This document shows, piece after piece, positions 1 to 46,270 of a stretch of DNA of 46,270 nt. The DNA comes from Clostridia bacterium (lineage in GTDB: Bacteria; Bacillota; Clostridia; Lutisporales; Lutisporaceae): positions 1-46,270 of the forward strand of contig DASPIR010000001.1 in the NCBI GenBank assembly GCA_035628995.1, in the 5' to 3' direction. Each line of letters begins with the position of its first letter. Position 1 is the stretch's first letter. Both the position numbers and the translations under genes were made by a program. The notes beneath the pieces were generated by a model. The model was not told the origin of the DNA and made no database searches. It saw only the letters and a list, made by a program, of their open reading frames with translations.

Positions 1-616
1 GCTTATGGATGCAGTAGACAGCTTTATCCCAACACCAGAAAGACAGACAGATAAGCCATTCCTTATGCCTGTAGAGGATGTATTCTCAATAACAGGAAGA
101 GGAACAGTTGCAACAGGAAGAGTTGAAAGAGGAGTAGTAAAGGTATCAGACACAGTAGAGATAGTAGGACTTGCAGAAGCTCCAAGATCAACAGTAGTAA
201 CAGGAGTAGAAATGTTCAGGAAGCTTCTTGACCAGGCGCAAGCAGGAGACAACGTAGGAGTATTGTTAAGAGGCGTACAGAGAGCAGATATAGAAAGAGG
301 CCAGGTACTTGCAAAACCGGGATCAATAAAGCCACATACACATTACAAAGCGCAAGTATACGTACTGACAAAAGAAGAAGGCGGAAGACACACACCATTC
401 TTCAACGGATACAGACCACAGTTCTATTTCAGGACAACAGACGTAACAGGAGTAATAGATCTTCCAGCAGGAGTAGAAATGTGTATGCCTGGTGACCATA
501 TAGAAATGACAATAAAGCTTATCACACCAATAGCAATCCAAGAAGGTTTGAGATTCGCTATTCGTGAAGGCGGAAGAACAGTTGGATCAGGTGCTGTTGC
601 TTCAATATTAGAGTAA
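1..616 (+). CDS. tuf: Elongation factor Tu, C-terminal part (cut by window start)
   Basis: Encodes domains 2 and 3 of EF-Tu, the GTPase that delivers aminoacyl-tRNA to the ribosome. The reading frame is already open at base 2 (Leu before [19 protein letters not shown]), so the ATG at position 5 is an internal Met and the gene starts outside the window. Family hallmarks are [13 protein letters not shown], the [13 protein letters not shown] stretch, and the domain 3 motifs [21 protein letters not shown] and the C-terminal [13 protein letters not shown]. The G domain is not in view. It lies upstream of rpmG-secE-nusG, where many Firmicutes and Proteobacteria carry a tuf copy. A second tuf copy begins at 46100, so the genome carries two. 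A repeat element follows the stop codon almost at once. Confidence 0.97.
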
Positions 617-620
617 GATA

Positions 621-707
621 GGTGCGAGGTTGCGAGGTGCGAGGACTTGGGCAGGGCTTCGAAGGTTTTGCTGAAATCCCCGAACCGCGAACCACGTACC
701 CCGAACC
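621..707. repeat. Imperfect palindromic repeat of 7-base units, copy 1
   Basis: The left arm is built of GGTGCGA-like heptamers (one unit carries an extra T) and the right arm of CCGAACC / ACCACGTACC units. The arms pair imperfectly, with mismatches at regular 3-4 base spacing, around a short variable centre containing GCTTCGAAGG. It begins 4 bases after the tuf stop codon. A second copy of the same design lies at 38621-38705 after rpoB. The design suggests a REP- or MITE-like mobile palindrome. No transposase is attached. Confidence 0.75.
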
Positions 708-749
708 AATACTTCAGAGCATAGCTTCAAAGTGACAATGTAAATATGG

Positions 750-785
750 AAGGACTAGTACCATATTAATATGATACTGGTCCTT
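750..785. repeat. Perfectly centred hairpin downstream of tuf
   Basis: AAGGACTAGTA pairs with TACTGGTCCTT (one G-T pair), and the enclosed CATATTAATATG is itself self-complementary, so the 36 bases can form one long stem. No T-run follows on either strand, so it is not a standard intrinsic terminator. It could be an mRNA 3'-end stabiliser or a protein-binding palindrome. Confidence 0.6.
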
Positions 786-805
786 CAAAAAGTACTAAGC
801 AATAC

Positions 806-830
806 AAGCTGTGAATAAAACCAGCTTTTT
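806..830 (+). terminator. Weak intrinsic terminator candidate after tuf
   Basis: AAGCTG (806-811) pairs with CAGCTT (822-827) and is followed by three more Ts. The stem is only 6 bp with a 10-base loop, so it is weak. It is the only T-tailed hairpin between tuf and the next promoter. Confidence 0.4.
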
Positions 831-1005
831 CGCACTTTTGCTACCTTAATATAAATCGTCGAATTTAAATTAAATCTTTGCTAAAACTTTCCGGCGATTA
901 ATATTCCTCAAATAGGTAATAATTAAATAAAAGTGACGACTACAATGCAAAGGATAATAGTTCATACAACCTGTTCTTGGAGTATGAGGACTGTACAAAA
1001 TATTA

Positions 1006-1034
1006 TTGACATTGCAGTTAAATTATGATAGATT
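1006..1034 (+). promoter_or_regulatory. Sigma-A promoter for rpmG-secE-nusG
   Basis: A perfect -35 TTGACA (1006-1011), a 17-base spacer and -10 TAGATT (1029-1034, 4 of 6) lie about 90 bases before rpmG. No other good promoter was noticed before rplK, so this may drive rpmG through rplA. Confidence 0.65.
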
Positions 1035-1122
1035 CTATTGAGTAGTCTCAAAATGCAATTTTTGTGTATTTTTGCGGCATTTAATTTTTTAAAGCAGTGC
1101 CAAGCCGTTGGGAGGTGTAGAT

Positions 1123-1272
1123 ATGAGAGTTAAAATAACACTTGCTTGCAGCGAATGCAAACAAAGAAACTATGATAACATGAAGAACAAGAAGAATAAT
1201 CCAGACAGAATGGAAATGAACAAGTACTGCAGGTTCTGCAGGAAGCATACCCCACATAAAGAAACAAAATAG
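1123..1272 (+). CDS. rpmG: 50S ribosomal protein L33
   Basis: A 49-residue large-subunit protein, the usual length for L33. Two Cys pairs (CSEC near residue 10 and CRFC near residue 37) form the zinc-ribbon type of L33. The gene begins [17 protein letters not shown] and ends KHTPHKETK, both typical. The start codon ATG at 1123 is preceded by GGGAGGTG at a good distance. It is the first gene of the transcription unit that continues into secE and nusG. The next start lies about 20 bases after the stop. The four-Cys form binds zinc; genomes that also carry a Cys-free copy can swap the two under zinc limitation, which cannot be judged here. Confidence 0.95.
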
Positions 1273-1293
1273 CCAGTAAAGGGAGTGAATGAT

Positions 1294-1497
1294 GTGGCTG
1301 GTACAGCAAGGAAGTTTGATGTAGCAAAATCTTTCAGAGAAACAAGAGCGGAAGTCAAGAAGGTAAGCTGGCCTAATAGAAAAGAGCTTATACAGCATAC
1401 TGAAGTTGTAGTAACTTCAATAATATTGGTTGGAGCAGTGCTTTGGGTGGTAGACCTTGCATTTGGCGAAATACTTAATATATTTTTAGCCAAATAG
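1294..1497 (+). CDS. secE: Preprotein translocase subunit SecE
   Basis: A small single-span SecE of the Gram-positive type, about 67 residues. A basic cytoplasmic N-terminus with the conserved amphipathic segment RAEVKKVSWPNRKEL precedes one transmembrane helix (about residues 39-60). SecE clamps SecY in the SecYEG channel. Start choice: GTG at 1294 has GGGAG 8 bases upstream. An earlier in-frame GTG at 1285 would overlap that ribosome-binding site and is less likely. The neighbours L33 upstream and NusG downstream are the conserved context. Confidence 0.93.
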   Translation: MAGTARKFDVAKSFRETRAEVKKVSWPNRKELIQHTEVVVTSIILVGAVLWVVDLAFGEILNIFLAK

Positions 1498-1527
1498 GAG
1501 AGCTTCGATTAAATCATTAAAATGGTT

Positions 1528-1568
1528 AAGGAGGAAAACCTTAAGCTACCCTTTAAGGTTGTGCATCT
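1528..1568 (+). promoter_or_regulatory. nusG ribosome-binding site with foldable spacer
   Basis: A strong AAGGAGG (1528-1534) lies 34 bases before the nusG ATG, far beyond the normal 5-10 base spacing. Between them AACCTTAA (1537-1544) and TTAAGGTT (1553-1560) are perfectly complementary around an 8-base loop. Folding this hairpin removes 24 bases and leaves about 10 bases between site and start. A weak AAGG at 1555-1558, inside the stem, is the only alternative site. Confidence 0.65.
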
Positions 1569-2087
1569 ATGGAAGATAGTGGCAGATGGTATGTAGTCCA
1601 TACTTATTCGGGCTATGAAAACAAGGTAATGGCAAATATTGTGAAGATAGTAGAAAATAGAAATATGCAAGATGTTATCTTCGAAGTAAAAGTGCCGATT
1701 GAAGAACTGGTAGAAATCAAAAACGGTAAGAAAAAAATCACCCAGAAGAAAGTATTTCCTGGATATGTACTAATCAAGATGCTTATGACGGATGAATCAT
1801 GGTACGTTGTTCGAAATACAAGGGGAGTTACCGGATTTGTAGGACCTGGTTCTAAACCTGTGCCTCTGACGGAAGCAGAAGTAAAGGCCTTAGGTGTTGA
1901 AAAGACTCCTATCAAGCTCGATGCAAATGTTAAGGACCATGTAAGAGTTATTTCAGGTCCATTTGAGAATTTTGTTGGTATAATACAGGAAATCAACAAT
2001 GAAAAGCACAAGGTCAAGGTTATGATTTCCATGTTCGGAAGAGAAACTCCTGTAGAGTTGGAGTTCACACAGATTGAAAGGTTATAA
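1569..2087 (+). CDS. nusG: Transcription termination/antitermination factor NusG
   Basis: A 172-residue NusG, the usual length. The N-terminal NGN domain (about residues 5-110) contains WYVVHTYSGYENKV and the RNA-polymerase-contacting region around FPGYVLIKM and TRGVTGFVG. The C-terminal KOW domain (about 120-170) contains VRVISGPFENFVGIIQEIN. NusG binds the RNA polymerase clamp, modulates pausing and, through KOW, contacts S10 or Rho. An in-frame TAA at 1554-1556 leaves ATG 1569 as the only credible start. Translation initiation appears to depend on a hairpin-shortened spacer (1528-1568). Confidence 0.97.
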   Translation: MEDSGRWYVVHTYSGYENKVMANIVKIVENRNMQDVIFEVKVPIEELVEIKNGKKKITQKKVFPGYVLIKMLMTDESWYVVRNTRGVTGFVGPGSKPVPLTEAEVKALGVEKTPIKLDANVKDHVRVISGPFENFVGIIQEINNEKHKVKVMISMFGRETPVELEFTQIERL

Positions 2088-2135
2088 ATACCTTAAATAA
2101 ATACAAATCACTATCTGCTGAGGGGAGGTGTAATA

Positions 2136-2561
2136 ATGGCAAAAAAAGTTACAGCAATGGTTAAGTTGCAGGTTCCAGCGGGTAAAGCTACTCCAGCGCC
2201 ACCAATAGGACCAGCTTTAGGTCAGCATGGTGTCAACATCATGGGATTTTGCAAGGAATTTAATGAAAGAACAGCTAAACAGGCAGGACTTATCATTCCT
2301 GTTGTAATAACTGTTTATCAGGACAGATCATTTACGTTCATACTTAAAACGCCGCCAGCATCGGTGCTTATAAAGAAAGCAGTAGGTATCGAAAGCGGAT
2401 CCGGTGTGCCAAACAAGACTAAGGTAGGAAAGATTACTAAAGCTCAGATTAGAGAAATCGCAACGCTTAAAATGCCAGACTTAAATGCAGGAAGCGTTGA
2501 GACTGCAATGAGCATGGTTGCTGGTACAGCAAGAAGCATGGGAATAGTAGTAGAAGACTAA
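2136..2561 (+). CDS. rplK: 50S ribosomal protein L11
   Basis: 141 residues, the standard length. L11 forms the GTPase-associated centre with 23S rRNA and is needed for RelA-type stringent signalling in many bacteria. The N-terminal [20 protein letters not shown] and the C-terminal rRNA-binding domain with [20 protein letters not shown] are diagnostic. ATG 2136 follows GAGGGGAGGTG. The gene lies 48 bases after nusG and 50 bases before rplA, the conserved order. Confidence 0.97.
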
Positions 2562-2611
2562 TTATTAAGTGGGAGGATATAATCCGCTAATACCACAAGG
2601 AGGAATTTTAA

Positions 2612-3307
2612 ATGTTTAGAGGAAAGAAATATCAAGAAAGTGTAAAGCTTATTGATAGCAACAAATTTTATGATCCAAAGGAAGCTATGGAGCTTATTTT
2701 ACAGACAGCAAAGGCTAAATTTGATGAGTCTGTTGAAATTCATGTAAAGCTTGGTGTTGACCCAAGACATGCAGACCAGCAGGTTAGAGGCGTTGTAGTG
2801 CTTCCACACGGTACAGGCAAGACCCTGAGGGTTTTGGTATTCGCAAAAGGCGACAAAGTTAAGGAAGCAGAAGCAGCAGGCGCAGATTATGTAGGCGCAG
2901 AAGAATTGGTTACAAAAATCCAGAGTGAAAACTGGTTTGACTACGACGTGGTAGTTGCTACTCCAGATATGATGGGTGTAGTTGGAAGACTCGGTAAAGT
3001 ACTTGGACCTAAAGGCTTGATGCCTAACCCAAAATCCGGAACAGTTACATTTGATATTGCAAGAGCTATCAATGAAATCAAAGCCGGTAAGGTTGAGTAC
3101 AGAGTTGACAAAACATCTATAGTTCACGTTGGTTTCGGCAAGGTTTCCTTCGGTGCTGATAAGCTTGGAGATAACTTCAGGACACTCATGGAAGCGGTTG
3201 TAAAGGCTAAGCCAGCAGCTGCAAAGGGTACTTACCTTAAGAGTGTTGTTGTTACAAGCACTATGGGACCGGCTATAAAGGTTAACCCAGCACGTGTTGT
3301 AGATTAG
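2612..3307 (+). CDS. rplA: 50S ribosomal protein L1
   Basis: 231 residues, the normal length. L1 forms the mobile stalk at the E site and in many bacteria represses its own rplKA mRNA. Typical segments are [22 protein letters not shown], the [16 protein letters not shown] loop and [24 protein letters not shown] 2612 follows CAAGGAGG at good spacing. It is the last gene before a strong promoter and the L10 leader, so it probably ends the secE-nusG-rplKA unit or reads through into rplJL. Confidence 0.97.
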
Positions 3308-3311
3308 TGCA

Positions 3312-3340
3312 TTGACAATACATTCTATTAATGATAGAAT
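3312..3340 (+). promoter_or_regulatory. Sigma-A promoter for rplJ-rplL
   Basis: TTGACA (3312-3317), a 17-base spacer and TAGAAT (3335-3340) begin 5 bases after the rplA stop codon. A perfect inverted repeat CATTCTAT-taatg-ATAGAATG (3321-3341) overlaps the spacer and -10 box, so a repressor-type operator is conceivable, or the symmetry may be chance. Confidence 0.75.
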
Positions 3341-3360
3341 GACCATTGTATAAAAACGAA

Positions 3361-3465
3361 TACTTACCGTAGACAGTAGGTTGGCTTTCAGCCGATAAAA
3401 TTTCCTACCGAGGTTTATCATATATGATAATATGACCTCTCTATGTCTACGGAGAGGTCTTTTAA
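3361..3465 (+). ncRNA. Ribosomal protein L10 leader with attenuator
   Basis: This matches the Firmicute L10 leader design before rplJ. A closing helix pairs CCGTAGACA (3367-3375) with TGTCTACGG (3444-3452) and encloses a hairpin with GTAGG...CCTAC and the conserved CCGAGGT. A competing intrinsic terminator pairs GACCTCTC (3434-3441) with GAGAGGTC (3452-3459) and is followed by TTTT. The closing-helix 3' strand lies in the terminator loop, so the two folds compete. By analogy with the family, L10 or the L10-L12 complex binds the leader when in excess and favours termination. Confidence 0.85.
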
Positions 3466-3526
3466 ATTTTGAAAGACCTTGACCGTATAAAAGATTTACA
3501 AAGCTTCACCATGAGGAGGTGTAAAA

Positions 3527-4033
3527 ATGGCAAATAAAAACCTTGGACCAAAAGAAGCAGTGGTAACCGAAGTTAAGGAAAAGCTCAGCAAATCAAGTTC
3601 AGTTGTACTGGTGGATTATAAGGGCATAAACGTTCTAGATGTAACTGAGTTAAGAAAAAGGTTCAGAGAAGCTGGCGTTGAGTATAAGGTGTACAAAAAC
3701 TCTCTTTTCAAAAGAGCAGCATCAGAAGTGGGCATGGAAGCACTTCATGAACACCTTCAAGGAACAGTTGCAGTTGCTTTTGGAGCTAAAGATGCAGTTG
3801 CACCTGCTAAAACGCTCAATCAGTTCATGAAGGATAAGCCTAAGACAACGATATCAATAAAAGCTGGTTACGTTGAAGGTAAGTTAATGGATGCTAAGGA
3901 TGTAAAAGCATTAGGAGACCTGCCATCAAGAGACGTTCTTATTGCTATGTTACTTGGGGCATTACAAGGTTCAGTTAGAAACCTTGCTTATGTACTTAAT
4001 ACAGTTAAAGAAAATAAAGAAGCGCAAGCTTAA
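3527..4033 (+). CDS. rplJ: 50S ribosomal protein L10
   Basis: 168 residues, the usual length. L10 anchors the L7/L12 dimers to 23S rRNA at the stalk base. Visible features are the N-terminal rRNA-binding domain with VVLVDYKGINVLDVTELRK and YKVYKNSLFKRA, a middle PAKTLNQF stretch and the C-terminal helix (about 135-160) that binds L7/L12. ATG 3527 follows GAGGAGGTG. Its expression is expected to be governed by the leader at 3361-3465. Confidence 0.97.
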   Translation: MANKNLGPKEAVVTEVKEKLSKSSSVVLVDYKGINVLDVTELRKRFREAGVEYKVYKNSLFKRAASEVGMEALHEHLQGTVAVAFGAKDAVAPAKTLNQFMKDKPKTTISIKAGYVEGKLMDAKDVKALGDLPSRDVLIAMLLGALQGSVRNLAYVLNTVKENKEAQA

Positions 4034-4058
4034 TTAATAATTGGGAGGTATTTTAAAA

Positions 4059-4433
4059 ATGGCAAGTGAAAAAACAGTAAAATTTATTGAAGAAATAAAA
4101 ACTATGACAGTTCTCGAACTGGCTGAATTGGTAAAGGCAATCGAAGAGGAATTCGGTGTAACAGCAGCGGCTCCAACAGCAGCAGCAGGTCCAGCAGCAG
4201 CAGCAGCTCCAGTAGAAGAGCAGACTGAATTCAATGTAATGCTTATGGAAGCAGGAGCAGAAAAGATAAAGGTTATCAAGGTTGTTAGAGAACTTACAGG
4301 TCTCGGACTCAAAGAAGCTAAAGACCTTGTTGACAATGCTCCAAAGGCAGTAAAAGAAGGCGTAACTAAGCAGGAAGCTGATGATATAGCTGCAAAGTTC
4401 AAAGAAACTGGCGCAAAGATCGAAATAAAGTAA
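4059..4433 (+). CDS. rplL: 50S ribosomal protein L7/L12
   Basis: 124 residues. The N-terminal dimerisation domain ([20 protein letters not shown]), an Ala/Pro-rich hinge (about residues 38-55) and the C-terminal factor-binding domain with [20 protein letters not shown] are all present. L7/L12 recruits EF-G, EF-Tu and IF2. The ATG at 4059 follows GGGAGG 11 bases upstream. An in-frame TTG at 4041 overlaps that site and is rejected. A strong terminator follows at once, so rpoB is not cotranscribed from here as it is in most bacteria. Confidence 0.97.
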
Positions 4434-4450
4434 TTCATATTTATGAATGG

Positions 4451-4481
4451 AAAAAAGCCGCATTTAATGCGGCTTTTTTTT
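4451..4481 (+). terminator. Strong intrinsic terminator after rplL
   Basis: AAGCCGCAT and ATGCGGCTT form a G+C-rich stem closed by a TTA loop, flanked by an A-run and followed by a run of Ts. It ends the rplJL operon and marks the left border of the roughly 30 kb separating rplL from rpoB. Confidence 0.92.
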
Positions 4482-4548
4482 ATTGCCTTTTTATTCGTAT
4501 AATAAAATATGCCAAATATAAGATAATTATACAAAAATTACTAGTTTG

Positions 4549-4557
4549 TGCTATAAT
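4549..4557 (+). promoter_or_regulatory. Extended -10 promoter for the AbrB-like gene
   Basis: TGCTATAAT gives a perfect TATAAT (4552-4557) with the upstream TG of extended -10 promoters. No good -35 box is seen. It lies about 90 bases before the start at 4645. Confidence 0.5.
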
Positions 4558-4644
4558 TTAACAAAATAAAGGACATTATGAATCTCATGGTAGGATAATA
4601 ATTAGTGAGCCACAGCTAAAGTAGAATATTGTGGAGGCGAAAAA

Positions 4645-4896
4645 ATGAGAGCGTTTAGTATTGTCAGAAAAGTTGACTCAGTAGGTAGAATATCAATTCC
4701 TTCGCAGTTACGTAGCACGCAAAATATTAATATTAATGATTACATGGAGTTGTATCAGGAAGGCGCACTTATTATATTAAAAAAGTATGTACCCAAGTGT
4801 GTACTCTGCGGTGGCACAGAAAAGGTGGAGGCCTACAAAACTAAATTCATATGTCATGAATGCATAGACAATTCGGGAAAAAGCAGTAATCAATAA
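4645..4896 (+). CDS. AbrB/SpoVT-type transition-state regulator
   Basis: An 83-residue DNA-binding protein. The N-terminal swapped-hairpin beta-barrel domain (about residues 5-50) reads IVRKVDSVGRISIPSQLR and continues to GALIILKKY, very close to AbrB. The C-terminus holds CVLCGG and CHECI (about residues 52-75), two Cys pairs resembling a small zinc ribbon, as in many clostridial AbrB paralogues. Such proteins act as global repressors of post-exponential genes. ATG 4645 follows GTGGAGGCG. It stands alone between two terminators in the rplL-rpoB gap. Its targets are not visible. Confidence 0.88.
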   Translation: MRAFSIVRKVDSVGRISIPSQLRSTQNININDYMELYQEGALIILKKYVPKCVLCGGTEKVEAYKTKFICHECIDNSGKSSNQ

Positions 4897-5398
4897 GAAA
4901 TATAATGTTAACTTGAGCGAATCTTAATATTGGATTGTAATTTTCATACTTTTTGAGATTTTGGAGACTTTTTGCAAACTATTTGAGAACTGACAATTAA
5001 TGTATCGTTTGTAACCACGGCGTTCAGTGGTGCTGATGTTTAGAAAAGCATATTATACCAATGCAATAAACCTTAAACTAACTAATAAGGAAGTAAATAG
5101 ATTAAAGAATAGGAGCTTATATTTAGGTAGAAACCTAAGTTTAAGCTTTTTCTTTAGGATATTGATGTAATAATTGAATGAATTTAAAGGGTTATGTTAT
5201 TATTTAGGGAACTATTATATAAAAAGTTATTATTGGAGTATTGTGGGTAACATGAATATATTAAATGGTACACATGAGTAATTCTTGTTAGGATAGATTC
5301 ACTTGAAGTTTTATTTCTAATGTCAATTAAGTGTACAGCTAATGTCTATAATGGGAAGCTCAAACTGAAATATTGGATAGGTATTTGGAGGTATTAGA
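4897..5398. other. Intergenic region at the left edge of the accessory island (502 bases)
   Basis: A+T-rich with no credible gene. It holds a 17-base stretch, ATACTTTTTGAGATTTT (4947-4963), that recurs exactly at 34494-34510 just before rpoB, a bidirectional-looking terminator at 5114-5151, and, just before the KAP gene, TATAATGGGAAGCTCA (5347-5362), which resembles the short sequences upstream of the other island genes. Confidence 0.6.
5114..5151 (+). terminator. Intrinsic terminator in the left island border
   Basis: AGCTTA...TAAGCT and TTAGGT...ACCTAA form a two-part stem with an AGAA-type loop, followed by TTTTTC. It probably ends the AbrB-like gene transcript. Confidence 0.6.
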
Positions 5399-6691
5399 AT
5401 GGAATATAATAAATTGAATTTTGATGTAGATGACTTATTAAAAAGAAAAACATTTGTAAAAAATCTTATGCAAGTGATAAATGAATGGAATCAACTAAAA
5501 CATGAAAACGATTCTCTTGTTATATCAATAGATGCACCATGGGGTTCAGGAAAAAGCTATCTTCTTAATATGTGGAAGAATTGGTTAATTTCTGAGGAGA
5601 ATTCCGATAAAAAATATGCTGTGACATATTATAATGCATGGGAAAATGATGATAGTGACAATGCGTTTATTCCGCTAGTTTATAAGTTACAGCAAATGGA
5701 TGTATATAAAGAAAATATTTCATTGATAGATAATGTAAAGCAGAGATCTAAAGACTTCCTTAAATCATGTGCTGTGGCCTTGCTGAAAGATGGTATAAAA
5801 AAAGCTATTGGTGAAGAAACAGCAAACTTAATTGGTGAAGGAATTGATGGCGCAACTGAAACAGAAATAGAGAATTTTTTCAAGCAATATAGTAAGTATA
5901 TTGAAGAGAAAGAAAAGTTTAGAAATGCACTTATTGACTTAATACCTGAAAGTGGAAAACTAATCGTTTTCGTTGATGAGCTAGACAGATGCCGTCCTAT
6001 ATTTGCAGTTGAGACATTAGAAATCGTTAAGCACTACTTTAATATTCAAAACATAGTTTTCATTTTTGCAGTTGACTTGAGTCAGTTATCGCATTCAATT
6101 GCAACTATGTATGGAGATGGTATGGATTCAGCAGGTTACCTGAGAAGATTTTTTGATGTAAATATAAATATTCCTTCTGGTGATATAAAACAATACATTA
6201 AGACTATACTAAAAGATTTTGTTGAAAAAATGGGTTATCAAGAAGTCTTTTTTGATATAGTTACTAACGTCTATGTTAAATTGAGGTTGTCACTGAGAGA
6301 TATAGATAAAATTACTAATAATTTCATTGTATTTTGTTTATTCTATAAGCACTTTATCGATGAGAAAATAGCGACGCAGCCAGATAGAGTACTAGAGATA
6401 TTGGAAGTTTATTTATATTTTATGGCTTTAAAGTATAAATATCCAATTATATATAATACAATCTTAAAGCAGGAATTTATAGCATATGACAATGCTCCCC
6501 AAAATTGGGATGTTATCGAAATGAAGTATTTTATATCACCGAATATAAACGAGATGCTAAAGAAAAGTCAAATCGGAGGGGCTCAAAAAAAGGATAAATC
6601 TTTGATTGAAAAATATGGCCTAGATAAGATTAATTCGGATGGATTATCATTTGCTGAACATATTGAGCGGACATTAGAGATGTTTAGTTGA
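5399..6691 (+). CDS. KAP-family P-loop NTPase
   Basis: 430 residues. Walker A is APWGSGKS (about residues 46-53), Walker B is LIVFVDELDR (about 188-197), and these are followed by the KAP-type YLRRFFDVNINIPSG segment. KAP NTPases (named for Kidins220, ARMS and PifA) are signal-transduction or defence ATPases. F-plasmid PifA, which causes phage exclusion, is a member. The typical inserted transmembrane pair is not obvious; residues 120-155 are only moderately hydrophobic. ATG 5399 follows GGAGG. The next gene in the same direction is a HEPN protein, 178 bases downstream, suggesting a two-gene effector system. Low G+C matches the host. The defence role is inferred from family and context. Confidence 0.85.
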   Translation: MEYNKLNFDVDDLLKRKTFVKNLMQVINEWNQLKHENDSLVISIDAPWGSGKSYLLNMWKNWLISEENSDKKYAVTYYNAWENDDSDNAFIPLVYKLQQMDVYKENISLIDNVKQRSKDFLKSCAVALLKDGIKKAIGEETANLIGEGIDGATETEIENFFKQYSKYIEEKEKFRNALIDLIPESGKLIVFVDELDRCRPIFAVETLEIVKHYFNIQNIVFIFAVDLSQLSHSIATMYGDGMDSAGYLRRFFDVNINIPSGDIKQYIKTILKDFVEKMGYQEVFFDIVTNVYVKLRLSLRDIDKITNNFIVFCLFYKHFIDEKIATQPDRVLEILEVYLYFMALKYKYPIIYNTILKQEFIAYDNAPQNWDVIEMKYFISPNINEMLKKSQIGGAQKKDKSLIEKYGLDKINSDGLSFAEHIERTLEMFS

Positions 6692-6758
6692 ATTTAATAT
6701 AATAATGTGTTTGTAGAAACTAGTAATAAAGCGGCATTTTACAGTGTCCATATACCTA

Positions 6759-6815
6759 TTAGGCTAATAATTGGAAGGCTAGGAATTTTCTAGTTATAGC
6801 AATAATGGGAAGTTG
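6759..6815 (+). repeat. Short island repeat upstream of the HEPN gene
   Basis: TAGGCTAATAATTGGA, then GGAATTTT, then TAGTTATAGCAAT, ending AATAATGGGAAGTTGG. The first three blocks recur at the same spacing at 9206-9250 upstream of the SEFIR gene. The last block recurs with small changes near 5345, 8744 and 12630. Confidence 0.65.
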
Positions 6816-6869
6816 GAGCGGTGGTGTAAAATGGGGTAATTGTCAGAATAAAAAGGATGGAGTGTTAGA

Positions 6870-7700
6870 GTGGCAAATTTTGAAGTAAAAATTGAGGGTT
6901 CATTTGAAATATTAACAGATGAAGAATGGAATCGGTACTTAGGAACTACATTGTTTGACAAAATTAAAATTGATCTAAATAAATTTGATAGTTACAAAGA
7001 AAGGATTTTCTTATATCCATTATTAGAGCAGTCCATAAAAGCTCAAAATAATAAGGTAGGATCTATGATAATTACATATGCATTATGCCGACATTATTAT
7101 AATAAAGGTATACCCGATGATCCATGGTATAAATCACCTGGCGATAATGGTGAATCTATCCAGTATATGCCAGAGTTTAAAGAGGAGCATTGGATGAGGA
7201 GGTACTGGTTTAATCATTTTGCTGAAAGTATGTATTTAAAATTCTTTTCGGTATGGGATTGTATTACTGAATTATTAGACATATTTTATGGATTACATAT
7301 TGAACATAATACAGGTTTTAAATTCAATTTACTAAAGTGGCTTAAGAAAAATAAGCCTGATGTTGCCGAATTCTTAGAGGATAATGTTTTCAAGGCACCT
7401 CTTTATATCCAAGCAAGTGATTACAGAAATAACTTTACACATGGGATAGCTCCGAGTGAAATATCAAATGGATTTATATTAAAGAAAGATGAATTAGTAG
7501 ATATTATAAAAAGGGATGCAGACGGAAAACCAATTTTAGACGATCAGCATAGACCTATAACAGAAAAAAAGAAAGCAACAGTATTATCATGTAAAGCAGG
7601 GGATTATACTATTGTAAAAACAATAATGGACAATATTGATAATTTTGCAGTATTTACGGGTGAAAAGATAACAGGTTTGATTAATTTAATTTTGGCATAG
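6870..7700 (+). CDS. HEPN-domain protein, probable RNase (Cthe_2314-like)
   Basis: 276 residues, mostly alpha-helical. R186-NNFT-H191 in DYRNNFTHGIAPSE is an Rx4H motif, the catalytic signature of HEPN RNases, and the surrounding sequence recalls the Cthe_2314-type HEPN group. HEPN proteins cut RNA in toxin-antitoxin, abortive infection and CRISPR-associated systems. The start GTG 6870 follows AAGGATGGAG. It lies downstream of the KAP NTPase in the same orientation, which suggests the ATPase senses or gates and the HEPN cleaves. It is convergent with the recombinase gene (43-base gap). Family assignment is from motif reading only. Confidence 0.72.
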   Translation: MANFEVKIEGSFEILTDEEWNRYLGTTLFDKIKIDLNKFDSYKERIFLYPLLEQSIKAQNNKVGSMIITYALCRHYYNKGIPDDPWYKSPGDNGESIQYMPEFKEEHWMRRYWFNHFAESMYLKFFSVWDCITELLDIFYGLHIEHNTGFKFNLLKWLKKNKPDVAEFLEDNVFKAPLYIQASDYRNNFTHGIAPSEISNGFILKKDELVDIIKRDADGKPILDDQHRPITEKKKATVLSCKAGDYTIVKTIMDNIDNFAVFTGEKITGLINLILA

Positions 7701-7743
7701 ATGTAGTAATAAATTTCCCGCTATGTCTAGAAAACCATCATAT

Positions 7744-8676
7744 TCAATTAAACATCATGGCTAAAGGATTGGCGTTGACAGCTGCCTGTAACTGACCTTC
7801 ATCAACGTGTGTGTAAATCTCAGTTGTCGCAATACTCTCATGTCCGAGAAGTTGTTGCAAGGAACGAATATCTACACGACCATATTTGTACATTAGCGTA
7901 GCTGCAGTATGCCTAAGTTTATGTGTGGACAAACCTTCTGGGGTTATTCCTGCAGCAACGATATGTTTTTTAACTACGTTTTGTATGGCTCTTGTTGTCA
8001 AGCGTCCACCGTTGCGTGATATAAATAAAGCATTCGTATATACAGTCATGGAATTTCGTATAGATTGCCATTTTGCTAATGCTTGTTTGACAGCTGGTGT
8101 CATAAAAATCTTGCGTTCCTTATTACCCTTTCCAATGACTGATAATACATCGGAGTTAACTTGGTCTACATTTAATGATTCTAATTCTGACAAACGTAAA
8201 GCACAGTTTAGAAAAATTGTTATAATACAATTATCACGTACAGAACTTGAACTGGCTTCAATAAGTAGACGAACTGACTCTTCAAGAGTAAGGCATCTGA
8301 CAATACGCTTTGGTTGTTTAGGAGTTTCTAATTCTTCGGCAATGTTATTATCAATCAGATGTGCCTTGGTTTTTAGATACTTCCAAAATTGTCGAATAGA
8401 AACAATTTTTCTTGTTCTCGTGCCAGGAGAAGAATGTAGAGAATCTTGGCAATATGCAAGAAACCCATACATTTCGCCAAGGCTGATAGACCGAATAAAT
8501 TCAATATTCACAAATTGAAAATCTGAATACTCTTGATTTCGGATAATTGAAATGTAACGGAAAAATTGTAAAAGATCTAAGCGGTATTCCAATATGGTGT
8601 TCTTGCTACGACCTTTAATTGTAACAAGGTAAGCCAATTAATGTTCAACTATTTGACAAGATTTATTTGATTGCAT
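7744..8676 (-). pseudogene. XerC-like tyrosine recombinase with in-frame TAA at codon 13
   Basis: The core-binding domain (SKNTILEYRLDLLQFF) and the catalytic domain are complete. The catalytic residues are Arg in CALRLSEL, Lys in IGKGNKERK, HKLRH, LGHESIATTEIYTH and its Tyr. The frame opens with ATG at 8676, 8 bases after a strong AGGAG (8685-8689), but codon 13 is TAA (8638-8640). It is followed directly by TTG and the conserved LAYLVTIKG. The protein would be about 309 residues if intact. It may be a recent nonsense mutant, or be expressed weakly from TTG 8637 (297 residues). It is oriented against the neighbouring genes in the island, as an integron integrase would be, but no IntI-specific insert was recognised. 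Confidence 0.85.
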
Positions 8677-8743
8677 TTTATTCACTCCTTTTCCAAGAGT
8701 GTTGCCACTTATGCATAATATAGACATAAACAGACAAGCGGAA

Positions 8744-8760
8744 TAATGTGAAGTTCTTAA
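8744..8760 (+). repeat. Short island motif upstream of the 81-residue gene
   Basis: AATAATGTGAAGTTCT, 13 of 14 positions identical to the AATAATGGGAAGTT at the end of the repeat before the HEPN gene. It could also be read as a -10-like box, so its role is open. Confidence 0.4.
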
Positions 8761-8842
8761 GGAAGTAGTATTTCTGTGTGGTGTTATAAATAACATTAGT
8801 AATTTATACGGAAATCAAATATTAAAGGAAAGGAAGCAATTT

Positions 8843-9088
8843 ATGAAAGCGATTGTGAGAAAAGTTAATTATAAACGTGGGTTGATTGTATTTGAAAGTG
8901 AAAGTTATGATTGCGGTTGGTTAGAAATTTTGGATACAGTCGACTTAGAGGAAGATGATGAATTGGTAGGAAACTTTAATGAGTTGGGTGGAACAACAAT
9001 AATTAAAAAAAGTACTGGTGAGAAAATAGAAGTCTTTATAGAAGATTATGGGATGTCATATAAAAAAGCAGTTGAAATAATATATTGA
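8843..9088 (+). CDS. Small hypothetical protein, 81 residues
   Basis: Function not recognised. The protein is acidic, begins MKAIVRKVNYKRGLIVFES and has alternating hydrophobic residues that suggest a small beta-barrel, then a short C-terminal helix (MSYKKAVEIIY). There is no signal peptide, membrane span or Cys cluster. The start ATG 8843 follows AAAGGAAAGGAAG. It is divergent from the recombinase and upstream of the SEFIR gene. It could be an accessory cassette gene, an antitoxin-like partner or a recombination cofactor; nothing in the sequence decides. Confidence 0.7.
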   Translation: MKAIVRKVNYKRGLIVFESESYDCGWLEILDTVDLEEDDELVGNFNELGGTTIIKKSTGEKIEVFIEDYGMSYKKAVEIIY

Positions 9089-9111
9089 TGAGGTGTAAAG
9101 ATAATCATGCA

Positions 9112-9147
9112 CAGGGACAAGGGGACAAACCTGTCCCCCTGCCCCTT
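9112..9147. terminator. G+C-rich palindrome after the 81-residue gene
   Basis: GGGGACA (9121-9127) and TGTCCCC (9132-9138) form a perfect stem with an AACC loop, inside a larger near-palindrome of GGGACA/TGCCCC units. A short TTT follows. Similar GGGACA palindromes are scattered in many bacterial genomes. It may act as a terminator or be a REP-like repeat. Confidence 0.55.
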
Positions 9148-9193
9148 TAAGATGGGCTATTTACCAAAATAGTCGATTCTGAATAGAAAAGGT

Positions 9194-9262
9194 TGAGCTT
9201 CTGATAAGGCTAATAATTGGATGTATGGAATTTTTGTAGTTATAGCAATTAGACGAAGTTCA
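9194..9262 (+). repeat. Short island repeat upstream of the SEFIR gene
   Basis: It carries the same blocks as the element at 6759-6815: AAGGCTAATAATTGGAT, GGAATTTTT and TAGTTATAGCAAT in the same order and spacing. Here the element is bounded by a near-perfect inverted repeat, TGAGCTTC (9194-9201) and GAAGTTCA (9255-9262). It ends 27 bases before the SEFIR start. Confidence 0.65.
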
Positions 9263-9289
9263 TAATTTACCGAAGGGGGATAGAGAAGC

Positions 9290-10741
9290 ATGCAGTCTAT
9301 TACGGACCCAAAGGTCTTCATTTCTTATGCATGGGGCACGGATGAATATCAGCAGAAGGTGCTCGACCTCTGTACACGCCTGTATTCTGAGTGCGGTATT
9401 GAGGTGCTCATCGACAAATGGTCGATGGAGGCTGGTAACGATACATACGATTTCATGGAACGCTGCGTAAAAGACCCGAGTGTGAACTACGTCATTATGC
9501 TCCTTGATAAAACCTACGCCGAGAAGGCTGACAACAGGCAGGGCGGCGTGGGAACTGAGACGCAGATCATTTCGCAAGAGGTCTATTCCAATACAGTGCA
9601 GAGCAAATTCATACCGGTTATCTTTGAGCGTGGTCCTGATGAAAAGATATATAAACCGGCGTATTTGAAATCCAGGCTACATTTCGATCTGACGAAGGAC
9701 AACGCCAACGCCGAGTTTATGCGACTGGTCAAACACCTCTACGGCGAGAAGACTTATCCTATGCCGCAAACTAAGGGCACAAAGCCCGACTGGGTATCTC
9801 AGCCGGAAATCGTCCCTGCGGTAATATCCGGCCCGCTGTTTACGATTCAAAATGCAAGCGACGACGTTCTATTAAGGAGCGAGATAAGGAAAGCTCTCAA
9901 TCTGGTAAAAGAGTGCGTTTTTGCGATTGAGCCCACAAGTGAAGAGGAAGCTAAATTTCGAGCCGAACCGCAAGCATATCTCGACTTTCTTGGTACACTC
10001 AGACCTTACCGGGATGCTTTCATCAAGGCGCTTGAGAATATAACGCATAAGGACTATTTCACCGATGTGGCGGCAGATTTTTTCGAAGAATACAGACAAA
10101 CGCAGGATGACCAAAGAGGCTCGGACGACTATCCGTCGCAGGCAAGAAGGGCGCTGCTGCACGAGATGTTCATATATACCATCGCCCTGCTCTGGGGCGC
10201 GGAAGAGTATTCAAAAATCCGCGACCTGATTACTCGCACGTACTTTCTCGGCGGTAAGTACAGAGAAAATAAAGCCGCCAAGTTGACTGACATCGTATAT
10301 GCCGGCGGCCATACCAATCTGATAGAAAACGCTAAGAAGAAGGTCGACAACAAGAACTATTACTCGGGGCTCGCTCAGCACTGGTCAGAGCATGTAATGG
10401 CTGGATACTCGCTCGATCAGGTCACTTTCGCCGACCTTCTCATATACAATCTCAGCGTTCTTGAAGAGCCTGAGGATACTTGGTACTGGTTCCCGATGCT
10501 TTACGTCTACGGCCTGGAGAATCCCATGTTTTCACGATTCGCGATAAGGCTGAAGTCGGCACATCAGCTGAAACGTCTCGCGGGACTTGTTGGCGATGTA
10601 TCGCCTGTTGGCATCGACGAAAGAATTCAGAAAATGGTCAAGCTCTCTGCCATGGACAAGTACAGATACAACAGTTCTTTTGACAAGGCGCCGCTGATCC
10701 TTGACTATGTCAAAGCAGACGAGATCGGTAAACTGCTGTGA
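9290..10741 (+). CDS. SEFIR/TIR-like domain protein
   Basis: 483 residues. The N-terminal SEFIR-type domain (about residues 6-160) opens PKVFISYAWGTDEYQQKVLDL and contains EVLIDKWSMEAGND and the family-typical GVGTETQIISQEV. SEFIR domains are relatives of TIR domains and occur in bacterial immune proteins. A mainly helical C-terminal region (about 190-483) has no recognised fold. ATG 9290 follows GGGGG at moderate distance. G+C is clearly higher than in the flanking genes, with frequent GCC, CTC and CGC codons. The next gene shares this composition and follows after 49 bases, so the two probably moved in together. A role in antiphage defence is inferred. Confidence 0.82.
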   Translation: MQSITDPKVFISYAWGTDEYQQKVLDLCTRLYSECGIEVLIDKWSMEAGNDTYDFMERCVKDPSVNYVIMLLDKTYAEKADNRQGGVGTETQIISQEVYSNTVQSKFIPVIFERGPDEKIYKPAYLKSRLHFDLTKDNANAEFMRLVKHLYGEKTYPMPQTKGTKPDWVSQPEIVPAVISGPLFTIQNASDDVLLRSEIRKALNLVKECVFAIEPTSEEEAKFRAEPQAYLDFLGTLRPYRDAFIKALENITHKDYFTDVAADFFEEYRQTQDDQRGSDDYPSQARRALLHEMFIYTIALLWGAEEYSKIRDLITRTYFLGGKYRENKAAKLTDIVYAGGHTNLIENAKKKVDNKNYYSGLAQHWSEHVMAGYSLDQVTFADLLIYNLSVLEEPEDTWYWFPMLYVYGLENPMFSRFAIRLKSAHQLKRLAGLVGDVSPVGIDERIQKMVKLSAMDKYRYNSSFDKAPLILDYVKADEIGKLL

Positions 10742-10790
10742 GTATTTAGGACTCGCAACAATTATAATAACTTGAAGGCGGGGGTTACTT

Positions 10791-12413
10791 ATGGACGAGC
10801 CAATATATCAAAGACGGATGCTTGAGTACATAAAGCAATACCCTAATACAGGAAGCGTGATGATCCCTATTCATGGCAGGACACGCGCTTACGGAACGGA
10901 CGCATATTTTCAGTGCAGATTGTTTCCGGCGGGGAGAGCCGCTGAAGAAATGGAGATAGATGATACAAACCATTGGAGCGGGACATCTCCCGGTTTCACT
11001 CGTTATGGATTCGGATCTGACGCTGACACCATCTATACCCGCTTCAATAATGAATACGACATGGAGCCGTTTGTGATAGAACGGAGCTTTGACGGTTTAG
11101 GAAAGCGGGACGAGATTGAGATAGTGGAAGAATTCCGGCTCTTGAACAACCTATATTTTGATAGGACGAAAAACGAGTATGTCGATCTTGCGGACGATAC
11201 CACAGTCGTGAAGATCGAGGGGGATTTCGTCACGGTACATAGGAAATATCTCAAGCGGTATCTTGCTGTCAAAGAGATGATTATGCTCATTCATATTGAC
11301 AGCCAGTATCCTCTGGGCGTAGTCGACCCGGATATTAAGACGGGTGGTTATACAGAAAAGACTGAGGATAAAATCTACAGCTTTTACATAGGTGTGGCCC
11401 GCGGCACCAAGCAGCAGACCTTCTCTATGATATATGCCAAAACTGCTATACGAGGCTGTGCAATCGCAGATTGCGGCTACTGGCCGTATGATGAAGATAA
11501 CCGCGATTATGAGGATTATATCATCGGTATCGATGAGGATGGCGATGAAATAGTATTCACTTCCGAACCGTCCAAACTGGCGAACTATTACGGTAAGAAT
11601 CCGGATGCACCGCACTATCTGACGCCTATATTCTTCCGGCGCGAAGTACTGCAGAAATATTACAGCAACCCAGATAGGTATACTGTCGAGGCCGGCATCA
11701 TAAGGTGTGGCACCCGGTGGTTGCTATATATCGATAACGAAAGTCCCGATTATGTTTCAGCTTATCTCGGTGATCTGGGGCGAGATCTCCCTGATAGTAA
11801 TGAACAAAAACATTGGAAGACCTACAACATCGCAATCGACGGAAAACTGAGCAAATCAAAATACAGGAGAGACTTTCTCAGCATACCTACCTCATCTGAC
11901 TCTCCGATATTCATATTTCAGCATAAGTACGAGGAGATAAATAAAGCTTTTGGGGCGAAGGCTGGATGGCCGCTGTTCCTTCCGCTGCATGACGATGACA
12001 AATACACACTTTCCGGACTCAGGATCCCGCTCTTGAACTCACAGTCGGAGTTCGATCAGCAGGTCCTCGCTCTTGTCAAAGTGATGCTCGACTCATTAAA
12101 TGAAAAGCAGATCGAATCGAAACTCCCGCCTTCAGAAGAAAAGATCGTCGGAAGCATCTCAAAGCTGGAAAAGTTGTTTGAAGTACAGGGTCTGAGCGAC
12201 TATGCCGATATAGTGAAGTTTCTCAGAAATGTTCAGGAACTCCGTTCGACCAGCGCGGCGCACAAAAAGGGTCGGAGTTATGATAGGATCGCCAAGGTGT
12301 TCAGTATCGGAGAGGTCTCATATGCCGATGCGTTTATCGGCATTATGAATCAGGCGAATGCTTTTCTGGAGTACATAGAACTAAATATAGACGAGCTCAC
12401 CGCCACGAAATAG
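10791..12413 (+). CDS. Unknown protein with C-terminal Rx5H (HEPN-like) motif, partner of the SEFIR gene
   Basis: 540 residues, no family recognised with confidence. The N-terminal two-thirds is rich in beta-type and aromatic residues (for example SGTSPGFTRYGFGSDADT and RRYLAVK-like segments) and looks like a folded sensor or binding region. The last 120 residues are helical and contain R485-STSAA-H491 within VQELRSTSAAHKKGR, an Rx5H arrangement as in HEPN RNases and ApeA-like proteins. No signal peptide or membrane span. ATG 10791 follows GGCGGGGG. It shares the elevated G+C of the SEFIR gene just upstream. The nuclease idea is an inference from one motif. Confidence 0.65.
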   Translation: MDEPIYQRRMLEYIKQYPNTGSVMIPIHGRTRAYGTDAYFQCRLFPAGRAAEEMEIDDTNHWSGTSPGFTRYGFGSDADTIYTRFNNEYDMEPFVIERSFDGLGKRDEIEIVEEFRLLNNLYFDRTKNEYVDLADDTTVVKIEGDFVTVHRKYLKRYLAVKEMIMLIHIDSQYPLGVVDPDIKTGGYTEKTEDKIYSFYIGVARGTKQQTFSMIYAKTAIRGCAIADCGYWPYDEDNRDYEDYIIGIDEDGDEIVFTSEPSKLANYYGKNPDAPHYLTPIFFRREVLQKYYSNPDRYTVEAGIIRCGTRWLLYIDNESPDYVSAYLGDLGRDLPDSNEQKHWKTYNIAIDGKLSKSKYRRDFLSIPTSSDSPIFIFQHKYEEINKAFGAKAGWPLFLPLHDDDKYTLSGLRIPLLNSQSEFDQQVLALVKVMLDSLNEKQIESKLPPSEEKIVGSISKLEKLFEVQGLSDYADIVKFLRNVQELRSTSAAHKKGRSYDRIAKVFSIGEVSYADAFIGIMNQANAFLEYIELNIDELTATK

Positions 12414-12609
12414 AACCCTGAAACTAAAGCTGCCTTTCGTTTTAGAGCATGGTGCAAACTGGCGGGAGGTGGCGCTGGGGCGCAGGTTCTCTCGTCCGTC
12501 GGCCGCTCCAACAAACAGGAAAAGGGCCTCTGGGATCCATCACGGAATACCAGAAGCCAATTATCGAGCTTCGCTTAATGTTTATAATGTTTATACTAGG
12601 AAAGAGTAC

Positions 12610-12643
12610 TGAACTTCGCCGAAGGCTAATAATAAGAAGTTGA
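12610..12643 (+). repeat. Short island repeat upstream of the GHKL gene
   Basis: A compact form of the island element: TGAACTTC, then AAGGCTAATAAT shared with 9206-9217, then GAAGTTGA. The ends form an 8-base inverted repeat with one mismatch. Confidence 0.5.
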
Positions 12644-12676
12644 TGCATAAAACTACAAATGCAATATTTATCTGTG

Positions 12677-12705
12677 CTGACCTTAAAATAGAAACGCAGT
12701 ATAAT
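12677..12705 (+). promoter_or_regulatory. Promoter for the GHKL-nuclease gene
   Basis: CTGACC (12677-12682), a 17-base spacer and a perfect TATAAT (12700-12705), 72 bases before the start codon. Confidence 0.6.
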
Positions 12706-12777
12706 CGGAAAATTAAATTGAACATTGAGATAAAGAAGCTGAAATAGAAAAACAAAAATTTTGGAGGTGCAAAGTAC

Positions 12778-14547
12778 ATGAGTAAAACAGCTAATTTCAT
12801 TGTTGAGGGTAGATTAACTCAACTATTGGGAGAAAACTATTCATCAGTCGAGCATGCTTTAAAAGAGTTAGTAGATAATGCATGGGATGCTGATGCTGAA
12901 AATGTTCATATCACACTTCCTCGATCAATTGCTGATGCTGAACGTTTTGTTTCTATTAAAGATGATGGCATAGGTATGTCAGAAGAAAGCATTGAAAATG
13001 AATATCTACGAATAGCGCGAGACCGTGTATCTTCAAAGGGTGAAAAAACCGAATTAAAAGATAGACTAGTAAAAGGACGTAAAGGGATTGGCAAGTTTGC
13101 AGGACTTTTGTTGGCTGATCGAATGAGAGTTGTTACAACTCGAAATGGTAAAACAACACAATTTGATATTGTTAAAGGTGATTTTCTTGCGCATCACGAT
13201 AATTTAACATCACAAGATATTAACCTAATAACTTCAGCAAATAAAAATGCCGATAATGGAACAGAAATTATATTAAACGATATTGATATTTTATCAATTG
13301 ATCCAAACTATGATAAACTTAGGCAATTGCTTATTATGGAATATGGACGAGAGGATAACTTTAATATATTTATAAATAACAACTCGATAAAAGTTGAAGA
13401 TATCGGTGGAAAAAACTATAGATTTTCTGAAGCCAATTATGGTATTGACTTGAACTTTAATATAGCAGGAAAAGAGATAAAAAACAAAAAATCAGGCATC
13501 GTATTAAGAGTTAAAGGTAAAATTATTGGTAAGCCCAACTATTGGGGCATTGAAGATGTCAACTATATCCACAGTAAATTGCTGAAGAAAGTATACGGTG
13601 AGGTAAACGCTGACTTTTTAGAGAAACACACGACTAATAGTTGGGGTATTCTGGAAAGTACTGTGGATTATCTAACAGTCGAGGAATTTGTAAGAGAGAA
13701 GCTTCTGTTTGCATTAGAAGATAGTTTTAAGGCATATATTCAATTTACAAAGAAACAGCTTGAGATAGAAATCAAGAAACAGCTTGAAAAATTACCTGAG
13801 TATAAAAGAGAAAAAGCACTTAGGTTAATAGATAAAGTGCTGACGGGCTTGTCTGACGGACGACACAATGAACAACAAATTAAAAATATAATTGCTGTGA
13901 CGATATCGGCCTTAGAAAATGATGACTACTACGACATAATCGAGAGAATAGCGCAAGCAAGTGATGGAAGCATTGAGATTTTCGCAAGTGCTTTAAGAGA
14001 GTTTGGAATACTCGATATCAGTTTAATAGCTAATCAGGCAACAGCAAGATTGAATTTTCTTGAAAAGTTACAATCTTTAGTCGATAATGAGAATACACTT
14101 GAAAAAGACCTACATACTGCTTTGGAAAAGAATATGTGGGTATTTGGTGTAGCATATTCGCTGATGTCGTCAAACCAGACAACTAACCACATTGTAGAAA
14201 AATATTTAGGTGAAAAATTTAAAGGTGGCCGAGCAAACAAAAGACCAGACTTGCTTTTAAACAGTGGTATTGGTGACAAAATGCTATTAATTGAATTCAA
14301 AAAACCGTCTTTGCAGTTAGAAAGAGAACACGAAGCTCAAGCAACGGAATATCGTGATGATTTGCTTTTGTATTTTCCAAACAAAGCAATTGATATACTG
14401 GTAATCGGTAAAAAGGTCAATCCAAAAATTTCTGTACAGCAAACACAGCCTAACCTGAAACTTATGGGCTTTACTGAATTAATATTGAACGCACGAAACG
14501 AGTTGGAGTGGCTGCTTAACAGTCTAGCAACTCCGATAAAAGAGTGA
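12778..14547 (+). CDS. GHKL (HSP90-like) ATPase fused to a PD-(D/E)XK-like domain
   Basis: 589 residues. The N-terminal GHKL ATPase shows the N box ELVDNAWDADA (about 31-41), the G1 box DDGIGM (about 61-66) and the glycine lid GRKGIGKFAG (about 100-109), as in MORC, MutL and HSP90 proteins. A helical middle follows (about 300-440). The C-terminal region has ALEKNMWVFGVAYS, KRPDLLL and LLIEFKKPS, the D...ExK pattern of restriction-like nucleases, similar to Shedu/DUF4263 proteins. It may be an ATP-gated single-gene nuclease defence. ATG 12778 follows TTGGAGGTG. G+C is low again, unlike the SEFIR pair. The fold of the C-terminus is inferred from motifs. Confidence 0.8.
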   Translation: MSKTANFIVEGRLTQLLGENYSSVEHALKELVDNAWDADAENVHITLPRSIADAERFVSIKDDGIGMSEESIENEYLRIARDRVSSKGEKTELKDRLVKGRKGIGKFAGLLLADRMRVVTTRNGKTTQFDIVKGDFLAHHDNLTSQDINLITSANKNADNGTEIILNDIDILSIDPNYDKLRQLLIMEYGREDNFNIFINNNSIKVEDIGGKNYRFSEANYGIDLNFNIAGKEIKNKKSGIVLRVKGKIIGKPNYWGIEDVNYIHSKLLKKVYGEVNADFLEKHTTNSWGILESTVDYLTVEEFVREKLLFALEDSFKAYIQFTKKQLEIEIKKQLEKLPEYKREKALRLIDKVLTGLSDGRHNEQQIKNIIAVTISALENDDYYDIIERIAQASDGSIEIFASALREFGILDISLIANQATARLNFLEKLQSLVDNENTLEKDLHTALEKNMWVFGVAYSLMSSNQTTNHIVEKYLGEKFKGGRANKRPDLLLNSGIGDKMLLIEFKKPSLQLEREHEAQATEYRDDLLLYFPNKAIDILVIGKKVNPKISVQQTQPNLKLMGFTELILNARNELEWLLNSLATPIKE

Positions 14548-14838
14548 TTAATGAGGTGGTGGGGTTTGAGTAGTAAGAAGAATTTGTATCATAAGTGGTT
14601 GTTCCCCCGATGCTATTTGTAAGTTAATATATTCAACTTCGCAGTATCCATATAATTGGACAAGTTTGTCCATGAGGAATCAAGTGTATGGCTCCATTTG
14701 CATCTATATAACCTGTCAAACTGATGGGATACACACAACAAATGCAGATACACAATTTAACAAGCAAAAAAATACAAAAATGTTGCGCATTGGAAAATAT
14801 AAGGCTATAATTATTGTAGGGGAATTGAAAAAGGTCGC

Positions 14839-14915
14839 CATGACCTGTAAGCGTTGGCGCACTTACAGGCTCATGCAGGTGAATCACCACCCACAAACGC
14901 AGCTTTCGCTGCCAC
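14839..14915 (+). ncRNA. Candidate structured RNA or secondary-structure site
   Basis: A 13-bp stem with one bulge is followed within 40 bases by two more perfect small hairpins. Together with the T-tailed hairpin at 15039-15078 this could be one short non-coding transcript. No known RNA family was recognised and no promoter was identified with confidence. Confidence 0.35.
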
Positions 14916-15038
14916 AGCAACCTTATGTTATTATAGTCCATTTTTACAGTAATTTCAAGAAGGACTCCGTTGCATTGGTGTTACAATGTGTTTGCATTGT
15001 AATGTGAATGGATTCGGGGGGATTCTGTATGATAGCAT

Positions 15039-15078
15039 AAAGTGCATGTGTGGGATAAAACCTGTATATGCACTTTTT
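15039..15078 (+). terminator. Intrinsic terminator
   Basis: AAGTGCAT (15040-15047) pairs with ATGCACTT (15068-15075), with GGG/CC pairs further in, followed by TTTTT overlapping the stem end. Confidence 0.65.
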
Positions 15079-15169
15079 CAATTTCCCCTCCTAAAGAAGA
15101 TAAGGGGGGGGAAATATATGATAAAAGCTTCTAATTGCATTCAACTTGTGGGGCAAGGAGGTATAGGGC

Positions 15170-15355
15170 ATGCACAGTTTTTTTAGATTCAGCAGCATTA
15201 AAGAGGGACTTATTTTTATTGCAGTACAGTCAGTCATTCTGACCATTGCTTTGTTTTATGATTATCGGCAGAAAATGGTTGAGAAAAAGCAGAAGGATCT
15301 GAAGGGCCTTATATCTGACATTGAAACGCTTACAAAGTATAAGCATAAGTGTTGA
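15170..15355 (+). CDS. Small putative membrane protein, 61 residues
   Basis: The start ATG 15170 has AAGGAGG at 8 bases, an excellent site, which is the main reason to believe it. One hydrophobic segment (about residues 12-30, GLIFIAVQSVILTIALF) is followed by a charged, Lys-rich, helix-prone tail. A 22-codon ORF (15118-15186) overlaps its start and could couple translation. No family recognised. Function unknown; holin-like or toxin-like roles are possible but unsupported. Confidence 0.5.
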   Translation: MHSFFRFSSIKEGLIFIAVQSVILTIALFYDYRQKMVEKKQKDLKGLISDIETLTKYKHKC

Positions 15356-15365
15356 GGCAGGAAGG

Positions 15366-15617
15366 TTAGGGATTTATATTTTTCGTTCTCACGTGGCAAA
15401 ACAGACCAAGTCCTCTCGTGAGACGTTGCACTGTCTTATGATTGATGCACATGCCTAGATTACGCAGGTCCAGAGTAATTTACTGATAGCCGAGACGATG
15501 TTTGCGTTCATTATGAATTATAGCTTGAGCTTTATCTTTTAATTCGATTTTTCCTTCTTTCGAACTAAGGCATTCAATTTTTTGCTGATTATTACAGTTA
15601 TTACGAAATAAAAGCAT
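15366..15617 (-). pseudogene. IS3-family transposase (orfB) remnant
   Basis: The minus strand, read from 15617, gives a fragment with KDKAQAIIHNERKHRLGYQ, an in-frame TAA (15480-15482), then ITLDLRNLGMCINHKTVQRL and GLFCHVRTK. This matches the HTH_21 region of IS3-type transposases, whose usual form is YGYRRIT.LR..G..INHK.VQRLM..LGL. A second stop ends it at 15366. The catalytic DDE region and the terminal repeats are missing, so it is a dead fragment. Confidence 0.8.
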
Positions 15618-15629
15618 AAAACCTAATGC

Positions 15630-15667
15630 ACGATGAAAGATAATAATTGCGAACTATCTTTCATCGT
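15630..15667. repeat. 13-bp perfect inverted repeat
   Basis: ACGATGAAAGATA (15630-15642) and TATCTTTCATCGT (15655-15667) are exact complements around a 12-base loop. It lies beside the transposase remnant. There is no T-run, so not an obvious terminator; it could be a protein-binding palindrome or an old element end. Confidence 0.6.
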
Positions 15668-15830
15668 TACATTTGTGAGGTTATTTCCATTATCCAAACT
15701 ATCTGACTCCATTAGTTTTAGCAACTTTTGTTACTATCAATATAATAATTATATATATAAATATTATATTGATTATGAATATGTCTAATCTAAAGTGTAT
15801 TCCGATATAATATTGATAGGGGTGAGGAGT

Positions 15831-16199
15831 ATGGAGGAAAAGGTATTCGAATTACTATCTCAAATGCTTAACGAAATTAAAGATATGAAAGTCAATATAA
15901 CAACGAAGGAAGACCTTTTAGGAATGGCAACCAAGATGGACATTGAAGGAATAGCAACGAAGGAAGACCTGAAAGGCATGGTAACTAAGGAAGACCTGAA
16001 AGAAATAGCAACAAGTGATGACATTAGAAGGATTGAAGCTGCATTATTCAAATTCGAGAATAAGGCAGAAAGTAAATTTGATGCACTTATTGATGGATAT
16101 AAACAGAATACAGAGGCTATTTATGAGCTGCGCAGAGATGTTGAAAACCTCAAATCAGTAGTTGAGCAGCATGAGGTAAAGCTGAAAATAGTTAAGTAA
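15831..16199 (+). CDS. Coiled-coil protein with TKEDL repeats
   Basis: 122 residues. The start ATG 15831 follows GGTGAGGAG; an earlier in-frame ATG at 15795 lacks a site. The N-terminal half carries an 11-residue repeat (TKEDLLGMA, TKMDIEGIA, TKEDLKGMV, TKEDLKEIA) encoded by tandem 33-base units. The second half is a continuous helix with heptads. Similar coiled-coil proteins of unknown function are common in Clostridia, often beside regulators. No enzymatic motif. A terminator follows. Confidence 0.75.
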   Translation: MEEKVFELLSQMLNEIKDMKVNITTKEDLLGMATKMDIEGIATKEDLKGMVTKEDLKEIATSDDIRRIEAALFKFENKAESKFDALIDGYKQNTEAIYELRRDVENLKSVVEQHEVKLKIVK

Positions 16200-16200
16200 T

Positions 16201-16232
16201 AAAGGGTGTGGATTATTAGATCCACATCCTTT
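16201..16232 (+). terminator. Intrinsic terminator after the coiled-coil gene
   Basis: AAAGGGTGTGGAT pairs with ATCCACATCCTTT (one G-T pair) around a TATTAG loop, followed by Ts. Confidence 0.85.
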
Positions 16233-16249
16233 TACTATTTTAATAACTT

Positions 16250-16279
16250 TTTACAGATTCTTTACATTTAGAGTATACA
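16250..16279 (+). promoter_or_regulatory. Promoter and TTTACA direct repeat before the response regulator
   Basis: TTTACA occurs at 16250-16255 and 16261-16266, 11 bases (one helical turn) apart, with TATACA at 16274-16279. TTTACA with an 18-base spacer would serve as the -35. The repeat spacing fits an OmpR-type regulator. A related pair lies before the first binding-protein gene at 18467 and 18488. Confidence 0.45.
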
Positions 16280-16377
16280 ATAGTAATTGATTAAATAGAT
16301 GTGTCCTAAAAAGGAAATTGTTCCATTTTGTGGAATATATAGTTATACATTTGCTAATGTGAGGGGGGAGCCCAAAA

Positions 16378-17058
16378 TTGAATATTCTTATAGTAGATGA
16401 TGAAAAAATGATAGTAAAAGGCTTGAAGCACAGCCTGGAGCAAAACGGTTTCAAAGTATATGCAGCTTATGACGGGAGACAAGCATTAGAGGTCATAAAC
16501 AGTGAGAATGTCGAACTCATAGTGCTGGATTTGATGCTGCCGGAAATTGATGGAATGACTCTATGCAAGAGAATTCGTCAGACTATGGATATACCCATAA
16601 TAATGCTCACTGCAAAGGATGACTACATTGACAAGATATTAGGGCTGGAGTTCGGAGCAGATGATTATGTGACCAAGCCCTTTAATACAAGGGAGTTAAT
16701 TGCAAGGATTAATGCAGTTTACAGGCGCTATGGCACCAAGAGAAATAATGATGAAAGAGTTGAGGCAAATGACCTCAAACTGAATATTTCATGCAGGTCA
16801 TTATATAAAAGAGATATAGAAGTTCCGCTTACAGCTAAGGAGTTTGATTTGCTTTGTGCACTAATCAGAAGTCCGGGAAGGATATTTACAAGGGAGAAAT
16901 TGTTTGAAATCGTATGGAATGAATTCATATGTGATACAAGAACTGTAGATGTGCATATAAGCAATTTGCGGGAGAAAATTGAGGATGATCCTTCAAATCC
17001 CCGGTATATAAGAACCAAATGGGGGGCAGGGTATTACTTCAGAAGGGAAAGCTTATGA
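16378..17058 (+). CDS. OmpR/PhoB-family response regulator
   Basis: 226 residues. The receiver domain has acidic DDE near residue 7-9, the phosphoacceptor Asp51 in VLDLMLPEIDG and Lys100 in YVTKPF. The C-terminal winged helix has LTAKEFDLLCALIRSPGRIFTREKL and TVDVHISNLREKIEDD. It starts at TTG 16378 after a G-rich ribosome-binding site. Its stop overlaps the histidine kinase start (ATGA), so the pair is translationally coupled. It probably controls the binding-protein operon that follows and perhaps itself; TTTACA repeats lie before both. Confidence 0.93.
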   Translation: MNILIVDDEKMIVKGLKHSLEQNGFKVYAAYDGRQALEVINSENVELIVLDLMLPEIDGMTLCKRIRQTMDIPIIMLTAKDDYIDKILGLEFGADDYVTKPFNTRELIARINAVYRRYGTKRNNDERVEANDLKLNISCRSLYKRDIEVPLTAKEFDLLCALIRSPGRIFTREKLFEIVWNEFICDTRTVDVHISNLREKIEDDPSNPRYIRTKWGAGYYFRRESL

Positions 17059-18428
17059 TGTTCAGGAAAATAAGTCTGATAATGGCTTTTACATATGGAT
17101 TGATAATCATTGTAACAATTGCTCTGCTCAATGTGATTCTTGTATATACATATCAAGAGAACCAGATAGCTAAGAACGAAGACAAGTATGTGCAGTATGC
17201 AAAAATAATAGCTAATATCGCAAAGGATGAGCTGGAGGACACCATGACCCTGAACGGCATCATAAGGGAGAACAGCAGGGGAATTGAAGGAAGGGTGCTC
17301 GTATTGACCGGTGAAGGCAAGGTACTGGCAGATAATTATACATACTACATCGGCAAGTATGTTTCAAACACTGAAATAATAAAGGTTCTGGCAAAAGAGC
17401 AAAAGGCCATAGGGTATTATATTGAGGACAACCGACATATTATGACTGCTGTAGTTCCTATTGTACAAAACAGGGGCAGCAGAAGCCTTGTGTTGATTTC
17501 AACCTATGTTGACTGGTTGTTTGAGGATATAAGGGAGCTGAGGAATCAAGCTGCGATTATATCAATTCTGGCAGCTATATTGGCAATTGTTCTGTCCTAC
17601 GTTTTCGGAAAAAGGATATCAGGACCGGTTGAAAAGCTGACAAAGGCTTCGGAAGACATACTGAATGGGAAGCTTGATACGAAGGTAGACATACAGCGGG
17701 CGGATGAAATAGGCAAATTGGCTGAAACCTTCAATAAAATGAGTGAGGAATTGTACAAGATTGATACAAACAGAAGAAGATTCATCAGTGATGTATCCCA
17801 CGAACTGAAAACACCCCTTACTTCCATTAAAGCGTTGATTGAATCATTGATAGATGGAAATAATGAAATATCAGTTTACAAAGAGTATCTGGGAGATATC
17901 AATGGAGAAATGGACAGGCTTTCTCTCCTGGTCAAGTCACTTCTTACTGTGACAAGATTGGAAGAACTGGAGCTTAAGAGGGAACCGGTAAGTATCTGTG
18001 CTGAAGTAGAATCCATAACAAAGCTTTTTACTCCTCTATTAAAGCAAAAGGATATTAACCTGGAAGTTATCTGTGCTGAGGAAGTAACTATTTTCGCGGA
18101 TAGAGGCATGTTTAGGGAGGTTTTAATAAATATCATAGATAACGCCATTAAATACGGAAAGTACAATGGAAATATAATAGTAAACTGCGGTAAGGCAGAA
18201 AAAGCATACTTGAAAGTAAGTGACAATGGCATAGGGATAGATGAGAAGGATTTGCCTTATGTATTCGATGTATTCTACAGGGCTGACAAGTCCAGAAGAC
18301 GTGATACCGGCGGCAGCGGCATCGGTTTGTATATAGTCAGGAAAATCATTGAGCTCCATGGCTGGAGCATAAGTGTCAAGAGCGAAGCGAAGGCAGGCAC
18401 TGAGTTTCTAATTGAGTTTAGTGATTAG
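17055..18428 (+). CDS. Sensor histidine kinase
   Basis: 457 residues. TM1 (about 8-32), an extracellular sensing region of about 130 residues, TM2 (about 166-185), HAMP linker (RISGPVEKLTKASEDILNG), the HisKA domain with His249 in FISDVSHELKTPL, then HATPase_c with N box DNAIKYG, G1 DNGIGID and G2 GGSGIGLYIV. The ATG at 17055 overlaps the upstream stop codon. The extracellular domain probably senses a ligand or a binding-protein complex, given the four lipoprotein genes just downstream. The signal is unknown. Confidence 0.93.
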   Translation: MMFRKISLIMAFTYGLIIIVTIALLNVILVYTYQENQIAKNEDKYVQYAKIIANIAKDELEDTMTLNGIIRENSRGIEGRVLVLTGEGKVLADNYTYYIGKYVSNTEIIKVLAKEQKAIGYYIEDNRHIMTAVVPIVQNRGSRSLVLISTYVDWLFEDIRELRNQAAIISILAAILAIVLSYVFGKRISGPVEKLTKASEDILNGKLDTKVDIQRADEIGKLAETFNKMSEELYKIDTNRRRFISDVSHELKTPLTSIKALIESLIDGNNEISVYKEYLGDINGEMDRLSLLVKSLLTVTRLEELELKREPVSICAEVESITKLFTPLLKQKDINLEVICAEEVTIFADRGMFREVLINIIDNAIKYGKYNGNIIVNCGKAEKAYLKVSDNGIGIDEKDLPYVFDVFYRADKSRRRDTGGSGIGLYIVRKIIELHGWSISVKSEAKAGTEFLIEFSD

Positions 18429-18448
18429 CGGCATTTTAATGCCGCTAA
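18425..18448 (+). terminator. Hairpin overlapping the kinase stop codon
   Basis: TTAGCGGCATT (18425-18435) and AATGCCGCTAA (18438-18448) are perfectly complementary. The T-rich tract comes only after about 8 bases, so termination may be partial. Confidence 0.6.
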
Positions 18449-18466
18449 ATTAATCTTTAATCTTTT

Positions 18467-18494
18467 TTTACACTTTTTTAGAAGATATTTACAC
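18467..18494 (+). promoter_or_regulatory. Candidate response-regulator site before the binding-protein operon
   Basis: TTTACAC is repeated at 18467-18473 and 18488-18494, 21 bases (two helical turns) apart, with a perfect TATAAT a few bases further (about 18504-18509) but no normal -35 box. That combination is typical of an activator-dependent promoter. Confidence 0.45.
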
Positions 18495-18535
18495 CTGTAA
18501 GATATAATATGCTTTGAAGAGGAGGGGAGGCCAAT

Positions 18536-19930
18536 ATGGTGAAAAGAATACTTGCTACCGTATTTATACTGGTCATGGCATTTCAACTTGTCTCATGTGC
18601 GAGCGGTTATAAAACAGGCAGTGCTTCACAGGATATAGTCACTCCTGCGTCTGCCAATGAAAAACAAAAGTTGACTATTCTCTACCATAAAGAAAATGCT
18701 CATTCTCTTACAGAGAATATGTATATCGAAAGCTACAATACCACATTTGAGAGAAGCTACGGGGTTGATGTGGAGTTTGCCCCGGAGAGTCTCATGGTAG
18801 GGGATAACATTGACTTAAGGGATATGGAAAAAATTGAGGCAAAGTTTGCTGTCAAGCTTGTTGCAGAAGCTGCTCCGGATTTGATATTTACTGACGGCAT
18901 ACATATGAATGGGCTGATAAGTCAAAAGGCAGTAGCTGAGGTTGGAGACCGGATCCCCAACCTTGATAAGGTATATGACGGCCTTTTAGGAGATGAAGTA
19001 TACTATGTTCCGATAGCCATGAATTATTATTCGTATGGAATGAAAAGAAGCACTCTGAAGAGCTTGGGGTTTGGAGAGCCGGATTTGAACTGGACCAGAA
19101 AGGATTATCTTGAGATTAGAGATAGGTGGCTTACTGAGAATAAGAGCAATATATACTTTACTCTGGCTGAATTTGGTGATATTATATTTGGCTTTGAAAA
19201 AGATCTGAATATATTCGACAGCCTGAATAAGCGCGTAAATATTAATACACCGGAGGTAAAAAAGTGGGTCTCAGATATCAGGAATGAGATTTTCTACGGG
19301 AAATACAAGCTGGAGAAGGGCTACACCTTCAATGACTACTATAGCAAGCTTTATGAAAACTTATCGGAGGAAATGATTTGGGACCTTGAGTTGTACCAGC
19401 AAAACAAGAATAACCATATAAAGACCGGGTTAATGAGCCTTCTTAGGGCAGATATGAGCAGCTCTGAAATGCAAGGCAATGATGTTGTTGCTGTGCCTCA
19501 GTACAACGATTATACTCAATATCTTGATACATACGGTTTCATGGTGAATAAGAGAAGCAAGAATATAGAACTCGCCTGCGAATACATAAATGGTCTTCTG
19601 AATAACGAAACTCAACTGGAGCTTTATAAAACTGACTTATATAAATTTTATCCGGTTAATATGAAAATTGAAAAGATTATAGAAGAGCTTGAGGCGCAAA
19701 AAAACCCTGGGAAAAGGGCAGTTGAGCTAAAAAAGTATGTACTGGAGCAAATCAGGGATGGTAAATGTAAAATATGGAGCAATATAGACGAAAGGGAATT
19801 GAAACTCGTTGATATGCTTTTAAAGGACCTCTGCAGGTATATTTTCGCAGATAAGCAATATTCCAATGAAGAATTGGGCGTAGAGCTCAAGAAGCTGGAA
19901 AACAAGTACAATCTTTGGCTTAATGAATGA
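18536..19930 (+). CDS. Solute-binding lipoprotein 1 (ABC family 1)
   Basis: 464 residues. A type II signal peptide with lipobox LVSC (Cys about residue 21) anchors it to the membrane. It then shows an extracellular solute-binding family 1 pattern: LTILYHKENAHS, AAPDLIFTDGIHMNGLI, VYYVPIAMNYYSYGM and a conserved LACEYINGLLNNETQ. It ends KYNLWLNE, a tail shared by all four paralogues. Start ATG 18536 follows GGGGAGG. First gene of a likely eight-gene operon. The ligand is unknown; sugars or glycans are usual for this family. Confidence 0.87.
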   Translation: MVKRILATVFILVMAFQLVSCASGYKTGSASQDIVTPASANEKQKLTILYHKENAHSLTENMYIESYNTTFERSYGVDVEFAPESLMVGDNIDLRDMEKIEAKFAVKLVAEAAPDLIFTDGIHMNGLISQKAVAEVGDRIPNLDKVYDGLLGDEVYYVPIAMNYYSYGMKRSTLKSLGFGEPDLNWTRKDYLEIRDRWLTENKSNIYFTLAEFGDIIFGFEKDLNIFDSLNKRVNINTPEVKKWVSDIRNEIFYGKYKLEKGYTFNDYYSKLYENLSEEMIWDLELYQQNKNNHIKTGLMSLLRADMSSSEMQGNDVVAVPQYNDYTQYLDTYGFMVNKRSKNIELACEYINGLLNNETQLELYKTDLYKFYPVNMKIEKIIEELEAQKNPGKRAVELKKYVLEQIRDGKCKIWSNIDERELKLVDMLLKDLCRYIFADKQYSNEELGVELKKLENKYNLWLNE

Positions 19931-19963
19931 GACTCTTAACCATTGCTTGAAGGAGGTTGGAGA

Positions 19964-21367
19964 ATGGGAAGAAAACTAAGCTTTGTTTTGTTAATAGCAA
20001 TAATATCAATGCAGATATCGGCATGCAGCGATACTGCTGTTAAAAAGAGCACATCAGGGGAAGTGGTAATTCCTCAACCCGGTAAAGATAAGCCTCGCCT
20101 TACTATCTTTATAGCAGGCAACGACCCTATGAGGGACAGCGACTTTTTTACAGCCTACAGAAAAAGGTTTGAAAAAGAATATGGAGTGAAGGTAAATTAC
20201 CATGTAATCGGATATGTATCGGGAGAGAGCGGTATAGTTGATTATTATGGAAAGCTCACTGCGAGGCTGCATATGGAGAATGCGCCGGAGCTTGTTCTCT
20301 ATGGTCCAAATAACTTAAGTGCATTAATTGAACAAAGAGCAGTGGTTAATGTAAAAGGTAAGATACCAAACCTTGAGAAGGTATATGATGCTTTATTAGG
20401 TAATGAAACATACTATGTACCTGTTGGTATGGCATATATGGGTACCGCCCTTAACAAGAAAGTCCTGGGTGAATTGAACATAGGGGAGCCGGAGTTGGAT
20501 TGGACAAATCAGGACTACTATACAATCAGGGAAAGATGGCTGGCTGAAGCAGGAAGGCCTTTTACCAGAATTGAATTTTACGATACCATTGACAAGTATA
20601 TAAGCAGCTTGAATATTTTTGACAGGGATAACAAAAAAGCAAACATAAATACGCAGGAAATGAAAGGATTTATAAAAAGCATAAGGGATGAGATATATTC
20701 AGGTAAATATTTATTAAAAAGGGATTATTCATATGAAAATTACTATAACCTGTTATTTGATGAGCAGTCTAAGGAATACCAGGATGGAACCGCATTGCTG
20801 CTGTCTGATGAATACTTGAACAGTAGTCTGAGAAATATGGAGAAGGAGTATTTCTGCAATATACTTGTGTCGGAGAATAACGATTATATGCTTAAATGGG
20901 ATAATCTTGCTGTACTGCCCAGGTTTAAAGACGGGAACCCTTACAAGCCCAACTTAAGCACATGGGGATTTCTTGTAAACAAGTATGGTAAAGAGTTGGA
21001 GCTTGCTTATGAATTTATAAACGGCCTTTTAAGTGATGAAGTACAGATGCAAATGCTGGATAAGCCTACAGGAGAATTCTGCTATTATCCGGTGAGCAAG
21101 GCTGTCGAAGGTGAAATAAGTGGTATGGAAAACAAAAAGCAGCTTGGCAAGGGTGCTATAGAATTGAGGGAGTATGCTTTGAATAAGGTTAAAGCGGGTG
21201 AGTTCAGTATGGACTTCTATATAAACGGAAAAGAACGTGAGATGTTCTCGCTGGTTCTGAAGGATATAAGCAAATATATATTTGCAGATAAGAAATATTC
21301 TGATGAGGAGCTTTCCAAGGAGCTTGAGAGCTTGGAGGGCAAGTACAACATCTGGCTCAATGAATGA
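19964..21367 (+). CDS. Solute-binding lipoprotein 2
   Basis: 467 residues. Lipobox ISAC (Cys about 22). Same architecture as the first copy, with APELVLYGPNNLSALIEQ, ETYYVPVGMAYMG and LAYEFINGLLSDEVQ, ending KYNIWLNE. ATG 19964 has AAGGAGG 8 bases upstream, preferred over the in-frame start at 19943. The copies are well diverged except for the conserved ends and the signal peptides of copies 3 and 4, so they probably bind different ligands or act as co-receptors. Confidence 0.87.
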   Translation: MGRKLSFVLLIAIISMQISACSDTAVKKSTSGEVVIPQPGKDKPRLTIFIAGNDPMRDSDFFTAYRKRFEKEYGVKVNYHVIGYVSGESGIVDYYGKLTARLHMENAPELVLYGPNNLSALIEQRAVVNVKGKIPNLEKVYDALLGNETYYVPVGMAYMGTALNKKVLGELNIGEPELDWTNQDYYTIRERWLAEAGRPFTRIEFYDTIDKYISSLNIFDRDNKKANINTQEMKGFIKSIRDEIYSGKYLLKRDYSYENYYNLLFDEQSKEYQDGTALLLSDEYLNSSLRNMEKEYFCNILVSENNDYMLKWDNLAVLPRFKDGNPYKPNLSTWGFLVNKYGKELELAYEFINGLLSDEVQMQMLDKPTGEFCYYPVSKAVEGEISGMENKKQLGKGAIELREYALNKVKAGEFSMDFYINGKEREMFSLVLKDISKYIFADKKYSDEELSKELESLEGKYNIWLNE

Positions 21368-21398
21368 GGAGTATGAAGGGTGGCAAGGGGGTGCAGAA

Positions 21399-22790
21399 AT
21401 GCTGAAGAAACTATGGATTATGTTGTTAATAATTATAACTGGTTTTGCTTTGTGGGCCTGCAGTGCTTTTCCTGAAAAGGCCAAGGCTGTAGGGCAAGTC
21501 ATAAGGCCTGAGGAAGCTGCGCAGGAGATTAGTATAATATTTGATGCTATGGATATAGGTTTCAGTAAATGGGAGCCTTTTGAGAATTATAAGAAAAGGT
21601 TTCAAAAGCAGTACGGGGTAAAGGTAAACTGCATTGCAATCGGTGATGCGATACCCACCGAGGAATATTTTGATAATTTATGCAAGGAACTTGCTGTAAA
21701 ACTTCTGGTAGAAGATGGACCAGAGCTTATATTCTATAGCGAAGGCTACAGCTTCGATGGACTGGTTAAACAGAAGGCGGTTCTTGATGTAAGAAACAAG
21801 ATCGATAATATCGACAGTATTTATGCTGCATTGGTGGGTAACGAGCTTTACTGCGTTCCGGTCACAATTTCATACAGGGCTATCGTTTTGAACCACAAGG
21901 CTTTGGAAGCACTGGATATAAAGGAACCGGAGCTTGGCTGGGATAAAGAAAGCTATTACGATATAAAGGAGAAATGGCTGGATAAATCCGAAACAACCTT
22001 CAGCTACTACGAGTATAACGATATTATAAACAAGTATCTACGCGATCTGGATATTTTCAATGTGAGGGAAAAAAGGGCGAATATAAATACACCGCAAATG
22101 AAAGACTGCATTAAAAAAATAAGAGCTGAAATATTCTCGGGCAAGTATAATCTGAAAAGCAATTATAAATTTGAGAACTATTATAATATGATGTATGAAT
22201 ACTTATCTGATGAGTATAAGGAGGATTCTGAGCTGAGACGTTCTGAAGCCTATAATAGCCAAGTCCTGAGGAATCGAAGATATGAGTATACCACCAATCC
22301 CTTAAAGGCCAAGGATACCAGTTATAAAATAGCACGTGGAGGGGCAGTGGTTTTGCCCCAATTTAGCGATGAGACTTCAGGACTTGCATACGCCGGCTTT
22401 TTAATTAACAGAAACGGTAAGAATACTGAACTGGCCTGTGAGTTCATAAACGGGTTATTGAGCAAAGAGGTTCAGATGCAGATATATGAAGACACGGATG
22501 ATTCATATCCGGTGAACAAGGAACTTGAGGGAGCTATAAGAGACATTGAAGCACAGGCGAAGCTTGATGATAGGGCGGTTGTTTTGAAAGATTATGTGCT
22601 TGACAAGATAAAAAGCGGCAGTTGTAAGCTTTGGACAGACAGCAGCAAAGTTGAAGAGTCGGAATTGTTTTGGAAGCTTGTGAAGGATCTCGCCAAATGT
22701 TTTTTTGCAGACAAGACATATACTGAGGAGGAGCTGGCTAAAGAACTGCAGAAGCTGGAGGGTAAATACAACATCTGGCTCAATGAATGA
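21399..22790 (+). CDS. Solute-binding lipoprotein 3
   Basis: 463 residues. Lipobox LWAC. Contains GPELIFYSEGYSFDGLVKQ, ELYCVPVTISY, GWDKESYYDIKEKWLDK and LACEFINGLLSKEVQ, ending KYNIWLNE. ATG 21399 follows AGGGGG. Its first 100 or so coding bases and the preceding 40 bases are almost identical to copy 4, while the mature proteins differ more, which shows a tandem duplication of 1423 bases with partial homogenisation. Confidence 0.87.
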   Translation: MLKKLWIMLLIIITGFALWACSAFPEKAKAVGQVIRPEEAAQEISIIFDAMDIGFSKWEPFENYKKRFQKQYGVKVNCIAIGDAIPTEEYFDNLCKELAVKLLVEDGPELIFYSEGYSFDGLVKQKAVLDVRNKIDNIDSIYAALVGNELYCVPVTISYRAIVLNHKALEALDIKEPELGWDKESYYDIKEKWLDKSETTFSYYEYNDIINKYLRDLDIFNVREKRANINTPQMKDCIKKIRAEIFSGKYNLKSNYKFENYYNMMYEYLSDEYKEDSELRRSEAYNSQVLRNRRYEYTTNPLKAKDTSYKIARGGAVVLPQFSDETSGLAYAGFLINRNGKNTELACEFINGLLSKEVQMQIYEDTDDSYPVNKELEGAIRDIEAQAKLDDRAVVLKDYVLDKIKSGSCKLWTDSSKVEESELFWKLVKDLAKCFFADKTYTEEELAKELQKLEGKYNIWLNE

Positions 22791-22821
22791 GGAGTATGAT
22801 GGGTGGCAAGGGGGTGCAGAA

Positions 22822-24213
22822 ATGCTGAAGAAACTATGGATTATGTTGTTAATAATTATAACTGGTTTTGCTTTGTGGGCCTGCAGTGCTTTTCCTGAAA
22901 AGGCCAAGGCTGCAGGGCAAGTCATAAGGCCTGAGGATACCAAGCTGGAGCTGAATATAATCTTTGAAGTCGCGAATGCAGGCTTCACTGAATTGGAGCC
23001 ATTCAAAGAATTTAAGAAAAGCTTTGAAAAGCAGTACGGGGTAAAGGTGAACTATATAAAAATCGGTGGTGCGATACCTACTGATGAGAATATTGAAAGC
23101 TTCCGCAAGGAGCTTGCTGCAAAGCTGCATCTGAAGGATGGGCCAGAGCTAATATACTATAATGGAGGTTTTGACTTTAGTGCTTTGATCAAACAGAAGG
23201 CGGTTATTGATGTAAGAGATAAGATAAGAAATGTTGACAGCATTTATCCTTCATTAGCAGGCAATGAGCTTTATTGTGTCCCGATCGCAATTTCATATAA
23301 GTCAATAGTATTTAACCGCAAGATTCTGGAGGAGCTGGGTATAAGGGAACCGGAGCCTGGATGGGATAAGGAAAGCTATTACGATATTAAGGGAAAGTGG
23401 CTGGATAAAAGAGAAGTGGCTTTTGACTACTACGAGTATAACGATATTATAAACAAGTATTTACATAATCTGGATATTGTCAATGGGGAGAAAAAAAGAG
23501 CAGCTATAAATACACTGGAAATGAAAGACTGCATCAAAAAAATAAGAGCTGAGATATTCTCGGGCAAGTACAAGCTGAAAAGCAATTATAAATATGAGAA
23601 TTACTACAATATGCTGTATGAATACTTATCCGATGAATATGAGGAAGATGCTGAGCAAAGACATTCCAAAGCCTATAGCAGCCAAGGGCTTAGGAATAAA
23701 ATTTATGAAGCTACCATCACTCCTTTAAAGCCTAAGCATACCAGCTATAGGATAGAAAGCGGAGAGGCTGTTTTTATGCCTCATTTTAGTGACGAAAACT
23801 CGTGGCTTGCTTATCATGGCTTTTTAGTAAACAGGAAAGGCAAAAATAATGAACTGGCTTGTGAGTTCATTAACGGCTTATTGAGCAAAGAGGTACAGAT
23901 GCAGATATATGAAGATAATGATGGTCTGTACCCGGTAAACAAGGAGCTTGAGGGCACCATAAGAGGCATTGAAGCACAGGCGAAGCTTGATGATAGGGCG
24001 GTGGTCTTGAAGGAGCACGTGCTTGACCAGATAAAAAGCGGCAAATGCAAGCTTTGGACAGACAGTAGCAAGGTTGAAGAGTCGGAATTGTTATGGAAGC
24101 TTGTGAAGGATCTTTCAAAATACATTTTTGCGGACAAGGATTATACAGATCAAGAGCTTTCCAATGAGCTTAAGAGCTTGGAGGATAAATATAATATCTG
24201 GCTGAACGAGTAA
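22822..24213 (+). CDS. Solute-binding lipoprotein 4
   Basis: 463 residues, closest relative of copy 3. Same signal peptide and lipobox LWAC. Contains GPELIYYNGGFDFSALIKQ, ELYCVPIAISYKS, GWDKESYYDIKGKWLDK and LACEFINGLLSKEVQ, ending KYNIWLNE. ATG 22822 follows AGGGGG. It is followed after 33 bases by the first permease gene. Confidence 0.87.
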   Translation: MLKKLWIMLLIIITGFALWACSAFPEKAKAAGQVIRPEDTKLELNIIFEVANAGFTELEPFKEFKKSFEKQYGVKVNYIKIGGAIPTDENIESFRKELAAKLHLKDGPELIYYNGGFDFSALIKQKAVIDVRDKIRNVDSIYPSLAGNELYCVPIAISYKSIVFNRKILEELGIREPEPGWDKESYYDIKGKWLDKREVAFDYYEYNDIINKYLHNLDIVNGEKKRAAINTLEMKDCIKKIRAEIFSGKYKLKSNYKYENYYNMLYEYLSDEYEEDAEQRHSKAYSSQGLRNKIYEATITPLKPKHTSYRIESGEAVFMPHFSDENSWLAYHGFLVNRKGKNNELACEFINGLLSKEVQMQIYEDNDGLYPVNKELEGTIRGIEAQAKLDDRAVVLKEHVLDQIKSGKCKLWTDSSKVEESELLWKLVKDLSKYIFADKDYTDQELSNELKSLEDKYNIWLNE

Positions 24214-24246
24214 ATGTAAAGCTTTAGTATTTAGGGGGCTTCTATA

Positions 24247-25068
24247 ATGTACAGGATAAGAGCGCTTAAGGCATACCTTTTTGTTTTACCGAGCTTAACA
24301 GGCTTTTCAATCCTATACCTTATACCCTTCATATGGGGTATAAGGTACTCAGTAAGCTTGAGCGGCTTTGACAATACCTTTGTGGGGTTAAAAAATTATG
24401 AAAGTGTTCTATTAAGCGGTGCATTCAGATTAGCGTTAAAAAATTCGGCAATATTCATGTCAATTGCAATACCGCTTATCATGACACTATCATTTTTTCT
24501 GGCGCTGGCAGTATATGAGTTTAAGCCGCCCAAATGGGTATATCTCTTTATAGTGCTGCCTATTGCAGTACCATCTGCTACAGTGGTAGGCTTTTTCAGA
24601 AAGCTTATTGGAAGCGGTGCTTTTAGCCTGATGAATTCAGATTTTGCAATGCTGGGCGTGATTCTAATATTTATATGGAAGAATACCGGTTATAACTTGA
24701 TTATATATCTTGCAGGGTTGATGCAGCTGGATGGTACAGTAATTGAGGCTTCCAAGATAGATGGCGCCGGATATTTGCAAAGGCTGCGGCATATCATCAT
24801 ACCGATGTGTACGCCGGTAACAGCACTGGTAGGGATTGTTACAATCATCAACTCCTTCAAGGTATTCAAGGATGTGTATATTTTGCAGGGCAGCTATCCA
24901 AATCCACAAATATACATGCTGCAGCACTTTATGAATAATAAGTTTAAGGATTTGCAGTATGAAAAACTCACATCGGCGGCATATCTGTTTGCAGCAATAA
25001 TATTTATAGGCGCATTTCTTTTATTCCGCATGGACAGAAGTTATTCAAGGAAGGTGGGTGAGAGCTGA
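24247..25068 (+). CDS. ABC sugar-type permease, MalF/UgpA-like
   Basis: 273 residues, six predicted membrane spans. The EAA-type loop reads EASKIDGAGYLQRLRHIIIPM (about residues 170-190), the ATPase-docking site of importer permeases. The N-terminus (RIRALKAYLFVLPSLTGFSILYLIPF) is typical of CUT1 permeases. ATG 24247 follows GGGGG. It forms a heteromeric pore with the next gene. No ATPase gene is seen in the window, so a shared MsmX-type ATPase elsewhere is likely. Confidence 0.92.
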   Translation: MYRIRALKAYLFVLPSLTGFSILYLIPFIWGIRYSVSLSGFDNTFVGLKNYESVLLSGAFRLALKNSAIFMSIAIPLIMTLSFFLALAVYEFKPPKWVYLFIVLPIAVPSATVVGFFRKLIGSGAFSLMNSDFAMLGVILIFIWKNTGYNLIIYLAGLMQLDGTVIEASKIDGAGYLQRLRHIIIPMCTPVTALVGIVTIINSFKVFKDVYILQGSYPNPQIYMLQHFMNNKFKDLQYEKLTSAAYLFAAIIFIGAFLLFRMDRSYSRKVGES

Positions 25069-25069
25069 T

Positions 25070-25894
25070 ATGCGAAGGATAGTACTTATTATCATGATTA
25101 TCACAGCTCTTTTATATGTGTTCCCTATAGTTTATACTTTTACAAATTCCTTCATGGCTGAAAGCCAGGTTAAAACCCAATACGTACAGTTAATACCCGA
25201 AGAGTTCAATCTCCAGCAGTATTATACCATCTCTCTGTATAAGGGGGAGTACTTCAAATTCTTTGCAACATCAGTCAAGCTTACCGTTATAGTTATTGCA
25301 GGCCAGCTTGCAATAGGGCTGCTTGCTGCTTTTGCTTTTGCAAAAATGAAGTTCCGGGGCAGTGAGCTGTTATTTGGCATATATGTGCTTGCTGTTCTGC
25401 TGCCCTTTCAGGTTACGCTGGTGCCGAACTACCTGCTGTTTGATAAGGTGGACGGGCTGCTTGGCATCAAGCTTCTGGATACCCACTGGGCAATCATGCT
25501 GCCGGGAATATTTTCTTCCTTCGGAGTATTTCTGCTGAGGCAGTTCATCAGGGGTATACCCAATGAGGTAATAGAAAGCGCAAGGATGGATGGGGCAGGG
25601 TATTTCAAGATACTTTTCAGAATTATACTTCCAATAGTGAAACCGGCAGTCTATGCCCTTGTCATACTAACCTTTATTGACAACTGGAACCTGATTGAGC
25701 AGGCTGTTATTTTTCTGGATACGCAGGCAAAGCTGCCCCTGTCGGTATTCCTGGAAAACATCTATTATGAAGACTATGGAGTATTCTATGCAGGTGCGGT
25801 CCTTTACGTGGTACCGGCTTTAATAATTATGCAGAAGGGGGAAAGGTACCTGAGAGAAGGCCTTGCAATGGGGGGCTTGAGCAATGATAAATAG
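25070..25894 (+). CDS. ABC sugar-type permease, MalG/UgpE-like
   Basis: 274 residues with six predicted spans. The EAA loop is ESARMDGAGYFKILFRIILPIVKPA (about residues 175-200). Other typical parts are FPIVYTFTNSF near the N-terminus and LPFQVTLVPNYLLF. The ATG at 25070 sits just after the upstream stop (25066-25068); a GTG at 25058 is the alternative. It ends 11 bases inside the next gene, showing tight coupling. Pairs with the MalF-like permease. Confidence 0.92.
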   Translation: MRRIVLIIMIITALLYVFPIVYTFTNSFMAESQVKTQYVQLIPEEFNLQQYYTISLYKGEYFKFFATSVKLTVIVIAGQLAIGLLAAFAFAKMKFRGSELLFGIYVLAVLLPFQVTLVPNYLLFDKVDGLLGIKLLDTHWAIMLPGIFSSFGVFLLRQFIRGIPNEVIESARMDGAGYFKILFRIILPIVKPAVYALVILTFIDNWNLIEQAVIFLDTQAKLPLSVFLENIYYEDYGVFYAGAVLYVVPALIIMQKGERYLREGLAMGGLSNDK

Positions 25895-27179
25895 AGCATT
25901 GAAGATATTTCAGAATACAGTGTTGGGATTTTTAATTTTAGTATTTGTTATGGGCTTCTTCTCAAAGTCCGTAATAAACCTGTTCCTGCCGAAGGTACAG
26001 GTAACATCAGCCGTTGAAATGCCGGTGGAAAGGACACTTGTTCTGGAAGGTACAATAGAGCCGGGGAGTATAGTAAAAGTGAAGCTTGGTGGAGAAGCTG
26101 TGGTGGATGAATATTATGCAAAGTCCGGAGATATGGTGAATATTGGGGATCAGTTATTCAGAGTAAATCGGGAATATATTGGTGCTAATAATACTAGTGT
26201 TGAAGCTCTTGAACTGCGGCTGGAAAGTGAAATTTTGAGATTGGAAGAGTATCAAAATGAAGGATTTAAAGTGGATGAAGCAGATATTGAGATACTTACG
26301 GGGAAGCTTAATAAGAGCAGGGCTGAGCTTTTGAAATACGAAGAGCTTTATAAGGCGGGAGCCATAGCGGAAACCGAGCTTTCAGACTTAAGAGAGGATA
26401 TATTCGAACAGGAAATGAACCTGGAAAAGAGCAGGTTGGAGCTTTTGAGCAAGAAAAGAGAGAATATAATGTCAGTCAAAGAAGCGGAAGTCAGGGTAAA
26501 GGAGCTGCAGGCTGAGCTTTTGGAGGCGAAGAGGCAGCAGCAGTTCTATTCAAAGCCGGATGAGGAGGGCATATGCTATTCAAGGGTAAAAGGTATTGTG
26601 TTAAATACCAATACTTCCGGTGTAATATTGTCAAAGGAGGATACGCTGGCTGAAATATCGGAGGTGGGCGGCAGCAGACAGCTGCTGTTCTCAGCTGAAG
26701 CTCTTGGCACTGAGTATGATTTTATAAAAAGCGTTGGTGAAATAGAGATCAGGCCTGACAGCGGCAGTTCGCCAGGCAGGGTTAGAATCACAAGCCTGAG
26801 CAGGATTGTTGAGGATGGAGGAATAGCTATAAAGGGGGAATTTGTCGGCGGAGATACCGGTGAGTTCTTGATCGGACAAGAGCTGAAGGGAATAATATCA
26901 AAAAGGTATACCAATAGGGGCTTCTATACTGTACCTAAAGCTTCATTGATTGCTTTTGACGGATTTGGTGAGGGTAAGAGCGGAGCAGTATATCTCCTTG
27001 AAGAAAAGGAAGGGATTCTGGGGAAGGAGTATGGGGCGAAGCAGGCGGAAGTAAAGATATTGGCAGTTGGAGATGAGGAGGTAATAGTATCAGGCCTTGA
27101 AAGCTATGAGAATCCCAAGGTGGTCACTAATCCTTCCTATAAGCTAAATGACGGGACGAAGGTATTCCTATGGGAATGA
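25884..27179 (+). CDS. HlyD/MacA-like membrane fusion (adaptor) protein
   Basis: 431 residues. One N-terminal membrane anchor (about 10-30), a beta-strand/lipoyl-like half (SIVKVKLGGEAVVDEYYAKSGDMVNIGDQLF), a long coiled-coil hairpin (about 108-215), the second lipoyl half (CYSRVKGIVLNTNTSGVILSKEDTL) and beta-barrel parts after it. Such adaptors join inner-membrane transporters to exit paths or, in Gram-positives, serve MacB-type exporters. ATG 25884 overlaps the permease end. It overlaps the next gene by 10 bases. No exporter ATPase is present. Its link to an import system is unusual. Confidence 0.82.
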   Translation: MINRALKIFQNTVLGFLILVFVMGFFSKSVINLFLPKVQVTSAVEMPVERTLVLEGTIEPGSIVKVKLGGEAVVDEYYAKSGDMVNIGDQLFRVNREYIGANNTSVEALELRLESEILRLEEYQNEGFKVDEADIEILTGKLNKSRAELLKYEELYKAGAIAETELSDLREDIFEQEMNLEKSRLELLSKKRENIMSVKEAEVRVKELQAELLEAKRQQQFYSKPDEEGICYSRVKGIVLNTNTSGVILSKEDTLAEISEVGGSRQLLFSAEALGTEYDFIKSVGEIEIRPDSGSSPGRVRITSLSRIVEDGGIAIKGEFVGGDTGEFLIGQELKGIISKRYTNRGFYTVPKASLIAFDGFGEGKSGAVYLLEEKEGILGKEYGAKQAEVKILAVGDEEVIVSGLESYENPKVVTNPSYKLNDGTKVFLWE

Positions 27180-28222
27180 GAAGGCTTGCAGCTATTGCAG
27201 CAATAATAGTATTTGCCCTTGGGTCCTACTCATATATGATAGGCAAGTATAATCCCGATACTGTTGAGTTTCATTTCAGTGAGAATATTCCCGGCAAGGA
27301 CTATGAGAAAATAAGAGAGAACAACAGAGATGTTTTTTTCAGTATGAATTATATTATGAGGCACCAGGGCAACAAGCTGATTATTACTACGGGCTTGGAT
27401 TATCTTACGAAAGATTTGAGATTGTGTAAAGGCAGCTTCTTAGCGGATATGAATATGAAGGAAGCGGTAATAGGAGATATGGCTGCCGGAAAATATTTCA
27501 GGAGCTCCAGTGTAATAGGACAACTCATAAATGTATATGGAGAAGAGTATAAAGTAAAAGGTATCATTAAAGGAAGCAATGAAGTATATATTCCGTATTC
27601 TGATAAGCTTAGCAGCCTTTCGTGGCAAAAGAGAATAATCAGATGCAGCATAAGCGATAAAAAGCACTTCTATTTACAGCTGGAAAAACTTCAAAACCAG
27701 CTTGAAGCTTTTGGAGTTGAAATACTTGATGTAGTTATCTACAGGGAAGAGCTGAACTCATATAAGAATATTGCAATTCTTGCAGCTTCATATATCCTGG
27801 CATATTACTTGTTTATTCTTGCAAGAAGAATCAAAGCCGGATTAACAAAGCTGGAGAAGGGGTATCTTGAGAATTTCAGGGTTTATGAGCTGAGTACATA
27901 TTTGCTGAATAAAGCAGGTGACCTGGCGGCTGCTGCAGGGCTTTGCATAATTGTACTGACAATGGCGTATGCAATTTATAAGCTGATATCCAATCTATAT
28001 ATTTTACCATCCATGATACCGGATAACCTGTTTTCACCATCTAGCTATATAAATGCAGTTGGATTGCTGTATAGAAGATATCTGACTCGTTTGGAGAATG
28101 GAATAGACGGAATTCTTGTGGATATTAAAATAGTAAATGCAGTATTTGTATTGTTGATATTAGCAATATTTATGATTGCTTTGGACTTCAAAAGAAGGAG
28201 AAGTGCAGCTAAAATTAAATAA
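27170..28222 (+). CDS. MacB-core-like membrane protein
   Basis: 350 residues. N-terminal span (about 5-24), then an extracellular domain resembling the MacB/FtsX periplasmic core: GSFLADMNMKEAVIGDMAAGKYF, SVIGQLINVYGEEYKVKGIIKGS. Three more spans follow (about 203-220, 255-275 and 315-335). MacB-type permeases export peptides, lipoproteins or siderophores with an ATPase. Here the ATPase is missing and the sequence is divergent. Start ATG 27170; ATG 27176, which overlaps the upstream stop as ATGA, is equally possible. Last gene of the operon before a terminator. Confidence 0.7.
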   Translation: MGMRRLAAIAAIIVFALGSYSYMIGKYNPDTVEFHFSENIPGKDYEKIRENNRDVFFSMNYIMRHQGNKLIITTGLDYLTKDLRLCKGSFLADMNMKEAVIGDMAAGKYFRSSSVIGQLINVYGEEYKVKGIIKGSNEVYIPYSDKLSSLSWQKRIIRCSISDKKHFYLQLEKLQNQLEAFGVEILDVVIYREELNSYKNIAILAASYILAYYLFILARRIKAGLTKLEKGYLENFRVYELSTYLLNKAGDLAAAAGLCIIVLTMAYAIYKLISNLYILPSMIPDNLFSPSSYINAVGLLYRRYLTRLENGIDGILVDIKIVNAVFVLLILAIFMIALDFKRRRSAAKIK

Positions 28223-28259
28223 CCATCCTGAGTCTGATATGCAGGATGGTTATTTTTTT
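28221..28259 (+). terminator. Intrinsic terminator of the transport operon
   Basis: AACCATCCTG (28221-28230) and CAGGATGGTT (28242-28251) form a perfect 10-bp stem followed by ATTTTTTT. It overlaps the stop codon region of the last gene. Confidence 0.9.
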
Positions 28260-28332
28260 GTTCTTAAATATGAATAATCTTGTACCCCCCTTAATAGATA
28301 TTAGTGAGTACATTAAGACATGTACATTTATT

Positions 28333-28470
28333 CTGACTCCGACCCCTGAAAACCTGAAAAGGCTTTCCCGGGCGTTAGGGTATGGGGAGTAATTCCCATG
28401 CCTGCCTTTCAGCAAAGGAGTTCAGCTGTACATGCGGTAAAATCATGCCGCAGTATAGCTGGGCTTTTTT
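28333..28470 (+). promoter_or_regulatory. Candidate Moco/Tuco riboswitch with terminator
   Basis: The closing helix pairs CTGACTCC (28333-28340) with GGAGTTCAG (28417-28425, one bulged A). Inside are CCGACCCC, CCCGGGCG and a hairpin GGTATGGG/CCCATGCC (about 28379-28402) followed by TGCC, a pattern recalling the Moco RNA motif. Next comes an intrinsic terminator: CAGCT...TGCGG pairing with CCGCA...AGCTG and then CTTTTTT. The terminator 5' strand shares CAG (28423-28425) with the closing helix, so the folds can compete. The downstream operon encodes a pterin-tungsten/molybdenum enzyme and a MoaD-like protein, which fits the ligand. Identified by eye only. Confidence 0.65.
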
Positions 28471-28512
28471 ATTACCAATTAAAGGAGGTGGAACTGGCAC
28501 TGGTAGATTACC

Positions 28513-29007
28513 GTGGCCAGAAGAAAATTGAGTAAGATTCTTATGATCTCACCCGAGAAATGCATAGGCTGCAGAAGCTGTGAATTGATTTGCTCCTTTG
28601 GAAAGCAAAAGGAGTTCAATCCCAGGAATGCTGCGGTTTCTGTATTTGCCTATGATGAAGCAGCACTGTCGGTACCAATAATGTGTATGCAATGCGAGGA
28701 GCCTTCCTGCATGAAGGTTTGTCCTACATCAGCCATTTCCAAATCGATGGATGGGAATGTATTATTAGACAGCAGCAGGTGCATAGGCTGTAAAATGTGC
28801 ATCAGTGCATGTCCGGTAGGAAACATTAGCTACAATGCCAAACAGAAGCAGATTGTTAAATGTGACCTTTGCGGCGGGGAGCCCAAATGTGCCGAGTTCT
28901 GTCCATCGGGGGCTATCAATTATGTGGAAGCGACATCAACAAACCTCGGTAAAAAGAAGAAGCTGGCAGGAAAATTCAAAGAGCTTTTTGGGGAGGTGAA
29001 TGAATGA
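28513..29007 (+). CDS. Four-cluster ferredoxin-type subunit of the aldehyde oxidoreductase
   Basis: 164 residues. Four [4Fe-4S] Cys sets are visible: [37 protein letters not shown] and [15 protein letters not shown]. It resembles the small electron-transfer subunit that partners tungsten aldehyde oxidoreductases (AorA/WorS-like). The start is uncertain: an in-frame TAG at 28504 restricts it to GTG 28513 (used here), TTG 28528 or ATG 28543. The strong AAAGGAGG at 28481-28488 is too far (about 24 bases) unless the mRNA folds. A hairpin at 28494-28520 covers the GTG. The stop overlaps the next gene start. Confidence 0.85.
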
Positions 29008-30809
29008 TGTTTGGCTGGGCTGGGAAATTATTAAGAGTTAATCTGAATGATGGAATAATAAGCAAAGAAGATCTGAATATTGAGGATGCAAAGAATTACC
29101 TTGGAGGAAGAGGGCTTGGATCAAAGATATTAACGGATGAGGTCGATCCAAGTGTTGAACCCTTCAGTTCTGAAAACAAACTTATATTCATGGCGGGACC
29201 ATTAACTGGGACCTTTGCAAGCAGCGCAGGCAGGTATGAAGTTATTGCCAAAGCACCTTTGACCGGAACTATCGGTGCTTCCAATTCAGGAGGGCATTTT
29301 GGCCCTGAGCTTAAATATGCCGGATATGACGGGATAATATTTGAGGGAAAATCGGATAAGCCGGTTTATTTATACATTAACGACGATGATGTACAACTGA
29401 GGTCTGCAGAGCATTTATGGGGAAAGACAGTATTTGATGTCACTGATGAGCTGCTTAAGGAGACCGCAGAGGATGCGAGGGTAGCGTGCATAGGGCCCGC
29501 AGGAGAGCGTTTGGTACTCTTTGCAACTGTAATGAATGACAAGCACAGGGCGGCCGGACGCTCAGGACTGGGAGCGGTGATGGGGTCCAAGAGGCTTAAG
29601 GCTGTTGTTGTAAGAGGAGCAAAATCCATAGAAGTGGCTAAGCCTGAAGAATTCCTTGAAAGCTGCATAGATGCAAGAAATAAGCTGAAGGCACATCCTG
29701 TTGCAGGTGCAGGTCTGCCAACCTATGGAACTGGGGTGCTGGTAAATATACTGAACCAGTCGGGTGCTCTCCCTACAAGGAACTGGAGAGACGGAGGATA
29801 CTACGAGCATGCTGATGAGACTGGCGGGGAGTCCCTAAAGGACAAATATCTTGTAAAGAACAAAGGCTGCTTTGGATGTTCCATTGGCTGCGGCAGAATA
29901 ACAAGGGTGCCGGATGGCAAATACAAGGGTTCCGGTGAAGGTCCGGAGTATGAAAGTGCCTGGTCCTACGGAGCAGATTGCGGGGTAAGGGATCTTGCTG
30001 CAATATGCAAGGCCAACTACATATGCAATGAGCTGGGGCAAGACCCGATTACAATGGGCTCAACCATAGCCTGTGCAATGGAAATGTATGAGAAGGGTAT
30101 TCTCACAAAAGAAGAACTTGGAAGAAGCCTGAATTTTGGTGATGCTGATGGTATAGTTGAGCTTACCAGAATGACTGGATTGAGGGAAGGCTTTGGAGAT
30201 AAGCTGGCGCAAGGCTCCTATAGGCTGGCGGATAGCTTTGGACATCCTGAACTCTCAATGTCGGTAAAGAAACAGGAAATGCCTGCATATGACGGCAGGG
30301 GAGTGCAAGGGATGGCACTTGAATATGCTACCTCCAATAGAGGCGCGTGCCATGTAAGGGGATATCTTACATCTCCTGAAATATTAGGTGTACCGGTAAA
30401 GCTTGACCCTCTGGTAACTACAGACAAGGCAAGCTGGTTAAAGACCTTCCAGGATCTCACAGCAGTAATTGACTCTGTCGGGGTATGCTTGTTCACTACC
30501 TTCGGCTTAGGGCTTCCGGAGATAGCGGAGATGCTTCGTTGTGCTACAGGGATGACCTGCAGCGATGAAGAATTTCTGAAGACAGGGGAAAGGATATGGA
30601 ACCTTGAAAGGCAGTTCAATTTGAAGGCTGGTTTTACCAAGGCAGATGACACCTTGCCAGAGAGGCTTCTAAAGGAGCCGTTGCCTAAAGGTCCTGGAAA
30701 AGGAATGGTCGCACAACTTGATGCTATGCTTAATGAGTATTATGAAGTAAGAGGCTGGGATGAAAGCGGTGTGCCAACAGCTGAGAAGCTTGAGGAACTC
30801 TCCCTTTAG
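29004..30809 (+). CDS. Aldehyde ferredoxin oxidoreductase, tungsten/molybdopterin catalytic subunit
   Basis: 601 residues, the usual AOR length. The N-terminal AOR domain has [36 protein letters not shown] and [20 protein letters not shown] (pterin-binding region). The [4Fe-4S] ligands are C289-x2-C292-x3-C296 in [12 protein letters not shown], with a distal Cys in GVCLFTTFG. The enzyme oxidises aldehydes to acids at a bis-pyranopterin tungsten centre. ATG 29004 overlaps the upstream stop and has GGAGG 7 bases before it. With the NuoE/F/G-like genes downstream it probably forms a bifurcating complex that reduces both ferredoxin and NAD. Substrate unknown. Confidence 0.93.
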
Positions 30810-30823
30810 GCTAGTATAAGTCT

Positions 30824-30852
30824 AGGAGGGCAATCGGAAAGACTGCCCTCCT
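30824..30852 (+). terminator. Hairpin between the AOR and MoaD-like genes
   Basis: AGGAGGGCA (30824-30832) and TGCCCTCCT (30844-30852) are a perfect 9-bp stem with an 11-base loop. The tail is only moderately T-rich (TATAACTTT), so partial termination or mRNA processing that lowers expression of the downstream genes is likely. Confidence 0.6.
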
Positions 30853-30874
30853 TATAACTTTATAGGAGATATTT

Positions 30875-31144
30875 ATGAAAGTAAAATATTTCGCATTTAT
30901 CCGGGATTATACCGGTTCAAAGGAAATATGCATAGAAAGCTGCTCTACTTTGAGAGAACTTCTGGATAAGCTATGCAGCAGATATGGAAAGAGGTTCAGG
31001 GAGAAGCTTTTTGCCGGAGAGAGGCTGAGCGAGGATATCATAATAATGGTAAATGGAAGGCATATAGAGCATTTAAACGGCATAGACACCCACCTTGAGG
31101 AAAATGATGAAATCAGCATATTCCCTAAAATTGCAGGGGGTTAG
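30875..31144 (+). CDS. MoaD/ThiS-family sulfur carrier protein
   Basis: 89 residues, ubiquitin-like beta-grasp. Begins MKVKYFAFIRDYTGSKE and ends FPKIAGG. The C-terminal Gly-Gly is the site adenylated and thiocarboxylated when the protein donates sulfur for the pterin dithiolene. Typical middle segment is IIIMVNGRHIEHLNGIDTHLEENDEISIFP. ATG 30875 follows TAGGAG. Copies of MoaD are commonly found beside AOR genes, where they may supply tungstopterin assembly. Confidence 0.9.
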   Translation: MKVKYFAFIRDYTGSKEICIESCSTLRELLDKLCSRYGKRFREKLFAGERLSEDIIIMVNGRHIEHLNGIDTHLEENDEISIFPKIAGG

Positions 31145-31178
31145 AAGATATTTTGGGTTGATGGGGGTGAAGGATGGA

Positions 31179-31643
31179 ATGAATGATTCTTATATTGATA
31201 TAGTAAAAAAGTATGGCAAGGACAAGAAGAATACTCTCGCCATGCTCCAGGATATACAAAAGAGCTTCGGCTACATATCGAGGGAAGCCATGGAGATATT
31301 ATCAGAGCAGCTGAATGTGCCGCTTTGCAAGCTTTATAGCATGGCTACCTTCTATAAAGCGTTGAGTCTAAAACCAAGAGGAAGAAATTTGATAAGGGTA
31401 TGCGATGGGACAGCCTGCCATATAAGGTCTTCACCACTGCTGATAGATGAAATTGAGAGGGTTCTGAAGATAAAGCCTGGAGAGACAACTAAGGATGGGG
31501 AGTTTACTCTGGAAACGGTCAATTGTCTTGGCTCCTGTGCAATAGCTCCTGTAATGGTTATTAATGAAGTCTATTATGGTAAGGTAACTCCTGCAAAGCT
31601 GCGGGATATTTTTGACAACTGCGGAGGTACAAGCAATGAGTAA
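31179..31643 (+). CDS. NuoE-like [2Fe-2S] thioredoxin-fold subunit
   Basis: 154 residues. Cluster ligands appear as CDGTACH (Cys-x4-Cys) and NCLGSCAIAP (Cys-x3-Cys), the pattern of NuoE/HndA/HydC-type subunits. The N-terminal helical region with LAMLQDIQKSFGYISREAM is also typical. The start ATG 31179 has GAAGGA close upstream; ATG 31161 is possible but lacks a site. It passes electrons to the NuoF-like subunit, whose gene overlaps the end by 8 bases. Confidence 0.9.
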   Translation: MNDSYIDIVKKYGKDKKNTLAMLQDIQKSFGYISREAMEILSEQLNVPLCKLYSMATFYKALSLKPRGRNLIRVCDGTACHIRSSPLLIDEIERVLKIKPGETTKDGEFTLETVNCLGSCAIAPVMVINEVYYGKVTPAKLRDIFDNCGGTSNE

Positions 31644-33459
31644 TTCTTCTGCTGAAAAAAAGAAGATATTGGTTTGCTGTGGCACGGGTTGTATTGCCAG
31701 TGGCAGTATGAAAGTATTAGAGGAATTTAAGAAGCAGCTTGAGCTGCTGAACGGCTTGTTCGAGGTGAAGACCATAGTCAAGTCTACGGGCTGCAATGGA
31801 TTATGCGAAAGAGGGCCGATAGTTAAGATACAGCCTGATGATATATCATATTACAAGGTCAGTGCGGATGATGCAGCTGAGATAGTTGAAAAATCAATAC
31901 TCGGTTGTGAGGTAGTCGAGAGGCTGCTCTATCATGATAAGGTATCAGGCAAGAGCTTCAGATCCCATAAGGAAACAGATTTTTATAAAGGACAGTATAA
32001 AATTGCTTTGAGAAATATAGGGGAAATTGATCCGGCAAACATAGAAGACTATATTGAGCGAGGTGGGTATACAGCCCTAAAAAAAGCCCTTTTCCAAATG
32101 TGGCCGGAGGAAATCATTGATACCATCAAGAAAGCAGGGCTCAGAGGCAGGGGAGGTGCCGGATTCCCAACAGGCAGAAAGTGGGAGGAATGCAAAAACT
32201 CAGAGGGCATTCTCAGGTATGTAGTCTGCAACGGTGACGAAGGAGACCCAGGGGCTTTTATGGATAGAAGCATAATGGAGGGTGACCCAAACAGTATAAT
32301 CGAGGGTATGATCATCTGTGCATATGCTATTGGAGCTTCAGAGGGGTTCATTTATATCAGAGATGAGTATGAGCTTGCACTCAGGAACATGTCCAAAGCA
32401 ATTGAAGAGGCTGAAAGGCATGGTTTCTTGGGAGAGGATATATTAGGGAGCGGAATGAGCTTCAGAATAAATATAGTAAGGGGCGGCGGCGCTTTTGTAT
32501 GTGGTGAATCCACTGCGCTTATGGCCTCTGTTGAGGGAAGGGTAGGAGAGCCAAGGGCTAAGTACATACATTCAACAGAAAAAGGATTATGGGGAAAGCC
32601 TTCGGTGCTGAATAATGTGGAAACATGGGCTAATATCCCTGAGATTATCAACAAAGGGCAGGAGTGGTTCAAATCCATAGGTACTGAGAGCGGGAAAGGC
32701 ACTAAGGTCTTCTCACTGGTAGGAAAGGTAAAGAATACAGGGCTTGTGGAAGTCCCGCTGGGCACAACCCTAAGAGAGCTGATTTACGATATCGGTGGAG
32801 GAATAATAGGAAATAGGAGATTCAAGGCTGTACAGACGGGAGGACCGTCTGGAGGATGTATTCCCGTAGGGCACTTGGACCTGGAAGTGGATTTTCATTC
32901 TCTCGAAGACGTGGGGTCTATGATGGGCTCTGGCGGTATGATAGTAATGGATGACAGGACCTGTATGGTGGAAATAGCCAAATATTATATCAGGTTCCTT
33001 TCTGAAGAGTCCTGTGGGAAGTGTATTCCGTGCAGAGAGGGTTTAAGGCGTATGCTTGAAATCCTTGAGGGCATTACTAGTGGGAAGGGTAATCTGAGAG
33101 ACATCAATCTCCTCATGGAATTGGCAGAGATGATGAGTGAGGCATCTCTGTGCGGATTGGGCAAAACTGCCCCGAATCCTGTAATAACCACTATCAGGTA
33201 TTTTACAGATGAATATTTGGAGCATATAGTGAACAAGAGCTGTCGTGCAGGGGTATGCAAAGAATTGACTGAGTTTAAGATATCAGAGGATAAGTGCAAA
33301 GGCTGCGGCATCTGTAAAAAATCCTGTCCGGTCGGTGCCATACAAGGTGAACTGGAAACCTTCCATACAATAGATAGTTCAAAATGCATAAAATGCGGCA
33401 GCTGCATTGATATGTGCAGCTTCAAAGCAATACTTTCAGCCAAGGGGGTGGCGAAATGA
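31636..33459 (+). CDS. NuoF/HydB-like NAD- and FMN-binding flavoprotein
   Basis: 607 residues. The N-terminal thioredoxin-like [2Fe-2S] domain has CCGTGCIASGS and CNGLCERGP. The FMN/NADH domain has GLRGRGGAGFPTGRKWE and CNGDEGDPGAFMDR and RGGGAFVCGESTALM. The SLBB domain follows, then a [4Fe-4S] site with ESCGKCIPCREG, then two C-terminal clusters, CKGCGICKKSCP and CIKCGSCIDMCS. This architecture matches HydB/NADP-reducing hydrogenase B and the BfuB subunit of bifurcating oxidoreductases. ATG 31636 has GGAGG 8 bases upstream and overlaps the NuoE-like stop. Confidence 0.93.
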   Translation: MSNSSAEKKKILVCCGTGCIASGSMKVLEEFKKQLELLNGLFEVKTIVKSTGCNGLCERGPIVKIQPDDISYYKVSADDAAEIVEKSILGCEVVERLLYHDKVSGKSFRSHKETDFYKGQYKIALRNIGEIDPANIEDYIERGGYTALKKALFQMWPEEIIDTIKKAGLRGRGGAGFPTGRKWEECKNSEGILRYVVCNGDEGDPGAFMDRSIMEGDPNSIIEGMIICAYAIGASEGFIYIRDEYELALRNMSKAIEEAERHGFLGEDILGSGMSFRINIVRGGGAFVCGESTALMASVEGRVGEPRAKYIHSTEKGLWGKPSVLNNVETWANIPEIINKGQEWFKSIGTESGKGTKVFSLVGKVKNTGLVEVPLGTTLRELIYDIGGGIIGNRRFKAVQTGGPSGGCIPVGHLDLEVDFHSLEDVGSMMGSGGMIVMDDRTCMVEIAKYYIRFLSEESCGKCIPCREGLRRMLEILEGITSGKGNLRDINLLMELAEMMSEASLCGLGKTAPNPVITTIRYFTDEYLEHIVNKSCRAGVCKELTEFKISEDKCKGCGICKKSCPVGAIQGELETFHTIDSSKCIKCGSCIDMCSFKAILSAKGVAK

Positions 33460-34205
33460 AAGTTCTGATTGACGGCAGGACCTGCGAAGCTGAATACGGG
33501 GAATACATATTAGCTGTAGCAAAGCGAAATGGAATCGATATTCCTACCTTATGCCACAGCGATGCTTTGGATGGGCTCGGTACTTGCCGGCTATGCGTAG
33601 TGGAGCTTGTGGAAGCGGAAAAAACAAAGATAGTAGCTTCATGCATATATCCGATAACCCGTGAATTAGAAATTAGAACCGACAGCAGCAGGATTTTCAG
33701 AATAAGAAAAACCATAATGAAGCTTCTGCTTTCTCGCGCTCCAGAAAATGAACACCTGAACAGTTTGGCTCTACAGTATGGACTGCAGCCGGTTAGGCTG
33801 CTTGGATTGACTGATAAAGGGTCTGACTGAATATTATGCGGCCTTTGTGTGAAGGCATGCGAAGAGTTGGGTGCAAACGCCATTTCTACGGTATGTCGAG
33901 GAACGGGGAAAAAGATCTCCACTCCTTATGATGAGCCTTCCCTTGCTTGTGTTGGATGTGGCTCCTGCGCGGCCGTATGTCCGACGGGAGCTGTTGGTAT
34001 AGAAGAAAAGGACGGTACCAGGACGATATGGGGTAAAACCTTTGAAATGTTAAGATGTGAAAAGTGTGGAGAATACTTTGCGCCAAGGGAGTATTTTGAA
34101 TTTATGGAGAAAAAGCTGGGGCAAATAATTGAAAATAGGTACTGCAGCAGCTGTAAAAAGGCCATTCATGGATCAAAGTACAGGGATATATACGGAGTAA
34201 AATAA
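33456..34205 (+). CDS. NuoG-like iron-sulfur subunit with in-frame UGA, candidate selenoprotein
   Basis: 249 residues if UGA 33828-33830 is read through (residue 125). Residues 1-75 are a plant-type [2Fe-2S] domain (CHSDALDGLGTCRLC). The UGA is followed in frame by ILCGLCVKACEEL, so with the UGA the motif is U-x2-C-x2-C-x3-C, in a place where relatives have CILCG. A second cluster CVGCGSCAAVCP and a Cys-pair tail CEKCG / YCSSCKK follow. Read as two pieces, the gene would be 33456-33830 and 33849-34205, the second with no ribosome site. ATG 33456 overlaps the NuoF-like end. A hairpin at 33841-33856 fits a bacterial SECIS. A simple nonsense mutation is the alternative. Confidence 0.8.
33841..33856 (+). 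promoter_or_regulatory. Candidate bacterial SECIS hairpin
   Basis: GCCTT (33841-33845), loop TGTGTG and AAGGC (33852-33856) start 10 bases after the UGA. In E. coli fdhF the upper stem-loop starts 11 bases after its UGA and carries GU in the apical loop. Here the loop also contains GU. The stem is short and lacks an obvious bulged U, so support is moderate. Confidence 0.5.
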
Positions 34206-34207
34206 GC

Positions 34208-34257
34208 AGCAAAAACCTTTCATTTGATAATTAGTTGGCGAGTGAAGGGTTTTTGCT
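34208..34257 (+). terminator. Terminator of the aldehyde oxidoreductase operon
   Basis: AGCAAAAACCTTTCA (34208-34222) pairs with TGAAGGGTTTTTGCT (34243-34257), a 15-bp stem with one G-T pair and a 20-base loop, followed by GTTTATTCC. Confidence 0.75.
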
Positions 34258-34348
34258 GTTTATTCCTATTTCAAGTAAGAAAATATTTGTTGACAAATCA
34301 ACAAATAGAAATAGAAGCAAAATGCATACCAATTTTAGCAGTAAATGC

Positions 34349-34377
34349 TTGACAGTAATATATTGGTATGTTAACAT
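34349..34377 (+). promoter_or_regulatory. Promoter candidate for rpoB-rpoC
   Basis: TTGACA (34349-34354), 17-base spacer and TAACAT (34372-34377, 4 of 6). It begins a leader of about 180 bases. Needed because rpoB is cut off from the rplJL promoter by the inserted genes. Confidence 0.55.
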
Positions 34378-34561
34378 TATATATTGCATTGTAGTAAGTA
34401 ATTTCATAATATTATTCTAGTATTTGTATAAGGATAATTAAAAAAGGTAATATTAAAATAGGTATGCTTTAACTATTCGGCCAACCAAAAGCGATACTTT
34501 TTGAGATTTTTTTTGCTTTTGGCTATTTTAATTTATTTAAATTTAAGGGGTGAAGGACTTT

Positions 34562-38593
<4,032 letters not shown>

Positions 38594-38620
38594 AACTAAA
38601 GGGTATTCCTATAAAGCATT

Positions 38621-38705
38621 GGTGCGAGGTGCGAGGTGCGAGGATTTAGCAAATGCTCCGAAGAGCTAACTAAAGCCACGAACCCCGAACCACGAACCCC
38701 GAACC
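38621..38705. repeat. Imperfect palindromic repeat of 7-base units, copy 2
   Basis: The left arm has GGTGCGA three times in tandem. The right arm has GAACCCC/GAACCAC units. The centre has TTAGC...GCTAA, so the whole 85 bases can fold as one long stem with regularly spaced mismatches. It sits 27 bases after the rpoB stop, like copy 1 just after tuf. A hairpin here might trim or protect the rpoB mRNA end. Confidence 0.8.
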
Positions 38706-38759
38706 AGAAATTGGCATAGCCAAATTCGGTACTAATTATTAGAAGGGAGAGATACCTCC

Positions 38760-41700
38760 TTGTTTGAATTAAATAACTTTGAAGCAATCAAAATAGGTTT
38801 GGCATCCCCGGAGAAAATAAGGGAATGGTCAAGGGGAGAGGTAAAGAAGCCGGAGACAATAAACTATAGAACATTGAAACCTGAAAAGGAAGGTCTTTTT
38901 TGCGAGAAAATTTTTGGTCCTACAAAGGACTGGGAATGCCACTGCGGAAAATACAAGAGGATCAGGTACAAGGGAATAGTTTGCGACCGTTGCGGTGTTG
39001 AAATAACCAAAGCAAAGGTTAGAAGAGAGAGAATGGGCCATATCGAGCTTGCTGCTCCAGTATCACATATCTGGTATTTCAAAGGAATACCCAGCAGAAT
39101 GGGTCTTATACTTGATATGTCTCCAAGAGCCTTGGAAAAGGTTCTGTACTTTGCCTCCTACATAGTAGTCGATAATGGCGATACGACCCTTTCAAAGAAG
39201 CAGCTCTTAAGTGAGAAGGAATATAGGGAGAGCATAGAAAAATTCGGCAGCAGGTTCAGGGCAGGAATGGGTGCTGAAGCAGTTAAAGAACTCCTTAAGG
39301 ATCTTGACCTGGAAAAGCTGGCAAAAGAACTTAGGATAGACCTTAAAGACAGTACCGGACAGAAAAGGCTTAGGTCAGTCAGAAGGCTGGAGGTTGTTGA
39401 GGCCTTTAAGAATTCCGGCAATAAGCCTGAATGGATGATTCTTGAGACTATACCGGTAATACCGCCGGATTTGAGGCCAATGGTGCAGTTGGATGGCGGA
39501 AGATTTGCCACCTCTGACCTTAACGACCTCTATAGAAGAGTAATAAACAGAAATAACAGACTTAAGAGACTGCTTGACCTGGGAGCACCGGACATCATCG
39601 TTAGAAATGAAAAGAGAATGCTCCAGGAAGCAGTAGATGCTCTTATAGACAACGGCAGAAGAGGAAGACCGGTAACGGGTCCTGGCAACAGACCATTAAA
39701 GTCCTTGAGTGACATGCTTAAAGGAAAGCAGGGAAGATTCAGACAGAACCTACTCGGAAAACGTGTTGACTATTCAGGACGTTCAGTTATAGTTGTAGGT
39801 CCGGAACTGAAGCTTTTCCAATGCGGTCTGCCAAATGAGATGGCCCTTGAGCTCTTTAAGCCTTTTGTAATGAAAAAGCTTGTAAATGACGGACTTGCAC
39901 ATAATATAAAGAGCGCTAAGAGAATGGTTGAAAGAGTTAAACCAGAGGTCTGGGATATACTTGAAGAAGTTATCAGCGAGCATCCAGTGCTGTTAAACCG
40001 TGCTCCAACACTGCATAGACTTGGTATCCAGGCTTTCGAGCCGATACTTGTACAGGGCAGAGCACTGAAGATTCATCCACTGGTATGTACTGCATACAAC
40101 GCTGACTTCGATGGTGACCAGATGGCTGTACATGTACCTTTATCTGTAGAAGCGCAATCGGAAGCTAGATTCCTGATGCTGTCTGCCAATAACATTTTGG
40201 CTCCAAAGGATGGAAGACCGGTTGTAAGCCCAACACAGGACATGGTTATGGGTATATATTACCTTACTATACATGTGCCCGGTGAAAAGGGTGAAGGCAA
40301 GGTATTCACAAACTTGGATGAAATGATAATGGCCTATCAGTTGGGTGAAGTATCTCTGCATGCAAAGGTAAGGGTAAGAATAACAAAGGTAATTAACGGT
40401 CAAGAAAAGACCAAAATAGTTGAAAACACTGTCGGAAGATTTATTTTCAATGAGTCAATTCCCCAGACACTTGGCTTTGTTGAAAGAAATACCGAAGATG
40501 ATATGTTCCTGTTAGAGCTTGATCCTAAGGACAGGGATGGAAATATAGTGCCTGTAGACAAGTCGCTGTTAGGAAAAATAGTCGATAAGTGCTTCAGAAT
40601 GCATGGAAATACAAATACTGCAATTATGCTGGACGAAATAAAGAGACTGGGCTTCCATTACTCGACAAAGGGCGCAGTTACAATAAGCATATCGGATATG
40701 GATATTCCGAGCGCAAAGAAAGAGATTCTTTCAAAGGCAGATGAGAGAGTAGACAAAATTGAAAAGATGTATAGAAGAGGCTTAATATCCAATGAAGAAA
40801 GATATGAGCAGGTAATAGATACCTGGAAAACAGCCACAGATGATGTTACAAAAGCATTGATGGATAATCTGGATAGGCTCAATTCAGTGTATATGATGGC
40901 TAATTCAGGAGCCAGAGGTAGTGTTAATCAGATTAAGCAGCTGTGTGGTATGAGAGGTCTTATGGCTGATACCTCAGGTAGAATAATAGAAATTCCTATA
41001 AAAGCTAACTTCCGTGAAGGTCTTGACGTTTTGGAGTTCTTTACTTCCACTCACGGTGCTAGAAAAGGTCTTGCTGATACAGCACTGCGTACTGCTGACT
41101 CAGGTTATCTGACAAGACGTCTTGTTGACGTAAGTCAGGACGTAATAATCAGGGAAGAGGACTGTGGTACAGAAGAAGGCTTGATCATGAGCGAGATCAA
41201 AGACGGCAATGAAGTAATCGAAAAGCTTAAAGACAGACTCATGGGAAGATATACCAACGGAGACGTAGTAAACCCGGAAACAGGTGAAATACTTGTGAAA
41301 AAGGGCGAACTGATATCTGAAAAAATGGCTGGTACTATTGTGAAGCTTGGCATCAAGAAAGTTCCGATAAGAACAATACTGACCTGTCATGCAAAACAAG
41401 GCGTATGTACTAAATGCTACGGAGTAAACCTTGCATCCGGTGAACCTGTGCATATAGGAGAGGCAGTTGGTATAATTGCAGCTCAATCAATAGGTGAGCC
41501 TGGTACGCAGCTTACTATGAGAACCTTCCACACGGGCGGTGTTGCCGGTGATGACATTACTCAGGGTCTTCCTAGAGTTGAAGAACTTTTCGAAGCTAGA
41601 AAGCCTAAAGGACTTGCAATAATATCCGAAATCTCCGGTACTGTTAAAATTATAGACCAGAGAAAGAAGAAGGATGTTGTGATACTTGCAGAGGATGGCG

Positions 41701-42287
41701 ATACCAGAACTTACACTATCCCTTACGGCTCAAGGCTCAGGGTTACTGAGGGCGAGGCAATAGAAGCAGGGGATGAGATAACAGAAGGTTCCGTAAATCC
41801 GCATGATATATTGAAAATCAAAGGTGTGGCAGGAGTACAGACTTACCTGCTCATGGAAGTGCAGAGAGTTTACAGGCTGCAGGGTGTTGATATCGCGGAT
41901 AAGCATATAGAAGTTATTGTCAGACAGATGCTCAGGAAGGTCAAGATAGATGAGTCTGGAGATACAGAACTGCTTCCGGGCGGACTCTTCGACATATTCA
42001 AATATGAAGATGAGAATGCAAGGGTCAGTGCTGAAGGTGGAGAAATGGCTGCCGGAAAGAGAGTGCTTCTTGGTATAACCAAAGCATCCTTGGCAACAGA
42101 TTCCTTCTTGTCAGCTGCATCCTTCCAGGAAACAACAAGGGTTCTTACTGAGGCAGCAATAAAGGGCAAGATAGATCCACTTGTCGGACTAAAGGAAAAT
42201 GTCATAATTGGAAAACTTATTCCTGCAGGTACCGGCATGAAGAAATATATGGATATATCAATAAGGCCAGCTGACACAATAGAGTAA
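38760..42287 (+). CDS. rpoC: RNA polymerase beta' subunit
   Basis: 1175 residues. The zinc site near residues 60-78 (CHCGKY...CDRC), the catalytic [12 protein letters not shown] with three Asp that bind Mg2+, the bridge/trigger region [19 protein letters not shown] and the C-terminal [12 protein letters not shown] are all present. The start is TTG 38760, giving [19 protein letters not shown], which aligns with B. subtilis RpoC. GAAGGGAGAG precedes it. It is cotranscribed with rpoB unless the palindromic repeat between them acts as a terminator. Confidence 0.97.
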
Positions 42288-42293
42288 AAACTA

Positions 42294-42322
42294 TTGACAC
42301 AAAATATAACAAATGCTAAAAT
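42294..42322 (+). promoter_or_regulatory. Sigma-A promoter for the L7Ae-rpsL-rpsG-fusA-tuf cluster
   Basis: TTGACA (42294-42299), 17-base spacer and TAAAAT (42317-42322), just after the rpoC stop. The first transcribed bases then enter a 23-base perfect hairpin (42338-42360). Confidence 0.75.
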
Positions 42323-42337
42323 TATTTAGTGCGTTAT

Positions 42338-42360
42338 AGAGAACCATTATAATGGTTCTC
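42338..42360 (+). promoter_or_regulatory. 5' leader hairpin
   Basis: GAGAACCATTATAATGGTTCTC is self-complementary. It would lie about 10 bases into the mRNA. No long T-run follows (TTATG), so it is more likely a 5' stabilising hairpin or a regulatory fold than a terminator. Confidence 0.5.
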
Positions 42361-42477
42361 TTATGCACGTTTTAACTGATAACTCCTTAACAATAGATTT
42401 TCCAGGAGTGCCACAATTCTTTTCAGACTCGACATTACCGATGGTTGCCATGCAAAAATCCACAAGAGGTGATTTAA

Positions 42478-42723
42478 ATGCAGGAACTAAAAGCTTCACA
42501 CAGAAGAATAGTGGGGTTAAAGCAGACAGTAAAGGCAGTGAAAAATGGAACTGCAAAAAAGGTATATGTAGCTAAGGATTCCGACGATTTTATAAAACAG
42601 TCGGTACTTGATGCATGTAGCGATAAAAATTTACAAATCATATATGTCAGCAATATGAAGGAACTGGGAGATGCATGTGGTATAGATATTGGCGCTTCAA
42701 CGGCGGCAATTGTCGAAGATTAA
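42478..42723 (+). CDS. L7Ae-family ribosomal protein (YbxF/RplGB-like)
   Basis: 81 residues. Matches the small Firmicute L7Ae/YbxF family with HRRIVGLKQTVKAVKNGTAKKVYVAKDSD and an AACGIDIGAS-like GDACGIDIGASTAAIVED tail. The family binds kink-turn RNA; B. subtilis YbxF and YlxQ do so. ATG 42478 follows AGAGGTG. It occupies the standard position between rpoC and rpsL. A perfect terminator follows directly. Confidence 0.9.
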   Translation: MQELKASHRRIVGLKQTVKAVKNGTAKKVYVAKDSDDFIKQSVLDACSDKNLQIIYVSNMKELGDACGIDIGASTAAIVED

Positions 42724-42736
42724 GATGCATATCAAT

Positions 42737-42764
42737 AAAACGCCTTCATATGAAGGCGTTTTTT
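42737..42764 (+). terminator. Strong intrinsic terminator after the L7Ae gene
   Basis: AAAACGCCTTCAT and ATGAAGGCGTTTT form a perfect stem followed by more Ts. It lies between the L7Ae-like gene and rpsL, so rpsL must be reached by readthrough or its own promoter. Confidence 0.92.
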
Positions 42765-42850
42765 ATCGCAAAAAGTATATCCAGAGCGTATTACAGAGCT
42801 TAGCTAATGTTAAGCCTGTGTATGATAAATAAAACAAGGAGGTGCATTTA

Positions 42851-43225
42851 ATGCCTACAATTAGCCAGTTAGTAAGGAAAGGCAGAGAGAAGGTTGAGTA
42901 CAAATCAACTGCACCAGCGTTGAAGGAAAGCCCACAGAAAAGGGGAGTATGTACTGTTGTAAAGACTACAACACCAAAGAAGCCTAACTCCGCATTAAGA
43001 AAAATTGCCAGAGTTAGATTGACAAATGGTATTGAAGTTACAGGCTACATCCCTGGAATCGGCCACAACCTGCAGGAACACTCAGTTGTTCTTATCAGAG
43101 GCGGCAGAGTAAAGGACCTTCCTGGCGTAAGGTACCACATTGTAAGAGGTACTCTTGATGCCGCTGGCGTTGCCAACAGAAAGCAAAGTAGATCAAAATA
43201 CGGCGCGAAGAGACCAAAGAAATAA
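42851..43225 (+). CDS. rpsL: 30S ribosomal protein S12
   Basis: 124 residues. The decoding-site segments [18 protein letters not shown] and [14 protein letters not shown] are present; both lysines commonly mutated in streptomycin resistance are wild type here. ATG 42851 follows AAGGAGGTG at 7 bases. A GTG at 42842 sits inside the ribosome-binding site and is rejected. First gene of the str cluster rpsL-rpsG-fusA-tuf. Confidence 0.97.
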
Positions 43226-43239
43226 TATTGTGCGAGTTA

Positions 43240-43273
43240 TTTAACATTAGGCTGAATTTTGCCTATGTTTAAA
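43240..43273. repeat. Hairpin in the rpsL-rpsG spacer
   Basis: TTTAACATTAGGC and GCCTATGTTTAAA form a 13-base near-perfect stem around an 8-base loop. It could be a target for autogenous control by S7, which in E. coli binds the rpsL-rpsG spacer, but the sequence is not similar. Confidence 0.5.
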
Positions 43274-43358
43274 ATATATTTGCGCACAACGGCAGTTGAT
43301 TAACTTGATGCTGCCGAGTACCGATGATATTAAAATTAATATTAAGGAGGGAAGTATA

Positions 43359-43829
43359 GTGCCAAGAAGAGGACATATATCGAAAAGAGACGTATTACCG
43401 GATCCATTGTACAATGATAAGATTGTTACTAAGCTTATCAACAATATAATGTATGATGGAAAGAAGAGCGCCGGACAGAAAATAGTTTATGGTGCTTTCG
43501 AAATAATGAGGGAAAAGACAGGTAAGGAACCCATCGAATTATTTGAAACAGCAATGGCCAACATCATGCCTGTTCTGGAAGTTAAGGCTAGAAGAATCGG
43601 TGGAGCCACTTATCAGGTTCCTATAGAAGTAAGGCCTGAAAGAAGGCAAGCATTAGGAATGAGATGGTTGATCGATTTCTCCAGAAAAAGAGGAGAAAAG
43701 ACAATGGGTGAAAGATTAGCCGGAGAGCTCTTAGATGCAGCGAATAATACTGGAAACAGTGTAAAGAAGAGAGAAGACACTCATAAGATGGCAGAAGCTA
43801 ACAAGGCATTTGCACATTACAGGTGGTAA
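43359..43829 (+). CDS. rpsG: 30S ribosomal protein S7
   Basis: 156 residues, the usual length, beginning [16 protein letters not shown]. Contains [24 protein letters not shown], the rRNA-binding part, and ends [12 protein letters not shown] 43359 has AAGGAGGG at 8 bases. Primary 16S rRNA-binding protein of the small-subunit head. A longer reading frame from 43296 has no support. Confidence 0.97.
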
Positions 43830-43939
43830 TTTCGGATCGAGGTTTGTAGTGAACAATATGAATATAGATTATATAATGCTAAATAATAAGTTTTTAGGGA
43901 ATTATAACAGTGAAACTTACAACAGAAAGGAGGATAACT

Positions 43940-46009
43940 GTGCCTAGGCAATTTTCGTTAGAAAAAACAAGAAATATAGGAATAATGGCTCATATTGACG
44001 CAGGAAAGACAACAACTACTGAAAGAGTGTTGTATTATACTGGGAAAACATATAAAATAGGCGAAGTTCATGAAGGAACTGCCACAATGGACTGGATGGA
44101 GCAGGAGCAGGAAAGAGGAATAACAATTACTTCTGCAGCTACAACAGCCGAGTGGAAGGGACATAGAATAAACATCATAGATACGCCAGGGCACGTGGAC
44201 TTTACTGTTGAAGTAGAAAGGTCACTGCGTGTATTAGATGGTGCTGTAGCGGTTTTCTGTGCCAAGGGTGGAGTTGAGCCTCAGTCTGAAACCGTTTGGA
44301 GACAGGCTGATAAATATAACGTTCCACGACTTGCGTATGTAAATAAAATGGACATAATGGGAGCAGATTTTTATAGAGTAGTCCAAATGATGAAAGACAG
44401 ACTCGGAGCTAATGCTGTTCCGATTCAGCTCCCAATAGGCAGTGAGGAAAGATTTATAGGTATAGTGGACTTGATAGATATGAAAGCCCACATCTATAAG
44501 GATGATCTCGGCAAAGAAATGGTAATAGAAGAAATACCCGCAGATATGATGGATAAAGCAAAAGAGTTCAGAGAGAACCTCATTGAAAAGGTATCTGAAG
44601 TCAATGAGGAACTGATGATGAAGTATTTGGAGGGCATAGAACCGACGGAAGAAGAAATAATGACAGCTCTCAGAATAGGTACCATCGCAGTTAAGCTGAA
44701 TCCGGTTATATGTGGATCTTCATACAAAAATAAGGGTGTACAGCTTATGCTGGATGCAGTTATCAACTATATGCCATCTCCACTCGACATACCTCCAATC
44801 GACGGTACTTCCTTAGATGGAGTAGAGAAGGTAGTAAGGCATTCAGATGACTCAGAGCCTTTTTCAGCTCTTGCATTCAAGATTATGGTTGACCCCTATG
44901 TGGGTAAGCTGGCTTTCTTCAGAGTTTACTCCGGAGTAGCTGAGGCTGGCTCTTATGTTTTTAACTCCACAAAAGGCAAGAGGGAGAGAATAAGCAGAAT
45001 AGTACAGATGCATGCTAACCACAGAGAAGAAATCAAAGAGGTTTACACAGGCGATATCGCGGCCGCTGTGGGTCTCAAGGATACAACTACAGGAGACACC
45101 CTCTGCGATGAGGACAATGCTGTAATCCTTGAATCAATGGTGTTCCCAGAGCCTGTTATCAATGTTGCTATAGAGCCTAAAACAAAGGCAGGCCAGGATA
45201 AGATGGGCATTGCCCTTCAGAAGCTGGCTGAAGAAGACCCTACCTTCAGGACATATACTGATGTTGACACAGGTCAGACAATTATCGCAGGTATGGGAGA
45301 ACTGCATCTGGAGATAATCGTTGACAGAATGATGCGTGAATACAAGGTTGAAGCAAATGTCGGCAAGCCGCAGGTTGCTTATAAAGAAACCATTAGAAGG
45401 AAAACGCAGATTGAAGGTAAGTTTGTCAGACAGTCAGGCGGTAAAGGACAGTACGGTCATGTTTGGCTTGAACTGGAACCTAAAGCCCCTGGAGAAGGTT
45501 TTGAATTTGTAAACAAAATTGTAGGTGGAGCAATACCTAGAGAATATATACCAGCTGTACAGCGTGGTGTAGAAGAAGCAACTCTGAATGGTGTACTGGG
45601 TGGATACCCGGTTCTCGACTTAAAGGTTACACTTTTTGATGGGTCATACCATGAGGTTGACTCCTCTGAAATGGCATTTAAGATCGCAGGTTCAATGGCC
45701 TTTAAAGATGGTTGTAAGAAAGCAGATCCTGCACTTCTCGAGCCAATAATGAAGGTTGAAGTAACAGTACCTGAAGAGTATATGGGAGATGTTCTTGGTG
45801 ACATTAACTCCAGAAGAGGAAGAATTGAGGGCATGGAAGCAAGAAGTGGAGCTCAGGTTATAAGGAGCTTCGTACCGCTTTCTGAAATGTTCGGATATTC
45901 GACGGACCTGCGTTCAGCGACACAGGGTCGTGCAGTATACTCCATGGAGATGGATCATTTTGAAGAAGTTCCCAAAGGCATAGCTGAGAAGTTATTAGGC
46001 GACAAATAA
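43940..46009 (+). CDS. fusA: Elongation factor G
   Basis: 689 residues. G domain with P-loop [13 protein letters not shown], switch [11 protein letters not shown] and NKMD. The domain IV loop begins [27 protein letters not shown]. It translocates tRNA-mRNA and works in ribosome recycling. GTG 43940 follows AAAGGAGG at 6 bases. It lies 110 bases after rpsG and 90 bases before tuf. No second fusA is seen. Confidence 0.97.
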
Positions 46010-46092
46010 TTAAAAATCAGGAGATTGCATGGGTCCATAATGGAGCATGCAATTTCCTAAAATATTAGATTATCTGATTTTTAAAGGAGGAA
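46010..46092 (+). promoter_or_regulatory. Folded fusA-tuf intercistronic region
   Basis: Two nested helices: outer TTAAAAATCAG (46010-46020) with CTGATTTTTAA (46074-46084), perfect over 11 bp; inner GGAGATTGCATG (about 46019-46030) with CATGCAATTTCC (46045-46056), one G-T pair. The outer helix ends on the A-run of the tuf ribosome-binding site AAAGGAGG (46083-46090), so it could affect tuf translation or mRNA processing. Confidence 0.6.
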
Positions 46093-46099
46093 AAGTAAA

Positions 46100-46270
46100 A
46101 TGGCAAAGGCAAAATACGAAAGGACCAAACCCCATGTAAACATAGGGACAATAGGTCACGTTGACCACGGCAAGACAACACTTACAGCAGCAATAACAAC
46201 AGTACTTTCAAAGTTCGGCGGTGCAACAGCTACAAAGTATGATGAAATAGACAAGGCACCGGAAGAAAAG
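46100..46270 (+). CDS. tuf: Elongation factor Tu, N-terminal part (cut by window end)
   Basis: The first 57 residues of EF-Tu: [20 protein letters not shown] then [16 protein letters not shown]. The P-loop GHVDHGKT is present and the gene runs off the window. ATG 46100 follows AAAGGAGG at good spacing. Its product and the tuf at 1-616 cannot be compared directly because the visible parts do not overlap, but they are likely near-identical copies kept in step by gene conversion. Confidence 0.97.

What the first reader, a model, noticed from the sequence alone, without database searches (positions are those of the whole stretch)
9290..12413. G+C-shifted SEFIR plus Rx5H protein pair
Two adjacent genes share a G+C content well above all neighbours, so they came from another donor. 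One has a TIR-related SEFIR domain. The other is a 540-residue unknown ending in a helical domain with RSTSAAH, a HEPN-type motif. A SEFIR-plus-HEPN-like pair would be a new type of immune operon.
Basis: partly seen in the sequence, partly recalled or inferred. Interest (0 to 1): 0.65.

Follow-up and report, generated by a model that had tools for sequence, protein, structure and literature searches.

The report
Standalone SEFIR and unnamed HEPN neighbours
Two neighbouring bacterial genes, a known type of phage-defence protein (SEFIR) and a member of a widespread but unnamed family with a predicted RNA-cutting (HEPN) end, sit side by side here, but elsewhere each travels alone, so they look like two separate defences acquired together rather than a new two-part immune system.

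Summary
Window 9290-12413 (G+C 47.4%) exceeds all 184 windows of the same size sampled from this genome (mean 39.2%). The first gene is a full-length bSEFIR, a known single-gene NAD-depleting defence. The second protein (540 aa) has no hit in Pfam, PADLOC, NCBIfam or PHROGs.

The HEPN guess is supported. In 60 relatives R485 is 60/60 and H491 59/60, spaced Rx4-6H. A pLDDT 92-94 model of residues 385-532 has HEPN toxins as its best matches. Unexpectedly, residues 1-224 resemble the C-terminal domain of the phage sensor Avs3 (Z 12.1).

The 'new operon' is not supported. None of 66 loci of the 540-aa family has a SEFIR neighbour, and none of 50 SEFIR loci has the 540-aa gene. The closest relative (68% identical) stands alone after groEL. 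Relatives sit instead beside type I and ISP restriction genes, CBASS, a gamma-mobile-trio cargo site and inside a P2-like prophage.

Best reading: two independent single-gene abortive-infection modules, possibly co-acquired as one G+C-rich block between palindromic repeats next to a Xer-like recombinase. The HEPN family is undescribed in the libraries held and worth testing; the pairing is ordinary.

The parts
9290..10741 (+). bSEFIR gene, 483 aa; SEFIR domain residues 7-140, remainder unassigned by Pfam
   Evidence: Pfam SEFIR 1.3e-15 and TIR_2 2.4e-15; PADLOC bSEFIR 4e-79 over residues 3-474; PHROG 11745 3.7e-80; solved relatives 5y8e/5y8f 'Sefir domain protein' 4.5e-31
10791..12413 (+). 540-aa protein of an unnamed family: N-terminal Avs3-CTD-like domain, conserved middle, C-terminal HEPN domain
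   Evidence: No Pfam/PADLOC/NCBIfam/PHROG family; 66 loci in genome contigs; AF2 model pLDDT 91.9
10791..11462 (+). N-terminal domain (residues 1-224), fold like the C-terminal domain of Avs3; least conserved part
   Evidence: VIA-align Z 12.1, 162 residues, 3.5 A to 8dgc_B 1853-2076; next unrelated match for this region Z 3.7; mean top-residue frequency 0.40
11463..11900 (+). middle region (residues 225-370), most conserved part, no fold assigned
   Evidence: 27 residues at 90% or more in 60 sequences, incl. Y290, W310, D328, W342, N346
11943..12386 (+). HEPN domain (residues 385-532)
   Evidence: Top VIA matches 5yep_B Z 7.2, 6m6u_G 7.0, 7bxo_F 6.9, 7ae2_A 6.4, 2hsb 5.8, HepS 9oij 5.5; Foldseek top hit of fragment model is HEPN protein 2hsb, probability 0.82
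12243..12263 (+). Rx5H motif RSTSAAH, residues 485-491
   Evidence: R 60/60, H 59/60, spacing x5 in 54, x4 in 4, x6 in 2
10742..10790 (+). 49-nt gap with ribosome-binding-like GGCGGGGG; no promoter- or terminator-like site on the + strand in the gap
   Evidence: co-transcription is inferred, not shown
9204..9260 (+). imperfect palindromic repeat just upstream of the SEFIR gene; left edge of the G+C-rich block
   Evidence: 79% identical over 57 nt to 6758-6814, only these two clear copies in the genome (E 2.8e-7); folds as hairpin
12597..12640 (+). weak third copy of the repeat, right edge of the G+C-rich block (tentative)
   Evidence: 73% over 44 nt, E 0.01 among intergenic stretches; exact 12-nt core AAGGCTAATAAT shared with 9206-9217

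Best explanation
These are two independent single-gene abortive-infection modules lying side by side in a defence island, probably acquired together. (1) The SEFIR gene is a bSEFIR. On infection its SEFIR/TIR-type domain degrades NAD+ (family assignment shown; activity known for the family, inferred here). (2) The 540-aa protein is a sensor-effector of an unnamed family. The variable N-terminal domain, with the fold of the Avs3 C-terminal domain, senses a phage component. The conserved middle part couples it to the C-terminal HEPN domain, which dimerises and cuts RNA with the Arg-x4-6-His motif, stopping translation. Shown: domain layout, predicted fold, motif conservation, defence and mobile neighbourhoods, absence of conserved SEFIR linkage. 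Inferred: RNase activity, trigger, dimerisation, co-acquisition.
For: bSEFIR match over the whole protein. SEFIR is listed as an NAD+-depleting abortive system (PMC12322248, PMC12926258). HEPN: conserved Rx4-6H, the superfamily's conserved motif (PMC3710099); high-confidence models whose best matches are HEPN toxins. Linkage absent: 0/66 and 0/50. Two genomes hold both families on different contigs. Defence context of the HEPN family: hsdS immediately upstream, overlapping by 4-26 nt, in four loci, and type ISP/PIN operons in others, against no such family in two or more of 82 distal genes from the same loci. Also next to a CBASS operon, at a gamma-mobile-trio cargo position and inside a P2-like prophage.
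Against: No activity test exists. HEPN Z-scores of 6-7 for a helical bundle could by themselves be a common arrangement; the motif carries much of the weight. The Avs3 resemblance is structural only; Avs3 sequences were not obtained for a profile test. Matching codon usage and the short gap would also fit a true operon.
Confidence: 0.66

Rival explanations
1. The pair is a functional two-gene immune operon: the SEFIR protein depletes NAD+ and the HEPN protein cuts RNA on a shared trigger, or one regulates the other.
For: 49-nt gap, same strand, no terminator-like site on that strand between them; shared unusual G+C and codon usage; the G+C-rich block lies between two repeat copies, as if moved as one unit.
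Against: 0 of 66 and 0 of 50 relatives are paired; nearest 540-aa relative (68%) is alone; SEFIR is described as an accessory defence system working on its own (PMC12322248).
Confidence: 0.08
2. The HEPN protein is a guard of restriction systems, like PrrC: held silent by a partner restriction complex and released when phage disables it.
For: hsdS directly upstream in L016, L025, L026, L068 and the locus behind L003/L032, type ISP enzymes in L024/L033; at least 16 HEPN clades have R-M linkage (PMC3710099).
Against: Most loci, and this window, have no recognised R-M operon adjacent; no ABC ATPase; the N-terminal domain looks like part of a phage sensor.
Confidence: 0.15
3. The HEPN-like domain is not a nuclease but a structural or regulatory helical bundle; the conserved middle region holds the real activity.
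For: The middle region is the most conserved part and matches no known family; Z under 8 is weak for a helical bundle (note).
Against: R485 is the only residue invariant in all 60 sequences within residues 343-540, and H491 is 59/60 with variable spacing, as in catalytic HEPN domains; even 280-aa viral short forms keep an R-x4-H.
Confidence: 0.1

Closest known systems
bSEFIR (PADLOC PDLC03957; Millman et al. 2022, known to me, paper not held)
   Same: Full-length sequence match, SEFIR at the N-terminus, single gene, found on plasmids and in P2-like prophages
   Different: Nothing of note; about 30-34% identity to the nearest relatives sampled in its class
HEPN toxins HepT/SO_3166, AF_0298, HepS, RnlA
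   Same: Predicted fold of residues 385-532 and the Rx4-6H motif
   Different: Here fused to about 380 residues of N-terminal and middle domains; no recurrent antitoxin gene seen beside the family
ApeA (N-terminal domain plus HEPN)
   Same: Overall plan: N-terminal domain, C-terminal HEPN, single gene, sometimes in R-M operons
   Different: No Pfam ApeA match in 60 members and profile comparison gives 0.3-0.5% probability
Avs3 (AVAST type III)
   Same: Residues 1-224 have the fold of the Avs3 C-terminal domain (Z 12.1)
   Different: No STAND ATPase, no Cap4 nuclease; a quarter of the length; HEPN instead of DNase
PrrC / RloC
   Same: HEPN ribonuclease that can lie in type I R-M operons
   Different: No ABC ATPase; R-M linkage only in a subset

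Membership tests
bSEFIR | N-terminal SEFIR domain | tested here: met
   Pfam SEFIR 1.3e-15, residues 7-140
bSEFIR | Full-length match to the bSEFIR model | tested here: met
   PADLOC 4e-79, residues 3-474
bSEFIR | Single-gene system | tested here: met
   0 of 50 SEFIR loci carry the 540-aa gene; standalone in a P2-like Klebsiella prophage
bSEFIR | NAD+ depletion on infection | not testable with these tools
   Reported for the family (PMC12322248)
HEPN superfamily | Rx4-6H motif | tested here: met
   59 of 60 relatives, spacing 4-6
HEPN superfamily | HEPN helical-bundle fold | tested here: met
   pLDDT 92-94; best VIA matches are HEPN proteins, Z up to 7.2; Foldseek top hit HEPN at probability 0.82. 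Caveat: absolute scores are moderate
HEPN superfamily | RNase activity | not testable with these tools
   Needs an assay
ApeA | ApeA N-terminal and HEPN Pfam models, profile homology | tested here: not met
   No Pfam match in 60 members; hhalign 0.3-0.5%
Avs (AVAST) | STAND NTPase | tested here: not met
   No NTPase family match; 540 aa with N-terminal mixed domain plus HEPN
Avs3 C-terminal domain | Sequence homology of the N-terminal domain | not tested
   Only the fold was compared; Avs3 sequences were not retrieved. Comparison with Avs4 gave nothing
PrrC / RloC | Fused ABC ATPase | tested here: not met
   No ATPase domain
SEFIR-HEPN operon as a system | Conserved linkage | tested here: not met
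   0/66 and 0/50

The most novel reading that the evidence does not exclude
The 540-aa family is a minimal phage-protein sensor: an Avs3-like sensing domain wired directly to a HEPN RNase without a STAND ATPase, so that binding a phage packaging protein switches on RNA cleavage.
Probability: 0.17. Interest if true: 0.75.

Novelty: new variant of a known kind. Interest (0 to 1): 0.48.

Why it matters
The SEFIR half is already known. The other half is a family found in bacteria of many phyla that no library searched here describes, with a predicted catalytic HEPN domain, an N-terminal domain shaped like part of a known phage sensor, and repeated ties to restriction, CBASS, mobile elements and prophages. 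If it is a one-gene RNase defence with an Avs3-like sensor, it shows that such a domain can act without the STAND ATPase, which is directly testable with one plasmid and two point mutants.

Tried and rejected
SEFIR-HEPN operon: tested by linkage in both directions, rejected as a conserved system. ApeA membership: Pfam and profile comparison negative. Homology to Avs4 or to the window's own HEPN_Cthe2314 protein: hhalign negative. Obtaining Avs3 sequences by guessing NCBIfam accessions failed (NF041812 is a class D beta-lactamase, NF041813 Avs2, NF041814 Avs5, NF041815 Avs4), so the Avs3 link rests on fold only. PDB sequence search with the family profile found nothing meaningful. The viral structure library gave no match. 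First single-sequence scans of genome contigs and viral contigs for the 540-aa protein found nothing; the alignment-based scans worked. The 2029-aa neighbour in L013 was checked as a possible Avs protein and is DNA polymerase III alpha with inteins. The repeats were considered as integron attC sites; I did not find the GTTRRRY core in them, so they are only called attC-like palindromes. The primary papers on bSEFIR and on the Avs3 structure are not in the held library.

Full report
Observation. Their G+C (0.488, 0.465) and GC3 (0.589, 0.536) stand out from the direct neighbours (0.30-0.37; GC3 0.23-0.28). The 3124-nt block at 0.474 is higher than all 184 windows of equal size from 14 other contigs of this genome and the rest of this contig (mean 0.392, sd 0.034, max 0.466). 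Codon usage of the two genes is alike (cosine 0.94). The G+C-rich stretch runs on past the second gene to about 12570. A foreign origin is therefore likely. A common donor is plausible but not proven.

First gene. It is a bSEFIR over its whole length (PADLOC 4e-79, residues 3-474; Pfam SEFIR 1.3e-15; PHROG 11745). The system is described as NAD+-depleting and abortive (PMC12322248, PMC12926258). Relatives stand alone, for example in a P2-like Klebsiella prophage between the replication and portal genes and on a Bacillus plasmid. This gene is ordinary.

Second gene. No family in Pfam, PADLOC, NCBIfam or PHROGs matches it, nor do Pfam or PADLOC match any of 60 full-length relatives in a meaningful way. 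It is nevertheless a real and widespread family: an alignment-based scan of 84,980 species genomes gave 66 loci in Firmicutes, Proteobacteria, Actinobacteria, Cyanobacteria, Chloroflexi, Planctomycetes, Bacteroidetes, Verrucomicrobia, Latescibacteria, Saccharibacteria and others. Only two short peptide patterns were used, so this is a lower bound. Among 391 genomes sampled from its own class only four had it, this one included: sparse and patchy, as mobile genes are.

Structure. AlphaFold2 with 60 sequences gave pLDDT 91.9; the fragment 228-540 alone gave 94.2. Residues 385-532 match HEPN proteins best in both models (5yep_B Z 7.2, 6m6u 7.0, 7bxo 6.9, 7ae2 6.4, YutE 6.1, 2hsb 5.8, HepS 5.5). 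Foldseek puts HEPN protein 2hsb first for the fragment with probability 0.82. By themselves such Z-scores are moderate for helical bundles. The motif settles it for me: R485 is invariant in 60 of 60, H491 is present in 59, and the spacing is x4, x5 or x6, which is exactly the superfamily's Rx4-6H (PMC3710099). The most divergent members read RNKLSGH or RNKLAGH. Short viral forms of 280 aa, without the N-terminal domain, read RLWADH.

An unexpected result is that residues 1-224 align to residues 1853-2076 of Avs3 (8dgc_B) with Z 12.1 over 162 residues at 3.5 A, while the next unrelated match for that region has Z 3.7. Avs1-Avs4 act after recognising phage terminase, portal or another phage protein, and STAND proteins sense through their C-terminal part (PMC12931631). 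The N-terminal domain is also the least conserved part of the family (mean top-residue frequency 0.40, against 0.60 for the middle and 0.44 for the HEPN part), as one expects of a sensor. I could not obtain Avs3 sequences, so homology by sequence is untested. What the Avs3 C-terminal domain itself does in terminase binding I could not check in a held paper.

Linkage. With the window SEFIR, a full-length bSEFIR profile and a SEFIR/TIR-domain profile, no SEFIR relative was found in the flanks (up to 9 kb) of the 66 loci of the 540-aa family. Conversely, the family profile found nothing in 50 loci that carry a bSEFIR relative, with 13 kb held on average (eight from the window's class, 37 viral contigs, three from plasmid or phage records, two others). 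The nearest relative of the 540-aa protein (L008, 68% identity) lies alone between groEL and a chromate transporter (families). Its genome does have a bSEFIR, 33% identical to the window's, but on another contig, as does one Latescibacterota genome. Zero of 66 and zero of 50 put an upper bound of roughly 5-6% on pairing (rule of three); contig ends shorten some flanks. The pair is thus a local adjacency.

Context of the 540-aa family. The genes next to it include type I specificity subunits (four, each overlapping by 4-26 nt in the same direction), type ISP enzymes, N6 methylases, HsdR, PIN genes (four, overlapping by 1-4 nt), integrases, AbiEi and HEPN_LA2681. No such family appears in two or more of 82 genes taken over 6.5 kb away in the same loci by the same method. 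On plasmids one relative is the first cargo gene after the gamma-mobile-trio and another precedes a SAVED/nucleotidyltransferase/ThiF/Mov34 CBASS operon. In viral contigs one lies on the opposite strand among genes that look like the baseplate and capsid genes of a P2-like phage (phage genes named from their sequences, not searched). This is the neighbourhood of a defence gene.

Cassette hint. A 57-nt imperfect repeat, 79% identical and forming a hairpin, occurs at 6758-6814 and 9204-9260 and in no other clear copy in the genome. Between the copies lie a HEPN_Cthe2314 gene, a Xer-like recombinase (7744-8637, minus strand) and an 81-codon ORF. A weak third copy (12597-12640; E 0.01, exact 12-nt core) follows the G+C-rich block. 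The two genes may therefore have entered as one unit between recombination sites. This is an inference; I did not find the attC core in these sites.

Mechanism. Most likely the SEFIR protein depletes NAD+ and the 540-aa protein cuts RNA through a HEPN dimer after its N-terminal domain meets a phage component, each on its own (0.66). A true operon (0.08), a restriction guard like PrrC (0.15) and a non-catalytic HEPN-like bundle (0.10) remain possible.

Verdict. The domain reading is right on both proteins. The 'new type of immune operon' is not supported. What is new is the family of the second gene: a HEPN-type defence candidate with its own architecture, distinct from ApeA by profile comparison.

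Noticed in passing
window 4034-34550: About 30 kb lies between the L10 gene (with a probable L7/L12 ORF after it) and rpoB in the rplKAJL-rpoBC cluster, holding a defence island, a two-component system and solute-binding proteins: an unusual split of a conserved cluster.
   Followed up: partly
window 6758-9260: Imperfect palindromic direct repeats flank a block with a HEPN_Cthe2314 gene, a Xer-like tyrosine recombinase and an 81-aa ORF; may be a small mobile element or cassette.
   Followed up: partly
window 12778-14547: 589-aa protein with an N-terminal HSP90/MutL-like ATPase and a weak C-terminal Shedu-like nuclease match, distantly related to BbrUII/HgiDII restriction enzymes; PHROG 6203 covers it.
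   Followed up: no
window 5399-6691: KAP-family P-loop NTPase after an AbrB-like small gene and upstream of the HEPN_Cthe2314 gene.
   Followed up: no
L015, L021, L024, L033: In four loci (Latescibacteria, Chloroflexi) the 540-aa family gene overlaps a downstream PIN-like gene of 136-140 aa; in L024/L033 the upstream neighbours are type ISP-like enzymes: a possible three-part operon.
   Followed up: partly
L214, L215, L217: Viral contigs with a 280-aa short form: middle plus HEPN part only, keeping an R-x4-H.
   Followed up: partly
window 15735-15773 and 15630-15667: Two near-perfect palindromes in the intergenic region downstream of the ATPase gene.
   Followed up: no
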